Made by a program: the position numbers and the translations under genes | Notes under the pieces: generated by a model | Database searches by the model: none | What the model was told of the DNA's origin: nothing | The model's input: only the letters and a program-made list of their open reading frames with translations | Assembly: GCA_035946615.1 (NCBI GenBank) | Contig: DASYZB010000050.1 | Span: 1-42,166, forward strand | Length of the DNA: 42,166 nt | Direction: 5' to 3' | Source of the DNA: Verrucomicrobiia bacterium | GTDB taxonomy: Bacteria; Verrucomicrobiota; Verrucomicrobiia; Limisphaerales; UBA8199 | Shown: piece by piece, positions 1 through 42,166 of the stretch | Position numbering within the stretch: the first letter of the stretch is position 1 | Layout of the letters: every line of letters begins with the position of its first letter

Positions 1-837
1 CCAAAATGTCAGCCCCAATTGGTTCTCCGAAACGATGGCTCAATGACCCCGTGGGGCGAGTTAGGCACTAATTTGCCTCCCGGAATTACCAACGTAGTTG
101 CAATTGCTAATTACGGGGGTAACGCATTGGTCTTGCAAAACGATGGCACGGTGTTCGCATGGGGCGATAACACCTATGGCCAGACCAACGTACCGGAGGG
201 TTTGAGCAATGTTGTTCAAGTCGCGCAAGGTTACAGCTTCGAGCTTGTGCTCCGGTCAGATTCGACCGTTGTTGCCTGGGGATCCGATGTGGATGGAGTG
301 ATCAGTGGCGCTTCCGGGCTCACCAATGTGGTGGCCATTGCTGCAGGCCCCGATCACGTTCTGGCGTTGTTTAATGACGGCACGATTACCGCCTGGGGGA
401 ATGATGATTTCGGGCAAACTAATGTGCCGACTGGTTTAAGCAATGTTGTGGCTGTTGCGGGCCGACCCTTTCATAGCTTGGCCTTGAAGAACGACGGCAC
501 TGTGGTCGGCTGGGGGCTGAACGCCTTAGGGCAGATTTCGATTCCCGTTGGGTTACGGCGGGTATTTGCCATCGCCGGGGGAAACGAATCGAGTTACGCG
601 CTTGTGGCCGACCTAAAAATCGATTCTATCCGCATGAACGGTGTGAGTCCCGAGTTGTCGTTTCGCACCTTTACGGGCGAGGGCTATGCGGTGGAGGCTT
701 CATCCGATCTGACACCGGGAAGCTGGGTCGATTTGCCGGGAGGCAATCTGATAGGAGACGGAACTGAGGCCGTATTTACCGACACCTCACCACTAACCGC
801 CGGAAACAGATTCTACCGGATCAGGCTGGTTCCGTAA
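1..837 (+). CDS. RCC1-repeat beta-propeller protein, 5' partial
   Basis: The frame is open from the first base of the window, so the N-terminus lies upstream. The TTG at 19 is only the first start-like codon and is unlikely to be the true start. The visible part has at least four repeats of about 50 residues, with the recurring pattern L-x-NDGTV-x-WG, G-Q-(T/I)-N-x-P-x-GL-x-NV and V-x-A-(I/V)-A, the signature of RCC1-type seven-bladed propellers. The last 75 residues form a different module ending in FYRIRLVP, a type often seen at the C-terminus of large secreted verrucomicrobial proteins. It is probably an exported protein that uses the propeller as a binding platform. The partner is unknown. 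The family is clear; the role is not. Confidence 0.8.
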   Translation, partial: PKCQPQLVLRNDGSMTPWGELGTNLPPGITNVVAIANYGGNALVLQNDGTVFAWGDNTYGQTNVPEGLSNVVQVAQGYSFELVLRSDSTVVAWGSDVDGVISGASGLTNVVAIAAGPDHVLALFNDGTITAWGNDDFGQTNVPTGLSNVVAVAGRPFHSLALKNDGTVVGWGLNALGQISIPVGLRRVFAIAGGNESSYALVADLKIDSIRMNGVSPELSFRTFTGEGYAVEASSDLTPGSWVDLPGGNLIGDGTEAVFTDTSPLTAGNRFYRIRLVP

Positions 838-849
838 CGCTCGCTTCGC

Positions 850-1089
850 CTATCTCTGTCGAAAGCCGAGCCAGGCCACAAGCATGCCACCGCCGATTAG
901 CGCGATGCCAATTGGACGCAGGACGGGAATGGTCTTTTCGGTCGTGGCGGTTGCCTTGAAATTGCCGAACCGGAACACTTCTTCTTGGGTCTGGAATTTA
1001 ACCCAGCTCAGGGCAAGGGAAAGGATTCCCACCGCGATCAGGACCACCCCAATTCTTGCCGTCGTGTTCAGAGGCGCCCCACGGGTCAT
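850..1089 (-). CDS. small two-helix membrane protein
   Basis: This is a 79-residue protein with two hydrophobic segments, about residues 11-30 (RIGVVLIAVGILSLALSW) and 57-76 (PIGIALIGGGMLVAWLGF), separated by a polar stretch rich in Thr, Lys and Phe. The topology suggests a hairpin inner-membrane protein. It begins 9 bp after the stop of the proline-rich gene upstream on the same strand, so the two are probably co-transcribed. I do not recognise a named family with certainty; small DUF3185-like membrane proteins have a similar layout. Its function is unknown. Confidence 0.55.
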   Translation of the reverse strand: MTRGAPLNTTARIGVVLIAVGILSLALSWVKFQTQEEVFRFGNFKATATTEKTIPVLRPIGIALIGGGMLVAWLGFRQR

Positions 1090-1098
1090 AGATTCGCT

Positions 1099-1686
1099 TT
1101 ACCTGTCATCCCGTTTCTTTTCTTCCTTTTTCGGCGCAGGCTTTTGCTGCTCTTTGCGAACCGGCTCCTGCGGACGGGCCGCGAAACGAGCGTGCTCCAT
1201 ACCCGGCTCGGGACGACCCGGCTCGGGACGACCGGGTGCGGGGTGCCCCACAAATGGGTGCGGGCGCGCCTCGGGCGTGTGAAAGCGGTTGAGTTCTCGA
1301 AAATCCGCAGCGCGCCTCACCCGAAGCCCGTAGCCAGGCCGCCAGCCGTATGGCCGATAAAACCAACGATGATATTCGGGGTGCCAGTAACAATAACGTC
1401 CGCCGATAAAGACGTAGTCCACCTCAACCGGGGGCGGCACGAACTCTACTACCGCGCTTTCCTCCACCACGACGGGCGGCGGCTCGTCTGGCGGGGGCAT
1501 CGGGACAACTGCCACCGGGGCGGGCTGCGGGACGTAAACCGTGCAGCCTTGCCAGAAAGGCACCCCCAGGCCCAGCAGGAGGAGAACTCGAACAGTCTGC
1601 CCCTGCGCCTTTCTGAATGATGCGCCAGGACGAAAGCTCGAATTCGAGGGGCTAAATGTCCTTTGCTTTTGGTGTATCAGTTTCAT
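1099..1686 (-). CDS. secreted proline-rich, possible lipoprotein
   Basis: The product has 195 residues. A basic n-region is followed by a hydrophobic stretch RVLLLLGLGVPFW and then Gln-Gly-Cys near residue 48, which could be a poor lipobox (the -3 position is Trp, not the usual Leu). After it come a Pro/Val-rich linker, a central aromatic segment with YCYWHPEYHRWFYRPYGWRPG-type spacing (many Tyr, Trp, His and Arg), and a C-terminal low-complexity tail with tandem GRPEP repeats and Lys/Glu runs. Similar Tyr/Trp/His-rich small envelope proteins are common in this phylum but uncharacterised. It is probably envelope-located. It leads a likely operon with the two-helix membrane gene 9 bp downstream. 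The open frame on the opposite strand over this region looks like a compositional shadow. Confidence 0.55.
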   Translation of the reverse strand: MKLIHQKQRTFSPSNSSFRPGASFRKAQGQTVRVLLLLGLGVPFWQGCTVYVPQPAPVAVVPMPPPDEPPPVVVEESAVVEFVPPPVEVDYVFIGGRYCYWHPEYHRWFYRPYGWRPGYGLRVRRAADFRELNRFHTPEARPHPFVGHPAPGRPEPGRPEPGMEHARFAARPQEPVRKEQQKPAPKKEEKKRDDR

Positions 1687-1941
1687 GATTAGGTTCTACA
1701 ATTAGTTCGGTTTATCGCGGCCACGCGCACCCCCCGCGAACAGGTTTCATTCAGCCCTAATTCAAATGGAAGCCGCCTTTATTTGCAAGGCGCGATTCCA
1801 CTCGCCACGCCACCCACGCTTCCCTGTTGAAGTCCTGCCGCACCTCGGGTAGGCTGGCTGCTTGGGGCCACTCGGCGGATGGCAACTCGGGGCATCCCGT
1901 GGCGGCATGACGGTTTGCAATTTTAGACGTATTTACATTTT

Positions 1942-3312
1942 ATGACGCTCACGGAAAAAATCCTTGCCCGTGCGGCTGGCAAAGCCCGCGTTGAGGCGGG
2001 AGACAATATTTGGGTAAAGGCCGACGTGCTCATGACGCATGACGTGTGCGGTCCTGGCACGATTGGCGTGTTCAAACGCGAATTCGGCCCCAAAGCCACG
2101 GTTTGGGACCGCAACAAGGTGGTGATTATCCCTGACCACTACATTTTCACGTCGGATTCGAAATCGAATCGCAACGTGGACATCCTGCGCGATTTCGTAA
2201 AGGAACAGCGGATCACTTATTTCTACGATGTGATCGATGACCCCACCGGGCATTGGGTGTTCGATTCGTCTAAGGGGCCTCTCCAGCGCCAGTTTGGGTC
2301 GCGCTATGCCGGCGTTTGCCATACGGCTTTACCGGAGAAAGGCCATACCCGGCCCGGAGAAATTCTTTTTGGGACGGATTCCCATACCTGCATGGCTGGG
2401 GCCTTCAACGAGTTTGCCACGGGCATTGGCAACACGGACGCCGGGTTCGTTATGGGCACCGGCAAGCTGTTGCTCAAGGTTCCTGAAACGATGCACTTCC
2501 GGCTCGAAGGCCAATTGCAACCGGGGGTGATGGCCAAGGATCTCATCCTGCATTGCATCGGGGCCATTGGCTTCGATGGGGCCACTTATCGCGCGATGCA
2601 GTTCGATGGACCCGGCACCACCTCGTTGAGCATCGACGACCGCATGACCATCGCCAATATGGCCATCGAGGCGGGCGGCAAAAACGGGATTTTCGAGTTC
2701 GATTCCCAGACCAGAGCCTTTGTGGATTATCGCAACAAGCTCAACGGAACCAAAACCAGTTACGAACCGGTTGAACGCGATCCGGACGAACGATTTGTTT
2801 ATGAGTTGATCGTGGACCTTTCCAAGCTCGAACCAACCGTTGCCTGCCACCCCGACCCGGGCCAGCGCAAGCTCGCCAAGGAATTGGGCCATATCAAACT
2901 CGACCGCGCCTACATCGGCTCATGCACCGGTGGAAAGACCAGCGATTTCCTCGAATTCGCCCGCGTGCTGCGCGGCAAACGGGTGGCCATTGATACCTTC
3001 GGCGTCCCCGCCACACCCGAAATCGTGCATCAGCTCCAGACGGCCCGGTGGGGGGAAAAAACGATCTGGGAAATCCTCGTCGCCGCCGGCGTGCAGATGA
3101 CCGAGAACGCCGGGTGCGCCGCTTGCCTGGGCGGGCCGGTCGATACCTTTGGCCGCATGAATTCGCCCATGAAATGCATCAGCGCCACCAACCGGAACTT
3201 CCCTGGCCGGATGGGCCACAAGGAATCCCAGGTGTTTCTTGCCTCACCGGCCACAGTTGCTGCCAGCGCCCTGACCGGACGCATCACCGACCCGCGCGAA
3301 TACCTGAGCTGA
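1942..3312 (+). CDS. leuC: 3-isopropylmalate dehydratase large subunit (aconitase family)
   Basis: This 456-residue aconitase-superfamily large subunit is predicted to isomerise 2- and 3-isopropylmalate in leucine synthesis. All three [4Fe-4S] ligands are visible: Cys328 in GSCTGG, and Cys392 and Cys395 in AGCAACLGG. The GTDSHTC motif (about 144-150) and the GKDGIF-like and NRNFPGRMG segments also fit. Usual length for LeuC is about 465. No leuD-like small subunit gene lies on either side: the next gene, 13 bp downstream, encodes a membrane polymerase. A partner must therefore be elsewhere if this is a two-subunit enzyme. A related homoaconitase or methyl-substituted substrate cannot be excluded from sequence alone. 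The ATG at 1942 gives the expected N-terminus (MTLTEKIL). Confidence 0.85.
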   Translation: MTLTEKILARAAGKARVEAGDNIWVKADVLMTHDVCGPGTIGVFKREFGPKATVWDRNKVVIIPDHYIFTSDSKSNRNVDILRDFVKEQRITYFYDVIDDPTGHWVFDSSKGPLQRQFGSRYAGVCHTALPEKGHTRPGEILFGTDSHTCMAGAFNEFATGIGNTDAGFVMGTGKLLLKVPETMHFRLEGQLQPGVMAKDLILHCIGAIGFDGATYRAMQFDGPGTTSLSIDDRMTIANMAIEAGGKNGIFEFDSQTRAFVDYRNKLNGTKTSYEPVERDPDERFVYELIVDLSKLEPTVACHPDPGQRKLAKELGHIKLDRAYIGSCTGGKTSDFLEFARVLRGKRVAIDTFGVPATPEIVHQLQTARWGEKTIWEILVAAGVQMTENAGCAACLGGPVDTFGRMNSPMKCISATNRNFPGRMGHKESQVFLASPATVAASALTGRITDPREYLS

Positions 3313-3325
3313 CTGCCGCCGCGCC

Positions 3326-5263
3326 ATGAGCCAAGAAACTGTCGATCGATGGTGCGAGCGGGGTGTCCTGTACTTGGTCCTGGCCATCCTGACCTTTGGT
3401 CCCCTGGCCATCGGCGCGGTGCGCGGATTCGATTTTGCTATTATCGAGGGGTTGACCCTTGGAGTCATGGCGCTTTGGGCAATCCGCCTCTGGGTCAGCC
3501 CCCGCCCGCAATTACTCTGGCCGCCCATCTGCTGGGCGGTCATTGCCTTTTCTCTCTATGCAGTGGGACGTTACCTGACCGCCGATATTGAATACGTCGC
3601 CCGCCAGGAAGTGCTCCACGTGCTGGTTTATGCGTTCCTGTTCCTGGCTATTTTGAACAATCTGCACCGGCAGGAAACAACTCAGATCATCAGCTTTGCC
3701 TTGGTTTTTCTGGCGATGGCGATTTCCTTTTACGCCGTTTACCAGTTCCTCACCGACTCGAATTATGTTTGGGGCTTGCCAAAAGCCTACCCACACCGCG
3801 GCTCGGGGACCTATATCAATCCCAATGACCTGGCCGGTTTTCTCGAAATGCTCCTGCCGATTGGCCTGGCCTACGCCCTGGTGGGCCGGCTCAAGCCCGT
3901 GACTCGCATCCTGCTCAGCTACGCCAGCCTGGCGATTCTGGCTGGCATCGCCGTCACCATTTCCCGAGGCGGCTGGGTCTCGACCGGCGTGGCCCTGACC
4001 CTGTTGCTCGGGGCTTTGGCCTTTCGCCGGCGTTATCGGCTCCCTGTCCTTGTTCTGGCCGTGGTTGCCATCGGCGTTGGAGCCTTTCTCCTGCCTAAAA
4101 GCTTTTTCATCCAATCCCGTATCAAACAAACCATGTCGGCTTCGAATAAAGTCAATGACGACATGCGGTTTGCGATTTGGGCGCCGGCGTGGCGGATGTG
4201 GCAGGACCATCCCTGGTGGGGAGTGGGGCCGGCGCACTTTGATGCGCGCTTCCACCAGTACCGCCCCGAGGGCGTGCAGTTGAGCCCCGTGCGTACCCAT
4301 AACGATTACCTCAACACGCTGGTTGATTGGGGTGTGACCGGCCTGGCTCTGGTTCTTGCCGCGGTCGCGCTGTTGTTTTTTGGTGTTTGGAAGACGCGCT
4401 CCTCGGTGCGATTGTCGAGCGGGGAATTGGGGGGCAAATCCGGCAGCAACAAGTTCGCTTTTGTGTTGGGGGCCAGTTTGGGTTTGGTGGCAATTCTGGT
4501 CCATTCGTTTGTTGATTTCAACATGCATATCCCCGCCAATGCGATCCTGGCAGTGACCCTGATGGCTTTGCTGAGCAGCCACCTGCGGTTCGCCACCGAG
4601 CGCTATTGGTTCACTCTGAAGGTGTGGTCCAGAGTCCTGGCCAGCGCCCTGCTCTTTTTGGGAGGCGCTTATGTCGCCCAACAGGCCTGGCGCCTCGGGA
4701 CTGAGGCTCTATGGCTCGATCGGGCCGAACGGGCCCCCGTTTTCTCGGCCAAACAAATCGATTTGCTCTCCCGCGCCTTTGCTTCTGACCCAATGAACCC
4801 GGAAACCGCCCTTTCAATAGGCGAGGCCTTTCGCCGCGAAAGCCAGGAGGGGGGGGAGTTTTATCAAGGACAGCAGGGAGCGAATTATCGCACGCTGGCA
4901 GAACAGGCCATGACCTGGTATCAGCGCGGGATGAAGCTCAATCCCTGGGATAGCCGCAACTACTCAGGTTATGGCTGGTGCCTGGATTGGCTGGACCGCC
5001 AGGCCGAATCCGCCCCTTATTTCAGCCAAGCTGAGGAACTGGACCCGAACAATTATTTCAACCTGAATAATATCGGCTTGCACTACATTCAGGCGGGGGA
5101 TTTCGCAGCCGCTAAACCGTGGTTCGAACGCTCGCTGCGCCTTGAATGGCACGACAACCCGATTGCGCAGAATTACCTCCAGATAGCCAATATGCGCTTG
5201 CTCGATGCCGCCACCAATGAATTGAGCGCCCGGCTTGGCAGAAAGATGGAGGCAGAGAAATAA
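3326..5263 (+). CDS. O-antigen ligase/polymerase-like membrane protein with C-terminal TPRs
   Basis: The product has 645 residues. About ten hydrophobic helices cover residues 12-450, with the Wzy/WaaL-type core: SRGGW at 213-217, WWGVGPAHFD at 297-306, and HNDYLNTLVDWGVTG at 325-339. The conserved Arg and His of this family fall in these loops. The final 110 residues contain two or three TPR-like helical repeats (AEQAMTWYQRGMKLNPWD, then ESAPYFSQAEELDPNN, then AAKPWFERSLRLEW). Proteins of this family join or polymerise lipid-linked sugar repeats at the inner membrane; here the acceptor is unknown. The gene sits alone, with no glycosyltransferases nearby, 13 bp behind leuC. The TPR tail is probably a protein-interaction module facing one side of the membrane. 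Confidence 0.8.
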   Translation: MSQETVDRWCERGVLYLVLAILTFGPLAIGAVRGFDFAIIEGLTLGVMALWAIRLWVSPRPQLLWPPICWAVIAFSLYAVGRYLTADIEYVARQEVLHVLVYAFLFLAILNNLHRQETTQIISFALVFLAMAISFYAVYQFLTDSNYVWGLPKAYPHRGSGTYINPNDLAGFLEMLLPIGLAYALVGRLKPVTRILLSYASLAILAGIAVTISRGGWVSTGVALTLLLGALAFRRRYRLPVLVLAVVAIGVGAFLLPKSFFIQSRIKQTMSASNKVNDDMRFAIWAPAWRMWQDHPWWGVGPAHFDARFHQYRPEGVQLSPVRTHNDYLNTLVDWGVTGLALVLAAVALLFFGVWKTRSSVRLSSGELGGKSGSNKFAFVLGASLGLVAILVHSFVDFNMHIPANAILAVTLMALLSSHLRFATERYWFTLKVWSRVLASALLFLGGAYVAQQAWRLGTEALWLDRAERAPVFSAKQIDLLSRAFASDPMNPETALSIGEAFRRESQEGGEFYQGQQGANYRTLAEQAMTWYQRGMKLNPWDSRNYSGYGWCLDWLDRQAESAPYFSQAEELDPNNYFNLNNIGLHYIQAGDFAAAKPWFERSLRLEWHDNPIAQNYLQIANMRLLDAATNELSARLGRKMEAEK

Positions 5264-5357
5264 CATTTTTATCTTTCAGCCTCCATTTTTCTGCCATCGG
5301 CGCAAAAATCGGCCAGTTCCGGCTGGAAAAAGGCCCAAAAAAAAGTTTGAAAAGTGG

Positions 5358-5385
5358 TTGACAGCTTGCGTATCTCGTTTAGAAT
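5358..5385 (+). promoter_or_regulatory. sigma70-type promoter for the FecR-domain gene
   Basis: A perfect -35 box TTGACA at 5358-5363 is followed after 16 bp by TAGAAT at 5380-5385 (5 of 6 matches to the -10 consensus). Transcription would start near 5392, giving a leader of about 34 bases before the ATG at 5426. The GTG at 5354 overlaps the -35 box, which argues against that longer start for the gene. Confidence 0.75.
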
Positions 5386-5425
5386 TCCAACAAATAGACG
5401 GGTTCATTATTTGAGCAGCACACTT

Positions 5426-6274
5426 ATGAAACACACTCGAAGTCTCTTTAGCGGCTTGGTTGCCAGCGCGGTTGCCCTGGCAATGGTCTCCACATTAGCG
5501 GCCCAGACCGTCGAAGGCGTGGCCAAGGTGGTTCGGGTCAAAGGCCCAGCCCGTTACAGCACCGGCGGCAATGTCTGGCAGCCGTTGCATTCAGGAATGG
5601 TCCTGCGGCCCGGCACGACCGTCCAGACCGGCACCGAAGAAGGCTCCTACGTCGATCTGGTTTTGGGCGGAGCCAATGCCCCGGTTCCACAACCGGTCGT
5701 TTATCGTCCTTACATTCCTGACTCGATGGCCACTATGGCCTATCAGCCTTCGGCTGAGCAAAACGTCGTCAGGGTTTGGCAGAACTCGGCTTTGGGAATC
5801 GACAAGTTGACATCGATGCGCACCGGAGCGGACGTGGTCAGCGAAACACAGCTCGACCTGAAGATGGGCCGCATCACCGGCAACGTAAAGAAAATGACTG
5901 CCGCCTCGAAATACGAAGTCAAGCTGCCCAATGGCGTGGCGGGTGTTCGCGGCACACTCTATGACATCTCCGCTGAAGGCGTAGTCAAGGTTTTCGTCGG
6001 CTCGATGGTTCTTGCTTGGGTGGACCCCAAGTCCGGTAACGTCACAACTCAAGTCATCATGGGTGGCCAGCAGTACGACGCGCGCACGGGACAGATTACC
6101 CCGGTTTCAGCGACTGAGATGGGCGCATTCGAGAACATCGGCTTGGCGATGCGCGTGGTGACTACTCCAACCCCTATCACCCTCGCCAATAATCTGGCTG
6201 TGACGCCGATCTCACCGGTAGGGTTCTCGGGCACAGGTCCCCTTCCCGAGCCGGTTTTTACATTTGGGTTTTGA
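5426..6274 (+). CDS. secreted FecR-domain protein
   Basis: From the ATG at 5426 the product is 282 residues, with a Sec signal peptide (MKHTRSLFSGLVASAVALAM, then STLAAQ). The FecR-type core follows: a VVRVKG strand, GMVLRPGTTVQTG, a central ARTG/AGADV region, and the hallmark NGVAGVRGTLYDI. In better-known systems FecR domains act as periplasmic sensors. In Verrucomicrobia and Cyanobacteria, secreted FecR proteins often stand beside CHASE2-domain cyclases or kinases, as here. The promoter at 5358-5385 and the terminator at 6305-6340 delimit this as its own strong transcription unit, with possible read-through into the cyclase 81 bp downstream. The ligand is unknown. Confidence 0.85.
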   Translation: MKHTRSLFSGLVASAVALAMVSTLAAQTVEGVAKVVRVKGPARYSTGGNVWQPLHSGMVLRPGTTVQTGTEEGSYVDLVLGGANAPVPQPVVYRPYIPDSMATMAYQPSAEQNVVRVWQNSALGIDKLTSMRTGADVVSETQLDLKMGRITGNVKKMTAASKYEVKLPNGVAGVRGTLYDISAEGVVKVFVGSMVLAWVDPKSGNVTTQVIMGGQQYDARTGQITPVSATEMGAFENIGLAMRVVTTPTPITLANNLAVTPISPVGFSGTGPLPEPVFTFGF

Positions 6275-6304
6275 CGCTCAATAAGGCGCAAAGATATATC
6301 TCTC

Positions 6305-6340
6305 AAAACCAGAGCAACCTTGTGTTGCTCTGGTTTTTTT
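6305..6340 (+). terminator. rho-independent terminator after the FecR gene
   Basis: Left arm 6305-6318 (AAAACCAGAGCAAC) pairs perfectly with 6324-6337 across a 5-base loop, followed by a T-run through 6340. It lies 30 bp after the FecR-gene stop and ends only 16 bp before the cyclase start codon, so termination efficiency would set how much of the cyclase is made from the upstream promoter. Confidence 0.9.
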
Positions 6341-6355
6341 ATTTATTGTTAACTG

Positions 6356-8686
6356 GTGAAGTTCACGCCCGCTCAGCGCATTCCCGCTTTGGTCGCCTTG
6401 GGGGTAATCATCCTGGTATGCTGGGCGAGTTGGCGGCGAGCGGACCTGTTTGAGCGGCTGGAACGGATGACCTTCGATATGCGGGTTCGTGCTGCTGTGC
6501 GCTACCATCCCACGGTCGCCACCAACCTCGGTTTTGTTTTCATCGACGAGGACAGCGTTCAGCGCGTGTGGAATGGGTCGTTAGGGTATCGGTTCGGTCT
6601 GTATTGGCCCCGCCAGGTTTACGGACGAATAGTGCAGGAATTAGCCACCCAGGGGGCACGGGCCATCGCCTTTGATGTTCTCTTCGGCGAGTTGCGTCCC
6701 GATCATCCCGCCGTTCAGATGGCCGACGGGAGTGTGGGACCTGATTCTGACGACTTTTTCGCCCAGCAAATGCGGCGGGCCGGGAACGTCATCATCGCGC
6801 AAACACCTGAAATTACCCCTCCGGCGCTCTTCGCCACCAATGCCTGGGCCGTGGGCGATGTCTCAACAGATAAGGATTTGGACAGCATCCTGCGCCGGGC
6901 AAAGGTTTTCCGTCTCTATCACGAATGGCATCCGGCGTTTTTGCAATTAGAGGCTGACCCAGGATTCGGAGTGGACCTGCGCAAGGCGCGCATTGAACCC
7001 CGCCGGATCGTTTTGCCACGGGCGGGGGGCGAGCCTATCGTCGTGCCTCTGGATGCCAATGGCAATTTCGAGGTCGCGGATTTCTGGGGCGACAACCTCC
7101 CGCCCGGCATCGCGCGAAAGGCCAGGCCCTTTACCGAGGAACGCGTTTGGCACATGGGCGTCGTGCTGGCTGCGCGCGAGCTAGGATTAGACTTGGCCAA
7201 TGCCCAAATCGACCTTCCCCATGGGCGCATCACCCTGCGGAATCGGGCGGGCCTCGAGCGAGTGATCCCGGTCGATGGCCAGGGCAATATGCTCATTGAT
7301 TGGTGCCTGACGGTCAATAGCCCGCAGCTCACGCGCGAGCCGATCCAGGACCTGCTTGAGCAGTACCGACAGCGGCTATTGGGCGCCACAAATCAGTTTC
7401 TCAATCGTTGGCGCGGCAAACTGGCGATAATCGGGTCCAGCGCAGTTGTCGGCAATAATCTGACCGACCGCGGAGCGACGCCCTTGAGTCCAGACACGCT
7501 GCTGGTAAGCAAACACTGGAACGTGGCCAACTCGATAATCACTGGCCGGTTTGTGCGGCGCGCTCCACTGGGAGTGGAGCTGGGGTTGGTAGTGTTGCTT
7601 GGGCTTGGGGCGACCATCGTGACACTGCGCCTACGCGTGCTGCTTGCCTCCATGCTGGTCCTGCTGCTGAGCCTGGCTTATGCTGTTTTCGCTTCCATCC
7701 TCTATTTTCGCACGCGCTATTGGTTGCCCATCGTGTTGCCTCTGGGAGGCGCCTGGTTGATGACCCACGTTTGCCTGGTGACCTGGCGGGTCGTCTTCGA
7801 GTCCGCAGAACGCAAGCGCGTCCGCTCCATTTTCTCAACCATCGTCTCGCCTAAGATTGTCAACGAACTGCTCCAAGCTCAGGCTCTGAGCCTTGGAGGC
7901 ACTCGCCGCGAAATTACCGTGTTGTTTGCCGATGTGCGCGGGTTCACCGAATTCACCGACTCCAGCCAGGAGCAGGTGGCAGAGCATGTCCGCCAAAGGG
8001 GCTTGCAAGGCCAGGCCGCCGAGACCTGCTTCGATGAGCAGGCGCGGGAGACTCTCCGGACAATTAATCTCTATCTTGGATTGGTCGCAGAAACGATTCT
8101 GCAGCAGGATGGGACTCTGGATAAATTCATAGGCGATTGCGTGATGGCCTTTTGGGGCGCGCCGACTCCCCACTCGAAGCATGCGTTGGCGTGCGTCCGG
8201 GCGGCAGTGCAGGCGCAGCGGGGAATTCACGACCTTAACCTTCAGCGCGCGGCGCAGAACAAAGCAATCGCCTTGGAGAACCAGGCCCGCGCCGCTGCAG
8301 GCCAGCCCCCAGTCCCGCTGCTGCCGATTCTATTTGTTGGCACCGGCATCAACACGGGCATGGCAACCGTCGGCTTAATGGGAGCAGAAACCAAGTCGGT
8401 CGTGCGCCAGGGCAGCTACACTGTTTTTGGCCGGGAAGTCAATCTGGCCAGCCGCCTCGAAAGCGCCTCCGAACGTGGCCGCATTTTCATCAGCCAATCC
8501 ACCTGGGCACACTTGCAACGAGACGACCCGGCTTTGGGGGCATCCTGCGTTCCCTTGCCACCCCTTACCGTAAAGGGTATCCGCGCCCCAGTGCAGGTCT
8601 ATGAGGTCCCCTGGAGACTCTCCGGCACCCGCCGTATCGAAGAGGAATTTGCGCTGCCTCAGCAGGAAACCGCAAAGAAGGGCTGA
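6356..8686 (+). CDS. CHASE2-domain class III adenylate/guanylate cyclase
   Basis: This 776-residue protein has an N-terminal helix (10-26), an extracytoplasmic CHASE2 sensor region (about 30-395), three hydrophobic helices at about 405-478, and a C-terminal class III cyclase domain (about 515-750). Catalytic residues are intact: metal-binding Asp526 (LFADVRGF) and Asp594 (DKFIGD), base-contacting Lys590, and transition-state residues Asn696 and Arg700 (VNLASR). Thr689 sits where classical cyclases have Asp, the class IIIb pattern, which in studied enzymes goes with cAMP synthesis and bicarbonate response. Two insertions, about 533-565 and 625-655, enlarge the catalytic domain. The start is GTG at 6356. 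Pairing with the secreted FecR protein suggests an envelope signal converted to cyclic nucleotide. ATP specificity is inferred, not shown. Confidence 0.88.
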   Translation: MKFTPAQRIPALVALGVIILVCWASWRRADLFERLERMTFDMRVRAAVRYHPTVATNLGFVFIDEDSVQRVWNGSLGYRFGLYWPRQVYGRIVQELATQGARAIAFDVLFGELRPDHPAVQMADGSVGPDSDDFFAQQMRRAGNVIIAQTPEITPPALFATNAWAVGDVSTDKDLDSILRRAKVFRLYHEWHPAFLQLEADPGFGVDLRKARIEPRRIVLPRAGGEPIVVPLDANGNFEVADFWGDNLPPGIARKARPFTEERVWHMGVVLAARELGLDLANAQIDLPHGRITLRNRAGLERVIPVDGQGNMLIDWCLTVNSPQLTREPIQDLLEQYRQRLLGATNQFLNRWRGKLAIIGSSAVVGNNLTDRGATPLSPDTLLVSKHWNVANSIITGRFVRRAPLGVELGLVVLLGLGATIVTLRLRVLLASMLVLLLSLAYAVFASILYFRTRYWLPIVLPLGGAWLMTHVCLVTWRVVFESAERKRVRSIFSTIVSPKIVNELLQAQALSLGGTRREITVLFADVRGFTEFTDSSQEQVAEHVRQRGLQGQAAETCFDEQARETLRTINLYLGLVAETILQQDGTLDKFIGDCVMAFWGAPTPHSKHALACVRAAVQAQRGIHDLNLQRAAQNKAIALENQARAAAGQPPVPLLPILFVGTGINTGMATVGLMGAETKSVVRQGSYTVFGREVNLASRLESASERGRIFISQSTWAHLQRDDPALGASCVPLPPLTVKGIRAPVQVYEVPWRLSGTRRIEEEFALPQQETAKKG

Positions 8687-8750
8687 AGGTCGAGTCCTTG
8701 GGTCCTGCTTTTGTTTGTGGTTGTCCCCCCTCTGCTGCTAAGCTGCTTTC

Positions 8751-9245
8751 ATGCGCACGGTGATTTACCCGGGAAGTTTCGATCCTTTGACCAATGGCCA
8801 TCTGGATGTCGTCCAAAGAGCGACGAAACTCTTCGACCGCGTCATCGTCGCGGTGGCTCGGAACGAAAGCAAACGCCCCTGCTTCAGTCTCGAAGAGCGA
8901 GTGGAAATGGTTGCGCGCGCTGTCGGTCATTTTCCCCAGGTCGAGGCTGACAGCTTTGACGGGTTGCTGGTGGACTACGCAGAGAAGCGGTCGGCGCAGG
9001 CGGTCATCCGAGGGCTAAGGGCGGTTTCGGATTTCGAGTTTGAATTCCAACTGGCTTTGATGAATCGTAAATTGAACGAACGGATTGAAACGATTTTCAT
9101 GATGCCCAAGGATACTTATACATTCCTCAGCTCCCGCATCGTCAAGGAGATTGCCAGCCTCGGGGGCGACGTCAGCGCGTTTGTGTCGGCGCACGTGCGG
9201 GCGGCCCTGGCCTCGAAGGCAAATCCGTTGCCGGCGGTGAGGTGA
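8751..9245 (+). CDS. coaD: phosphopantetheine adenylyltransferase
   Basis: This 164-residue cytoplasmic enzyme transfers AMP to 4'-phosphopantetheine, making dephospho-CoA in the penultimate step of CoA synthesis. The nucleotidyltransferase signature GSFDPLTNGHLDVV is at residues 8-21 with the nucleotide-binding His18, RGLRAVSDFEFEFQ is central, and the SSRIVKEIA motif lies near 125-133. The length matches the family (about 160). It opens a cluster with the yceD-like gene (3 bp gap), rpmF, plsX and fabH, linking CoA supply to acyl carrier chemistry. Confidence 0.97.
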   Translation: MRTVIYPGSFDPLTNGHLDVVQRATKLFDRVIVAVARNESKRPCFSLEERVEMVARAVGHFPQVEADSFDGLLVDYAEKRSAQAVIRGLRAVSDFEFEFQLALMNRKLNERIETIFMMPKDTYTFLSSRIVKEIASLGGDVSAFVSAHVRAALASKANPLPAVR

Positions 9246-9248
9246 TTT

Positions 9249-9737
9249 ATGCCGTTGCTTGTTAATTTGCGACATTTGGAGGCTGATGACGTCCACATCG
9301 AGGGAGAGTTGCCGCCCGAAGAATTGGACATCGAGACGGGCGACGAGATGATACGGGTGACCGGCCCGTTGGCGTATGATTTGGAAGCGCAAAAGTTTGA
9401 AGAAGGTCTTCTGTTGCAAGGGCAGTTGCGCCTCCCGCTGGAGTGCCGATGTGTCCGTTGTCTGAAGACTTTCTCCCGCCCGTTCGAGCTCTTGGAATGG
9501 GTGGCCCACCTGCACCTCCAGGGGGAGGAGGCCGTTGCGCTCCAGGGCGATTACGTGGACTTGACGCCCCGCATTCGGGAAGATATTCTCCTGGAGTTTC
9601 CGCAACATCCGTTGTGCGACCCGGAGTGTCGTGGCTTGCCAGGAATGGCTCCGGGCGCGGCCCGGAGCCCCAGCAGCGCCGGGCAGGCTTCAAAGGGCTT
9701 GTCTGAATGGGATGAGTTAAATAAGCTGAAGTTTTAA
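9249..9737 (+). CDS. YceD/DUF177 family protein
   Basis: The product has 162 residues. It shows the DUF177 pattern: an N-terminal half with G-P-L-x-Y-x-(L/A) strands, then LECRCVRCLKTF, whose Cys-x2-Cys and downstream CDPEC cysteines may bind a metal, and an acidic D-Y-V-D-L-T-P-x-I-R-E-D-I-L-L segment. The family precedes rpmF across bacteria and plant plastids, where it is linked to 23S rRNA accumulation, but its biochemistry is unsettled. The C-terminus here carries a Pro/Ser/Ala-rich insert before a DELNKLKF tail. A Shine-Dalgarno-like GGTGAGG lies within the end of coaD, so translation is probably coupled. Confidence 0.88.
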   Translation: MPLLVNLRHLEADDVHIEGELPPEELDIETGDEMIRVTGPLAYDLEAQKFEEGLLLQGQLRLPLECRCVRCLKTFSRPFELLEWVAHLHLQGEEAVALQGDYVDLTPRIREDILLEFPQHPLCDPECRGLPGMAPGAARSPSSAGQASKGLSEWDELNKLKF

Positions 9738-9758
9738 CATTAGAGAAAGTATCTATTT

Positions 9759-9947
9759 ATGGGAGTCCCGAAACGTAAACCGTCCAAGAGCCGTCAACGC
9801 ATGCGGCGGGCGTACAATAGTGTCCTGACCTTGCCCCAGTTGAGCACCTGCCCCCAGTGTGCCGCGCCGTACGTGCCGCATCGGGTTTGCCCCGCCTGCG
9901 GCTATTATAAAGGCCGCCAAATCATCACCGTTATAGCCGGAACCTGA
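9759..9947 (+). CDS. rpmF: 50S ribosomal protein L32
   Basis: This 62-residue protein of the large ribosomal subunit has the family N-terminus GVPKRKPSKSRQRMRRA, followed by a zinc-ribbon with Cys31-x2-Cys34 and Cys44-x2-Cys47, then KGRQII. The four-cysteine (zinc-binding) form is retained. The short GAGAAAG upstream is a plausible ribosome-binding site. Its placement between yceD and plsX is the canonical bacterial order. Confidence 0.97.
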   Translation: MGVPKRKPSKSRQRMRRAYNSVLTLPQLSTCPQCAAPYVPHRVCPACGYYKGRQIITVIAGT

Positions 9948-9985
9948 TTCCGGCCTCTGGCCGGCAAGGGGCCGGGTTGCTCTTT

Positions 9986-11035
9986 ATGCGGATTGCAGTG
10001 GATGTGATGGGCGGCGACCACGGCTGTGGTGTGGTCATCGAAGGGGCCCTCCGAGCCATTCAGGCCGACAAGCGCATCACTGCTTTGTTTTTGGTCGGGC
10101 GCAGGTCTGAAATCCACGCCGCTCTTCCCCGGGGCGGCTTCCGCGACCATCGGGTCCGAGTAGTTCATGCCAGTGAAGTGCTCACCATGGATGATAAGCC
10201 CGCCGCTGCCGTCCGGCGGAAAAAGGACTGCTCGATCGTTAGGGCGGTTGAACTGGTCCATGACGGCAAAGCCGATGCGGTGGTTTCGGCCGGTAATACG
10301 GGCGGGATTTTTGCAGCCGCAACGTTCCGCCTGGGCCGCATTCCGGGAGTGGATCGAGGCGGTATTGCCGCCATTATTCCCACCCCCGACCATCATTTTG
10401 TATTGCTGGATTCCGGGGCAAATATTGAATGCAAGCCCATCCACCTGGCTCATTATGCAGTGCTGGGCAGCGTTTATTCCCGCGAGATACTCGGCTGCAA
10501 AAACCCCCGCGTCGGCATCCTGAGCATCGGCACCGAAGAAAGCAAAGGCAACGAGCTGACTCTAGAGGCCTTCCGCCTGTGCAAACAGCTTGAACTTAAT
10601 TTTGTGGGCAACGTCGAAGGCCATGACCTGTTCAAGAATCACGTGGATTTGGTCATCTGCGATGGGTTCGTGGGGAACATTGTTTTGAAGACTTGTGAGA
10701 GCCTGGCGCTGGCGATGTTTTCCATGCTCAAACGGGAATTGACCGCCAGCCCGCAACGCCAGCTTGGCGCGTTGCTGGCTCGAAACGCCTTTCGCGCCAT
10801 CCGCCGGCGCATGGACCCTGAGGTTTATGGGGGAGCGCCGTTGCTGGGCTTTAACGGGGTTGTTCTTAAGGCCCATGGGTCCGCCCGCGAACGCGCTATC
10901 GCCAGCGCCATTCGTGTCACCACCGACAACCTCCAACACCAGGTCCACCAGCGAATGGCTGCGGAAATCGCCCGCGCCAACGAACTCCTGGCCCCCACTG
11001 AGATTCCCGCCTCTGCTGTCCTTTCCGAGAAATAG
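9986..11035 (+). CDS. plsX: phosphate acyltransferase PlsX
   Basis: The product is 349 residues from the ATG at 9986 (MRIAVDVMGGDHG), chosen over the in-frame TTG at 9977 because the family begins at this motif. PlsX makes acyl-phosphate from acyl-ACP for phospholipid synthesis at the inner membrane. Visible family segments are AVDVMGGDHG, SAGNTGG (near 105), the DSGANIECKP stretch and the late YGGAPLLGFNGVVLKAHGS region. It lies in the yceD-rpmF-plsX-fabH order, 38 bp after rpmF. Confidence 0.96.
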   Translation: MRIAVDVMGGDHGCGVVIEGALRAIQADKRITALFLVGRRSEIHAALPRGGFRDHRVRVVHASEVLTMDDKPAAAVRRKKDCSIVRAVELVHDGKADAVVSAGNTGGIFAAATFRLGRIPGVDRGGIAAIIPTPDHHFVLLDSGANIECKPIHLAHYAVLGSVYSREILGCKNPRVGILSIGTEESKGNELTLEAFRLCKQLELNFVGNVEGHDLFKNHVDLVICDGFVGNIVLKTCESLALAMFSMLKRELTASPQRQLGALLARNAFRAIRRRMDPEVYGGAPLLGFNGVVLKAHGSARERAIASAIRVTTDNLQHQVHQRMAAEIARANELLAPTEIPASAVLSEK

Positions 11036-11116
11036 CCTGGCCATCTGATCGCGATGCCTCCCTCGATGAGCGCATAACAATAAAACCCTAAACCACCGCG
11101 CCAGGCCATTGCCGGC

Positions 11117-12154
11117 ATGAGCCCATTGCCTAAACCCAAATTCAAAAACCCTCGAGCCAAGTACAATTTCCAGGGCCGGACCTGCTCGATTGCGGGAGTC
11201 GGCTCCTATGTCCCTGCGCGCATCCTGACGAATGCCGATCTGGAGAAGATGGTTGACACATCCGACGAATGGATTACGACTCGCACGGGCATCAAAGAGC
11301 GGCATATAGCCGCCAAAGACGAGTTTACCTCCGACCTGGGCACCCAGGCGGCCCTGCGCGCCATGAAACGAGCCGGCGTCACGCCCGAGCAGATCGATTT
11401 GATTGTCGTGGCAACCATCACGCCGGACATGCCGTTCCCTTCCACCGCCGCCCTGGTTCAGCGCAAGATCGGCGCCTACCGCGCCGCTGCTTTTGACCTC
11501 GAGGCGGCCTGCTCCGGCTTCATTTACGGGCTGGAAGTCGCCCAGCAATTCATCATGTCCCGCACTTACGATACCGTGCTGGTGATTGGCGCCGAAAAGC
11601 TCTCCTCGATAGTCGATTGGCAGGACCGCAACACGTGCGTTTTGTTCGGAGATGGAGCCGGAGCGGCGGTGTTGCGCAATCGTGCCAATTCGCACGGGCT
11701 GCTGACGGCGGTCATGGGGGCCGACGGCCGCAAATCCAACCTGCTTTTTATGGCCGGCGGAGGCAGCCGTTGCCCGGCAACAATCGATTCGGTGAATGCC
11801 CGGATGCATTATCTGCGCATGGAAGGCAAAGAAACCTTCAAGAACGCGGTGCAGGCAATGCAGACGGCGGCCGAGGAGGCCTTGCGGCGGTGCGAGATCG
11901 ATATCACCCGCATCAAACTCATTGTGCCCCACCAGGCCAACCTGCGGATTATCGGGGCTGTGGGGGAACGGCTGGGAGCAAAACCTGAGCAAATGTTTGT
12001 CAACCTGCACAAATACGGCAACACGTCCGCGGCCTCAGTGGCCATTGCTCTGGACGAGGCAGTCCAATCCGGGCGCATTCAGGCTGGGGATTTGTTGCTG
12101 CTGGTGGTTTTTGGGGCCGGGCTGACCTGGGGGGCGGCGGTCATCGAGTGGTAA
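11117..12154 (+). CDS. fabH: beta-ketoacyl-ACP synthase III
   Basis: This 345-residue condensing enzyme starts fatty acid chains by joining acetyl-CoA (or another acyl-CoA) to malonyl-ACP. The catalytic triad is visible: Cys132 in EAACSGF, His272 in PHQAN and Asn302 in YGNTSAAS. The GDGAGAAVL segment and TSDEWITTRTGI near the N-terminus match FabH. The N-terminus is about 20 residues longer than usual (basic, Pro-rich, residues 1-20), so a later start is possible, although no better ATG is present before GVGSYVP. It follows plsX by 81 bp. Confidence 0.95.
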   Translation: MSPLPKPKFKNPRAKYNFQGRTCSIAGVGSYVPARILTNADLEKMVDTSDEWITTRTGIKERHIAAKDEFTSDLGTQAALRAMKRAGVTPEQIDLIVVATITPDMPFPSTAALVQRKIGAYRAAAFDLEAACSGFIYGLEVAQQFIMSRTYDTVLVIGAEKLSSIVDWQDRNTCVLFGDGAGAAVLRNRANSHGLLTAVMGADGRKSNLLFMAGGGSRCPATIDSVNARMHYLRMEGKETFKNAVQAMQTAAEEALRRCEIDITRIKLIVPHQANLRIIGAVGERLGAKPEQMFVNLHKYGNTSAASVAIALDEAVQSGRIQAGDLLLLVVFGAGLTWGAAVIEW

Positions 12155-12185
12155 CTAAATCATTCCATTTACGCAAGAAACTGAA

Positions 12186-12213
12186 TTGACGCCTGCGCAG
12201 AATATGCTAGACT
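12186..12213 (+). promoter_or_regulatory. sigma70-type promoter for the PilZ-like gene
   Basis: TTGACG at 12186-12191 is followed after 16 bp by TAGACT at 12208-12213, the same architecture as the promoter at 5358-5385. The predicted start of transcription, near 12220, is only about 5 bases before the ATG at 12225, and no Shine-Dalgarno sequence is visible, so the message may be nearly leaderless. Confidence 0.5.
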
Positions 12214-12224
12214 AACTCTGCTGT

Positions 12225-12548
12225 ATGAGCGCCAGAAAAGCTGAAATTCCCGGTTCCCTCCAACACGTCACAGTCGAAGCGCGTCAGACGCGTTTGACCC
12301 TTTCCCCCGATTCAGTTGTCATTCATAAGAATGGCATTGAATTTCGCAGCGCCACCCCATTTTCGCCATGGGCGGAAATGACCCTCACGCTGCAATCGCC
12401 GCGGGAAGGAGGCAAGGTCCATTGTAACGGAGTGGTCATCGCCTGCACCGGCAACAAGCATGCCGGCTATCATGTCTCGATGGTCTTTACCGGGCTCTCC
12501 AAGCAGGCCGAAGCGCGCTTGGTGGCGATGGCCTTTTCGCCCGCCTGA
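12225..12548 (+). CDS. small PilZ-like domain protein
   Basis: The product has 107 residues. The order of strands (NGIEFRSATPFSPWAEMTLTLQSP, GVVIACTGNKHAGYHVSMVF, then a helix SKQAEARLVAMAF) resembles a stand-alone PilZ-type beta barrel. The c-di-GMP-binding motifs RxxxR and D/N-x-S-x-x-G are not present in normal form, so nucleotide binding is doubtful. It may be a PilZ-related scaffold. It is monocistronic, between fabH and the palindromic repeat ahead of grpE. Family assignment is tentative. Confidence 0.6.
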   Translation: MSARKAEIPGSLQHVTVEARQTRLTLSPDSVVIHKNGIEFRSATPFSPWAEMTLTLQSPREGGKVHCNGVVIACTGNKHAGYHVSMVFTGLSKQAEARLVAMAFSPA

Positions 12549-12604
12549 TTTAATTGGTCTGTCGGAGGGCTCAGTTCCACCAAGCCCTTATCTCTCACCT
12601 CCGA

Positions 12605-12737
12605 GTGTAGGAGACGACGTAAGGAGTCTCTGATCAGCAGCTTGCGGGTGAAGCGAAGGCGCTTGGCCGACAATCTTTATCAGAGACTTTCTACGTCGTC
12701 TCCTACACGGGTGTGGAACCGACCTTGTCATTGGCGC
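12605..12737. repeat. long palindromic dispersed repeat
   Basis: Arm 12605-12634 and arm 12679-12708 are inverted copies (27 of 30 positions pair; 17 consecutive outer pairs, then a 3-base mismatch, then 10 pairs) around a 44-base spacer. The stretch 12711-12735 continues the element: its reverse complement, plus the right arm, is present again at 22515-22567. No T-run follows, so it is not a simple terminator. It sits between the PilZ-like gene and grpE and is probably a REP/MITE-like dispersed element of this genome. Confidence 0.8.
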
Positions 12738-12819
12738 GCTGAGATTACCCCGGAGTTGCTGGGCGGCATTCTTTCGTCTATTGTCTAAGGCTGAAACGTA
12801 TCTGAGGAAGTCTCTATCC

Positions 12820-13380
12820 ATGAAGGACATTGCAATGGAAAATCAAAGACAACAGGCAGCCGGACCTGAACCGCTCTTGCCGGTCGAGCCTGCCACCCTG
12901 ACGCCCGAACAGTTGGAGGAACTCAAACAACGGGCTGCCAAGGCCGACGAACATTGGGAACGGTTGCTGCGGACTACCGCCGATTTCGATAATTATAAAA
13001 AGCGCGCCGCCCGCGAAAAGCAGGATGCCATTAAGTTTGCCAACGAGAGCCTGTTGCAGAAGCTTATCCCGATACTGGATACCTTTGACATGGCCCTGGC
13101 CGCTACGCAAAATAACTCCGCCGATGCAGTCCAATCGCTGCAAACGGGCATCAGCATGGTTTATCAACAATTGAAAAGCGCACTGGCCGACGCCGGCCTG
13201 GAGGAGGTGGATGCCACCGGAAAGGCGTTCGACCCGAACCTGCACGAGGCGATTTCCCAAAAAGAAGCTGCCGGCGTGCCCGAAGGCCAGGTCATTCAAC
13301 AATTGCGCAAGGGTTATAAGCTGCGCGACCGGCTCCTGCGCCCAGCCAGCGTGGTGATTTCCAAGCACCCTGCCGCTTAG
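12820..13380 (+). CDS. grpE: nucleotide exchange factor GrpE
   Basis: From the ATG at 12820 the product is 186 residues. A GAGGAAG ribosome-binding site at 12804-12810 supports this start over the TTG at 12781. An N-terminal coiled coil (LTPEQLEELKQRAAKADEHWERLL) leads to the family signature TTADFDNYKKRAAREKQDAIKFANESLLQKLIPILDTFDMAL-like region and a C-terminal beta-wing (FDPNLHEAI, then GYKLRDRLLRPASVVIS). GrpE releases ADP from DnaK during chaperone cycles. It is followed by dnaJ; dnaK is not in the window. Confidence 0.96.
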   Translation: MKDIAMENQRQQAAGPEPLLPVEPATLTPEQLEELKQRAAKADEHWERLLRTTADFDNYKKRAAREKQDAIKFANESLLQKLIPILDTFDMALAATQNNSADAVQSLQTGISMVYQQLKSALADAGLEEVDATGKAFDPNLHEAISQKEAAGVPEGQVIQQLRKGYKLRDRLLRPASVVISKHPAA

Positions 13381-13389
13381 AGAATGCCG

Positions 13390-14517
13390 ATGACCAAACG
13401 CGATTACTACGAGGTCCTTGGGCTGCAAAAAGGGGCAGGTGAAGAAGAAATCAAAAAGGCCTACCGAAAATTGGCCGTGAAGTTCCACCCGGATAAAAAT
13501 CCGGGGGACAAAGCGGCTGAGGAAAGCTTCAAGGAACTCGGCGAGGCCTACGAGGTGCTCAGCGACCCGCAAAAGTGCGCTGCTTATGACCAATACGGCC
13601 ATGCCGCGTTCGACCGCCGGGCCGGCGGTTTTGGGCGGGCCGGAGGGTTCCATGATCCGTTCGAAGTTTTCCGCGAAGTATTCGGCGGTGGCGGTTTTTT
13701 CGAGGACCTTTTTGGCGGCGCCCAGCACGACCCCAACCAGCCCCAGCGCGGTGATGACCTGCGTTATGACCTCGAATTGACTTTCGAGGAAGCCGCCCAT
13801 GGCTGTGAGAAGGAGATCACCGTTACAAAACCTGACCGCTGCGACGTGTGCCAGGGCTCCGGGGCTGAAGCCGGGTCGCGCGCCCGTACCTGCCCGACCT
13901 GCGGCGGGCGCGGCCAGGTCATCAGCGCGCGGGGGATTTTTTCCATCGCGCAGACCTGTCCCCACTGCCAGGGCGCCGGGCGGATTATTGACAAACCGTG
14001 CAAGGCCTGCCGGGGCAGCGGGCGGCGCGAGCGCACTTCGAAAATCACCCTGCGGATTCCCGCCGGCGTCGATACGGGCTCGCGCTTGCGCTCGGCAGGC
14101 AACGGCGAAGCGGGCTGGCGCGGAGGGCCCTCGGGCGACCTCTACGTCGTCCTCCATGCCCGGCCCCACGAAATTTTTCAGCGGGACGGCGATGATCTCC
14201 TCTGCGAGGTGCCGGTGAGTTTTGTGCAAGCGGCCCTCGGGACTGACATTGACGTTCCAACCCTCAACGGCAAGAGCAACATCAAAATCCCGCCGGGCAC
14301 CCAGCCCGGCACGATGTTCCGGCTCAAAGGCAAAGGGATCAAAAATATCCAAGGCTATGGCTACGGCGATCTCCATGTGCGCATTAACGTCGAGGTGCCG
14401 ACTCATCTAACCTCCGCCCAGCGCGCCAAGCTCGAAGAATTCTCCGCCCTTTGCAACGGGAAGGAAAGCCCTTTGAGCCAAACTTTCTTTGAGAAAGCCA
14501 AGAAGCTCTTTCAATAA
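13390..14517 (+). CDS. dnaJ: chaperone DnaJ
   Basis: The Hsp40 co-chaperone is complete. In the numbering from the upstream ATG at 13384, it has a J domain with His35-Pro36-Asp37, a Gly/Phe region (about 80-112), a zinc-finger domain with four CxxCxGxG repeats (Cys153/156, 170/173, 192/195, 206/209), and C-terminal substrate-binding beta domains. I prefer the ATG at 13390 ([11 protein letters not shown]) because homologues start there and an AGAGA element sits at a suitable distance. It works with DnaK and GrpE; grpE is immediately upstream. Confidence 0.96.
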
Positions 14518-15267
14518 GTGCATCGTTTCTATTTGCCGCCCCACACCTGCCGCGGCCCCGTTCTCTTTCTGACTGGCGGCGAGGCGCATCACGCGCAACA
14601 CGTCCTGCGCGTCGAGCCGGAGGAAGAAGTGCTCGTGCTGGACGGCGCCGGCCAGGAGTGCCTGTGCGGGGTGGAAGCCGTCGCAAAGGAGCAACTCAAG
14701 CTCAAAGTGCTCGAGCGGCGCTCGTCGCCTCCACCGCCTTTTCAGATCACATTGGTGCAAGCCTTGCCCAAGGGCAAAATCATCGAAGCCATCATCGCAA
14801 AGGCCACTGAATTGGGCGCCTGGCGGCTCGTGCCGCTCTTAACTGAGCGGGTTGTCACTCATTTGGATGCTGCCGAAGCCGCGCGCAAGGCCTTGAAGTG
14901 GCAGGCGATTGCCGTCGAGGCGCTCAAGCAATGCGGCTCGCCGTGGCTGCCGCGCATCGAGACCCCCGTCACCCCGGCCCAATTCCTCGAACGCAAAGAG
15001 GCATGCGAATTGCCCCTGATGGGTTCGCTGCAAAAAGGCAGCAAGCACCCCCGGGAATACTTCCGCCAGTTCCAGCAAAACAATGGACGCAACCCCGTCT
15101 GTGTTTCTGTCTGGATCGGGCCCGAAGGAGATTTCACCAGGGATGAAATGGATTTGATCATTCGTGCCGGTGCGTTGCCCATTAGCCTGGGGCCGCTGGT
15201 GCTGCGGGTCGAGACAGCCGCAATTTATTGCCTTTCCATCCTCAATTACGAACTGCGCGCTGCTTAA
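14518..15267 (+). CDS. rsmE: 16S rRNA m3U1498 methyltransferase
   Basis: This 249-residue SPOUT-class enzyme uses S-adenosylmethionine to methylate U1498 of 16S rRNA. It has an N-terminal PUA-like domain (HRFYLP and the EAHHAQHVLRV segment) and a knotted C-terminal domain with WIGPEGDFT and SLGPLVLRVETAA, the expected cofactor loop. The start is GTG at 14518, directly abutting the dnaJ stop, which implies translational coupling. The order dnaJ-rsmE is common in bacteria. Confidence 0.93.
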   Translation: MHRFYLPPHTCRGPVLFLTGGEAHHAQHVLRVEPEEEVLVLDGAGQECLCGVEAVAKEQLKLKVLERRSSPPPPFQITLVQALPKGKIIEAIIAKATELGAWRLVPLLTERVVTHLDAAEAARKALKWQAIAVEALKQCGSPWLPRIETPVTPAQFLERKEACELPLMGSLQKGSKHPREYFRQFQQNNGRNPVCVSVWIGPEGDFTRDEMDLIIRAGALPISLGPLVLRVETAAIYCLSILNYELRAA

Positions 15268-15325
15268 GTGACTTGCTCTCTCCGCCTCGGGTCTTTAGTT
15301 TCGGCTCCGAACGAATTGGCAATCC

Positions 15326-16651
15326 ATGAAAAAGACATCCAAAGAATTCTTCCCGGGTATTTCCAAAATCCAGTACGAAGGGCCAGCTTCAAAAAACCCC
15401 CTCGCATTCAAGCATTACAACGCGCAGGAACGGGTTGAGGGCAAGTCGATGAAGGAGCACCTGCGCTTCTCGGTGACCTACTGGCATACCATTCGCGGGC
15501 AGTTGTCAGATATGTTTGGTGTGGGCACAGCCGTTCGCCCGTGGGAGGACGGCACCAATTCACTCCAAATGGCCGAAACCCGCGCGCGAGTCGCCTTCGA
15601 GTTCCTCGAAAAGCTCGGCGCGCCCTTTTATGCCTTTCATGATCGGGATGTGGCGCCCGAAGGCAAAAACCTGGGGGACACCAATAAAAACCTGGACCGG
15701 ATTGTGAAGGTGCTCAAGGAGGAGCAGGGGCGCACGGGTGTGCAGTTGCTCTGGGGCACGGCTTGCCTGTTCGCGCATCCGCGTTTTGTGCACGGCGCGG
15801 CCACCAGTTGCAATGCCGATGCATTTGCGTACGCGGCGGCGCAGGTAAAAAAGGCAATCGAGGTAACTCATGAACTGGCGGGCGAGGGCTACGTCTTTTG
15901 GGGCGGACGCGAGGGCTATAGCACCTTGTGGAATACGGACATGAAACGCGAGTTGGACCACCTGGGCAAGTTCCTGCACATGGCAGTGGCTCACAAAAAG
16001 TCCATCGGGTTCAAAGGCCAATTCTATATCGAGCCCAAGCCCAAAGAACCGACCAAGCATCAATACGATTCGGACGCAGCCGCTTGCCTGAATTTTTTGC
16101 GGGAATACGGCCTGATGGAGGATTTGAAACTGAACCTGGAGACCAACCACGCCACGTTGGCCGGCCACACGATGCAACATGAGTTGGAGGTGGCCATTGC
16201 CGCGGGGGCGCTCGGCTCAATCGACGCCAATACCGGCGACCTGCTGCTTGGATGGGACACGGACCAATTCCCCACTAATATTTACCTGACCACCGAGATC
16301 ATGCTCTCAATCCTCAAGATGGGCGGCCTCAAAACCGGCGGCACCAATTTCGATGCCAAGGTGCGCCGTGAAAGTTTTGAGCCGGTAGATTTATTTTACG
16401 CGCACATCGGTGGGATGGATGCTTTTGCCCGGGGCCTCAAAATCGCGGCAGCGATTCGAAAGGATGGGCGCCTGGCCCAGTTTGTTCAGCAGCGCTATAA
16501 TTCCTGGGACAGCGGGATTGGGGCCAAAATCGAATCGGGCAAAGCCGGCTTTAAAGAACTGGAGGCCTACATGCTGGAAAAAGGAGACATCACGCGCAAC
16601 ACGAGTGGCCGCCAGGAATTCCTCGAAAACCTCATAAACGAGTTCATCTGA
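15326..16651 (+). CDS. xylA: xylose isomerase
   Basis: The 441-residue enzyme interconverts D-xylose and D-xylulose (also glucose and fructose). It is the long (class II) form. Active-site residues are visible: His105 and Asp108 (FHDRD), Glu236 and Lys238 (IEPKPKEP), Glu272 and His275 ([10 protein letters not shown]), Asp300 and Asp311/Asp313 (GWDTDQFP), which hold two divalent metal ions. No xylulokinase, transporter or regulator lies beside it, so it seems to be an isolated pentose-entry gene rather than part of a xyl operon. Confidence 0.96.
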
Positions 16652-16675
16652 GGGCCTTCCTTGATGGAACACCTC

Positions 16676-16900
16676 TCATCGCTGGGTTGTTGACCTCGCG
16701 CCAATCCAATCTATCAGCAGAAAAGTGCAGACAAAGAATGGAATGACGCCGTAAAGCGTATCGGTCACGGAATGGGAATGCCGGTCCGCTGCCCGGAATA
16801 CCGTGAGGCAGAAAAGGGCCGAGAGCAGGCACAGGCTTTTGCCTGGAATGGAGGCTGGGAGATAGAACCAGCCGACGCGTTTGAACCAATTCGTTTTCAT
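16676..16900 (-). CDS. small conserved-looking membrane protein
   Basis: The product has 74 residues with two membrane segments, about 21-37 (KSLCLLSALFCLTVFRA) and 49-66 (LYGVIPFFVCTFLLIDWI), joined by a loop with DRHSHSVTDT. The N-terminus MKTNWFKRVGWFYLP looks like a membrane-anchoring start. The sharp pattern of hydrophobic helices and the charged, conserved-looking loop favour a real gene over chance. Its stop is 25 bp from the end of convergent xylA. Function unknown. Confidence 0.6.
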   Translation of the reverse strand: MKTNWFKRVGWFYLPASIPGKSLCLLSALFCLTVFRAADRHSHSVTDTLYGVIPFFVCTFLLIDWIGARSTTQR

Positions 16901-17007
16901 ATTTCGTGTGGTGGCTATCCTGGATTACTGACGCCATCCTGGTCAACCGGGCTGCCTCCGCATCAGCTTTTATACATGGGGCCGGGGCATAGACTACAGG
17001 GAGGGCC

Positions 17008-17034
17008 CCCTCTCCCCTTCGGAAGGGGAGAGGG
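17008..17034. repeat. GC-rich perfect hairpin
   Basis: Thirteen bases, 17008-17020, are the reverse complement of 17022-17034 (CCCTCTCCCCTTC and its mate). Neither strand has a T-run after it, so it is not a canonical terminator. Hairpins of this composition recur as intergenic REP-like elements in many genomes. It lies between two minus-strand genes. Confidence 0.6.
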
Positions 17035-17062
17035 AGAGGCGTCGGCAAATTAATAAGCTAAG

Positions 17063-17290
17063 CTAAGCCTGCCTGGAAATGAAATGGCCGTGGACGAAGG
17101 CCTTGTAATAGGCGTCTTTGCGCGGCGACGCCAAAAGCCCCTGATAACGGAACCGGGGCACGTTATCGAACCGAAGCGTCTCTCCAGTGCGCATCTTGAG
17201 GTACAAAATGCGCGTTCCATCCTCATAACCGATCGATTCGAGCAGGTCAGCTTCCACAGACACCAACTTGGCATGTATTTGCGTATCCAT
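17063..17290 (-). CDS. KTSC-domain-like small protein
   Basis: The product has 75 residues with the pattern I-G-Y-E-x-G-T-x-x-L-x-L-x-x-R-T-G-E-x-x-R-F-x-N-V-P, then Y-x-x-L-L-A-S-x-x-x-x-x-Y-Y-x-x-x-V, which fits the short KTSC fold: a beta-hairpin ending in a VP turn and a helix with a Y-(Y/F)-N-like site. KTSC domains are also found fused to lysyl-tRNA synthetase; the function of the free form is unknown. It is divergent from the ROK-type gene, with about 100 bp between the two starts. Confidence 0.65.
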   Translation of the reverse strand: MDTQIHAKLVSVEADLLESIGYEDGTRILYLKMRTGETLRFDNVPRFRYQGLLASPRKDAYYKAFVHGHFISRQA

Positions 17291-17392
17291 AAGCTCTCCT
17301 CAATATTGTGGGTCGCTTCGTTCATACTTCGCCCCGCCTGCTTTGTCAAGGCTTGCCCTGATGCTTCCGCTCGTTTAGAACGTCTCGGCTTA

Positions 17393-18796
17393 ATGAACCT
17401 CAACCACGGTCTGGCTCTGGTTGCCCCACGGATAACGCCCGTGTTGGAACCATCGTTTCGTCCGGCCGTCCTGGCCAATCGCGCCTTTGGACAACTGGTC
17501 CGCGCCAGTGGCCATCCGGTCCAGGTCGGGCTGGCTCTCGAACAAACCGGTGGCAATGTTTCGCAGTTCCATACCGGGGTCTTACCCGAAAATCACCCGT
17601 TGGTTGCGGCTAATTTTATTTACATCGAGCGTTTGGTGAAGGCATTGCTGTGGATGCGAGGTGGGTTCCGGCTCCATTTTTCAGGACCGCCAGCTTTGGC
17701 AGCCCAACTGTCAGCTTATTACCGCGAGACACCTTCTGGTCAGTTTGATTCCAATATAGTCGGCGAGCGCATGTTCGAGCATCCGCTCGAAATCGTCCCT
17801 GCAAAGGAACTCCCTGCTGAGCGTCACAGCGGGACTGTCCTGGGGCGCCATCTCGAGGGCTGCCGTATTGGCTTTGATCTGGGCGGGAGCGATCGAAAGG
17901 TGGCGGCTGTTATGGATGGGAAAGTGGTCTTCAGCGAGGAAACGGCGTGGGACCCCTACTTCCAGACGGACCCGCGCTACCACTACGAAGGGATTATGGA
18001 TTCGCTGCGCAAGGCGGCGGGCCACATGCCCCGTGTGGATGCCATCGGCGGCAGCGCGGCCGGCATTTACCTGCATAACCAGGTTAAAGTTGCCTCCTTG
18101 TTTCGCGGCGTTCCCGCCGATGTCTTCAATCAACGGGTGAAAACGTTGTTCCTGGAAATCAGAAAAGCATGGCAGGACGTTCCTTTTGAAGTGATGAACG
18201 ATGGCGAGGTAACGGCCTTGGCCGGCTCGATGGCCTTAGGCAAGAACCGGGTTTTGGGTATTGCCCTGGGCACCAGCACCGCTGGGGGTTATGTGAATGC
18301 CGAGGGGAACATTACGAATTGGATAAACGAGCTTGCCTTTGTGCCGGTGGACTATAATCCCGGCGCGGCGATTGACGAATGGTCCGGGGATTACGGCTGC
18401 GGCTCGCAATACTTCTCGCAACAGTGCGTCGGACGTTTGCTCGCCCTGGCGGGGATTGAAACCGACTCCGCCCTTCCCTTGCCGGAGAAGTTAAAGCACG
18501 TTCAGACGCTGATGAGCCAGGGCGATTATCGGGCGCGGAAGATTTACGAAACAATCGGAGCTTTCCTCGGCTACGCTGTTGCGCATTTTGCTGATTTTTA
18601 CGATTTAGAAAACATCCTGATTCTTGGCCGCGTCACCTCCGGCCCCGGGGGGGAGGTCATGATCGCCGCTGCCAGGCAAGTGCTCCAGGCGGAGTTCCCC
18701 GAGTTGTCGAACAGGCTCCAATTTCATATTCCGGATGAAGCGGAAAAACGCCATGGCCAGGCCGTGGCCGCAGCGAGCTTGCCTGGACCCCTATGA
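17393..18796 (+). CDS. ROK-family sugar kinase-like protein
   Basis: The ATG at 17393 gives 467 residues. An upstream extension of the frame would overlap the KTSC gene and look unlike protein, so I reject it. An N-terminal domain of about 155 residues, including ERLVKALLWMRGG, precedes the ROK core: phosphate-binding IGFDLGGSDRKVAAV near 159, the catalytic-loop region with EVMNDGEVTALAG, and the adenosine motif LGIALGTSTAGGYV. The usual ROK zinc motif CxCGxxGCxE is not recognisable; DYGCGSQYFSQQC is at that site. ROK proteins phosphorylate hexoses such as glucose or GlcNAc, or act as repressors. No helix-turn-helix is seen, so a kinase role is likelier. It overlaps the next gene by 4 bp. Confidence 0.85.
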   Translation: MNLNHGLALVAPRITPVLEPSFRPAVLANRAFGQLVRASGHPVQVGLALEQTGGNVSQFHTGVLPENHPLVAANFIYIERLVKALLWMRGGFRLHFSGPPALAAQLSAYYRETPSGQFDSNIVGERMFEHPLEIVPAKELPAERHSGTVLGRHLEGCRIGFDLGGSDRKVAAVMDGKVVFSEETAWDPYFQTDPRYHYEGIMDSLRKAAGHMPRVDAIGGSAAGIYLHNQVKVASLFRGVPADVFNQRVKTLFLEIRKAWQDVPFEVMNDGEVTALAGSMALGKNRVLGIALGTSTAGGYVNAEGNITNWINELAFVPVDYNPGAAIDEWSGDYGCGSQYFSQQCVGRLLALAGIETDSALPLPEKLKHVQTLMSQGDYRARKIYETIGAFLGYAVAHFADFYDLENILILGRVTSGPGGEVMIAAARQVLQAEFPELSNRLQFHIPDEAEKRHGQAVAAASLPGPL

Positions 18797-19665
18797 CACC
18801 CTACCACAAACTCGTCAATGATTATGCCCACCTGCTCAAGCAAGGCAGGTCCTTTCCCCTGGGGACTTTCGAGCCGGCGCGGCGTCCTGCTCTCGCGGCA
18901 GACGCCCCCAAAGCCCTCTTCCTGGCGCCGCATCCGGATGACGAATGCATCTCGGGCGGCATCGCCGTGCGTTTGCTGCGCGAGGCGCAAATGAATGTCA
19001 TCAACGTAGCCGTCACGCTCGGCAGCAAAAAAGAGCGCCACGCGGGCCGGCTGCAGGAAGTAACCAACGCATGCCGCTACCTGGGTTTCGGGTTGGTTGT
19101 GGCCGGGGTGCGCCCGCCCTCGGGCGCAGGGCTTCAAAACATTCATCCCAAGACTCGAGAAAGCGATCCCGCCCATTGGTCGGCCTGCGTGGGGGCCATT
19201 CGCGAGATTATAGAAACAAACCTGCCCAAAGTGCTCATATTCCCCCACGAAGGCGATTGGAACAGCACGCATATCGGGACCCATTTCCTGGCGATGGATG
19301 CTCTGAAACAAATGCCTTCGAGCTTCGAATGTTTTCTGGTCGAGACGGAGTTTTGGGGGGCGATGAGCGATCCAAACCTGCTGGTTGAAATCAGCCAGCA
19401 GGACCTGGGAGACATGATGGCAGCCACCAGCTTTCATGTCGGCGAAGTAGGACGCAACCCTTATCACCTGCTGCTGCCCGCCTGGATGATGGACAACGTC
19501 CGCCGCGGGGCTGAAGTAGCCGGAGGCCAGGGCGGAGCGGCCCCGGACTTTGCGTTCGCGACCTTATACCGCCTGCGCAAATGGAGCCAAGGGCAGGCCG
19601 AAAGGTTCTTTGAAGGCGGCAAGCAGACCGCCTGCCCGACCAATATCGGCCAGCTTTTCGCATGA
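18793..19665 (+). CDS. PIG-L family N-deacetylase
   Basis: The product has 290 residues. The zinc-binding PHPDDE motif is at 46-51, with the second metal site HIGTH at 160-164, both intact. The family removes N-acetyl groups from GlcNAc-type sugars in glycolipid, mycothiol/bacillithiol and other pathways. A 4-bp ATGA overlap with the ROK-type gene and another with the next gene show tight coupling. A sugar kinase plus an amino-sugar deacetylase suggests GlcNAc-derivative metabolism, but the substrate is not determined. Confidence 0.9.
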   Translation: MTPYHKLVNDYAHLLKQGRSFPLGTFEPARRPALAADAPKALFLAPHPDDECISGGIAVRLLREAQMNVINVAVTLGSKKERHAGRLQEVTNACRYLGFGLVVAGVRPPSGAGLQNIHPKTRESDPAHWSACVGAIREIIETNLPKVLIFPHEGDWNSTHIGTHFLAMDALKQMPSSFECFLVETEFWGAMSDPNLLVEISQQDLGDMMAATSFHVGEVGRNPYHLLLPAWMMDNVRRGAEVAGGQGGAAPDFAFATLYRLRKWSQGQAERFFEGGKQTACPTNIGQLFA

Positions 19666-20420
19666 AGGAACAGTTTGCGCTAACGCCGGGGCCGCTGAGT
19701 TGGAGCGGGTTTGATTCGAAACCAGATTGTCTGCGAGTAGGAAGCCGGGATGTGCGGCTCTGGCTGGTGCCTAACCACCGCGCGCGGCGATATGTCCTGC
19801 GCCTGCGCCCGGACGGTTCGGCGCGCGTGACGATACCGCGGGGCGGCTCGGCTGTGGAGGCAAGGCGGTTCGCTCACAGCAATATCTCCTGGATTGATAA
19901 ACACCTGCCGCGAGCGAACCCCGAAAGCTCCCAAAGCAGCGCATGGCCTGCCGGCAGGCAAATCTTGTTCCGGGGAGAGCTTGTCACCCTAGAGTCAGAG
20001 AGCAACGTTGAAGCCAATTTGATTCGTTTTGCCGGGGAGGTCGTGCGCGTCAAAAATCCAGGGGGCGATCTGCGCCCCGAAATCGAATGCCACCTGTGGC
20101 AGATGGCCGCTCGCGAACTACCCCTGCGGGTGCTCGAACTTGCGGCTGCCAACGGGCTGACGTTTGGCCGTGTCAGCGTTCGCAACCAACGCTCCCGGTG
20201 GGGGTCCTGTTCGCGCCGTGGAACGGTCTCGCTCAACTGGCGGCTGGTCCAGGCGCCCTTACACGTCCGCGATTATATCATCCTGCACGAACTGGCGCAT
20301 CTCCTCGAGATGAACCACTCGCGCCGTTTTTGGCGCGAGGTGGCGCGGCTTTGCCCTTCATTTGAGCAGGCCGAGAAATGGCTCAAACAAAACGCCAAAC
20401 TGCTGCGACGCTGTCATTAG
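19662..20420 (+). CDS. YgjP-like zinc metallopeptidase-fold protein (DUF45)
   Basis: This 252-residue soluble protein has the YgjP/DUF45 motifs: RNQRSRWGSCSRRGTVSLNW (about 174-193), the zinc site HELAH at 209-213, and NHSRRFW at 218-224, whose His219 is the likely third ligand. A protease role has been proposed for the family but substrates are not firmly known. It overlaps the PIG-L stop by 4 bp. The N-terminal 60 residues match the usual H-R-A-R-R-Y-V-L-R-L strand pattern. Confidence 0.9.
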   Translation: MKEQFALTPGPLSWSGFDSKPDCLRVGSRDVRLWLVPNHRARRYVLRLRPDGSARVTIPRGGSAVEARRFAHSNISWIDKHLPRANPESSQSSAWPAGRQILFRGELVTLESESNVEANLIRFAGEVVRVKNPGGDLRPEIECHLWQMAARELPLRVLELAAANGLTFGRVSVRNQRSRWGSCSRRGTVSLNWRLVQAPLHVRDYIILHELAHLLEMNHSRRFWREVARLCPSFEQAEKWLKQNAKLLRRCH

Positions 20421-20455
20421 CACCGAATCTTTTCGCTGTCTAATCGGAATCCGCC

Positions 20456-21664
20456 TTGAGATTTGGCCTGAAGCTTCCGATCCTAAACCCCGTTTTGAAG
20501 ACGTTGCACATCTATCTGACGCGTCAGATCCTCGCGTCGCTGGTCATGACAGTGATGGTGTTCACCTTCGTCTTGCTGTTGGGCAATGCCCTTAAGGAAA
20601 TCCTGCCCTGGCTGGTCAGCGGCCAGGTGCGGCTCGGTGTGGTTGCGCAAGCCATCGGGTTGCTGGTGCCCTTCGTCTGGGTCTTCGCGCTGCCCATGGG
20701 CATGCTCACCGCCACGCTATTGATCTTTGGCCGCTTCAGCGCCGACCAGGAGTTTACCGCCGTGCGCGCCAGCGGGATCAGCCTGCTCTCGCTCATCTCA
20801 CCCATCCTGCTGCTGAGCCTGGTCCTGTGCGGCCTAAGCGCTCTCATCAACATGGAACTCGGACCCCGCTGCCGGGTCGCCTACACCGCAATCCGTTTCA
20901 AGCTCGAGAGAGAGTTTTCGACCACTTATCTGCCCGAAGGCCGCCTCATTAAGGATTTCCCCGGCTACATGTTTTATGTCGGTAAAAATCGCAAAGGCAA
21001 CCTCGAAGACGTGTTGATTCTTGAATTGCAGAACCAGACCAATGTGACGCGCAAGATTCACGCCGAAACCGGGAAAATGGAGATTGATAAAGCCAAAAAT
21101 CGGATTGACCTCACTCTCTATAACGCGCGTTTCGTTACGCTGGGCTCCGACTCGAGGAGCGCGGGCAACTTCGGCGAAATCCCCATTTACCTCGATCTCA
21201 ATTCGGCGAAAAGCCCCTCGTTTCAGCCCAAGATCGACGATATGACCTTCGGGCAGCTTTGGGATGAACTCCACGACCTGGAGCGCCGCATCAGTTTCCC
21301 CATAGCATTGAAGAATCTCACCCCGGAGCAACGGAAGGCTGCAAAGAAGCAGTTGCAAGACCGGCGCAGAGAAGTCATCACCCCGATTATCTTCCAAATC
21401 CACCGGCAGGTGGCGTTTTCATTCGCTTGTTTCGGATTCACGCTCATCGGCATTCCCCTTGGCATCCGCGTGCAACGGCGTGAGACCAACGTCGGCATCT
21501 GGATTGCCTTGCTCCTCGTGGCCGTCTATTACAGCTTTATCGTCCTCGGCCAGGCCTTTCAAACCCGTCCGGAATATTTGCCGCAACTCATCGTATGGCT
21601 GCCGAATTTCCTGTTTGAATCTGTCGGCGCTTTCCTGCTCTGGCGGGCAAATCGCGGGATTTAG
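20456..21664 (+). CDS. LptF/LptG family lipopolysaccharide export permease
   Basis: The product has 402 residues. Three N-terminal membrane helices (about 25-50, 62-85, 105-135) and three C-terminal ones (about 310-335, 345-365, 375-398) flank a periplasmic beta-jellyroll region, the YjgP/YjgQ architecture. The LptB2FG complex moves lipopolysaccharide from the inner membrane to the LptC/A bridge. The start is TTG at 20456; later ATGs would delete the first helix. I cannot say whether it is F or G. Its stop abuts the stop of the convergent SDR gene with no bases between. A single Lpt permease suggests its partner is elsewhere. Confidence 0.88.
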   Translation: MRFGLKLPILNPVLKTLHIYLTRQILASLVMTVMVFTFVLLLGNALKEILPWLVSGQVRLGVVAQAIGLLVPFVWVFALPMGMLTATLLIFGRFSADQEFTAVRASGISLLSLISPILLLSLVLCGLSALINMELGPRCRVAYTAIRFKLEREFSTTYLPEGRLIKDFPGYMFYVGKNRKGNLEDVLILELQNQTNVTRKIHAETGKMEIDKAKNRIDLTLYNARFVTLGSDSRSAGNFGEIPIYLDLNSAKSPSFQPKIDDMTFGQLWDELHDLERRISFPIALKNLTPEQRKAAKKQLQDRRREVITPIIFQIHRQVAFSFACFGFTLIGIPLGIRVQRRETNVGIWIALLLVAVYYSFIVLGQAFQTRPEYLPQLIVWLPNFLFESVGAFLLWRANRGI

Positions 21665-22483
21665 TCATTTCCTGCGGTACACCTTGTGAATGGCGGCCTG
21701 GTCCACCGGTTTAATCAGCAATTCATCGATGTTCACGTGGGGCGGACGGCTGGCCACCCAAACCAGGACCTCGGCAATATCTTCTGCTGTGAGCGGATGA
21801 ACTCCCTCATAAACTTTGCCCGCGCGCGCCGCGTCCCCTTTGAAACGCACCAGCGAAAACTCCGTTTCTGCCAGGCCCGGATCAATCGTTCCCACACGAA
21901 TCCCGGTCCCATTGAGTTCGAGGCGCAGCGCACGGGTGATTTGCAGCTCACCGGCTTTTGCCGCGCAATAGGCGGCCCCTCCTTCATAAGCGACATGACC
22001 GGCCACAGACCCAATATTCAAAATGGAGCTGCCCGGGTTATTCTTTAACAGCGGCAGGGCGGCGCGGGTGACCCGCAGCAGACCCAGCACATTGGATTGA
22101 AACATCGCTTCCCAATCTTCGTCTTTGGCTTCGGCCACGGTTTCCAAACCGTGGGCTCCGCCGGCATTGTTGATCAGCACGTCGAGCTTGGCGCCCGAAC
22201 CCCGCGGCCCGCTCGCCTGCCCTTCTCTCTGGGCTATCCGCTCCCGCGCCCAACCCATGAAAGACTCGACGCTGGGCGTCTGCGCGACATCCAACTGATG
22301 GAAATGCGCCTCCGCCCCTCCTGCCTGGCGCGCCTGGGTCGCCACCTGTTCGAGACGTTCGAGGCGCCGCGCTCCGAGCAACAATCGCGCCCCTTTGGCG
22401 CCGAACGCCCGCGCCGCAGCCGCGCCGAATCCGCTGGAAGCGCCCGTGATTAAAACCCACTTCCCTTTCAGGTCCGTTTTCAT
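21665..22483 (-). CDS. short-chain dehydrogenase/reductase (YdfG-like)
   Basis: From the ATG at 22483 the product is 272 residues (MKTDLKGKWVLITGASSGFG). The frame opens earlier, at 22537, but that part lies in the dispersed repeat, so the later start is right. SDR residues are all present: GASSGFG at 14-20, NNAG at 105-108, Ser159, and Tyr172-x3-Lys176. It is similar in layout to YdfG-type NADP-dependent 3-hydroxy-acid dehydrogenases. A Gly/Ser-rich insert at about 88-99 is unusual. The substrate is not predicted with confidence. Confidence 0.9.
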   Translation of the reverse strand: MKTDLKGKWVLITGASSGFGAAAARAFGAKGARLLLGARRLERLEQVATQARQAGGAEAHFHQLDVAQTPSVESFMGWARERIAQREGQASGPRGSGAKLDVLINNAGGAHGLETVAEAKDEDWEAMFQSNVLGLLRVTRAALPLLKNNPGSSILNIGSVAGHVAYEGGAAYCAAKAGELQITRALRLELNGTGIRVGTIDPGLAETEFSLVRFKGDAARAGKVYEGVHPLTAEDIAEVLVWVASRPPHVNIDELLIKPVDQAAIHKVYRRK

Positions 22484-22514
22484 TAGTGATGAATAGCACA
22501 GCCTGAGAACCATG

Positions 22515-22567
22515 GCCAATGACAAGGTCGGTTCCAAACCTTTACAGGGACGAAGTAAGGAGTCTCT
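22515..22567 (+). repeat. second, decayed copy of the long dispersed repeat
   Basis: The sequence 22515-22567 matches the reverse complement of the element at 12605-12737: the first 22 bases (GCCAATGACAAGGTCGGTTC...) are identical, the rest similar with one gap (GTAAGGAGTCTCT is shared with the left arm). Only one arm is present, so the palindrome has been lost. It lies between the start of the SDR gene and the end of the methyltransferase gene. Confidence 0.75.
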
Positions 22568-22630
22568 TCACCCGGAAGTTGTGCGAAACAAAGAATCTAA
22601 GCTGCCATTTCCCCTCGGCGCCCATCTGCA

Positions 22631-24286
22631 TTATCTGCGGTCCAAATCCCCTTTCCTTTGCGTTCTGTGTGTTCTTTTGCGGCTCATAATCGTCCCGGCA
22701 ATTTTCTCCACCAGCACTGGGTTCACAAGAAGTCCCAGCCTTGCCAGGTTTTGCAGGCTGTGATCGAGGCCTTCACGCAGTCGCTTTTCCATTTGTTCGG
22801 GCGCCGTTACGGGCGCCCCCTGGTCCGGTAAAGGGACCTTGCCGGATTGGACCAGGTCTGCCAGTTGGCGCGCAATCTGTTCGCGGTCGCGGGTGCCATC
22901 AAGCAACTTGAGCAACTCCTGCCCCAGGCGGTCTTCGATCTTGAGGGTCAGATGCCGCAACGAAACCACCACCGGGCCCTGCTGAATCTGGAGCCGGGCC
23001 AAAGGGCTGGCGACGGGGCGCGCGGAGGGTTTGGTAACAAACACAGAAGGATGGGCGTGCAAATCGACGAACCCAACCATGTAGCAGCGCAGGAGAAATT
23101 CCCCCAAATCCTGCGCATCCATTTGTATCGAAACCGCCGGCCCGCCGTCCTCGCGTCCCGCGCGTGAACGGGCCTGCTCAAGCAACTCCTGAAAATGCAC
23201 GCGCCGGGGCCAAACCTCGCCCAGGAGGCCCAGGGCGCACTTGAGGGCCGGATGGCTGGTGGCGATGACGGCTTTGCCGCGTTGGAAATCCTCAATTGCC
23301 GGCCCGGTAAGGCCCGCCTTTGGCTTTGCCGGGCGGCTGTCTGCCGCAATCCATAACGCCTGCGCCCGCTCCGGCTTCAAGTCCCGCTCGAGAGCGCGTT
23401 CTTCGTGGCAGAGCAAGGTTTGGCGAAACGAGCGACCTTCGATGAAATCAAGATACTGTTCCCGCGCCACCAGGTTGCATTGCTCGAGGTTGCGCAGGAC
23501 GCCCTGGGCTTCGTCTGTCAGCCCTGCAACCTGCATGTCCGTCAAATCCGCTTCAGCCAGGAACTGCAGTTTGTGGCGCGCGGCTGCTTCGGCGAATTCG
23601 TAAAAATAGAATGGCTGGTTGGCGGCGCTCAAGTCGTCATGAAAGAATCCAGCATCCACATAACGCTGGATACGGTCGAATTGCTGGCGCAGAACCTGTT
23701 GCCAAAGACTCTCCTTGGCTTTGGCCGTCGCAAGGAATTTAATCAAAATGCGCGCCTGTCGAACCTGCTCCTGTGGTTCAGGGAACTGCCGCACATGAAA
23801 GCGGATCATGCTTCGGACAAGGTCCCGCAGGTGATTGCCCGGATAGGAATTGTAGCTGATGTAAGCGATGCCCTGCTCAGCCAGGTGCCCCCGGCATATT
23901 GCCAGTATCTTCTCGCGCGCCTCGGGAGGCACCCACGAGTAGAGCCCGTGGGCGATAATGAAATCGAACTGACCCAGGTCCGCCGGGGTTTCCAACAGGT
24001 CCATTTGCTCGAGGCGCACATTGGCCAGATTCAGCGCCGCAACGACCTTTTTGCCCTTGCGGATGGGCGCGCTCGCCAAATCCAATCCGCAGAACTGGCT
24101 CTGCGGCAGCGTAAGGGCCATCGCGGTGATATTCGTTCCATCGCCGCATCCCAATTCGAGCACCCGCGCGCTCTCCACCCGCGCCGGTGTCAGGCCGAAT
24201 AAATGGCCGATGGTGGCGAGTCGGTCCGGATGCGTCTGAGGATAAACCGCGCTCGGGTAGGGAACATTATCGTATGCGGTAGGCAT
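22631..24286 (-). CDS. SAM-dependent methyltransferase with regulatory domain
   Basis: From the ATG at 24286 the product is 551 residues. An N-terminal class I methyltransferase has motif I VLELGCGDG at 42-50 and the acidic GLDLA strand. It is followed by a methyltransferase regulatory domain (around 215-300, FYFYEFAEAA and the LQFLAEADL region) and a C-terminal winged-helix-like segment (about 310-510). This architecture matches the group with a regulatory domain, sometimes annotated as protein lysine methyltransferases, but the target is unproven. The last 17 or so codons, ending SRKRTHRTQRKGDLDRR, run through a dispersed repeat and may be an accidental tail. It stands alone. Confidence 0.88.
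   Translation of the reverse strand: MPTAYDNVPYPSAVYPQTHPDRLATIGHLFGLTPARVESARVLELGCGDGTNITAMALTLPQSQFCGLDLASAPIRKGKKVVAALNLANVRLEQMDLLETPADLGQFDFIIAHGLYSWVPPEAREKILAICRGHLAEQGIAYISYNSYPGNHLRDLVRSMIRFHVRQFPEPQEQVRQARILIKFLATAKAKESLWQQVLRQQFDRIQRYVDAGFFHDDLSAANQPFYFYEFAEAAARHKLQFLAEADLTDMQVAGLTDEAQGVLRNLEQCNLVAREQYLDFIEGRSFRQTLLCHEERALERDLKPERAQALWIAADSRPAKPKAGLTGPAIEDFQRGKAVIATSHPALKCALGLLGEVWPRRVHFQELLEQARSRAGREDGGPAVSIQMDAQDLGEFLLRCYMVGFVDLHAHPSVFVTKPSARPVASPLARLQIQQGPVVVSLRHLTLKIEDRLGQELLKLLDGTRDREQIARQLADLVQSGKVPLPDQGAPVTAPEQMEKRLREGLDHSLQNLARLGLLVNPVLVEKIAGTIMSRKRTHRTQRKGDLDRR
22656..22686 (+). repeat. dispersed 31-bp repeat, copy 1
   Basis: The sequence 22656-22686 matches 28969-28999 at 28 of 31 positions (shared GTGTTCTTTTGCGGCT). 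It overlaps the 3' end of the methyltransferase gene on the opposite strand, where it encodes a basic tail. Confidence 0.7.
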
Positions 24287-24510
24287 GGAATCGGAAGGTG
24301 TTAGGCTCAGCAGCGCCGCAATAAGCAAAGCCGTTCTTGTGCCAAACCCGGATCATATTCTGAGCGCGTTTATGCTCTCAATGCGGCTATGGCCCCGTCA
24401 AGCGCCGCCTCCGCTTTTCTTTGAGAACTGGGCAGCAAAGAGCAGCCGCATTTTCCAGGGGCGCTCCGCCTGGCTGATGCCCATTGGCAACCCTTTTCAC
24501 CACAGAGGCA

Positions 24511-24566
24511 CAGGCACAGAGAAGACTGCGAAGCCGCTTTGGTTCGTTTGGTCTTCTCAGTGCCTG
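24511..24566. repeat. palindromic element in a 398-bp intergenic region
   Basis: Arms 24511-24526 and 24551-24566 are inverted copies (15 of 16; core GCACAGAGAAGAC) around 24 bases. The arm belongs to the CACAGAGGCACAG-type repeat common in bacterial intergenic DNA. The surrounding gap 24287-24684, upstream of the methyltransferase and downstream of the pseudo-nuclease gene, holds no convincing gene and must contain the promoter of the methyltransferase. Confidence 0.65.
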
Positions 24567-24684
24567 ATCAATGCCTTCAAGCGGCAATCACGGTTACTAA
24601 CACCTACTCACGCCAACTATCGCTTCATTCATTTTGCCTCGAACTGTTCCGAAATCCCTCCCGTTGCGCCCACATGACCGGGCT

Positions 24685-26379
24685 TCATGGTTCTCCCTGG
24701 CTTGGCTCTGCGGGGGCATTGGCCTGGGCCAGGGCCCTTGCGCGCGCGGCTTCCATTTCGGCTTTGACTTGAACAATCCTGGCGCGGATGAGTTCGCGAT
24801 TCTCCTCCTTGGCAGCCAGGAGTTCGAGGGTGAGTTCCTCGAGGCGCCGTTCGTAGGCGAGGTTTTGCTGCTTGATTTGCAGCTCGATCCGCGTGAGCCG
24901 CTCATCCACTGCGCGCGCTTTGTGAGTAGCGGCCTGCTGCGCGTTGAGCAATTCTGACCGGTCGGCTACCAGCCTGCGCAGCACTTTCTGTTTAAGCCAA
25001 CGTTGCAGGTGCGGAATCATGCCTTTCCGCACGAGCGCCTGGGTGCGTTCTGCTTTTTCTTCGGCGGCCAATGCGCGCTGCTGCCAGGCGGATTGGGTCT
25101 GGGTCGCGCCCGGGTTTTCCAGGTGGATGACCGGATGGGGCGCCGCCAATGGGGCCGCGTGTTCAGCAGCCGAACTGGTGCTCGAAAGAGGCGCCATGAC
25201 GACCGTGTAGGATGAGGAAACCGCCTGGGGATTATCGAAAGTTTCAGGGATAAGAGCAGACGGGCCAACGCGCAGTTGGGGCCTTCTGGCGAAAAACCAA
25301 AGGAATGCCACCGAAGCGGCCAGCGCGCCCGAACCAGCCGCCAGCCACCAGGGGAGGCGCGAGCCAACCACTCCCCCCAGGCCGCCCGGGTTTGCCGCGG
25401 CCTCACGGGCAAGGGCCCTCGAGCGGCGTTCCAGTTCATCGGCGCGCGTGGCGAAACTGGCCGCGACCTTTGCCGGGTCCAATTCCAGGCTGCACGTGAC
25501 CGGGTAATGCGCGGCAGCGGGTGCGCTGCGGAAGTCCAGCGGAAAAGCGGTGGATTCGCTGAGGATGTAGTCTGCGGCCATGCCGGGCTGATCGCGGTTG
25601 GGTGTCAATGTCGTTCTTGGATTCGATGCCTTCCCCAGGTCGGTATCGACAAATCCAGCATCGAGCAATCGGCGCAATGTTTCCTCGCGCGCGTCTGCGC
25701 CGCTTCCCACCGGCGCATCAAATGTCGCAGCAATTACGAAGCTCTGCACCCGGTTGGCTTCCCAGTGCCGGATAGAATCCACTTGCGCCAACAATTGGCT
25801 GACGGCGGCCTCCGCAGAGAGACCGCTGTCGAACTCGACGGACAAAACCCCAACCCGCACCTTACCGGCTTGCATGGCAACGAAAGCAAATCCGCCGGGG
25901 AGCTTCCCGCCGCCAGAAGGCCGGCGGGGTGCGCCCGTCCCAGGGCGCAGCGGGTTGCCACCAGGCGGTTGCCACAGTTCAGCCCACGAAAAATAGGCCT
26001 TTTCTCTGGACAGAAATGCCACTTGGCCGGCTTCTGAGGCTCCGATCGAAGCGTCATGAAAGGCGGAGCAGAGCACGACATTATATTCGCCTGGCCCGAG
26101 CGCCTCAGCCAGTTGCGCGCAGGTTTGCCAATCCCGGACGTGTTGCAGGGCAATCAGGTCGGGATTCAGCTCTTTGAGCGTGGCAGCCTGCTGGAGGAGC
26201 CAATCGCGATTTGTTGTCGCGCCGGCATTGGGCGCTTCAAGGTTCCAGGTTGTAAGGCGCAGGGTCTGGCCAAAACAGGCGGTGGTTATGGCCACTGCCA
26301 AACAAAGGGCTAAGCATCCCAACACCCTTTGCCAGCGGGTTGCGCGAAGGGCCTCGGTTTTGCGCGGGGATTGTTTCAC
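24685..26379 (-). CDS. membrane-anchored endonuclease/phosphatase-fold protein, probably inactive
   Basis: The product has 564 residues, starting with GTG at 26379. It has a signal-like helix (18-38) and then an endonuclease/exonuclease/phosphatase fold to about 295: LRLTTWNLEAP (Asn46), PDLIALQHV, IAATFDAP, ADYILSE and AAAHYPVT. The family's metal-binding Glu (normally LQE) is His80; the catalytic GDFN is ATFD; the DH pair is Ala290-His291. Only Asn46, Asp270 and His291 remain, so it looks like a pseudoenzyme. A membrane helix at 344-364 and a long coiled coil (about 425-550) follow, ending in a Pro/Ala tail. It is 3 bp downstream of the secreted two-domain gene, forming an operon. Confidence 0.75.
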   Translation of the reverse strand: MKQSPRKTEALRATRWQRVLGCLALCLAVAITTACFGQTLRLTTWNLEAPNAGATTNRDWLLQQAATLKELNPDLIALQHVRDWQTCAQLAEALGPGEYNVVLCSAFHDASIGASEAGQVAFLSREKAYFSWAELWQPPGGNPLRPGTGAPRRPSGGGKLPGGFAFVAMQAGKVRVGVLSVEFDSGLSAEAAVSQLLAQVDSIRHWEANRVQSFVIAATFDAPVGSGADAREETLRRLLDAGFVDTDLGKASNPRTTLTPNRDQPGMAADYILSESTAFPLDFRSAPAAAHYPVTCSLELDPAKVAASFATRADELERRSRALAREAAANPGGLGGVVGSRLPWWLAAGSGALAASVAFLWFFARRPQLRVGPSALIPETFDNPQAVSSSYTVVMAPLSSTSSAAEHAAPLAAPHPVIHLENPGATQTQSAWQQRALAAEEKAERTQALVRKGMIPHLQRWLKQKVLRRLVADRSELLNAQQAATHKARAVDERLTRIELQIKQQNLAYERRLEELTLELLAAKEENRELIRARIVQVKAEMEAARARALAQANAPAEPSQGEP

Positions 26380-26382
26380 GGA

Positions 26383-27621
26383 TTAATCGGCTGTAATGGC
26401 AATGAGAAAAGGCGCGGCGATGCTCATCTCGGAGACGTAATCGATGCTGTCGATTTCCATGTCAGGAACAAGATTGGTCCAAGTCGTCAGGAAAAGCCGC
26501 AAAGAACGGCCCTGGCTCTTGCTCAACTCGTTCTCTCCGGTCCACACCACCTTGAGGTCCTTTCCGGGTTCAGGTTCTCTCTCGAGTTTATGCCAGTCCC
26601 GCACCGCCTCACCATAAACGATGGGGATTTCCAGCCGCATGGGCGAGGAGGCATAATGGATAATATAGCTGCCAATCTCTTTTCCTTCCTGCCGCGCATT
26701 TCCAAAAGCGGCTGCATGCAGGAAATGCAGGCGCCGGCATTTTTGATGCACGGGGATTCCCTTGATCGCAGCAGGGAAATTAGTTGCCGAGCGGGAAGTG
26801 CTTCCCAGTTGGACAACGCCGCGGACATCAAATTCCACACCCGCGAAGGTCTGCAGCCCGGAAGGCAACTCCGCCAGGTTATTGGCGATGGCGCCAGCGG
26901 TGCGGCCATGCCAGGATTCGGTCAAGGTCGCATTGTAAAACGGAGTCAGGTCGAGCAAGCGCTCCGGCGCATTGGCATCGCGCGGCGGGAATTGCCTTGG
27001 CTGAGCGGTCTCCACCGGCGGCTCAGTGGTCGTGGGAGAGTCATTGGCAAAAAGGCTGGCTGCAGTGAGCCTCGCGATATTGATGCGGTTCGTAAACACC
27101 GTCTCCCACATGGGCGGGCTTTCATAGATAGTCCCGTCGAAGGCCAGGTTGAGCGCCACTCCATGGTGACGGCAACGCACAATCGGCACCACCGAACCCA
27201 AAAGACCCATCTGCCGCCGTTTCCATTCCCGCCGCGTGCGGTTGGGGGCGTTGCGGGCTGAGTTGCCCAGAGGCAGCAGACAGAACTCGAACAGGTAGGA
27301 ACACGGGATTTTAGGGTCTGCCAGGGGTGGACTCTCAACTTTGCCCGTCCGCCGGCACACCGGGCAGAGCAACACATTCGGGTCATCGAGGTATTTAGGG
27401 ACCAAGTCCGAAAGCCAATTCGGCAGGTCCTTGTGGTCAGCCTCGTAGGCCTGGATGGCCTTGTAAATAATTTTCAGGTGCTCAATGCACTTTTGCTTTT
27501 CTTGCGCCGCGAGGTCAGCGCTCTGTGTCGCAGGGGTGGTTTCGGCGCCACGGGCCGAGGAGATAATGATTGCCAACGGGAGACCAGCCAGCATTGCCCA
27601 GCGCCCAATGCCTTGTCTCAT
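26383..27621 (-). CDS. secreted two-domain protein with pseudopilin-like segment
   Basis: This 412-residue protein has a signal peptide (1-25). Residues 43-90 (CIEHLKIIYKAIQAYEADHKD, then LPNWLSDLVPKYLDDPNVLLCPVC) resemble the pseudopilin G-type C-terminal fold without its N-terminal methylation helix. The part from about 215 to the end is a second module with LDLTPFYNATLTESW, FAGVEFDVRGVVQLG, LHFLHAA, IPIVYGEAVRDW and VVWTGEN. I have the impression this module recurs in secreted verrucomicrobial and lentisphaeral proteins, but I know no function for it. It is first in the operon with the pseudo-nuclease. The ATG at 27621 is clear. Confidence 0.7.
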   Translation of the reverse strand: MRQGIGRWAMLAGLPLAIIISSARGAETTPATQSADLAAQEKQKCIEHLKIIYKAIQAYEADHKDLPNWLSDLVPKYLDDPNVLLCPVCRRTGKVESPPLADPKIPCSYLFEFCLLPLGNSARNAPNRTRREWKRRQMGLLGSVVPIVRCRHHGVALNLAFDGTIYESPPMWETVFTNRINIARLTAASLFANDSPTTTEPPVETAQPRQFPPRDANAPERLLDLTPFYNATLTESWHGRTAGAIANNLAELPSGLQTFAGVEFDVRGVVQLGSTSRSATNFPAAIKGIPVHQKCRRLHFLHAAAFGNARQEGKEIGSYIIHYASSPMRLEIPIVYGEAVRDWHKLEREPEPGKDLKVVWTGENELSKSQGRSLRLFLTTWTNLVPDMEIDSIDYVSEMSIAAPFLIAITAD

Positions 27622-27671
27622 ACTGCCAGCTTTTCAAAAGCCGTCTTCATTCTTTTTGGATGGACGAGGCT

Positions 27672-27700
27672 ATCTCACCCTTGCCGGGGCCGGGTGTCAA
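27672..27700 (-). promoter_or_regulatory. possible promoter for the two-gene minus-strand operon
   Basis: On the minus strand a perfect TTGACA (27700-27695) is followed after 17 bp by TGAGAT (27677-27672), a weak -10 with three of six matches. A start near 27664 would give a leader of about 43 bases before the ATG at 27621. The divergent gene at 27777 shares this region. Confidence 0.35.
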
Positions 27701-27776
27701 GGAGAAGAGCAGTTGGGGATGGATATTCCTTGACTTCTTTGCCATTCGGGTTCAGGATTCGCGACAGGAACGAATC

Positions 27777-28946
27777 ATGAAAAGGATATCTTTCTGCCTG
27801 CTGGTTGCTCTTGCCCTTGCTTCTTTGCCTCTCCTTGGCGCTGAGACTGCGCAACTGCGGCTCTATTGTGTTTCGGTCGCCGTCCACGAGGGGACCAACC
27901 AGTACGGCGACACGGTCACCCTCAACAGCATGGGCGGACTCCCATCCGGCGCGGATGAGTTGTACCCTTCCCGGGTGCCGGGCGAAGAAATAACCCTGCC
28001 GGGCACCGAGTACTACGCCAGCGGCATGTGGATTTATGACAGCACACTTCTGTACGCCTCTTCGGGCTCAATTTTTTTGACCGTGCCTGCGGACAGCGAC
28101 GTGAACAGCAATCGCTTCCCCGATTTCTTTGAAGTTGCCTTGGGAGTGACGAACCAGGTCACTACAGGGTCCTACGTTTATACTGATGCTACGGATTTTA
28201 ATGAATATGACGGCAGTATCAACACTACCTGGTATCGGCCTGCCGGTTCGAAAAGCGGATATTGCATTATGACCTTTAACGACAGCGTCCTGGGCGCTTA
28301 TTGGGGCACATTCATTTCGACGTTCGATATCCTCGAATATACCGGCGCCCTCTCGTACATCCCGGGAACCAACGTGGTCACTGGGACCGTTACCCTCAGC
28401 CAAACCAGCTCGAACAACACATTTCAAGGGGCCGTCGAGTTTGATAAAACCGACACCAACCATTTCAACGCCCTTGTTATCCAACCCGGCATCTGGAACG
28501 CCATGATTGGCGGCAACCAGCAAAGCCTCAATTTCACCAACCATTATTTTTATCGTGACCCTAATTACCCAACCAATTACGCCGGATACGTCGAGTTCGA
28601 CGATGACGGGACCCAAAACTCAGCCTATCCCTATGCGGTTTGGGTGCTCTCGATTACGGACACAAATGACGCCAATCTGAACGGGATTCCCGATTTTAGC
28701 GATGACCCTCAAAACGCCATTTCTCTCCCACGGCCACCGCAGCTTTCACTGGCAATCGGCGCCAATAACTTGATGCTGACCATCCATGGGGACGTGGGCC
28801 ACGTCCACCAGGTGCAGGAAGCCACTGCGCTCATGCCTGCCATCTGGCAAACGGTTCAATCCGTGACGCTGACCAATGATCCCCAGGTTGTGCCAGTACC
28901 CGTGCCAAGCGTGCCCGCGACGTTTTTGCGGGTAGTGGCACAATAG
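27777..28946 (+). CDS. secreted protein with C-terminal beta module
   Basis: From the ATG at 27777 (ACAGGAA just upstream) the product is 389 residues: signal peptide MKRISFCLLVALALASLPLLGAE, a Thr/Asn/Tyr/Ser-rich beta-type body, a possible calcium-type segment DTNDANLNGIPDFSDDP (about 295-312), and a final 70-residue module (PRPPQLSLAIGANNLMLTI to FLRVVAQ) like those ending other secreted proteins of this lineage. The repeated D-x-N-x-D patterns suggest dockerin-like or thrombospondin-type-3-like metal sites. No enzymatic motif is visible. It is divergent from the pseudo-nuclease operon. Confidence 0.7.
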   Translation: MKRISFCLLVALALASLPLLGAETAQLRLYCVSVAVHEGTNQYGDTVTLNSMGGLPSGADELYPSRVPGEEITLPGTEYYASGMWIYDSTLLYASSGSIFLTVPADSDVNSNRFPDFFEVALGVTNQVTTGSYVYTDATDFNEYDGSINTTWYRPAGSKSGYCIMTFNDSVLGAYWGTFISTFDILEYTGALSYIPGTNVVTGTVTLSQTSSNNTFQGAVEFDKTDTNHFNALVIQPGIWNAMIGGNQQSLNFTNHYFYRDPNYPTNYAGYVEFDDDGTQNSAYPYAVWVLSITDTNDANLNGIPDFSDDPQNAISLPRPPQLSLAIGANNLMLTIHGDVGHVHQVQEATALMPAIWQTVQSVTLTNDPQVVPVPVPSVPATFLRVVAQ

Positions 28947-28968
28947 GGCAGGGCTAGGTTTCTACTCT

Positions 28969-28999
28969 CTTTGCGTTCGTTGTGTTCTTTTGCGGCTAA
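28969..28999 (+). repeat. dispersed 31-bp repeat, copy 2
   Basis: This copy matches 22656-22686 at 28 of 31 positions and lies in the 136-bp gap after the secreted 389-residue protein. The same orientation at both places argues for a mobile or amplified short element rather than a shared terminator; no hairpin is present. Confidence 0.7.
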
Positions 29000-29082
29000 G
29001 GTTCCTTTCAGTGGCGAGGCCTAAAACCCCCTGCTTGACCTATTAGACCAGCCGAAGGAGATTATTAGCCGTTCGTTACTCC

Positions 29083-31560
29083 ATGAGAAACAGGCCCGTC
29101 GCATTCAGTTACCTGCGAAAAGCGGCAGCGGGCTGCCGCATTCCAAGGGGCTGTCGCGGCATGCAGCGCCCCTGGCCAAACCCGGGATTCTGGCCTCGTG
29201 CAGGGCTTGCGATTGTTCTGAGTTGCCGGTTGGGTGTCGCGGCGCCCTCCCCAGCGGCTTCCTTGAAGGTCGATTATGACCGCGAGGTCCGCCCGATCCT
29301 GAGCCAAAACTGCTATAAATGCCACGGACCGGACGACGCGGCCAGGAAAGCCAATCTCCGTTTTGATTTGCGCGGGGTAGCTTTGCAGCCGGCAAAATCG
29401 GGGTTGACGCCGATTGTTCCCGGCGCCCCGGACAAAAGCGAGCTGGTGGCCCGCCTTACCGCTCTCGATCCGAAACGGCACATGCCACCGCCAGACTCGG
29501 GCAAAAAGCTCAATGCCGCCCAGGTTGAGACGCTGCGCTCATGGGTTGCCCAAGGCGCTCCTTACGCGATGCACTGGGCTTACGTTAAGCCCACGCGTCC
29601 GGCCCTGCCTGAAGTGATGGACAAAACCTGGCCACGCAACCCGGTTGACCGCTTCATCCTCGCCCGGATCGAGCAGCAAGGGCTCAAGCCCAGCCCGCCT
29701 GCGGACCGGGCGACCCTGATTCGGCGGGTCTCGCTGGACCTCACTGGCCTGCCGCCCACACCCGGGGAAATGGAGGCGTTCATAAACGATAAGAGGCCAG
29801 GCGCTTACGAGCGGCTTGTGGACCGCCTGCTGGCAAGCAGCGCCTACGGCGAACATTGGGCGCGCATGTGGCTGGACCTGGCGCGCTATGCCGATTCAGC
29901 CGGTTATGCCGACGACCCGCCCCGAGTCATCTGGGCTTACCGCGATTACGTCATTAAATCATTCAATTGCAATAAGCCTTTTGACCAGTTCAGCATCGAG
30001 CAGATTGCCGGCGACCTGCTGCCTGACGCGACCGAAGAGGACCAAATTGCCACGGCGTTCCATCGGAACACGATGACCAATCATGAAGGGGGCCCCGACC
30101 GTGAGGAATTCCGCAACGCCGCCATTGTAGATCGCGTCAACACCACCATGGCGGTCTGGATGGCCACCTCGATGGCCTGCGCCCAGTGTCATCACCATAA
30201 GTTTGATCCCATCTCGCAACAGGAGTACTTCCGGCTCTTTGCCATCTTCAATAATACCGAGGATGCCGACCGGAGCGATGAGGTCCCCGTGCTGGAGCTC
30301 CCCACACCCGAGCAAAAGCAAGAGCAGGCGAAACTGAGAAGCGAACTCGCGCAGCTCGAGAAAGAACTCGGAATTACGCTGGATGACCCAGGGACCAATC
30401 AGGTTCCGGCGGACCTCAAACCCAAGCAGGAACGGCTGGCGCAGCTCAGGAAGCAATTGGCGGATATTAGGCCCAATACCGTGCCGATTATGCGCGAGTT
30501 GACCGGAGATAAGCGGCGCCAAACCCACGTGCAAATCCGAGGGAATTTCCGCGCAACTGCCGAGGAAGTAACACCCGGCGTTCCAGCCGTTTTTCCTCCG
30601 TTGCCCAAAGGCGCCGCACCCGACCGTCTGGGTCTTGCCCGCTGGCTGGTGGATGAAGACAACCCGCTGACTGGACGCGTGATTGCAAACCGATTCTGGG
30701 AACAGATTTTTGGGACGGGCATCGCGCGAACGAGCGAGGATTTCGGCTCACAGGGGGACCTGCCCACGCACCCGGAGTTGCTCGATTGGCTGGCGACGGA
30801 ACTGCTGGCCCAGAAGTGGGACATCAAGGCCTTCTTAAGGCTGCTGGTCACCTCGGCTACTTATTGCCAGTCATCGCGCGTTACACCGGAATTGCTTGAA
30901 CGCGACCCGGATAATCTGTTGCTGGCGCGTGGACCGCGTTTCCGGCTAACGGCGGAGGAAGTGCGGGACCAGGCCTTGTTTGCCAGCGGCTTGCTCAGCC
31001 GCAAGATGTACGGGCCGCCGGTTCGTCCGCCCAGCCCCTCCTTGGGTCTGAGCGCGGCTTTTGGCGGCTCATTGGATTGGAGCACCAGCGAGGGGGAGGA
31101 TCGGTATCGGCGGGCCATTTACATCGATTGGCGTCGCACCAGTCTTTATCCCTCGTTGGCCACCTTTGATGCCCCGAGCCGGGAAATCTGTGCTTTGCGC
31201 CGTCCCCGCAGCAACACGCCTTTGCAGGCCCTGGTCACCTTAAACGATCCGGTTTATATCGAGGCGGCCCAGGCCCTGGCCCGGCGCATGGCCCAGGCGC
31301 CCGGCTCTGTCGCGGCCAAAGCCGGCTATGGCTTTCGATTGTGCCTGGCCAGACAGCCACACCAATCCGAGCTTGGCAAGCTGACCGCATTCTTTGATGA
31401 ATCTCGCGCCGATTATGCCCGAACGCCGCAGAAGGCCCAAACAATCGCCACTAAACCCCTGGGACCAGCCCCGGAAGGCATTCCCATTGCAGAACTGGCC
31501 GCTTGGACCGTTGTGGCTAACGTGCTATTAAACTTGGATGAGACCCTGATGAAACCTTGA
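29083..31560 (+). CDS. PSD1-type protein: cytochrome c + DUF1549 + DUF1553
   Basis: This 825-residue exported protein has a planctomycete-type cytochrome domain with CYKCH at 77-81 (haem ligand His81), then a DUF1549 region (about 140-350, AYGEHWARMWLDLARYADSAGYADD) and a DUF1553 region (about 500-780, LARWLVDEDNPLTGRVIANRFW and the ALRRPRSNTPLQALVTLNDP stretch). A coiled segment lies at about 405-465. Such proteins, paired with DUF1501 partners, are abundant in Planctomycetes and Verrucomicrobia and are often near sulfatases, but their function is unresolved. The ATG at 29161 (MQRPWPNPGFW) may be the true start; the first 26 codons run through a palindrome at 29122-29139. Confidence 0.88.
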   Translation: MRNRPVAFSYLRKAAAGCRIPRGCRGMQRPWPNPGFWPRAGLAIVLSCRLGVAAPSPAASLKVDYDREVRPILSQNCYKCHGPDDAARKANLRFDLRGVALQPAKSGLTPIVPGAPDKSELVARLTALDPKRHMPPPDSGKKLNAAQVETLRSWVAQGAPYAMHWAYVKPTRPALPEVMDKTWPRNPVDRFILARIEQQGLKPSPPADRATLIRRVSLDLTGLPPTPGEMEAFINDKRPGAYERLVDRLLASSAYGEHWARMWLDLARYADSAGYADDPPRVIWAYRDYVIKSFNCNKPFDQFSIEQIAGDLLPDATEEDQIATAFHRNTMTNHEGGPDREEFRNAAIVDRVNTTMAVWMATSMACAQCHHHKFDPISQQEYFRLFAIFNNTEDADRSDEVPVLELPTPEQKQEQAKLRSELAQLEKELGITLDDPGTNQVPADLKPKQERLAQLRKQLADIRPNTVPIMRELTGDKRRQTHVQIRGNFRATAEEVTPGVPAVFPPLPKGAAPDRLGLARWLVDEDNPLTGRVIANRFWEQIFGTGIARTSEDFGSQGDLPTHPELLDWLATELLAQKWDIKAFLRLLVTSATYCQSSRVTPELLERDPDNLLLARGPRFRLTAEEVRDQALFASGLLSRKMYGPPVRPPSPSLGLSAAFGGSLDWSTSEGEDRYRRAIYIDWRRTSLYPSLATFDAPSREICALRRPRSNTPLQALVTLNDPVYIEAAQALARRMAQAPGSVAAKAGYGFRLCLARQPHQSELGKLTAFFDESRADYARTPQKAQTIATKPLGPAPEGIPIAELAAWTVVANVLLNLDETLMKP
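29122..29139. repeat. palindrome inside the 5' end of the PSD1 gene
   Basis: GCGGCAGC at 29122-29129 and its exact reverse complement at 29132-29139 flank two bases. It resembles intergenic REP-like palindromes and lies upstream of the alternative start at 29161, which makes the first 26 codons of the longer reading frame doubtful. Confidence 0.55.
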
Positions 31561-31568
31561 ATTAATTT

Positions 31569-33017
31569 ATGGACCCGGGATTCGAAACCATTCAGCAGGT
31601 CACCAGGCGAAATTTCCTCCGAAGCACTGGTCATTTTTGTTTGGGAGCCATTGCATTTGCCAGTCTGCTCGAACACGAGGCCGAGGGGGCGAATGCTCCC
31701 AACCCGCTCGCTCCAAAAGCTCCTCAATACGCGCCAAAGGTCAAACGAGTCATTTACCTGCACATGTCGGGCGGACCACCGCACCTGGATTTATTCGATT
31801 ACAAACCAGAGTTGGTGAAATGGAACGACAAGCCCTGCCCGGACGAGTACCTCAAGGGACGGCGTTTTGCCTTCACCACCGGCGTCCCAAAGCTTATGGG
31901 AACACCCCGCCAATTCTCGCAGCATGGGCGCAGCGGGATTTGGATGTCTGACGCCATCCCGCGCCTGCATGAGGTCGCTGACGAACTCTGCGTCATCCGT
32001 TCGCTCAATAGCGACCAGTTCAATCACACACCCGCCGAACTCTTACTTTTTACCGGTTCGCCCCGCCAAGGCCGCCCTTCAATGGGGTCCTGGGTCACTT
32101 ACGGTTTGGGAACCGAGAACGAGAATCTGCCCGGGTTCGTGGTCCTCATTTCGAGCGGGACTCAACCCAGTGCCGGTCCGGCCGCCTGGGGCAGCGGGTT
32201 TCTGCCTTCGGTCTTTCAGGGAGTGCAATGCCGTTCCAAGGGGGACCCCGTCCTGTACGTATCGGACCCCCCGGGCATGGACCGGTCGATGCGGCGCAAG
32301 ACCTTGGATTTGTTACGCGATTTAAACGAAGAACAGGCCCGCGACCTGGGCCACCCGGAAACCATCACCCGCATCGCTCAGTATGAGCTGGCTTACCGGA
32401 TGCAGATTTCCGTCCCGGAAGTGATGGATATCTCACGCGAACCCAAGGAGATGCTCGAGACCTACGGCGCCAGGCCCGGCGAGGCCAGCTTCGCCAATAA
32501 CTGTCTGCTCGCGCGCAGGCTGCTGGAACAAGGCGTGCGCTTTGTGCAGTTGTTCGATTGGGGCTGGGACTTTCACGGGGTGAGCGAAAGCGAGGATATC
32601 CGGGATGGTTTGACCAAGAAATGCGCGCGAACGGACCGGCCAGTGTCGGCGCTCATCCGGGACCTGCGCCAGAGAGGGTTGCTGGATGAAACCTTGATTG
32701 TTTGGGGCGGCGAGTTTGGCCGCACCCCGTTCCGGGAAGGGCGCACTTCGACGGGACACATTCTCGGGCGCGATCATTATCCGGATTGCTTTACCATTTT
32801 CCTGGCCGGCGGCGGCATTAAACGGGGCATCACTTTCGGTGAAACGGATGAACTCGGATTCGCCGTTACCAAAGACAAGGTAACAGTGCACGATCTCCAG
32901 GCAACCATCCTTCACCTGCTCGGCTTCAACCACGAGCGCCTCACTTACCGGTACGAAGGACGCGATTTCCGCCTGACGGATGTCGAAGGCCAAATTGTCA
33001 GGGGCATTTTAACGTGA
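31569..33017 (+). CDS. DUF1501 protein with Tat signal
   Basis: The product has 482 residues. The N-terminus has a twin-arginine motif (TRRNFLRST, residues 12-20) and a hydrophobic segment, so it is probably exported folded. The alkaline-phosphatase-like DUF1501 core follows: YLHMSGGPPHLDLFDYKP, GRSGIWMSDAIPRL, LIVWGGEFGRTPF and GRDHYPDCF. It starts 8 bp after the PSD1 stop, the usual two-gene operon. Metal-binding Asp and His positions typical of the fold are retained, but no enzyme activity has been assigned to the family. Confidence 0.9.
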   Translation: MDPGFETIQQVTRRNFLRSTGHFCLGAIAFASLLEHEAEGANAPNPLAPKAPQYAPKVKRVIYLHMSGGPPHLDLFDYKPELVKWNDKPCPDEYLKGRRFAFTTGVPKLMGTPRQFSQHGRSGIWMSDAIPRLHEVADELCVIRSLNSDQFNHTPAELLLFTGSPRQGRPSMGSWVTYGLGTENENLPGFVVLISSGTQPSAGPAAWGSGFLPSVFQGVQCRSKGDPVLYVSDPPGMDRSMRRKTLDLLRDLNEEQARDLGHPETITRIAQYELAYRMQISVPEVMDISREPKEMLETYGARPGEASFANNCLLARRLLEQGVRFVQLFDWGWDFHGVSESEDIRDGLTKKCARTDRPVSALIRDLRQRGLLDETLIVWGGEFGRTPFREGRTSTGHILGRDHYPDCFTIFLAGGGIKRGITFGETDELGFAVTKDKVTVHDLQATILHLLGFNHERLTYRYEGRDFRLTDVEGQIVRGILT

Positions 33018-33433
33018 GACGGCGTCATTAGATTCGAAGCCAGTATGGTGACTGTCATTTTCCTGGTGTGCGCAGCCCCTGCCAAATCGTGGAAAGCGCA
33101 AGCGAGTGAAGCCAGAACCCGCACTCAAGTGTTTATCAGTCCTGGGGCAGACACTTGCTGGTGACCACTGGGAAACTTTTCGGCCTTTCAGCACTCATAC
33201 AAAGGGCAGTAGCGGCCAACTTTGCAAGGTTGTGATTTGGTTGCGTAAACTGCATAAATAGGCGCCGCACGCCGATTTGCTGTGTAATTGGTCACGAACA
33301 GAAAACAACCGTCATACCTGGTCTGAAAGCTGGCTTCTGGCCGAGCGATTCTGGAACAGCAATGACCTGAGAATTTGAACATGGCTCAATCCGAAAAAAG
33401 GCATGCGCCGGCCCGCAGGCAGGGGGAGAGGGC
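33018..33433. other. intergenic region without a visible gene
   Basis: These 416 bp follow the DUF1501 gene. No open frame shows protein-like composition on either strand, and I see no tRNA fold or terminator. A purine-rich GGGGGAGAGGG just before 33434 is a good ribosome-binding site for the fragment gene. The absence of a sigma-factor gene here is notable, given the next feature. Confidence 0.5.
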
Positions 33434-33682
33434 ATGACGCGGAGAGATGCAAAGGAGGTTCTGCTGTTGTATCGGCCTGGGTCCACGGACGCGGAAGACC
33501 CCCAAATTGCCGAAGCGATTGAATTTGCCCGGAATGACCCCGAATTAGGCGGTTGGTTTGAGCGACACCAGCTTTTCCAAGAGGCGATCCAGGCGAGTTT
33601 CCGCCGCATCGAACCACCTCCCCACCTCAAGCTGGCCCTGCTTGCTCACCGAAAGGGCCGCTTACCGCCGCCTGTGTTCTAG
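33434..33682 (+). CDS. short protein resembling an anti-sigma N-terminus, possibly truncated
   Basis: The product has 82 residues. The layout (LLLYRPGSTDAEDPQIAEAIEFARNDPELGGWFERHQLFQEAIQASFRRIEPPPHLK) looks like the cytoplasmic, sigma-binding start of verrucomicrobial anti-sigma-like membrane proteins. Those I recall continue with a membrane helix after the PP-x-x-L-K segment; here the frame ends 20 residues later, with LLAHRKGRLPPPVF. No ECF sigma gene lies upstream. It may be a decayed remnant or a soluble variant. The family call is by recollection of layout only. Confidence 0.45.
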   Translation: MTRRDAKEVLLLYRPGSTDAEDPQIAEAIEFARNDPELGGWFERHQLFQEAIQASFRRIEPPPHLKLALLAHRKGRLPPPVF

Positions 33683-33770
33683 CCAGTGTCGGTCGCGTAC
33701 CGACCGCGAGCAGGACAACAGAGGATACACCTTACGCGCGCACCGGCCCGGATGAAGCGGATTCGGCCAA

Positions 33771-33793
33771 ATGTCCTTTATTGCGTTCCGAAA
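33771..33793 (+). repeat. 23-bp direct repeat, left copy
   Basis: It matches 36801-36823 at 22 of 23 positions in the same orientation (shared GCGTTCCGAAA end; a single T/C difference). It lies 16 bp from the end of the cytochrome gene, and the right copy lies 71 bp past the ChrB-like gene, so the pair is bracketed. Confidence 0.75.
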
Positions 33794-33808
33794 GTGAAGA
33801 GTTTCGAT

Positions 33809-35587
33809 TCATTGGCCGATGCGCCACGGTGAACGATCCGCCCATGTCTTCAGAGCAGCCGTAGCCCACATTGTCGTTTTGTCAGAATGACAGTTGTTGC
33901 ACGCATTTGGAATGTGGAGAGCTTCGGTCATGGCGGGATAAACAAAGCGAAAGGTATGACTGCGGACATTCACGTCGGCGATAGTCTGCGCGATCTTCGG
34001 CATATGGCACGCGATACACTCGCTGCCTGCGCTGTCCGCCTTATGATGTGTATGCTGCTCGATTGTGGCGGCGTGAGGCCCATTGGGAGAATTAGGGCCG
34101 TGGCAATCGAGGCAAAGAACGCGGGCTGACTTTCGCAGATTCGCGCTATTCCCGGTGCCGTGCACGTCGTGGCAGGTGAAACATGTAACCCCATGCGTAT
34201 ACATCAGGCTCGTGACGAAGTCGTTGCCCTGCATACGATTCTTGTGCGCGGTTCCGTCACCGAAATGGGTAAATGATGTGTCTCCGAGCTTGTGGTCTTC
34301 TAATTTCCAGAAGTCGCTCAGCTTCCGCGTCACGTCGTAACCCACGGGCCAATCATAATACTTTCCCGCTATTGGATTCTCCAACGCTCGGCCCTGGGAA
34401 TGGCATTGGATGCAAACATCGTTGGCTGGAACGTAGCCTTGGCGGGCCGGATTGACTATATTGGAACTGGTCGGATGCTGCACATGGTCGCTCCCCGGCC
34501 CGTGACACTTTTCGCAACCCACATTCCATTCTGTCACTGTCTTGGTTTTGATGTCATAATTCACTGAGTGACAGCCGTCGCAAAGCGCGCTGGTCGGACG
34601 CCTAAAATTATCAGGCGGATATAAGGGCGCCCACCAGTCCTCTTTGACAAAGTAGGGGCGCCATTGGTGATGCGTGACGTCCCATTGCGCGGGCAACACA
34701 TAGTAGTCGTCGCCGATCTTCTTGAAATATCTCTGTTTCCACTTGCTGCCGTAAACAAAGGCAATGTCGGCGGCCGTAAAACTCACCAACGGGTCCTTGG
34801 TTGAGAGATCGGGAATGATTGCGTCCGGATGCTCTCGCGGGTTACGCACGATATTGGCCATGGGTGTTGTGCGCCAGGTTTCGTAAATGCTGGCGTGACA
34901 TTTTCTGCACGCAGCCGAGCCGACGTAATGAGCGGTGCGCGTGGTAAATCCGTGTTCGTCAGTTGGCGCAGTCGCATCCGCCGTAACAGTTTCGGGCAGA
35001 GCGCGAATATAGGCGACCAACTGCCAAATCTGTTGCTCCGTCAATTGCCACCCGGGCATGCCGGTGTTGCGAACGCCATTGCGAATAAAATAAAAGAGTT
35101 CGCCATCCGTCCGTTTGCGCCTCACAAGAGCAACGTGACGCAGATCAAGCGGCGGCGGGTACAATCCACCACTGGCAACAGTTTTCCCGCCGCCATCAAA
35201 GCCGTGGCAAACTTCGCAATGTTTTTGATATAATCCCTGCCCGGCAGCCGTATCCGGACCGGTGGCGCTTTCATTGAGCGGATTCCTGCGGGACTTTTCT
35301 TGGTTGGGAATACTGAAGTTCACCAACCCCTGTGCCAGGGCAGTTTCGAGGGCCGAGGGGGTTTGGCGGGCCCTCAAACCGCCCGTAACGATGTAGTGAT
35401 ATAGGGCGACAACGCCTAAAATGCAAAGGACGGCAAAGGCAACAAGGCCAAGAGCCGGACGCTTTCGGGATGTCCGGAGGTCAGAATTGGCATCGACTTT
35501 ATTCGAATCGCTCACTTTAGTTGAATCGCGCCGCCGAACACTGGCGGCGGTTGCGCCGCTCCTGCTATCTTGATAGCCTACTTCCAA
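33809..35587 (-). CDS. nine-haem membrane-anchored cytochrome c
   Basis: This 592-residue protein has one membrane helix (45-68) and exports the rest. Nine CxxCH sites start at residues 124, 227, 336, 358, 392, 469, 492, 524 and 563. The first belongs to a class I monohaem domain (GLYQKHCEVCHG, axial Met177 in GMPGW, IWQLVAYIR); the other eight form a multihaem module reminiscent of octahaem cytochromes with doublecyt-c-type pairs. It could move electrons across the periplasm. The start is TTG at 35587; a GTG at 35512 would keep the helix and is an alternative. It is divergent from the ChrB-like gene. No quinol oxidase or reductase partner is next to it. Confidence 0.85.
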   Translation of the reverse strand: MEVGYQDSRSGATAASVRRRDSTKVSDSNKVDANSDLRTSRKRPALGLVAFAVLCILGVVALYHYIVTGGLRARQTPSALETALAQGLVNFSIPNQEKSRRNPLNESATGPDTAAGQGLYQKHCEVCHGFDGGGKTVASGGLYPPPLDLRHVALVRRKRTDGELFYFIRNGVRNTGMPGWQLTEQQIWQLVAYIRALPETVTADATAPTDEHGFTTRTAHYVGSAACRKCHASIYETWRTTPMANIVRNPREHPDAIIPDLSTKDPLVSFTAADIAFVYGSKWKQRYFKKIGDDYYVLPAQWDVTHHQWRPYFVKEDWWAPLYPPDNFRRPTSALCDGCHSVNYDIKTKTVTEWNVGCEKCHGPGSDHVQHPTSSNIVNPARQGYVPANDVCIQCHSQGRALENPIAGKYYDWPVGYDVTRKLSDFWKLEDHKLGDTSFTHFGDGTAHKNRMQGNDFVTSLMYTHGVTCFTCHDVHGTGNSANLRKSARVLCLDCHGPNSPNGPHAATIEQHTHHKADSAGSECIACHMPKIAQTIADVNVRSHTFRFVYPAMTEALHIPNACNNCHSDKTTMWATAALKTWADRSPWRIGQ

Positions 35588-35779
35588 ATGATCGGTCCCA
35601 ACAAATGGATTCTCTTGCTTTTTGGACTGACCGAAAAGCTATTATCCGGAGGATCGAGCCCAATGCAGTCTTTGACATTTGGGCATATTTCAGCTCGAAT
35701 TTCTGAACGGAAAATAGACGCGTGAAATTCCTGGTTGTGGTGAACTCTTTGCCGATCATCTTTGCGTAATACATATTAC

Positions 35780-36730
35780 ATGACAAAACGATTGTTTCAA
35801 ACACAAACTTCGCAGTGGCTGCTCCTGCTCTATGCGCTGCCGGCTTCGCGCAATAGCCAACGCGTGAACCTGTGGCGCAAGCTCAAGACATTCGGCGCGG
35901 TCCAGCTTAAGACCTCAGGCTACGTCTTGCCCGACGACCCAGCACAATACGAGCGGTGTCAGTGGCTATCGAAGCAGGTTCGTGACGCGGGCGGCGAAGC
36001 AACTCTGGTTCGAGTGGGGGAGATCGACGGGATCTCGGACCTTGAGGTCAGAGGGATGTTCAACCAGGCCCGCACCCAAGAGTATAAGGAGTTGGCTGTG
36101 GCGAGCCGCGCCACGCTGGTCTGGCACAAGAAGGGAGCCGAGGCCAAGTTCTCAGCGGAGTTGGAAAAGTGTCAACGGCGTTTCAGACAGATTCGCGCCA
36201 TCGACTATTTCAACTCGCCCGGGGTGCACGATGCCCAGGTAGCGCTTGAACGGGTCAAGAAGGCTCTGGCTCCAAGAAAAAGGAGCGAGGTCGGGCGGAA
36301 GTTGGATTCAAGCGCCTTTGTCGGCAAGACCTGGCTGACTCGCCCACGGCCTGGTATTGATCGCGCCGGCTCGGCGTGGCTCATTCGCCGATTTATCGAT
36401 GACAAAGCCAGATTTGTCTTTGGTATGGACCCGGCAGAGCACCCCAAAGCGCTCCCCTTCGATATGGCCGATGTGGATTTCTCCCATCATGGAGAGGATT
36501 GTACATTCGAGACGCTGGTGAAGCGCTTTGGGATTGTGGACCGAGCCGTGCTCAGAATGGCCGAAATGGTTCATGACGCGGACCTGGAGGACGAAAAGTT
36601 CCACAGCAACGAGTGCATTGGCATCAATTGCGTGCTGAACGGCTGGGCACACACTGGAATCCCTGATGGCAAATTGCTGGATAGAGGCATGGACTGTTTT
36701 GAAGGGCTTTATCGGAATCTGCGCAAATGA
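35780..36730 (+). CDS. ChrB-type chromate-resistance domain protein
   Basis: From the ATG at 35780 the product is 316 residues. An N-terminal domain (WLLLLYALPASRNSQRVNLWRKLKTFGAVQL) matches ChrB-N, and the C-terminal part (TWLTRPRPGIDRAGSAWLIRRFIDDKARF, then DFSHHGEDCTFE, MVHDADLEDEKF) matches ChrB-C with conserved His, Asp and Cys residues. ChrB is usually a regulator or accessory of ChrA chromate efflux, but no chrA is in the window. Its neighbour is a multihaem cytochrome, so it may serve another oxyanion or redox role. A TTG at 35762 is a less likely start. Confidence 0.85.
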   Translation: MTKRLFQTQTSQWLLLLYALPASRNSQRVNLWRKLKTFGAVQLKTSGYVLPDDPAQYERCQWLSKQVRDAGGEATLVRVGEIDGISDLEVRGMFNQARTQEYKELAVASRATLVWHKKGAEAKFSAELEKCQRRFRQIRAIDYFNSPGVHDAQVALERVKKALAPRKRSEVGRKLDSSAFVGKTWLTRPRPGIDRAGSAWLIRRFIDDKARFVFGMDPAEHPKALPFDMADVDFSHHGEDCTFETLVKRFGIVDRAVLRMAEMVHDADLEDEKFHSNECIGINCVLNGWAHTGIPDGKLLDRGMDCFEGLYRNLRK

Positions 36731-36800
36731 GATTCATGAAATAGATTGAAATAGATTACACGCGAAAGAGTGACCGGGTAGCCTGCCCTAGTTCTGCGGC

Positions 36801-36823
36801 ATGTCCTTTATCGCGTTCCGAAA
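36801..36823 (+). repeat. 23-bp direct repeat, right copy
   Basis: This is the mate of 33771-33793, in the same orientation and 3030 bp away. Its last bases overlap the left arm of the hairpin at 36819-36846. Confidence 0.75.
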
Positions 36824-36846
36824 TCGGACCAACCATTCCGATTTCG
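36819..36846. other. hairpin in the ChrB downstream region
   Basis: CGAAATCGGA (36819-36828) pairs perfectly with 36837-36846 around 8 bases. The nearest T-run begins about 8 bases later (36855-36861), too far for a standard terminator. Just after the ChrB stop, the 10-mer TGAAATAGAT occurs twice in tandem. The gap 36731-37001 has no convincing gene. Confidence 0.5.
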
Positions 36847-37001
36847 CACCATGCGGTATCTTTTTTGACCCGCGGCAGCTCAAATGGGGTTGGAGTTTGG
36901 GCGCCGTTATTATGGCACGCGTGGTGCTAAAGCCTGTTCATGAAACAATTACGCGGTTTCGCCCCACGTGAGCGAGCACCGCGCACCAGGAAAGCTTCCA
37001 T

Positions 37002-37880
37002 TTGAGGCACGACCCAAGCAACCTGCTGTTGTTCCTGGGCCACTTCCATCCGCTGCTGGTGCATCTGCCCATCGGCGGTTTGGTGCTGCTGGGAGTTTTG
37101 GAACTGGTGAGCATTTTCACTCGCTGGAAAGACGCGGCGCAAAACAGCCGATGGATCCTGGGCTTTGTTTGCGGAACAGTTTTGGTCTCCGCCGCGAGTG
37201 GCTGGATGTTGGGGCATGCCAGTGGCTACGATCGGCACCTGCTGGACTGGCATCGGCGGCTGGGATTTGCCTTAAGCGCAGCATGCCTGATAACCTTCCT
37301 GCTACGGCAATGGCAGCGGATTTGGTCTTATCGCATTGCGCTGTTTGCAACACTTGGGCTGCTCGCCGTTACGGGTCATCTGGGCGGCTCGATTACCCAC
37401 GGACGGGGTTTTCTTACCCGCTATGCTCCCGGGCCTCTGCGAGCGTTACTGGGCGAACCGAGGGTTCGGGAAGCTGCAAGGCCCAGCGCCTCATTTACCA
37501 GGCAGCCTGTTTTCGCGGGCATTATCGAACCGATTCTGCAAGAACGCTGCGTGGCCTGCCACCGAGGGGAAAAGCACAAGGCGGACCTGCGACTGGATAG
37601 TTTGGAAGGTTTGCTGCGAGGCGGTCAGGATGGTACTGTAATCAAACCCGGCCAAGCCAAGGCCAGCCTGGCGGTTCAGCGCATGTTATTGCCTTTGGAC
37701 GCAGATGATCACATGCCTCCTCAAGACCAGCCGCAACCGACGGCCCAGGAGATTGCGTTGATCGAGTGGTGGATCAACGCAGGCGCGCCCGCCACTGAAG
37801 ATATTCACGACCTGCAACCCAAGCCGGAAATCCTACGCCTCCTGGAGGTCGTTTCAAAGCAGCCCGAGTTAGCAAGGTAA
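37002..37880 (+). CDS. DUF2231 membrane protein fused to a cytochrome c domain
   Basis: The product has 292 residues. Four hydrophobic helices (about 15-38, 50-70, 86-101, 112-130) with histidines near the ends (HFHPLLVHLPIGG) match DUF2231. A planctomycete-type cytochrome domain follows, with CVACH at 183-187 and DHMPPQDQPQ. Proteins of this type that I recall often continue with further repeats; this one stops after about 100 residues of cytochrome. The start is TTG at 37002, supported by AGGAAAG at 36988-36994 and a stop codon in frame just upstream. It probably passes electrons from the membrane; partners are unknown. Confidence 0.78.
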   Translation: MRHDPSNLLLFLGHFHPLLVHLPIGGLVLLGVLELVSIFTRWKDAAQNSRWILGFVCGTVLVSAASGWMLGHASGYDRHLLDWHRRLGFALSAACLITFLLRQWQRIWSYRIALFATLGLLAVTGHLGGSITHGRGFLTRYAPGPLRALLGEPRVREAARPSASFTRQPVFAGIIEPILQERCVACHRGEKHKADLRLDSLEGLLRGGQDGTVIKPGQAKASLAVQRMLLPLDADDHMPPQDQPQPTAQEIALIEWWINAGAPATEDIHDLQPKPEILRLLEVVSKQPELAR

Positions 37881-38327
37881 TCGCGAAGAATCCACTCGAA
37901 CGATGAAGATGGCTTTCATAGGCCAGATGTTTGTCAGCCAAAATTCATTGTGAGTATCGGATGGCGCCACAGCCCGTATAACGCGCTGGCGAATTGGTAC
38001 GGGGCGAGCCGGACACTCAAGAAAGGCCACTCGAATTTTTCTCATAAATTCAATTCCTGGTTCGACTATAATTATGATGTCATTAAGCGTTAGAGCCATT
38101 CCATGAGTCTTGCTCTTGGGGCTGGCGGTAACGGTTGGGGTTGCGGATGTGATTTCAGCGTGCCACCCGTGAAGCTGAAGGTATAATTGCCACCGACAGA
38201 CGCTCCTCATCCTGCAGACCAAAAGTGGCGCCGAAGGATTCGACCGCCGGTCGCAGATTGAATTGATGCATCGTTTCCGCTCCCGCCCGTTTCTATCGTG
38301 CCCGTGTGGCGAACTGAACCAGGTAGT
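37881..38327. pseudogene. possible decayed gene on the minus strand
   Basis: This 447-bp gap has no intact gene. On the minus strand, between about 38300 and 38050, short protein-like pieces occur in different frames: MHQFNLRPAVESFGATFGLQ, then GGNYTFSFTGG, then TSATPTVTASPKSKTHGMAL. The sequence therefore looks like a beta-sandwich secreted protein broken by frameshifts. The piece count is small and chance is possible. It would lie just downstream of the cupredoxin-propeller gene. Confidence 0.3.
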
Positions 38328-39743
38328 TCAATGCGCTGCGGGAAAATGGGTGTTCAACGGGCGCAGGTAGCCCATAAGCCCATCGGCCTCCGCATTCGGG
38401 CCCGAGGAGAAGTAGAGTCGCGGGAGGGGGACATTGAATGAGTCTTCCCAGGATGAGCGCTGAAAGCTCAAACCCCACAGCCCATCAACGACGACATCGT
38501 TGCCACTGGTATCCTTGAGGTACCCCAGCCATTTGCCCGTCAGGAGATTATAGGCGCTGATTTTACCGTCGCCAAAATTGCCGACCAACAGGGCGTTGCT
38601 GAATTCGCCGAAGTTCGCCGGCGCCACGGCCAGGCCCCAAGGCGAATTGAGCGCGCCCTGGGATGTGAACCGCCGCAGGAGCGTGCCGTCCGTATCGAAG
38701 AGGTCCAGAAAGCCGTTGCCCGGACCGGCTGCATCGTCGTGGGCGTCCGGCAGTTTTTGGAGTGCGAAGCTGACCAGGAGGTAGCCCTGGACGTTGCGGA
38801 TGTTGAATGGAGCAAAATTGGGCGGCAGATTCGAATCGGTAAACGAGGAGACATATTGGAAACTGGAATCGAAGACGTCCACAACGCCCACATGGAAATT
38901 GGCGGCATAGATTTGAGGATTGCCGTTCATGTCGCGCGCGATGTCGAGACCTTTATAGACGGCGCCGGAGGCCGAGTTATCCACGGCGATGACGGCATTG
39001 GAACCGTTGATCTGGTGGTTCCAGGCGATGATGGCGCCGTCTTCAGTGGACATGAGGAACTGGCTGGGGGCCTGGTGTCCGGCATTGTTGACGACGAAGG
39101 CGGAGGTATCATTGAGGACAAGGCCGGAAGGGGCAGAGGTGCCGCCGCCAGGCGCGGGAATTTGGATATCAAAGCTATAGAGCTGGCCAATGGGGCCATA
39201 CACGGTCGTGATGCCCGTGCCATTGTCGTTGATGACGATCAGGTCCGGGCCGGCGACCAGCCCCCAGGGATTGACAAGCCGCGCGTCGGTGCGGAAGGCA
39301 TTGCCGGCCATATCGGCGACCAGCTTGCCTTCAACGTAGCCGCTCGCTGTACTTACCGGGGGAGGGTTATTTGTAGGAGGCGGCGGGGTAGGAGGCGCTT
39401 GCACGGTGACCGATGCGGTCATGAACGGGTGCACGGTGCAATGGTATGGAAAGTTGCCGCTCAAGTTGAAGGTGTGGCTGAAGCCGGCGCCGGCGCCGAG
39501 AATGCCCGAGTCCCATAATCCGCCGTCGCTGGTGCTCGAGTGAGGGGCCTGGTTGGCCGAACTGAAGTTCCAGGTGACCTCATCGTTTTGATTGATGGTC
39601 ACGCTCGCCGGAGTGAAGGCGAAATCAACGACGCTGACGTTCACGGTGGCCGCATGCAGGCAAGGCGGCACGTTGAGGAGGCCGCAAACTGCCAGTGATA
39701 ATCCTAATGAGAAGACTGCGCGCAGCGGTGTTTTGGTGTTCAT
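38328..39743 (-). CDS. cupredoxin fused to TIGR03118-type propeller, secreted
   Basis: From the ATG at 39743 the product is 471 residues, with a signal peptide (MNTKTPLRAVFSLGLSLAVCG). The first domain (about 33-115) is a plastocyanin-like cupredoxin with copper ligands His68 (APHSS), Cys102, His105 and Met108 in CTVHPFM. A Pro-rich linker (116-132) leads to a propeller of the TIGR03118 type (LVNPWGLVAGPD, GQLYSFDIQIP, FNIRNVQGYLLVSFAL, NSPWGLAVAP, GLWGLSFQ). The copper site implies electron transfer or copper binding outside the inner membrane. The fusion makes a link between the propeller and a redox partner likely; the substrate is unknown. The ORF opens upstream, but only this start gives an export signal. 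Confidence 0.85.
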   Translation of the reverse strand: MNTKTPLRAVFSLGLSLAVCGLLNVPPCLHAATVNVSVVDFAFTPASVTINQNDEVTWNFSSANQAPHSSTSDGGLWDSGILGAGAGFSHTFNLSGNFPYHCTVHPFMTASVTVQAPPTPPPPTNNPPPVSTASGYVEGKLVADMAGNAFRTDARLVNPWGLVAGPDLIVINDNGTGITTVYGPIGQLYSFDIQIPAPGGGTSAPSGLVLNDTSAFVVNNAGHQAPSQFLMSTEDGAIIAWNHQINGSNAVIAVDNSASGAVYKGLDIARDMNGNPQIYAANFHVGVVDVFDSSFQYVSSFTDSNLPPNFAPFNIRNVQGYLLVSFALQKLPDAHDDAAGPGNGFLDLFDTDGTLLRRFTSQGALNSPWGLAVAPANFGEFSNALLVGNFGDGKISAYNLLTGKWLGYLKDTSGNDVVVDGLWGLSFQRSSWEDSFNVPLPRLYFSSGPNAEADGLMGYLRPLNTHFPAAH

Positions 39744-39790
39744 ACGTTCATCATCGGAAATGTTTATTAGCGTTTTGGAGGGCAGAGCGC

Positions 39791-39836
39791 GAACCCGGCC
39801 CTTTTCACTGAGATGCGCCGGGGAGGGGTCGGGTTC
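39791..39836. other. inverted repeat in the 245-bp gap before the cupredoxin-propeller gene
   Basis: GAACCCG at 39791-39797 is inverted at 39830-39836 within a GC-rich block, with three more nearly paired bases inside. The gap 39744-39988 lies between two minus-strand genes and must hold the promoter of the cupredoxin-propeller gene. No gene is visible. Confidence 0.35.
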
Positions 39837-39988
39837 CCCGAAATCCAAATAATCACGAATTGCTTAAGGCCGTTAAGCACCACGTTTGGTAGGGTTACTT
39901 CACATTGCAGGGAGCCGTCAGAAAGAAAATGTGGCAGTGCCGCATCGAGTCCGAGTTGATAAGGAGTGAGCCGAACTCGCGCCGTGGA

Positions 39989-41203
39989 TTAAAACTTCAG
40001 AGTGACTTGGGCGGCTAACAATTGTTCTCCTTGCTGCAGGGAGGTGTTGCGGTGACCGAAGCTGTACTGGACTTTGCTTTGGAGATGCCGATTGAAACGA
40101 TAGCCCAGGGCCAAATCAATCCGGAGCATATCGTTATCCCACGGTTCCTGTCCGCCGGCGCCATTGTTAACTGTCCCATAGAGCTCCTGGTTCCAGCGTG
40201 CCGCCGCGTAGAGTCCCGAGTTGATCTTGTATTTGAGCTCCAAATAATAGGCCAGCAAATCGGCATTCCCGATGTTGGGCACCTCGAAGCGAGTCAGGAA
40301 GACCTCGCCCCACCATTCCCAGTGATGGTGGGCGTAACTGAGGTCATAGCCAAAGGTGAATTGGTTATAGTCACCGATGCCTTTGCCTGGCGGCAATGCG
40401 TCCGCGGCTTCAGGCGAAAGATAAGGGCCGATGCTGAAGGACATTCCTTGGTTCCACGCCGGATTTGGCCGGAACCCCAAACGCCCGCTGAGGGTGGGGT
40501 ATTGCCATAAAGAATCGCCCAACTCCCATGAATACGGGTGCGATGAAATGGATGCGTTTTTGATATCGAATGCATAATCGATTTTCCCAACAACGCCCAA
40601 AAGTCCCCAGCCCGTTGCATAAACCGGCCCCCAAATTGCAGGAATCCACTCGTCTTTCATATCGGGCAAGTGGCGCCGGGCGAGGAAGTCTGCGGGAGAG
40701 ACTGGAGGGTATTCATCCGAAATGGTTGTGATATTTTCGTAAGGCAGTGGAGCCGTAATCAGCGGGTTCTGCCAGGAATCGTGTCGCTTTACCCAACTCC
40801 CCACCACAGTGGCAAACTTGCCGAACTGGAAACTGATCCTGCTGTCGCTGCCCGGTGTCCAGCGCAGCAGGTATTCATCGGCGCGCGCGTCGAAGTCCTT
40901 CTCGCCCGGGTCGAACCCACGGTCCAATCGCACCTGCACAAAGGAGTACAAGTGGGGGCCCAGGCTTGTATCCAGGAAGAGGCTGAGCCTGGGATTGAAG
41001 AAGCTTTCGTTCTCAAAGAGCAATCCAGGGGGCCTCTGGTCCACGTAATAGCCTTCCAAATCCAACAGGCCTGTTAAATCCGATTGGAAGAAACCGTTTG
41101 GGCTCTTGAGACTCAAAGAATCCTGCAGCACATCCAACCAGGATTGGGCTCGAGCAGTGGCTCCGAAGACGATCAGCCATAAAAGCAGGGCAGCCCCCTT
41201 CAT
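39989..41203 (-). CDS. outer-membrane beta-barrel (porin-like) protein
   Basis: The product has 404 residues: signal peptide MKGAALLLWLIVFGATARAQ, then alternating hydrophobic and polar strands with many aromatic residues, and a C-terminus ending QVTLKF, the terminal-Phe signal of outer-membrane barrels. Recognisable segments are LYSFVQVRLDRGFDPG, RISFQFGKFATVVGSWV and the QSKVQYSFGH strands. The fold resembles phosphate- or carbohydrate-type porins, but I cannot assign a substrate. It follows the cupredoxin gene by 9 bp, so the two form an operon. Confidence 0.8.
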   Translation of the reverse strand: MKGAALLLWLIVFGATARAQSWLDVLQDSLSLKSPNGFFQSDLTGLLDLEGYYVDQRPPGLLFENESFFNPRLSLFLDTSLGPHLYSFVQVRLDRGFDPGEKDFDARADEYLLRWTPGSDSRISFQFGKFATVVGSWVKRHDSWQNPLITAPLPYENITTISDEYPPVSPADFLARRHLPDMKDEWIPAIWGPVYATGWGLLGVVGKIDYAFDIKNASISSHPYSWELGDSLWQYPTLSGRLGFRPNPAWNQGMSFSIGPYLSPEAADALPPGKGIGDYNQFTFGYDLSYAHHHWEWWGEVFLTRFEVPNIGNADLLAYYLELKYKINSGLYAAARWNQELYGTVNNGAGGQEPWDNDMLRIDLALGYRFNRHLQSKVQYSFGHRNTSLQQGEQLLAAQVTLKF

Positions 41204-41212
41204 AAATTGTCT

Positions 41213-41875
41213 TTACTTCGACTGGAAATCCACATGCAGCCTCTGGTCGGGCTCGAGCGTCACAGGTTTCTTAAAAATGTGCTTTTCGTCAATCCATGCA
41301 TTCAGCATGAAATTGCCTGGAGGCAGATTCTCTAATCTGTAAAGGCCGTTGGTTTGGGTGCGCGTAAAATAGGGGGTGTCCAGGACCAGGATGACTCCTC
41401 GCATGTAATGGTGGATTTCGCAGTACAACTTCACCACGCCGGGTTTATCGAAGATGATTGTCGGGGGCGGGCGGTCATCCTTGCGATAGCGTCCCAGATC
41501 GAAACGCTTTGGCTTGGAGTACGAAAATACGTTGTGATAGAAATCATCCTCATTGGGAAAGGCCACAGTCGTTCCGACCTGGATTGGCAGCACGGCAGGG
41601 TGGAACTGCATTCCCAGTTGGAACACCTGGTTGGTAACGAATGCGGGGCTTGTACTGGCCGTTGGGAATGCGCCCTCGAGATAAACCACTGCCACCGGCG
41701 GGTCTGGCGGGGCCACTTGGCCTATTTGGCCCTCATAGTGCGGGGGTGGCTCCATCGCCGGCTGCGGCTTGGGCAAAGTGACCTTCCCCTCAATGAGGGA
41801 TTGGCCGTGGGTCTGGCCCGCACAGGCCAGGACAAGGGCGGACCATAATACTTTAAACGCGACGCGGTGCTTCAC
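41213..41875 (-). CDS. secreted cupredoxin/carboxypeptidase-regulatory-like protein
   Basis: From the GTG at 41875 the product is 220 residues, with a clean signal peptide (MKHRVAFKVLWSALVLACAG); the longer open frame adds an unlikely N-terminus. A type 1 copper-like fold follows, with FPNEDDFYHNVFS (His114) and LYCEIHHYM (Cys152, His155, Met158), the C-x2-H-x2-M ligand pattern. The last 50 residues (GLYRLENLPPGNFMLNAW) match a carboxypeptidase-regulatory-like strand set. Similar proteins are sometimes called methylamine-utilisation-like. It leads the operon with the barrel protein, suggesting electron transfer or copper handling at the outer membrane. Confidence 0.83.
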   Translation of the reverse strand: MKHRVAFKVLWSALVLACAGQTHGQSLIEGKVTLPKPQPAMEPPPHYEGQIGQVAPPDPPVAVVYLEGAFPTASTSPAFVTNQVFQLGMQFHPAVLPIQVGTTVAFPNEDDFYHNVFSYSKPKRFDLGRYRKDDRPPPTIIFDKPGVVKLYCEIHHYMRGVILVLDTPYFTRTQTNGLYRLENLPPGNFMLNAWIDEKHIFKKPVTLEPDQRLHVDFQSK

Positions 41876-42062
41876 GACCAAAGAAATACAACTGGACGGC
41901 TGGGAAATAATAGAAAAAAAGCGGTTTAGAGTCTGTTTTAGAATTCCGTGGGGTCCTGTTCTCGAGCAAACGCTGGATGGCGAGGCGGGACTGAGCGAGC
42001 ATCCCCGCACGAAACCGGTTTTTTCCACTGGCATCCCACAAGCGACAAAATTCGAGCGTGAA

Positions 42063-42080
42063 CCTTCGGTTTTCCGAAGG
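42063..42080. other. hairpin in the 291-bp terminal region
   Basis: CCTTCGG at 42063-42069 and its exact inverse at 42074-42080 flank TTTT. No T-run follows on either strand. The rest of 41876-42166 shows no gene and probably holds the promoter of the cupredoxin-barrel operon. Confidence 0.4.
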
Positions 42081-42166
42081 ATCTGAAGAACCTACGGCGG
42101 GTCGACTTTAAGAATTTCAGCTCATTTTCCGCAACGGTAGAGATTGCGCTGGCTGGGTGCGTTTGG

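Follow-up and report, generated by a model that had tools for sequence, protein, structure and literature searches.

Within the window, the whole 42,166-nucleotide stretch of Verrucomicrobiia DNA analysed here, two adjacent genes are predicted to code for a membrane protein whose outer domain is a catalytically dead endonuclease/exonuclease/phosphatase (EEP) fold (P1), and for a secreted two-domain protein (P2). In the reading that we consider best, and hold with about even confidence, the EEP domain would be a non-catalytic head that docks P2 and is joined to a constant cytoplasmic tail.

Organization of the P1 and P2 genes

Both genes lie on the reverse strand, with P2 (412 aa, 26383..27621; defined by its open reading frame, homologue searches, and a structure model) upstream of P1 (564 aa, 24685..26379); the P2 stop codon TAA is followed by a 3-nt gap (26380..26382) and the GTG start of P1, in agreement with the position, strand, and spacing in the original prediction. 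P1 consists, in order, of a signal peptide region (residues 1-37, 26269..26379), where hydropathy places a signal-peptide-like stretch at residues ~16-40, an EEP domain (residues 38-301, 25477..26268; from Pfam, alignment, and structure comparison), one membrane helix (residues ~345-364, 25288..25347; from hydropathy and the AlphaFold2 model), and a constant coiled-coil tail (residues 436-556, 24712..25074; from profile and sequence searches). The coiled coil spans residues 456-554, with a block of pLDDT 75-92 over residues 461-550 of the AlphaFold2 model, and both the membrane helix and the coiled coil proposed earlier are borne out. Scans for regulatory signals were uninformative, with two promoter-like sites versus 1.1 in shuffled sequences, and eight terminator-like sites versus 5.2.

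The P1 EEP domain keeps the fold but not the active site

As first proposed, P1 keeps the EEP fold. It matches Pfam family PF03372 (E 4.2e-6; 27.1 bits, with a cut-off of 24.5), and the AlphaFold2 model, which is of modest quality as judged by its mean pLDDT of 62 and pTM of 0.46, aligns with Tdp2 (5inn_B; Z 19.3, rmsd 3.1, 215 aligned) and human APE1 (6p94_A; Z 16.5, rmsd 3.5, 211 aligned). The original prediction had named APE1 and DNase I for such a comparison; the likeness to APE1 was found, and DNase I is absent from the best 50 structure matches listed. By sequence profile and structure match together, P1 belongs to the EEP superfamily, with fold likenesses to Tdp2, neutral sphingomyelinase, and mannosyl-6-phosphatase, and it retains parts of the core motifs; it differs from the superfamily in its active site and in having gained a membrane helix and a coiled-coil tail.

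At nine active-site positions, P1 reads N-H-E-G-T-D-D-A-H, versus N-E-H-N-D-N-D-D-H in 18/18 fetched tail-less relatives. The changes are E to H80, H to E182, N to G186, D to T219, N to D221, and D to A290; only N46, D270, and H291 are kept, and six of the nine letters are thus lost. The substitutions for the Glu, Asp-x-Asn (T219-F-D221), and Asp-His (A290-H291) motifs had been predicted and are real, and E182 and G186, both in the H-L-K-x-N strand, are two more. An alternative alignment restoring the Glu was considered and rejected, as the profile alignments of 4ruw and Tdp2 each place their own Glu in the same column. The Asp-x-Asn and Asp-His losses rest on a 39-row EEP alignment, the profile match to solved structures being too weak there; this alignment is clear around the motifs, with the G005, G049, and G143 rows partly loosely aligned. 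Three other EEP proteins in the window's genome have, by reading, intact Glu, Asp-x-Asn, and Ser-Asp-His motifs, showing that the loss in P1 is not a general drift.

All nine letters are kept in the 18 tail-less relatives from elsewhere in the phylum versus 0/18 tailed relatives, of which 17 have lost at least two and one (G015) has lost a single letter. The claim of a dead domain does not extend to every sibling: in addition to the tailed G015, the tail-less sibling G056 keeps the whole active site (a PDB sequence search with its EEP domain alone gave no match at E 1e-3), and the genus of G071 retains most of the letters. In an EEP tree, from which a locus cut by a contig end (L075) was omitted, the lineage forms one clade (100/97) in which the 11 EEPs of the P2-associated clade group together (94/84). 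The Glu is lost in 11/11 of these, replaced by H, Q, or G depending on the genome. We note that 38 of the 56 non-window EEP matches, and a partial match in G128, were left out of the comparison. Pfam recognizes only 10 of the 17 EEP heads at E 1e-3 or better, and some heads are thus very degenerate.

The new acidic positions E182 and D221 could be taken to mark a rebuilt site in a domain that is still catalytic, and G015, with one letter missing, and the G071 genus, with most letters kept, are compatible with this; however, with six letters missing in the window, and with both the lost set and the replacements differing among relatives, we consider it very improbable. Equally hard to credit is that P1 is a decaying gene. 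The letters are lost irregularly, and the tail frame is broken in G070, which could be decay or an assembly error, but open P1-type frames occur in 10 P2-clade genera, with the tail and the pairing conserved, and dN/dS of the dead EEP domain is 0.20-0.32 in 10/10 pairs from five genomes of another genus of the lineage. By this measure, the dead EEP domain is under purifying selection in that one genus, which is not the window's; the best EEP-domain identity to P1 among the relatives found is 44%, and no relative close enough for a direct measurement of selection on P1 itself was found.

P2 is a putative secreted partner of the EEP head

P2 has one hydrophobic stretch (residues 5-23) that by hydropathy, judged by eye, resembles a Sec signal peptide, followed by a helix (residues 33-63), a DUF1559/pseudopilin-like domain (residues 33-194, 27040..27525; from alignment and the model), and a beta-sandwich module with an AziU2/U3-like fold (residues 216-412, 26386..26976; from searches and structure comparison), all on the reverse strand. 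The first domain shares with DUF1559/pseudopilin-like proteins the leading helix and a stretch from H152 to D162-G163, which we take to be the H-x9-DG motif, but P2 seems to have a Sec-type signal stretch instead of a prepilin helix; C45, C86, and C150 are invariant in 12/12 aligned sequences. Matches to PF07596 are weak, being found in 3/12 P2 relatives (best E 0.1) and not in the window's P2, and without such a profile match we did not assign P2 to the type II secretion pseudopilins. The Foldseek and VIA structure matches are filled by the C-terminal module and say little about how the first domain folds.

The module (residues 219-412) matches the AziU2-U3 complex (8gs1 and 7wuw) at Z 14.6 and 13.9, well above the next unrelated entry at 7.8; the best match has rmsd 2.7 over 156 aligned at 17% identity. 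AziU2-U3 is an enzyme with an aziridine role, which we do not ascribe to P2. No significant match came from searching PDB sequences with the P2 alignment, the P2 module, or the P1 tail. The predicted two-domain, secreted nature of P2 is upheld; the module is not an isolated one, since Ser/Thr kinases and AAA/WD40 proteins end in it too.

P1 and P2 are adjacent in 8/10 genomes of the P2 clade, and unlinked in G003 and G140, where P2 is on another contig. The pair therefore recurs in relatives as had been anticipated, and the same substitutions do not, as they vary among genomes. This adjacency, the active-site losses in 18/18 tailed homologues, and the purifying selection in one genus support the original proposal that a membrane protein displays a dead EEP domain and is paired with a secreted one. 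The numbers given for P2 are minimum values, and among the matches listed at least 10 genomes have a P2-type pilin-like domain without an EEP of this lineage. Two fusions join pieces of both genes. In G009, the first domain of P2 is fused straight to a tail with no EEP match, and this tail nests among EEP tails in the tail tree. In G137, an EEP is fused to the P2 module; the P2/P1 parts repeat at 87% identity, suggesting tandem duplication followed by fusion. The end of the G137 contig C153 shares 23 nt with the start of C505, and a chimeric assembly may be the alternative. Co-occurrence and fusion fall short of proof of contact, and we infer from them that P2, whose gene lies just before P1, most likely docks on the EEP head.

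An alternative is that the EEP head acts alone, as a sensor of nucleotides, sugar phosphates, or nucleic acids, and P2 is merely co-expressed. The folds it resembles are compatible with this, and with N46, D270, and H291 kept a pocket may remain; the other pocket letters differ among genomes, however, unlike what one conserved ligand would leave, and the P1-P2 pair is conserved. We regard this as improbable.

The coiled-coil tail defines a family with exchangeable heads

The C-terminal tail (~115 residues) is a profile-defined family, defined in this analysis and present in 91/320 genomes of the order. The window tail matches the profile at E 5.9e-45, by construction because it is one of the source rows of that profile; P1 or its tail alone as query also recovered many other tail proteins, and the window tail is 71% identical to that of G140. 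Among 68 tail proteins, Pfam assigns 7TMR-HDED to 33, making it the commonest head, EEP to 10, GH5 to four, and LamG, FHA, and zinc ribbon to one each; OB-like, CBM-like, and two of three zinc-ribbon-like heads were assigned by eye. The tail tree omits L067, L076, L138, and the duplicate loci L187, L191, and L195. What stays the same across the family is the coiled-coil tail; EEP is one among several heads that can be exchanged.

We propose that P1 belongs to a modular membrane family of Verrucomicrobiota (Pedosphaera/Limisphaerales-type) with a probable N-out/C-in topology, in which interchangeable outer domains would be attached, most often by a single membrane helix, to a constant cytoplasmic tail; for the lineage of the window, the outer domain would be an EEP domain devoid of metal and catalytic residues and retained as a binding head. 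The tail could instead be a cytoplasmic scaffold or anchor, any outer domain that grips wall, glycan, or a secreted protein being sufficient. LamG, GH5, and CBM-like domains are of kinds that bind glycans, and some tail proteins with zinc ribbon or FHA heads have no membrane helix, as such a structural tether would allow, but the predominance of 7TMR-HDED, together with FHA, a phosphopeptide reader in known proteins, fits regulation better; we consider a tether rather unlikely.

A TPR membrane protein is a candidate partner of the tail

A TPR membrane protein, c1, is encoded in 24/26 genomes with a P1-like match versus 2/32 without (p 7e-12, in tests of c1 and tail co-occurrence that ignore the relatedness of the genomes). 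Of 70 tail loci, which were fetched from the search matches and are not all of them, 30 have c1 next to the tail gene. Within the P2 clade, c1 is beside the tail only in G137; the window's genome encodes it on another contig (G000:C57:4913-5923, E 5.6e-82). G050 has a tail without c1 (its genome is 86% complete), and G012 has c1 without a tail. In many relatives, the tail gene is preceded by a secreted-protein gene, FLW; in the window's genome, c1 adjoins FLW with no tail gene between. None of P1, P2, c1, and FLW (0/4) matches PADLOC anti-phage defence profiles at E<=0.01, and a defence-system reading was rejected. A nearby methyltransferase has a PADLOC mad2 match limited to its residues 52-174.

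On the docking reading, the tail would relay the occupancy or position of the P1-P2 complex to a partner in the cytoplasm, with c1 as the strongest candidate. More broadly, and tentatively, at somewhat less than even confidence, this would be a Verrucomicrobiota transmembrane signalling or coupling system in which the tail and c1 are constant and heads are swapped between genomes together with an upstream secreted partner (FLW with HDED, P2 with the dead EEP), a signal being the presumed output.

Discussion

The 7TMR-HDED proteins (PF07697) share the tail and an apparent N-out/C-in layout, with HDED where P1 has EEP, and P1 itself has no PF07697 match at E<=1. Classical 7TMR-HD proteins have seven helices and an HD domain, both lacking from the tail proteins read here. 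One-pass receptors such as chemoreceptors and histidine kinases combine an outer domain that varies with a cytoplasmic coiled coil that does not, and the tail family resembles them in this; unlike them, P1 lacks kinase, HAMP, MCP, and cyclase domains, and none of these is among the 12 families matching any of the 68 tail proteins. CPSF-100 belongs to another fold family and, unlike P1, is eukaryotic and not a membrane ectodomain. It is reported to be a pseudonuclease, an inactive nuclease fold within a complex with another protein (PMC10211241). P1 would likewise keep a nuclease fold without activity and have a protein partner. Among the open-licence literature matches listed, we found no description of the tail family or of an EEP pseudoenzyme of this layout, which is not proof of absence.

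The EEP relatives form a natural series from enzyme to binding domain, with the 18 tail-less relatives and G056 intact, G015 with one loss, and 17 tailed proteins that have lost their sites each in its own manner; in the one genus that allowed a measurement, the dead domain remains under selection. A head-swapping membrane family is defined, and with a nearly constant partner gene its function is approachable through the tail and c1, whichever head is attached. The joining of the tail to differing heads suggests that an old nuclease-like enzyme has taken on a new task in docking or sensing, and the dead EEP domain could serve as a sensor or scaffold.

Organization of the P1–P2 locus

Two genes lie together on the minus strand, P2 (26383–27621, 412 aa) and, after 3 nt, P1 (24685–26379, 564 aa, GTG start), reproducing both the coordinates (24685–27621) and the 3-bp spacing of the operon in the original prediction. 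Each protein contains a signal-peptide-like stretch, to which P2 adds a helix-led domain and a beta-sandwich, and P1 an endonuclease/exonuclease/phosphatase (EEP) domain (PF03372, E 4.2e-6 by Pfam), one membrane helix near residues 345–364, and a long helical tail. Two Arg follow the helix, so that by the established positive-inside rule the tail is predicted to be cytoplasmic and the EEP domain to lie beyond the inner membrane. Downstream of P1, a methyltransferase gene (22631–24328, minus strand) with MethyTransf_Reg and PKMT winged-helix domains, about 356 bp away, is perhaps outside the operon. The plus-strand segment 29083–33017 codes for a PSCyt1-PSCyt2-PSD1 protein and then a gene with a twin-arginine-like start, a usual pair in planctomycetes and their kin.

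Active-site loss in one EEP lineage

Nine active-site positions (N, E, H, N, D, N, D, D, H) were compared across 39 EEP domains. P1 reads N-H-E-G-T-D-D-A-H and has lost six of the nine, including Glu to His, bearing out the earlier claim that its active site is gone. All nine are intact in the 18 fetched relatives from outside the order (18 of the best 19 among 56 non-window EEP rows), none of which has the tail and 17 of which are frames of 284–423 residues (L211 is a frame of 1639). By reading, three other EEP proteins of the window's own genome keep Glu, Asp-x-Asn, and Ser-Asp-His. Among the 320 genomes of the order searched, the P1 EEP lineage numbers 21 proteins in 18 genomes, leaving out a further partial match in G128. 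The tail is carried by 18 of the 21, none of which keeps all nine letters; two or more letters are lost in 17 of these, and one, D to N, in G015. Residual catalysis by the EEP domain appears very improbable. The other three lineage members are a tailless protein keeping all nine letters (G056), a copy cut by a contig end (G025), and a copy with a dead active site fused to the P2 C-terminal module within a tandem duplication (G137). These comparisons indicate that active-site loss is specific to the window's lineage.

In a tree of 38 EEP rows with the nine active-site columns removed, in which several forks are weak, the lineage forms a single clade relative to other EEPs (support 100/97). Support for grouping the 11 P2-pair-related EEPs is 94/84, just below the program's star, and every one of them has H, Q, or G in place of Glu. 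In genus g24 (G025 and G068–G071), Glu is retained in four of six EEP proteins, and in all four S replaces the first Asp and G the Asp of Asp-His. Because the intact G056 protein groups with g24 and G049 (94/89), and most g24 proteins keep Glu with different losses, active-site loss probably occurred at least twice within the lineage, unless a site was regained, which we take to be unlikely. The dead EEP domain in g24 has dN/dS values of 0.20 to 0.32 (10 of 10 pairs, five genomes), which argues that it is retained for a role other than the usual catalysis. A counterpoint is G070, where the tail frame is broken and the tail region has higher dN/dS (0.33–0.79 in its four pairs). We regard decay of the P1 gene as highly unlikely.

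A constant tail with exchangeable heads

The P1 profile matches 93 of the 320 genomes and reaches the tail in 91 (G056 and G128 match in the EEP domain alone); most tail matches lack an EEP match, and the tail is the constant part of P1-like proteins. Beyond the order, it occurs in G693 and G407, both from a single further family of the same class; their heads match HDED at E 1.5e-18 and 9e-4, the second match falling short of the curated cut-off. Pfam assigns the outer domain, or head, as 7TMR-HDED in 33 of 68 scanned tail proteins, EEP in 10 (17 by our own profile), GH5 in four, and LamG, FHA, and zinc ribbon in one each; by reading, three heads are OB-like, three CBM-like, and three zinc-ribbon-like without a membrane helix. 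The tail tree, poorly resolved (114 columns, 67 rows), needs 13 head changes versus 31 in shuffles. FHA or zinc-ribbon-like heads are joined to the tail with no evident membrane helix at L145:6711–7496, L146:4209–5018, L147:6688–7413, and L163:5502–6212, and the tail may thus work in soluble proteins too. The same tail bears GH5 cellulase-like domains at L061, L153, L157, and L158.

Candidate partners of the tail and its putative home locus

At 30 of 70 loci the tail frame is followed within 165 bp by the gene for a membrane protein, c1, which is convergent in 29 of the 30; c1 has a signal peptide, short coiled coil, and one membrane helix (by reading) and TPR repeats (Pfam). Of the 58 genomes compared, 26 have a P1-like hit, and 24 of these encode c1, versus two of the 32 without a hit (p 7e-12). 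G050 and G056 have a hit and no c1, G056 having no tail; G012 and G046 have a c1 match without a tail, the G046 match spanning the TPR part alone. The tail could link the EEP head to a cytoplasmic partner, c1 being our best guess; the main rival, a tether without signalling, is possible if somewhat unlikely.

The product of a second gene, FLW, is secreted-looking, about 150 residues long, and has EQKSFLW or a close variant at its end (for example L087:8120–8578 and L142:5569–6270); the one copy scanned has no Pfam match. FLW is present in 56 of 58 genomes and perhaps belongs to the order's core proteins. At 23 of 70 loci it immediately precedes the tail gene in the same orientation; the tail at these loci bears an HDED, OB-like, zinc-ribbon-like, or FHA head, or none that is recognised, and never an EEP head. 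Since FLW sits upstream and c1 downstream at many loci, FLW-tail-c1 is a common gene order. A different secreted-looking gene, with a Cys-containing terminal motif, lies upstream of the EEP-tail gene in G015, G070, and G071.

FLW and c1 adjoin with no tail gene between them in G000 (the window's genome), G003, G005, G009, G021, and G033. In these six genomes a separate contig carries the tail, joined to an EEP head in four, a pilin-like head in G009, and a CBM-like head in G021. FLW and c1 also adjoin in G012, which has no tail. In the window's genome the two are convergent and about 60 bp apart (L234:4928–6451, contig C57), at what appears to be the vacated home locus of the tail gene. With FLW and c1 left adjoining and the tail elsewhere on other heads, P1 looks like a tail that departed from home and acquired both a different head and a different secreted partner, a direction that we infer.

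Conservation and domains of P2

P1 adjoins P2 in eight genomes (G000, G001, G005, G033, G038, G137, G141, and G143); in the remaining two of the clade, G003 and G140, P2 is on a separate contig, and G003 P2 lacks the module. The pair thus recurs, but not with the same substitutions, Glu being replaced by H, Q, or G. Among the matches listed, the P2-type pilin-like domain occurs in at least 15 of 18 lineage-EEP genomes and at least 10 of the other 302 (Fisher p 1e-16, in a test that ignores relatedness). In G009 this first domain is fused to the tail, EEP and module both being absent, and that tail falls inside the EEP-tail group beside G003 (SH-aLRT 87; whole group 100). That the EEP head binds a small ligand and ignores P2 seems improbable.

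The first domain (residues 33–194, possibly DUF1559/pseudopilin-like) has an H-x9-D-G stretch, and all 12 aligned sequences share C45, C86, and C150. It has relatives in MAGs of Poribacteria and Phycisphaerae; of two scanned, one carries redoxin and the other GH43_C2 and S41. P2-like pilin domains are joined to thioredoxin/redoxin domains at L073:8816–10519 (G046) and L197:5842–7260 (Poribacteria), and such fusions, with the invariant cysteines, hint at a redox role for some P2 relatives. The P2 profile matches 150 of 320 genomes, most of the matches listed covering the module alone (residues 216–412; loci 26386–26976 in the window, L242:3129–7304, and L241:3479–6175). The module also forms the C-terminus of Ser/Thr kinases and AAA_35/WD40 proteins, of which the window's own genome encodes two, and its predicted model resembles the AziU2-U3 complex (Z 14.6; next unrelated entry 7.8).

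A proposed role for the dead EEP domain

Head-swapping receptors are already a known kind. Pseudoenzymes are too (reviewed in PMC10211241). In the open-licence literature searched, we found no description of this tail bearing a dead EEP ectodomain in company with P2 and c1. In the most likely reading, to which we give about an even chance, P2 would dock on the dead EEP domain, and the tail would couple that head to a cytoplasmic partner, c1 at best guess.
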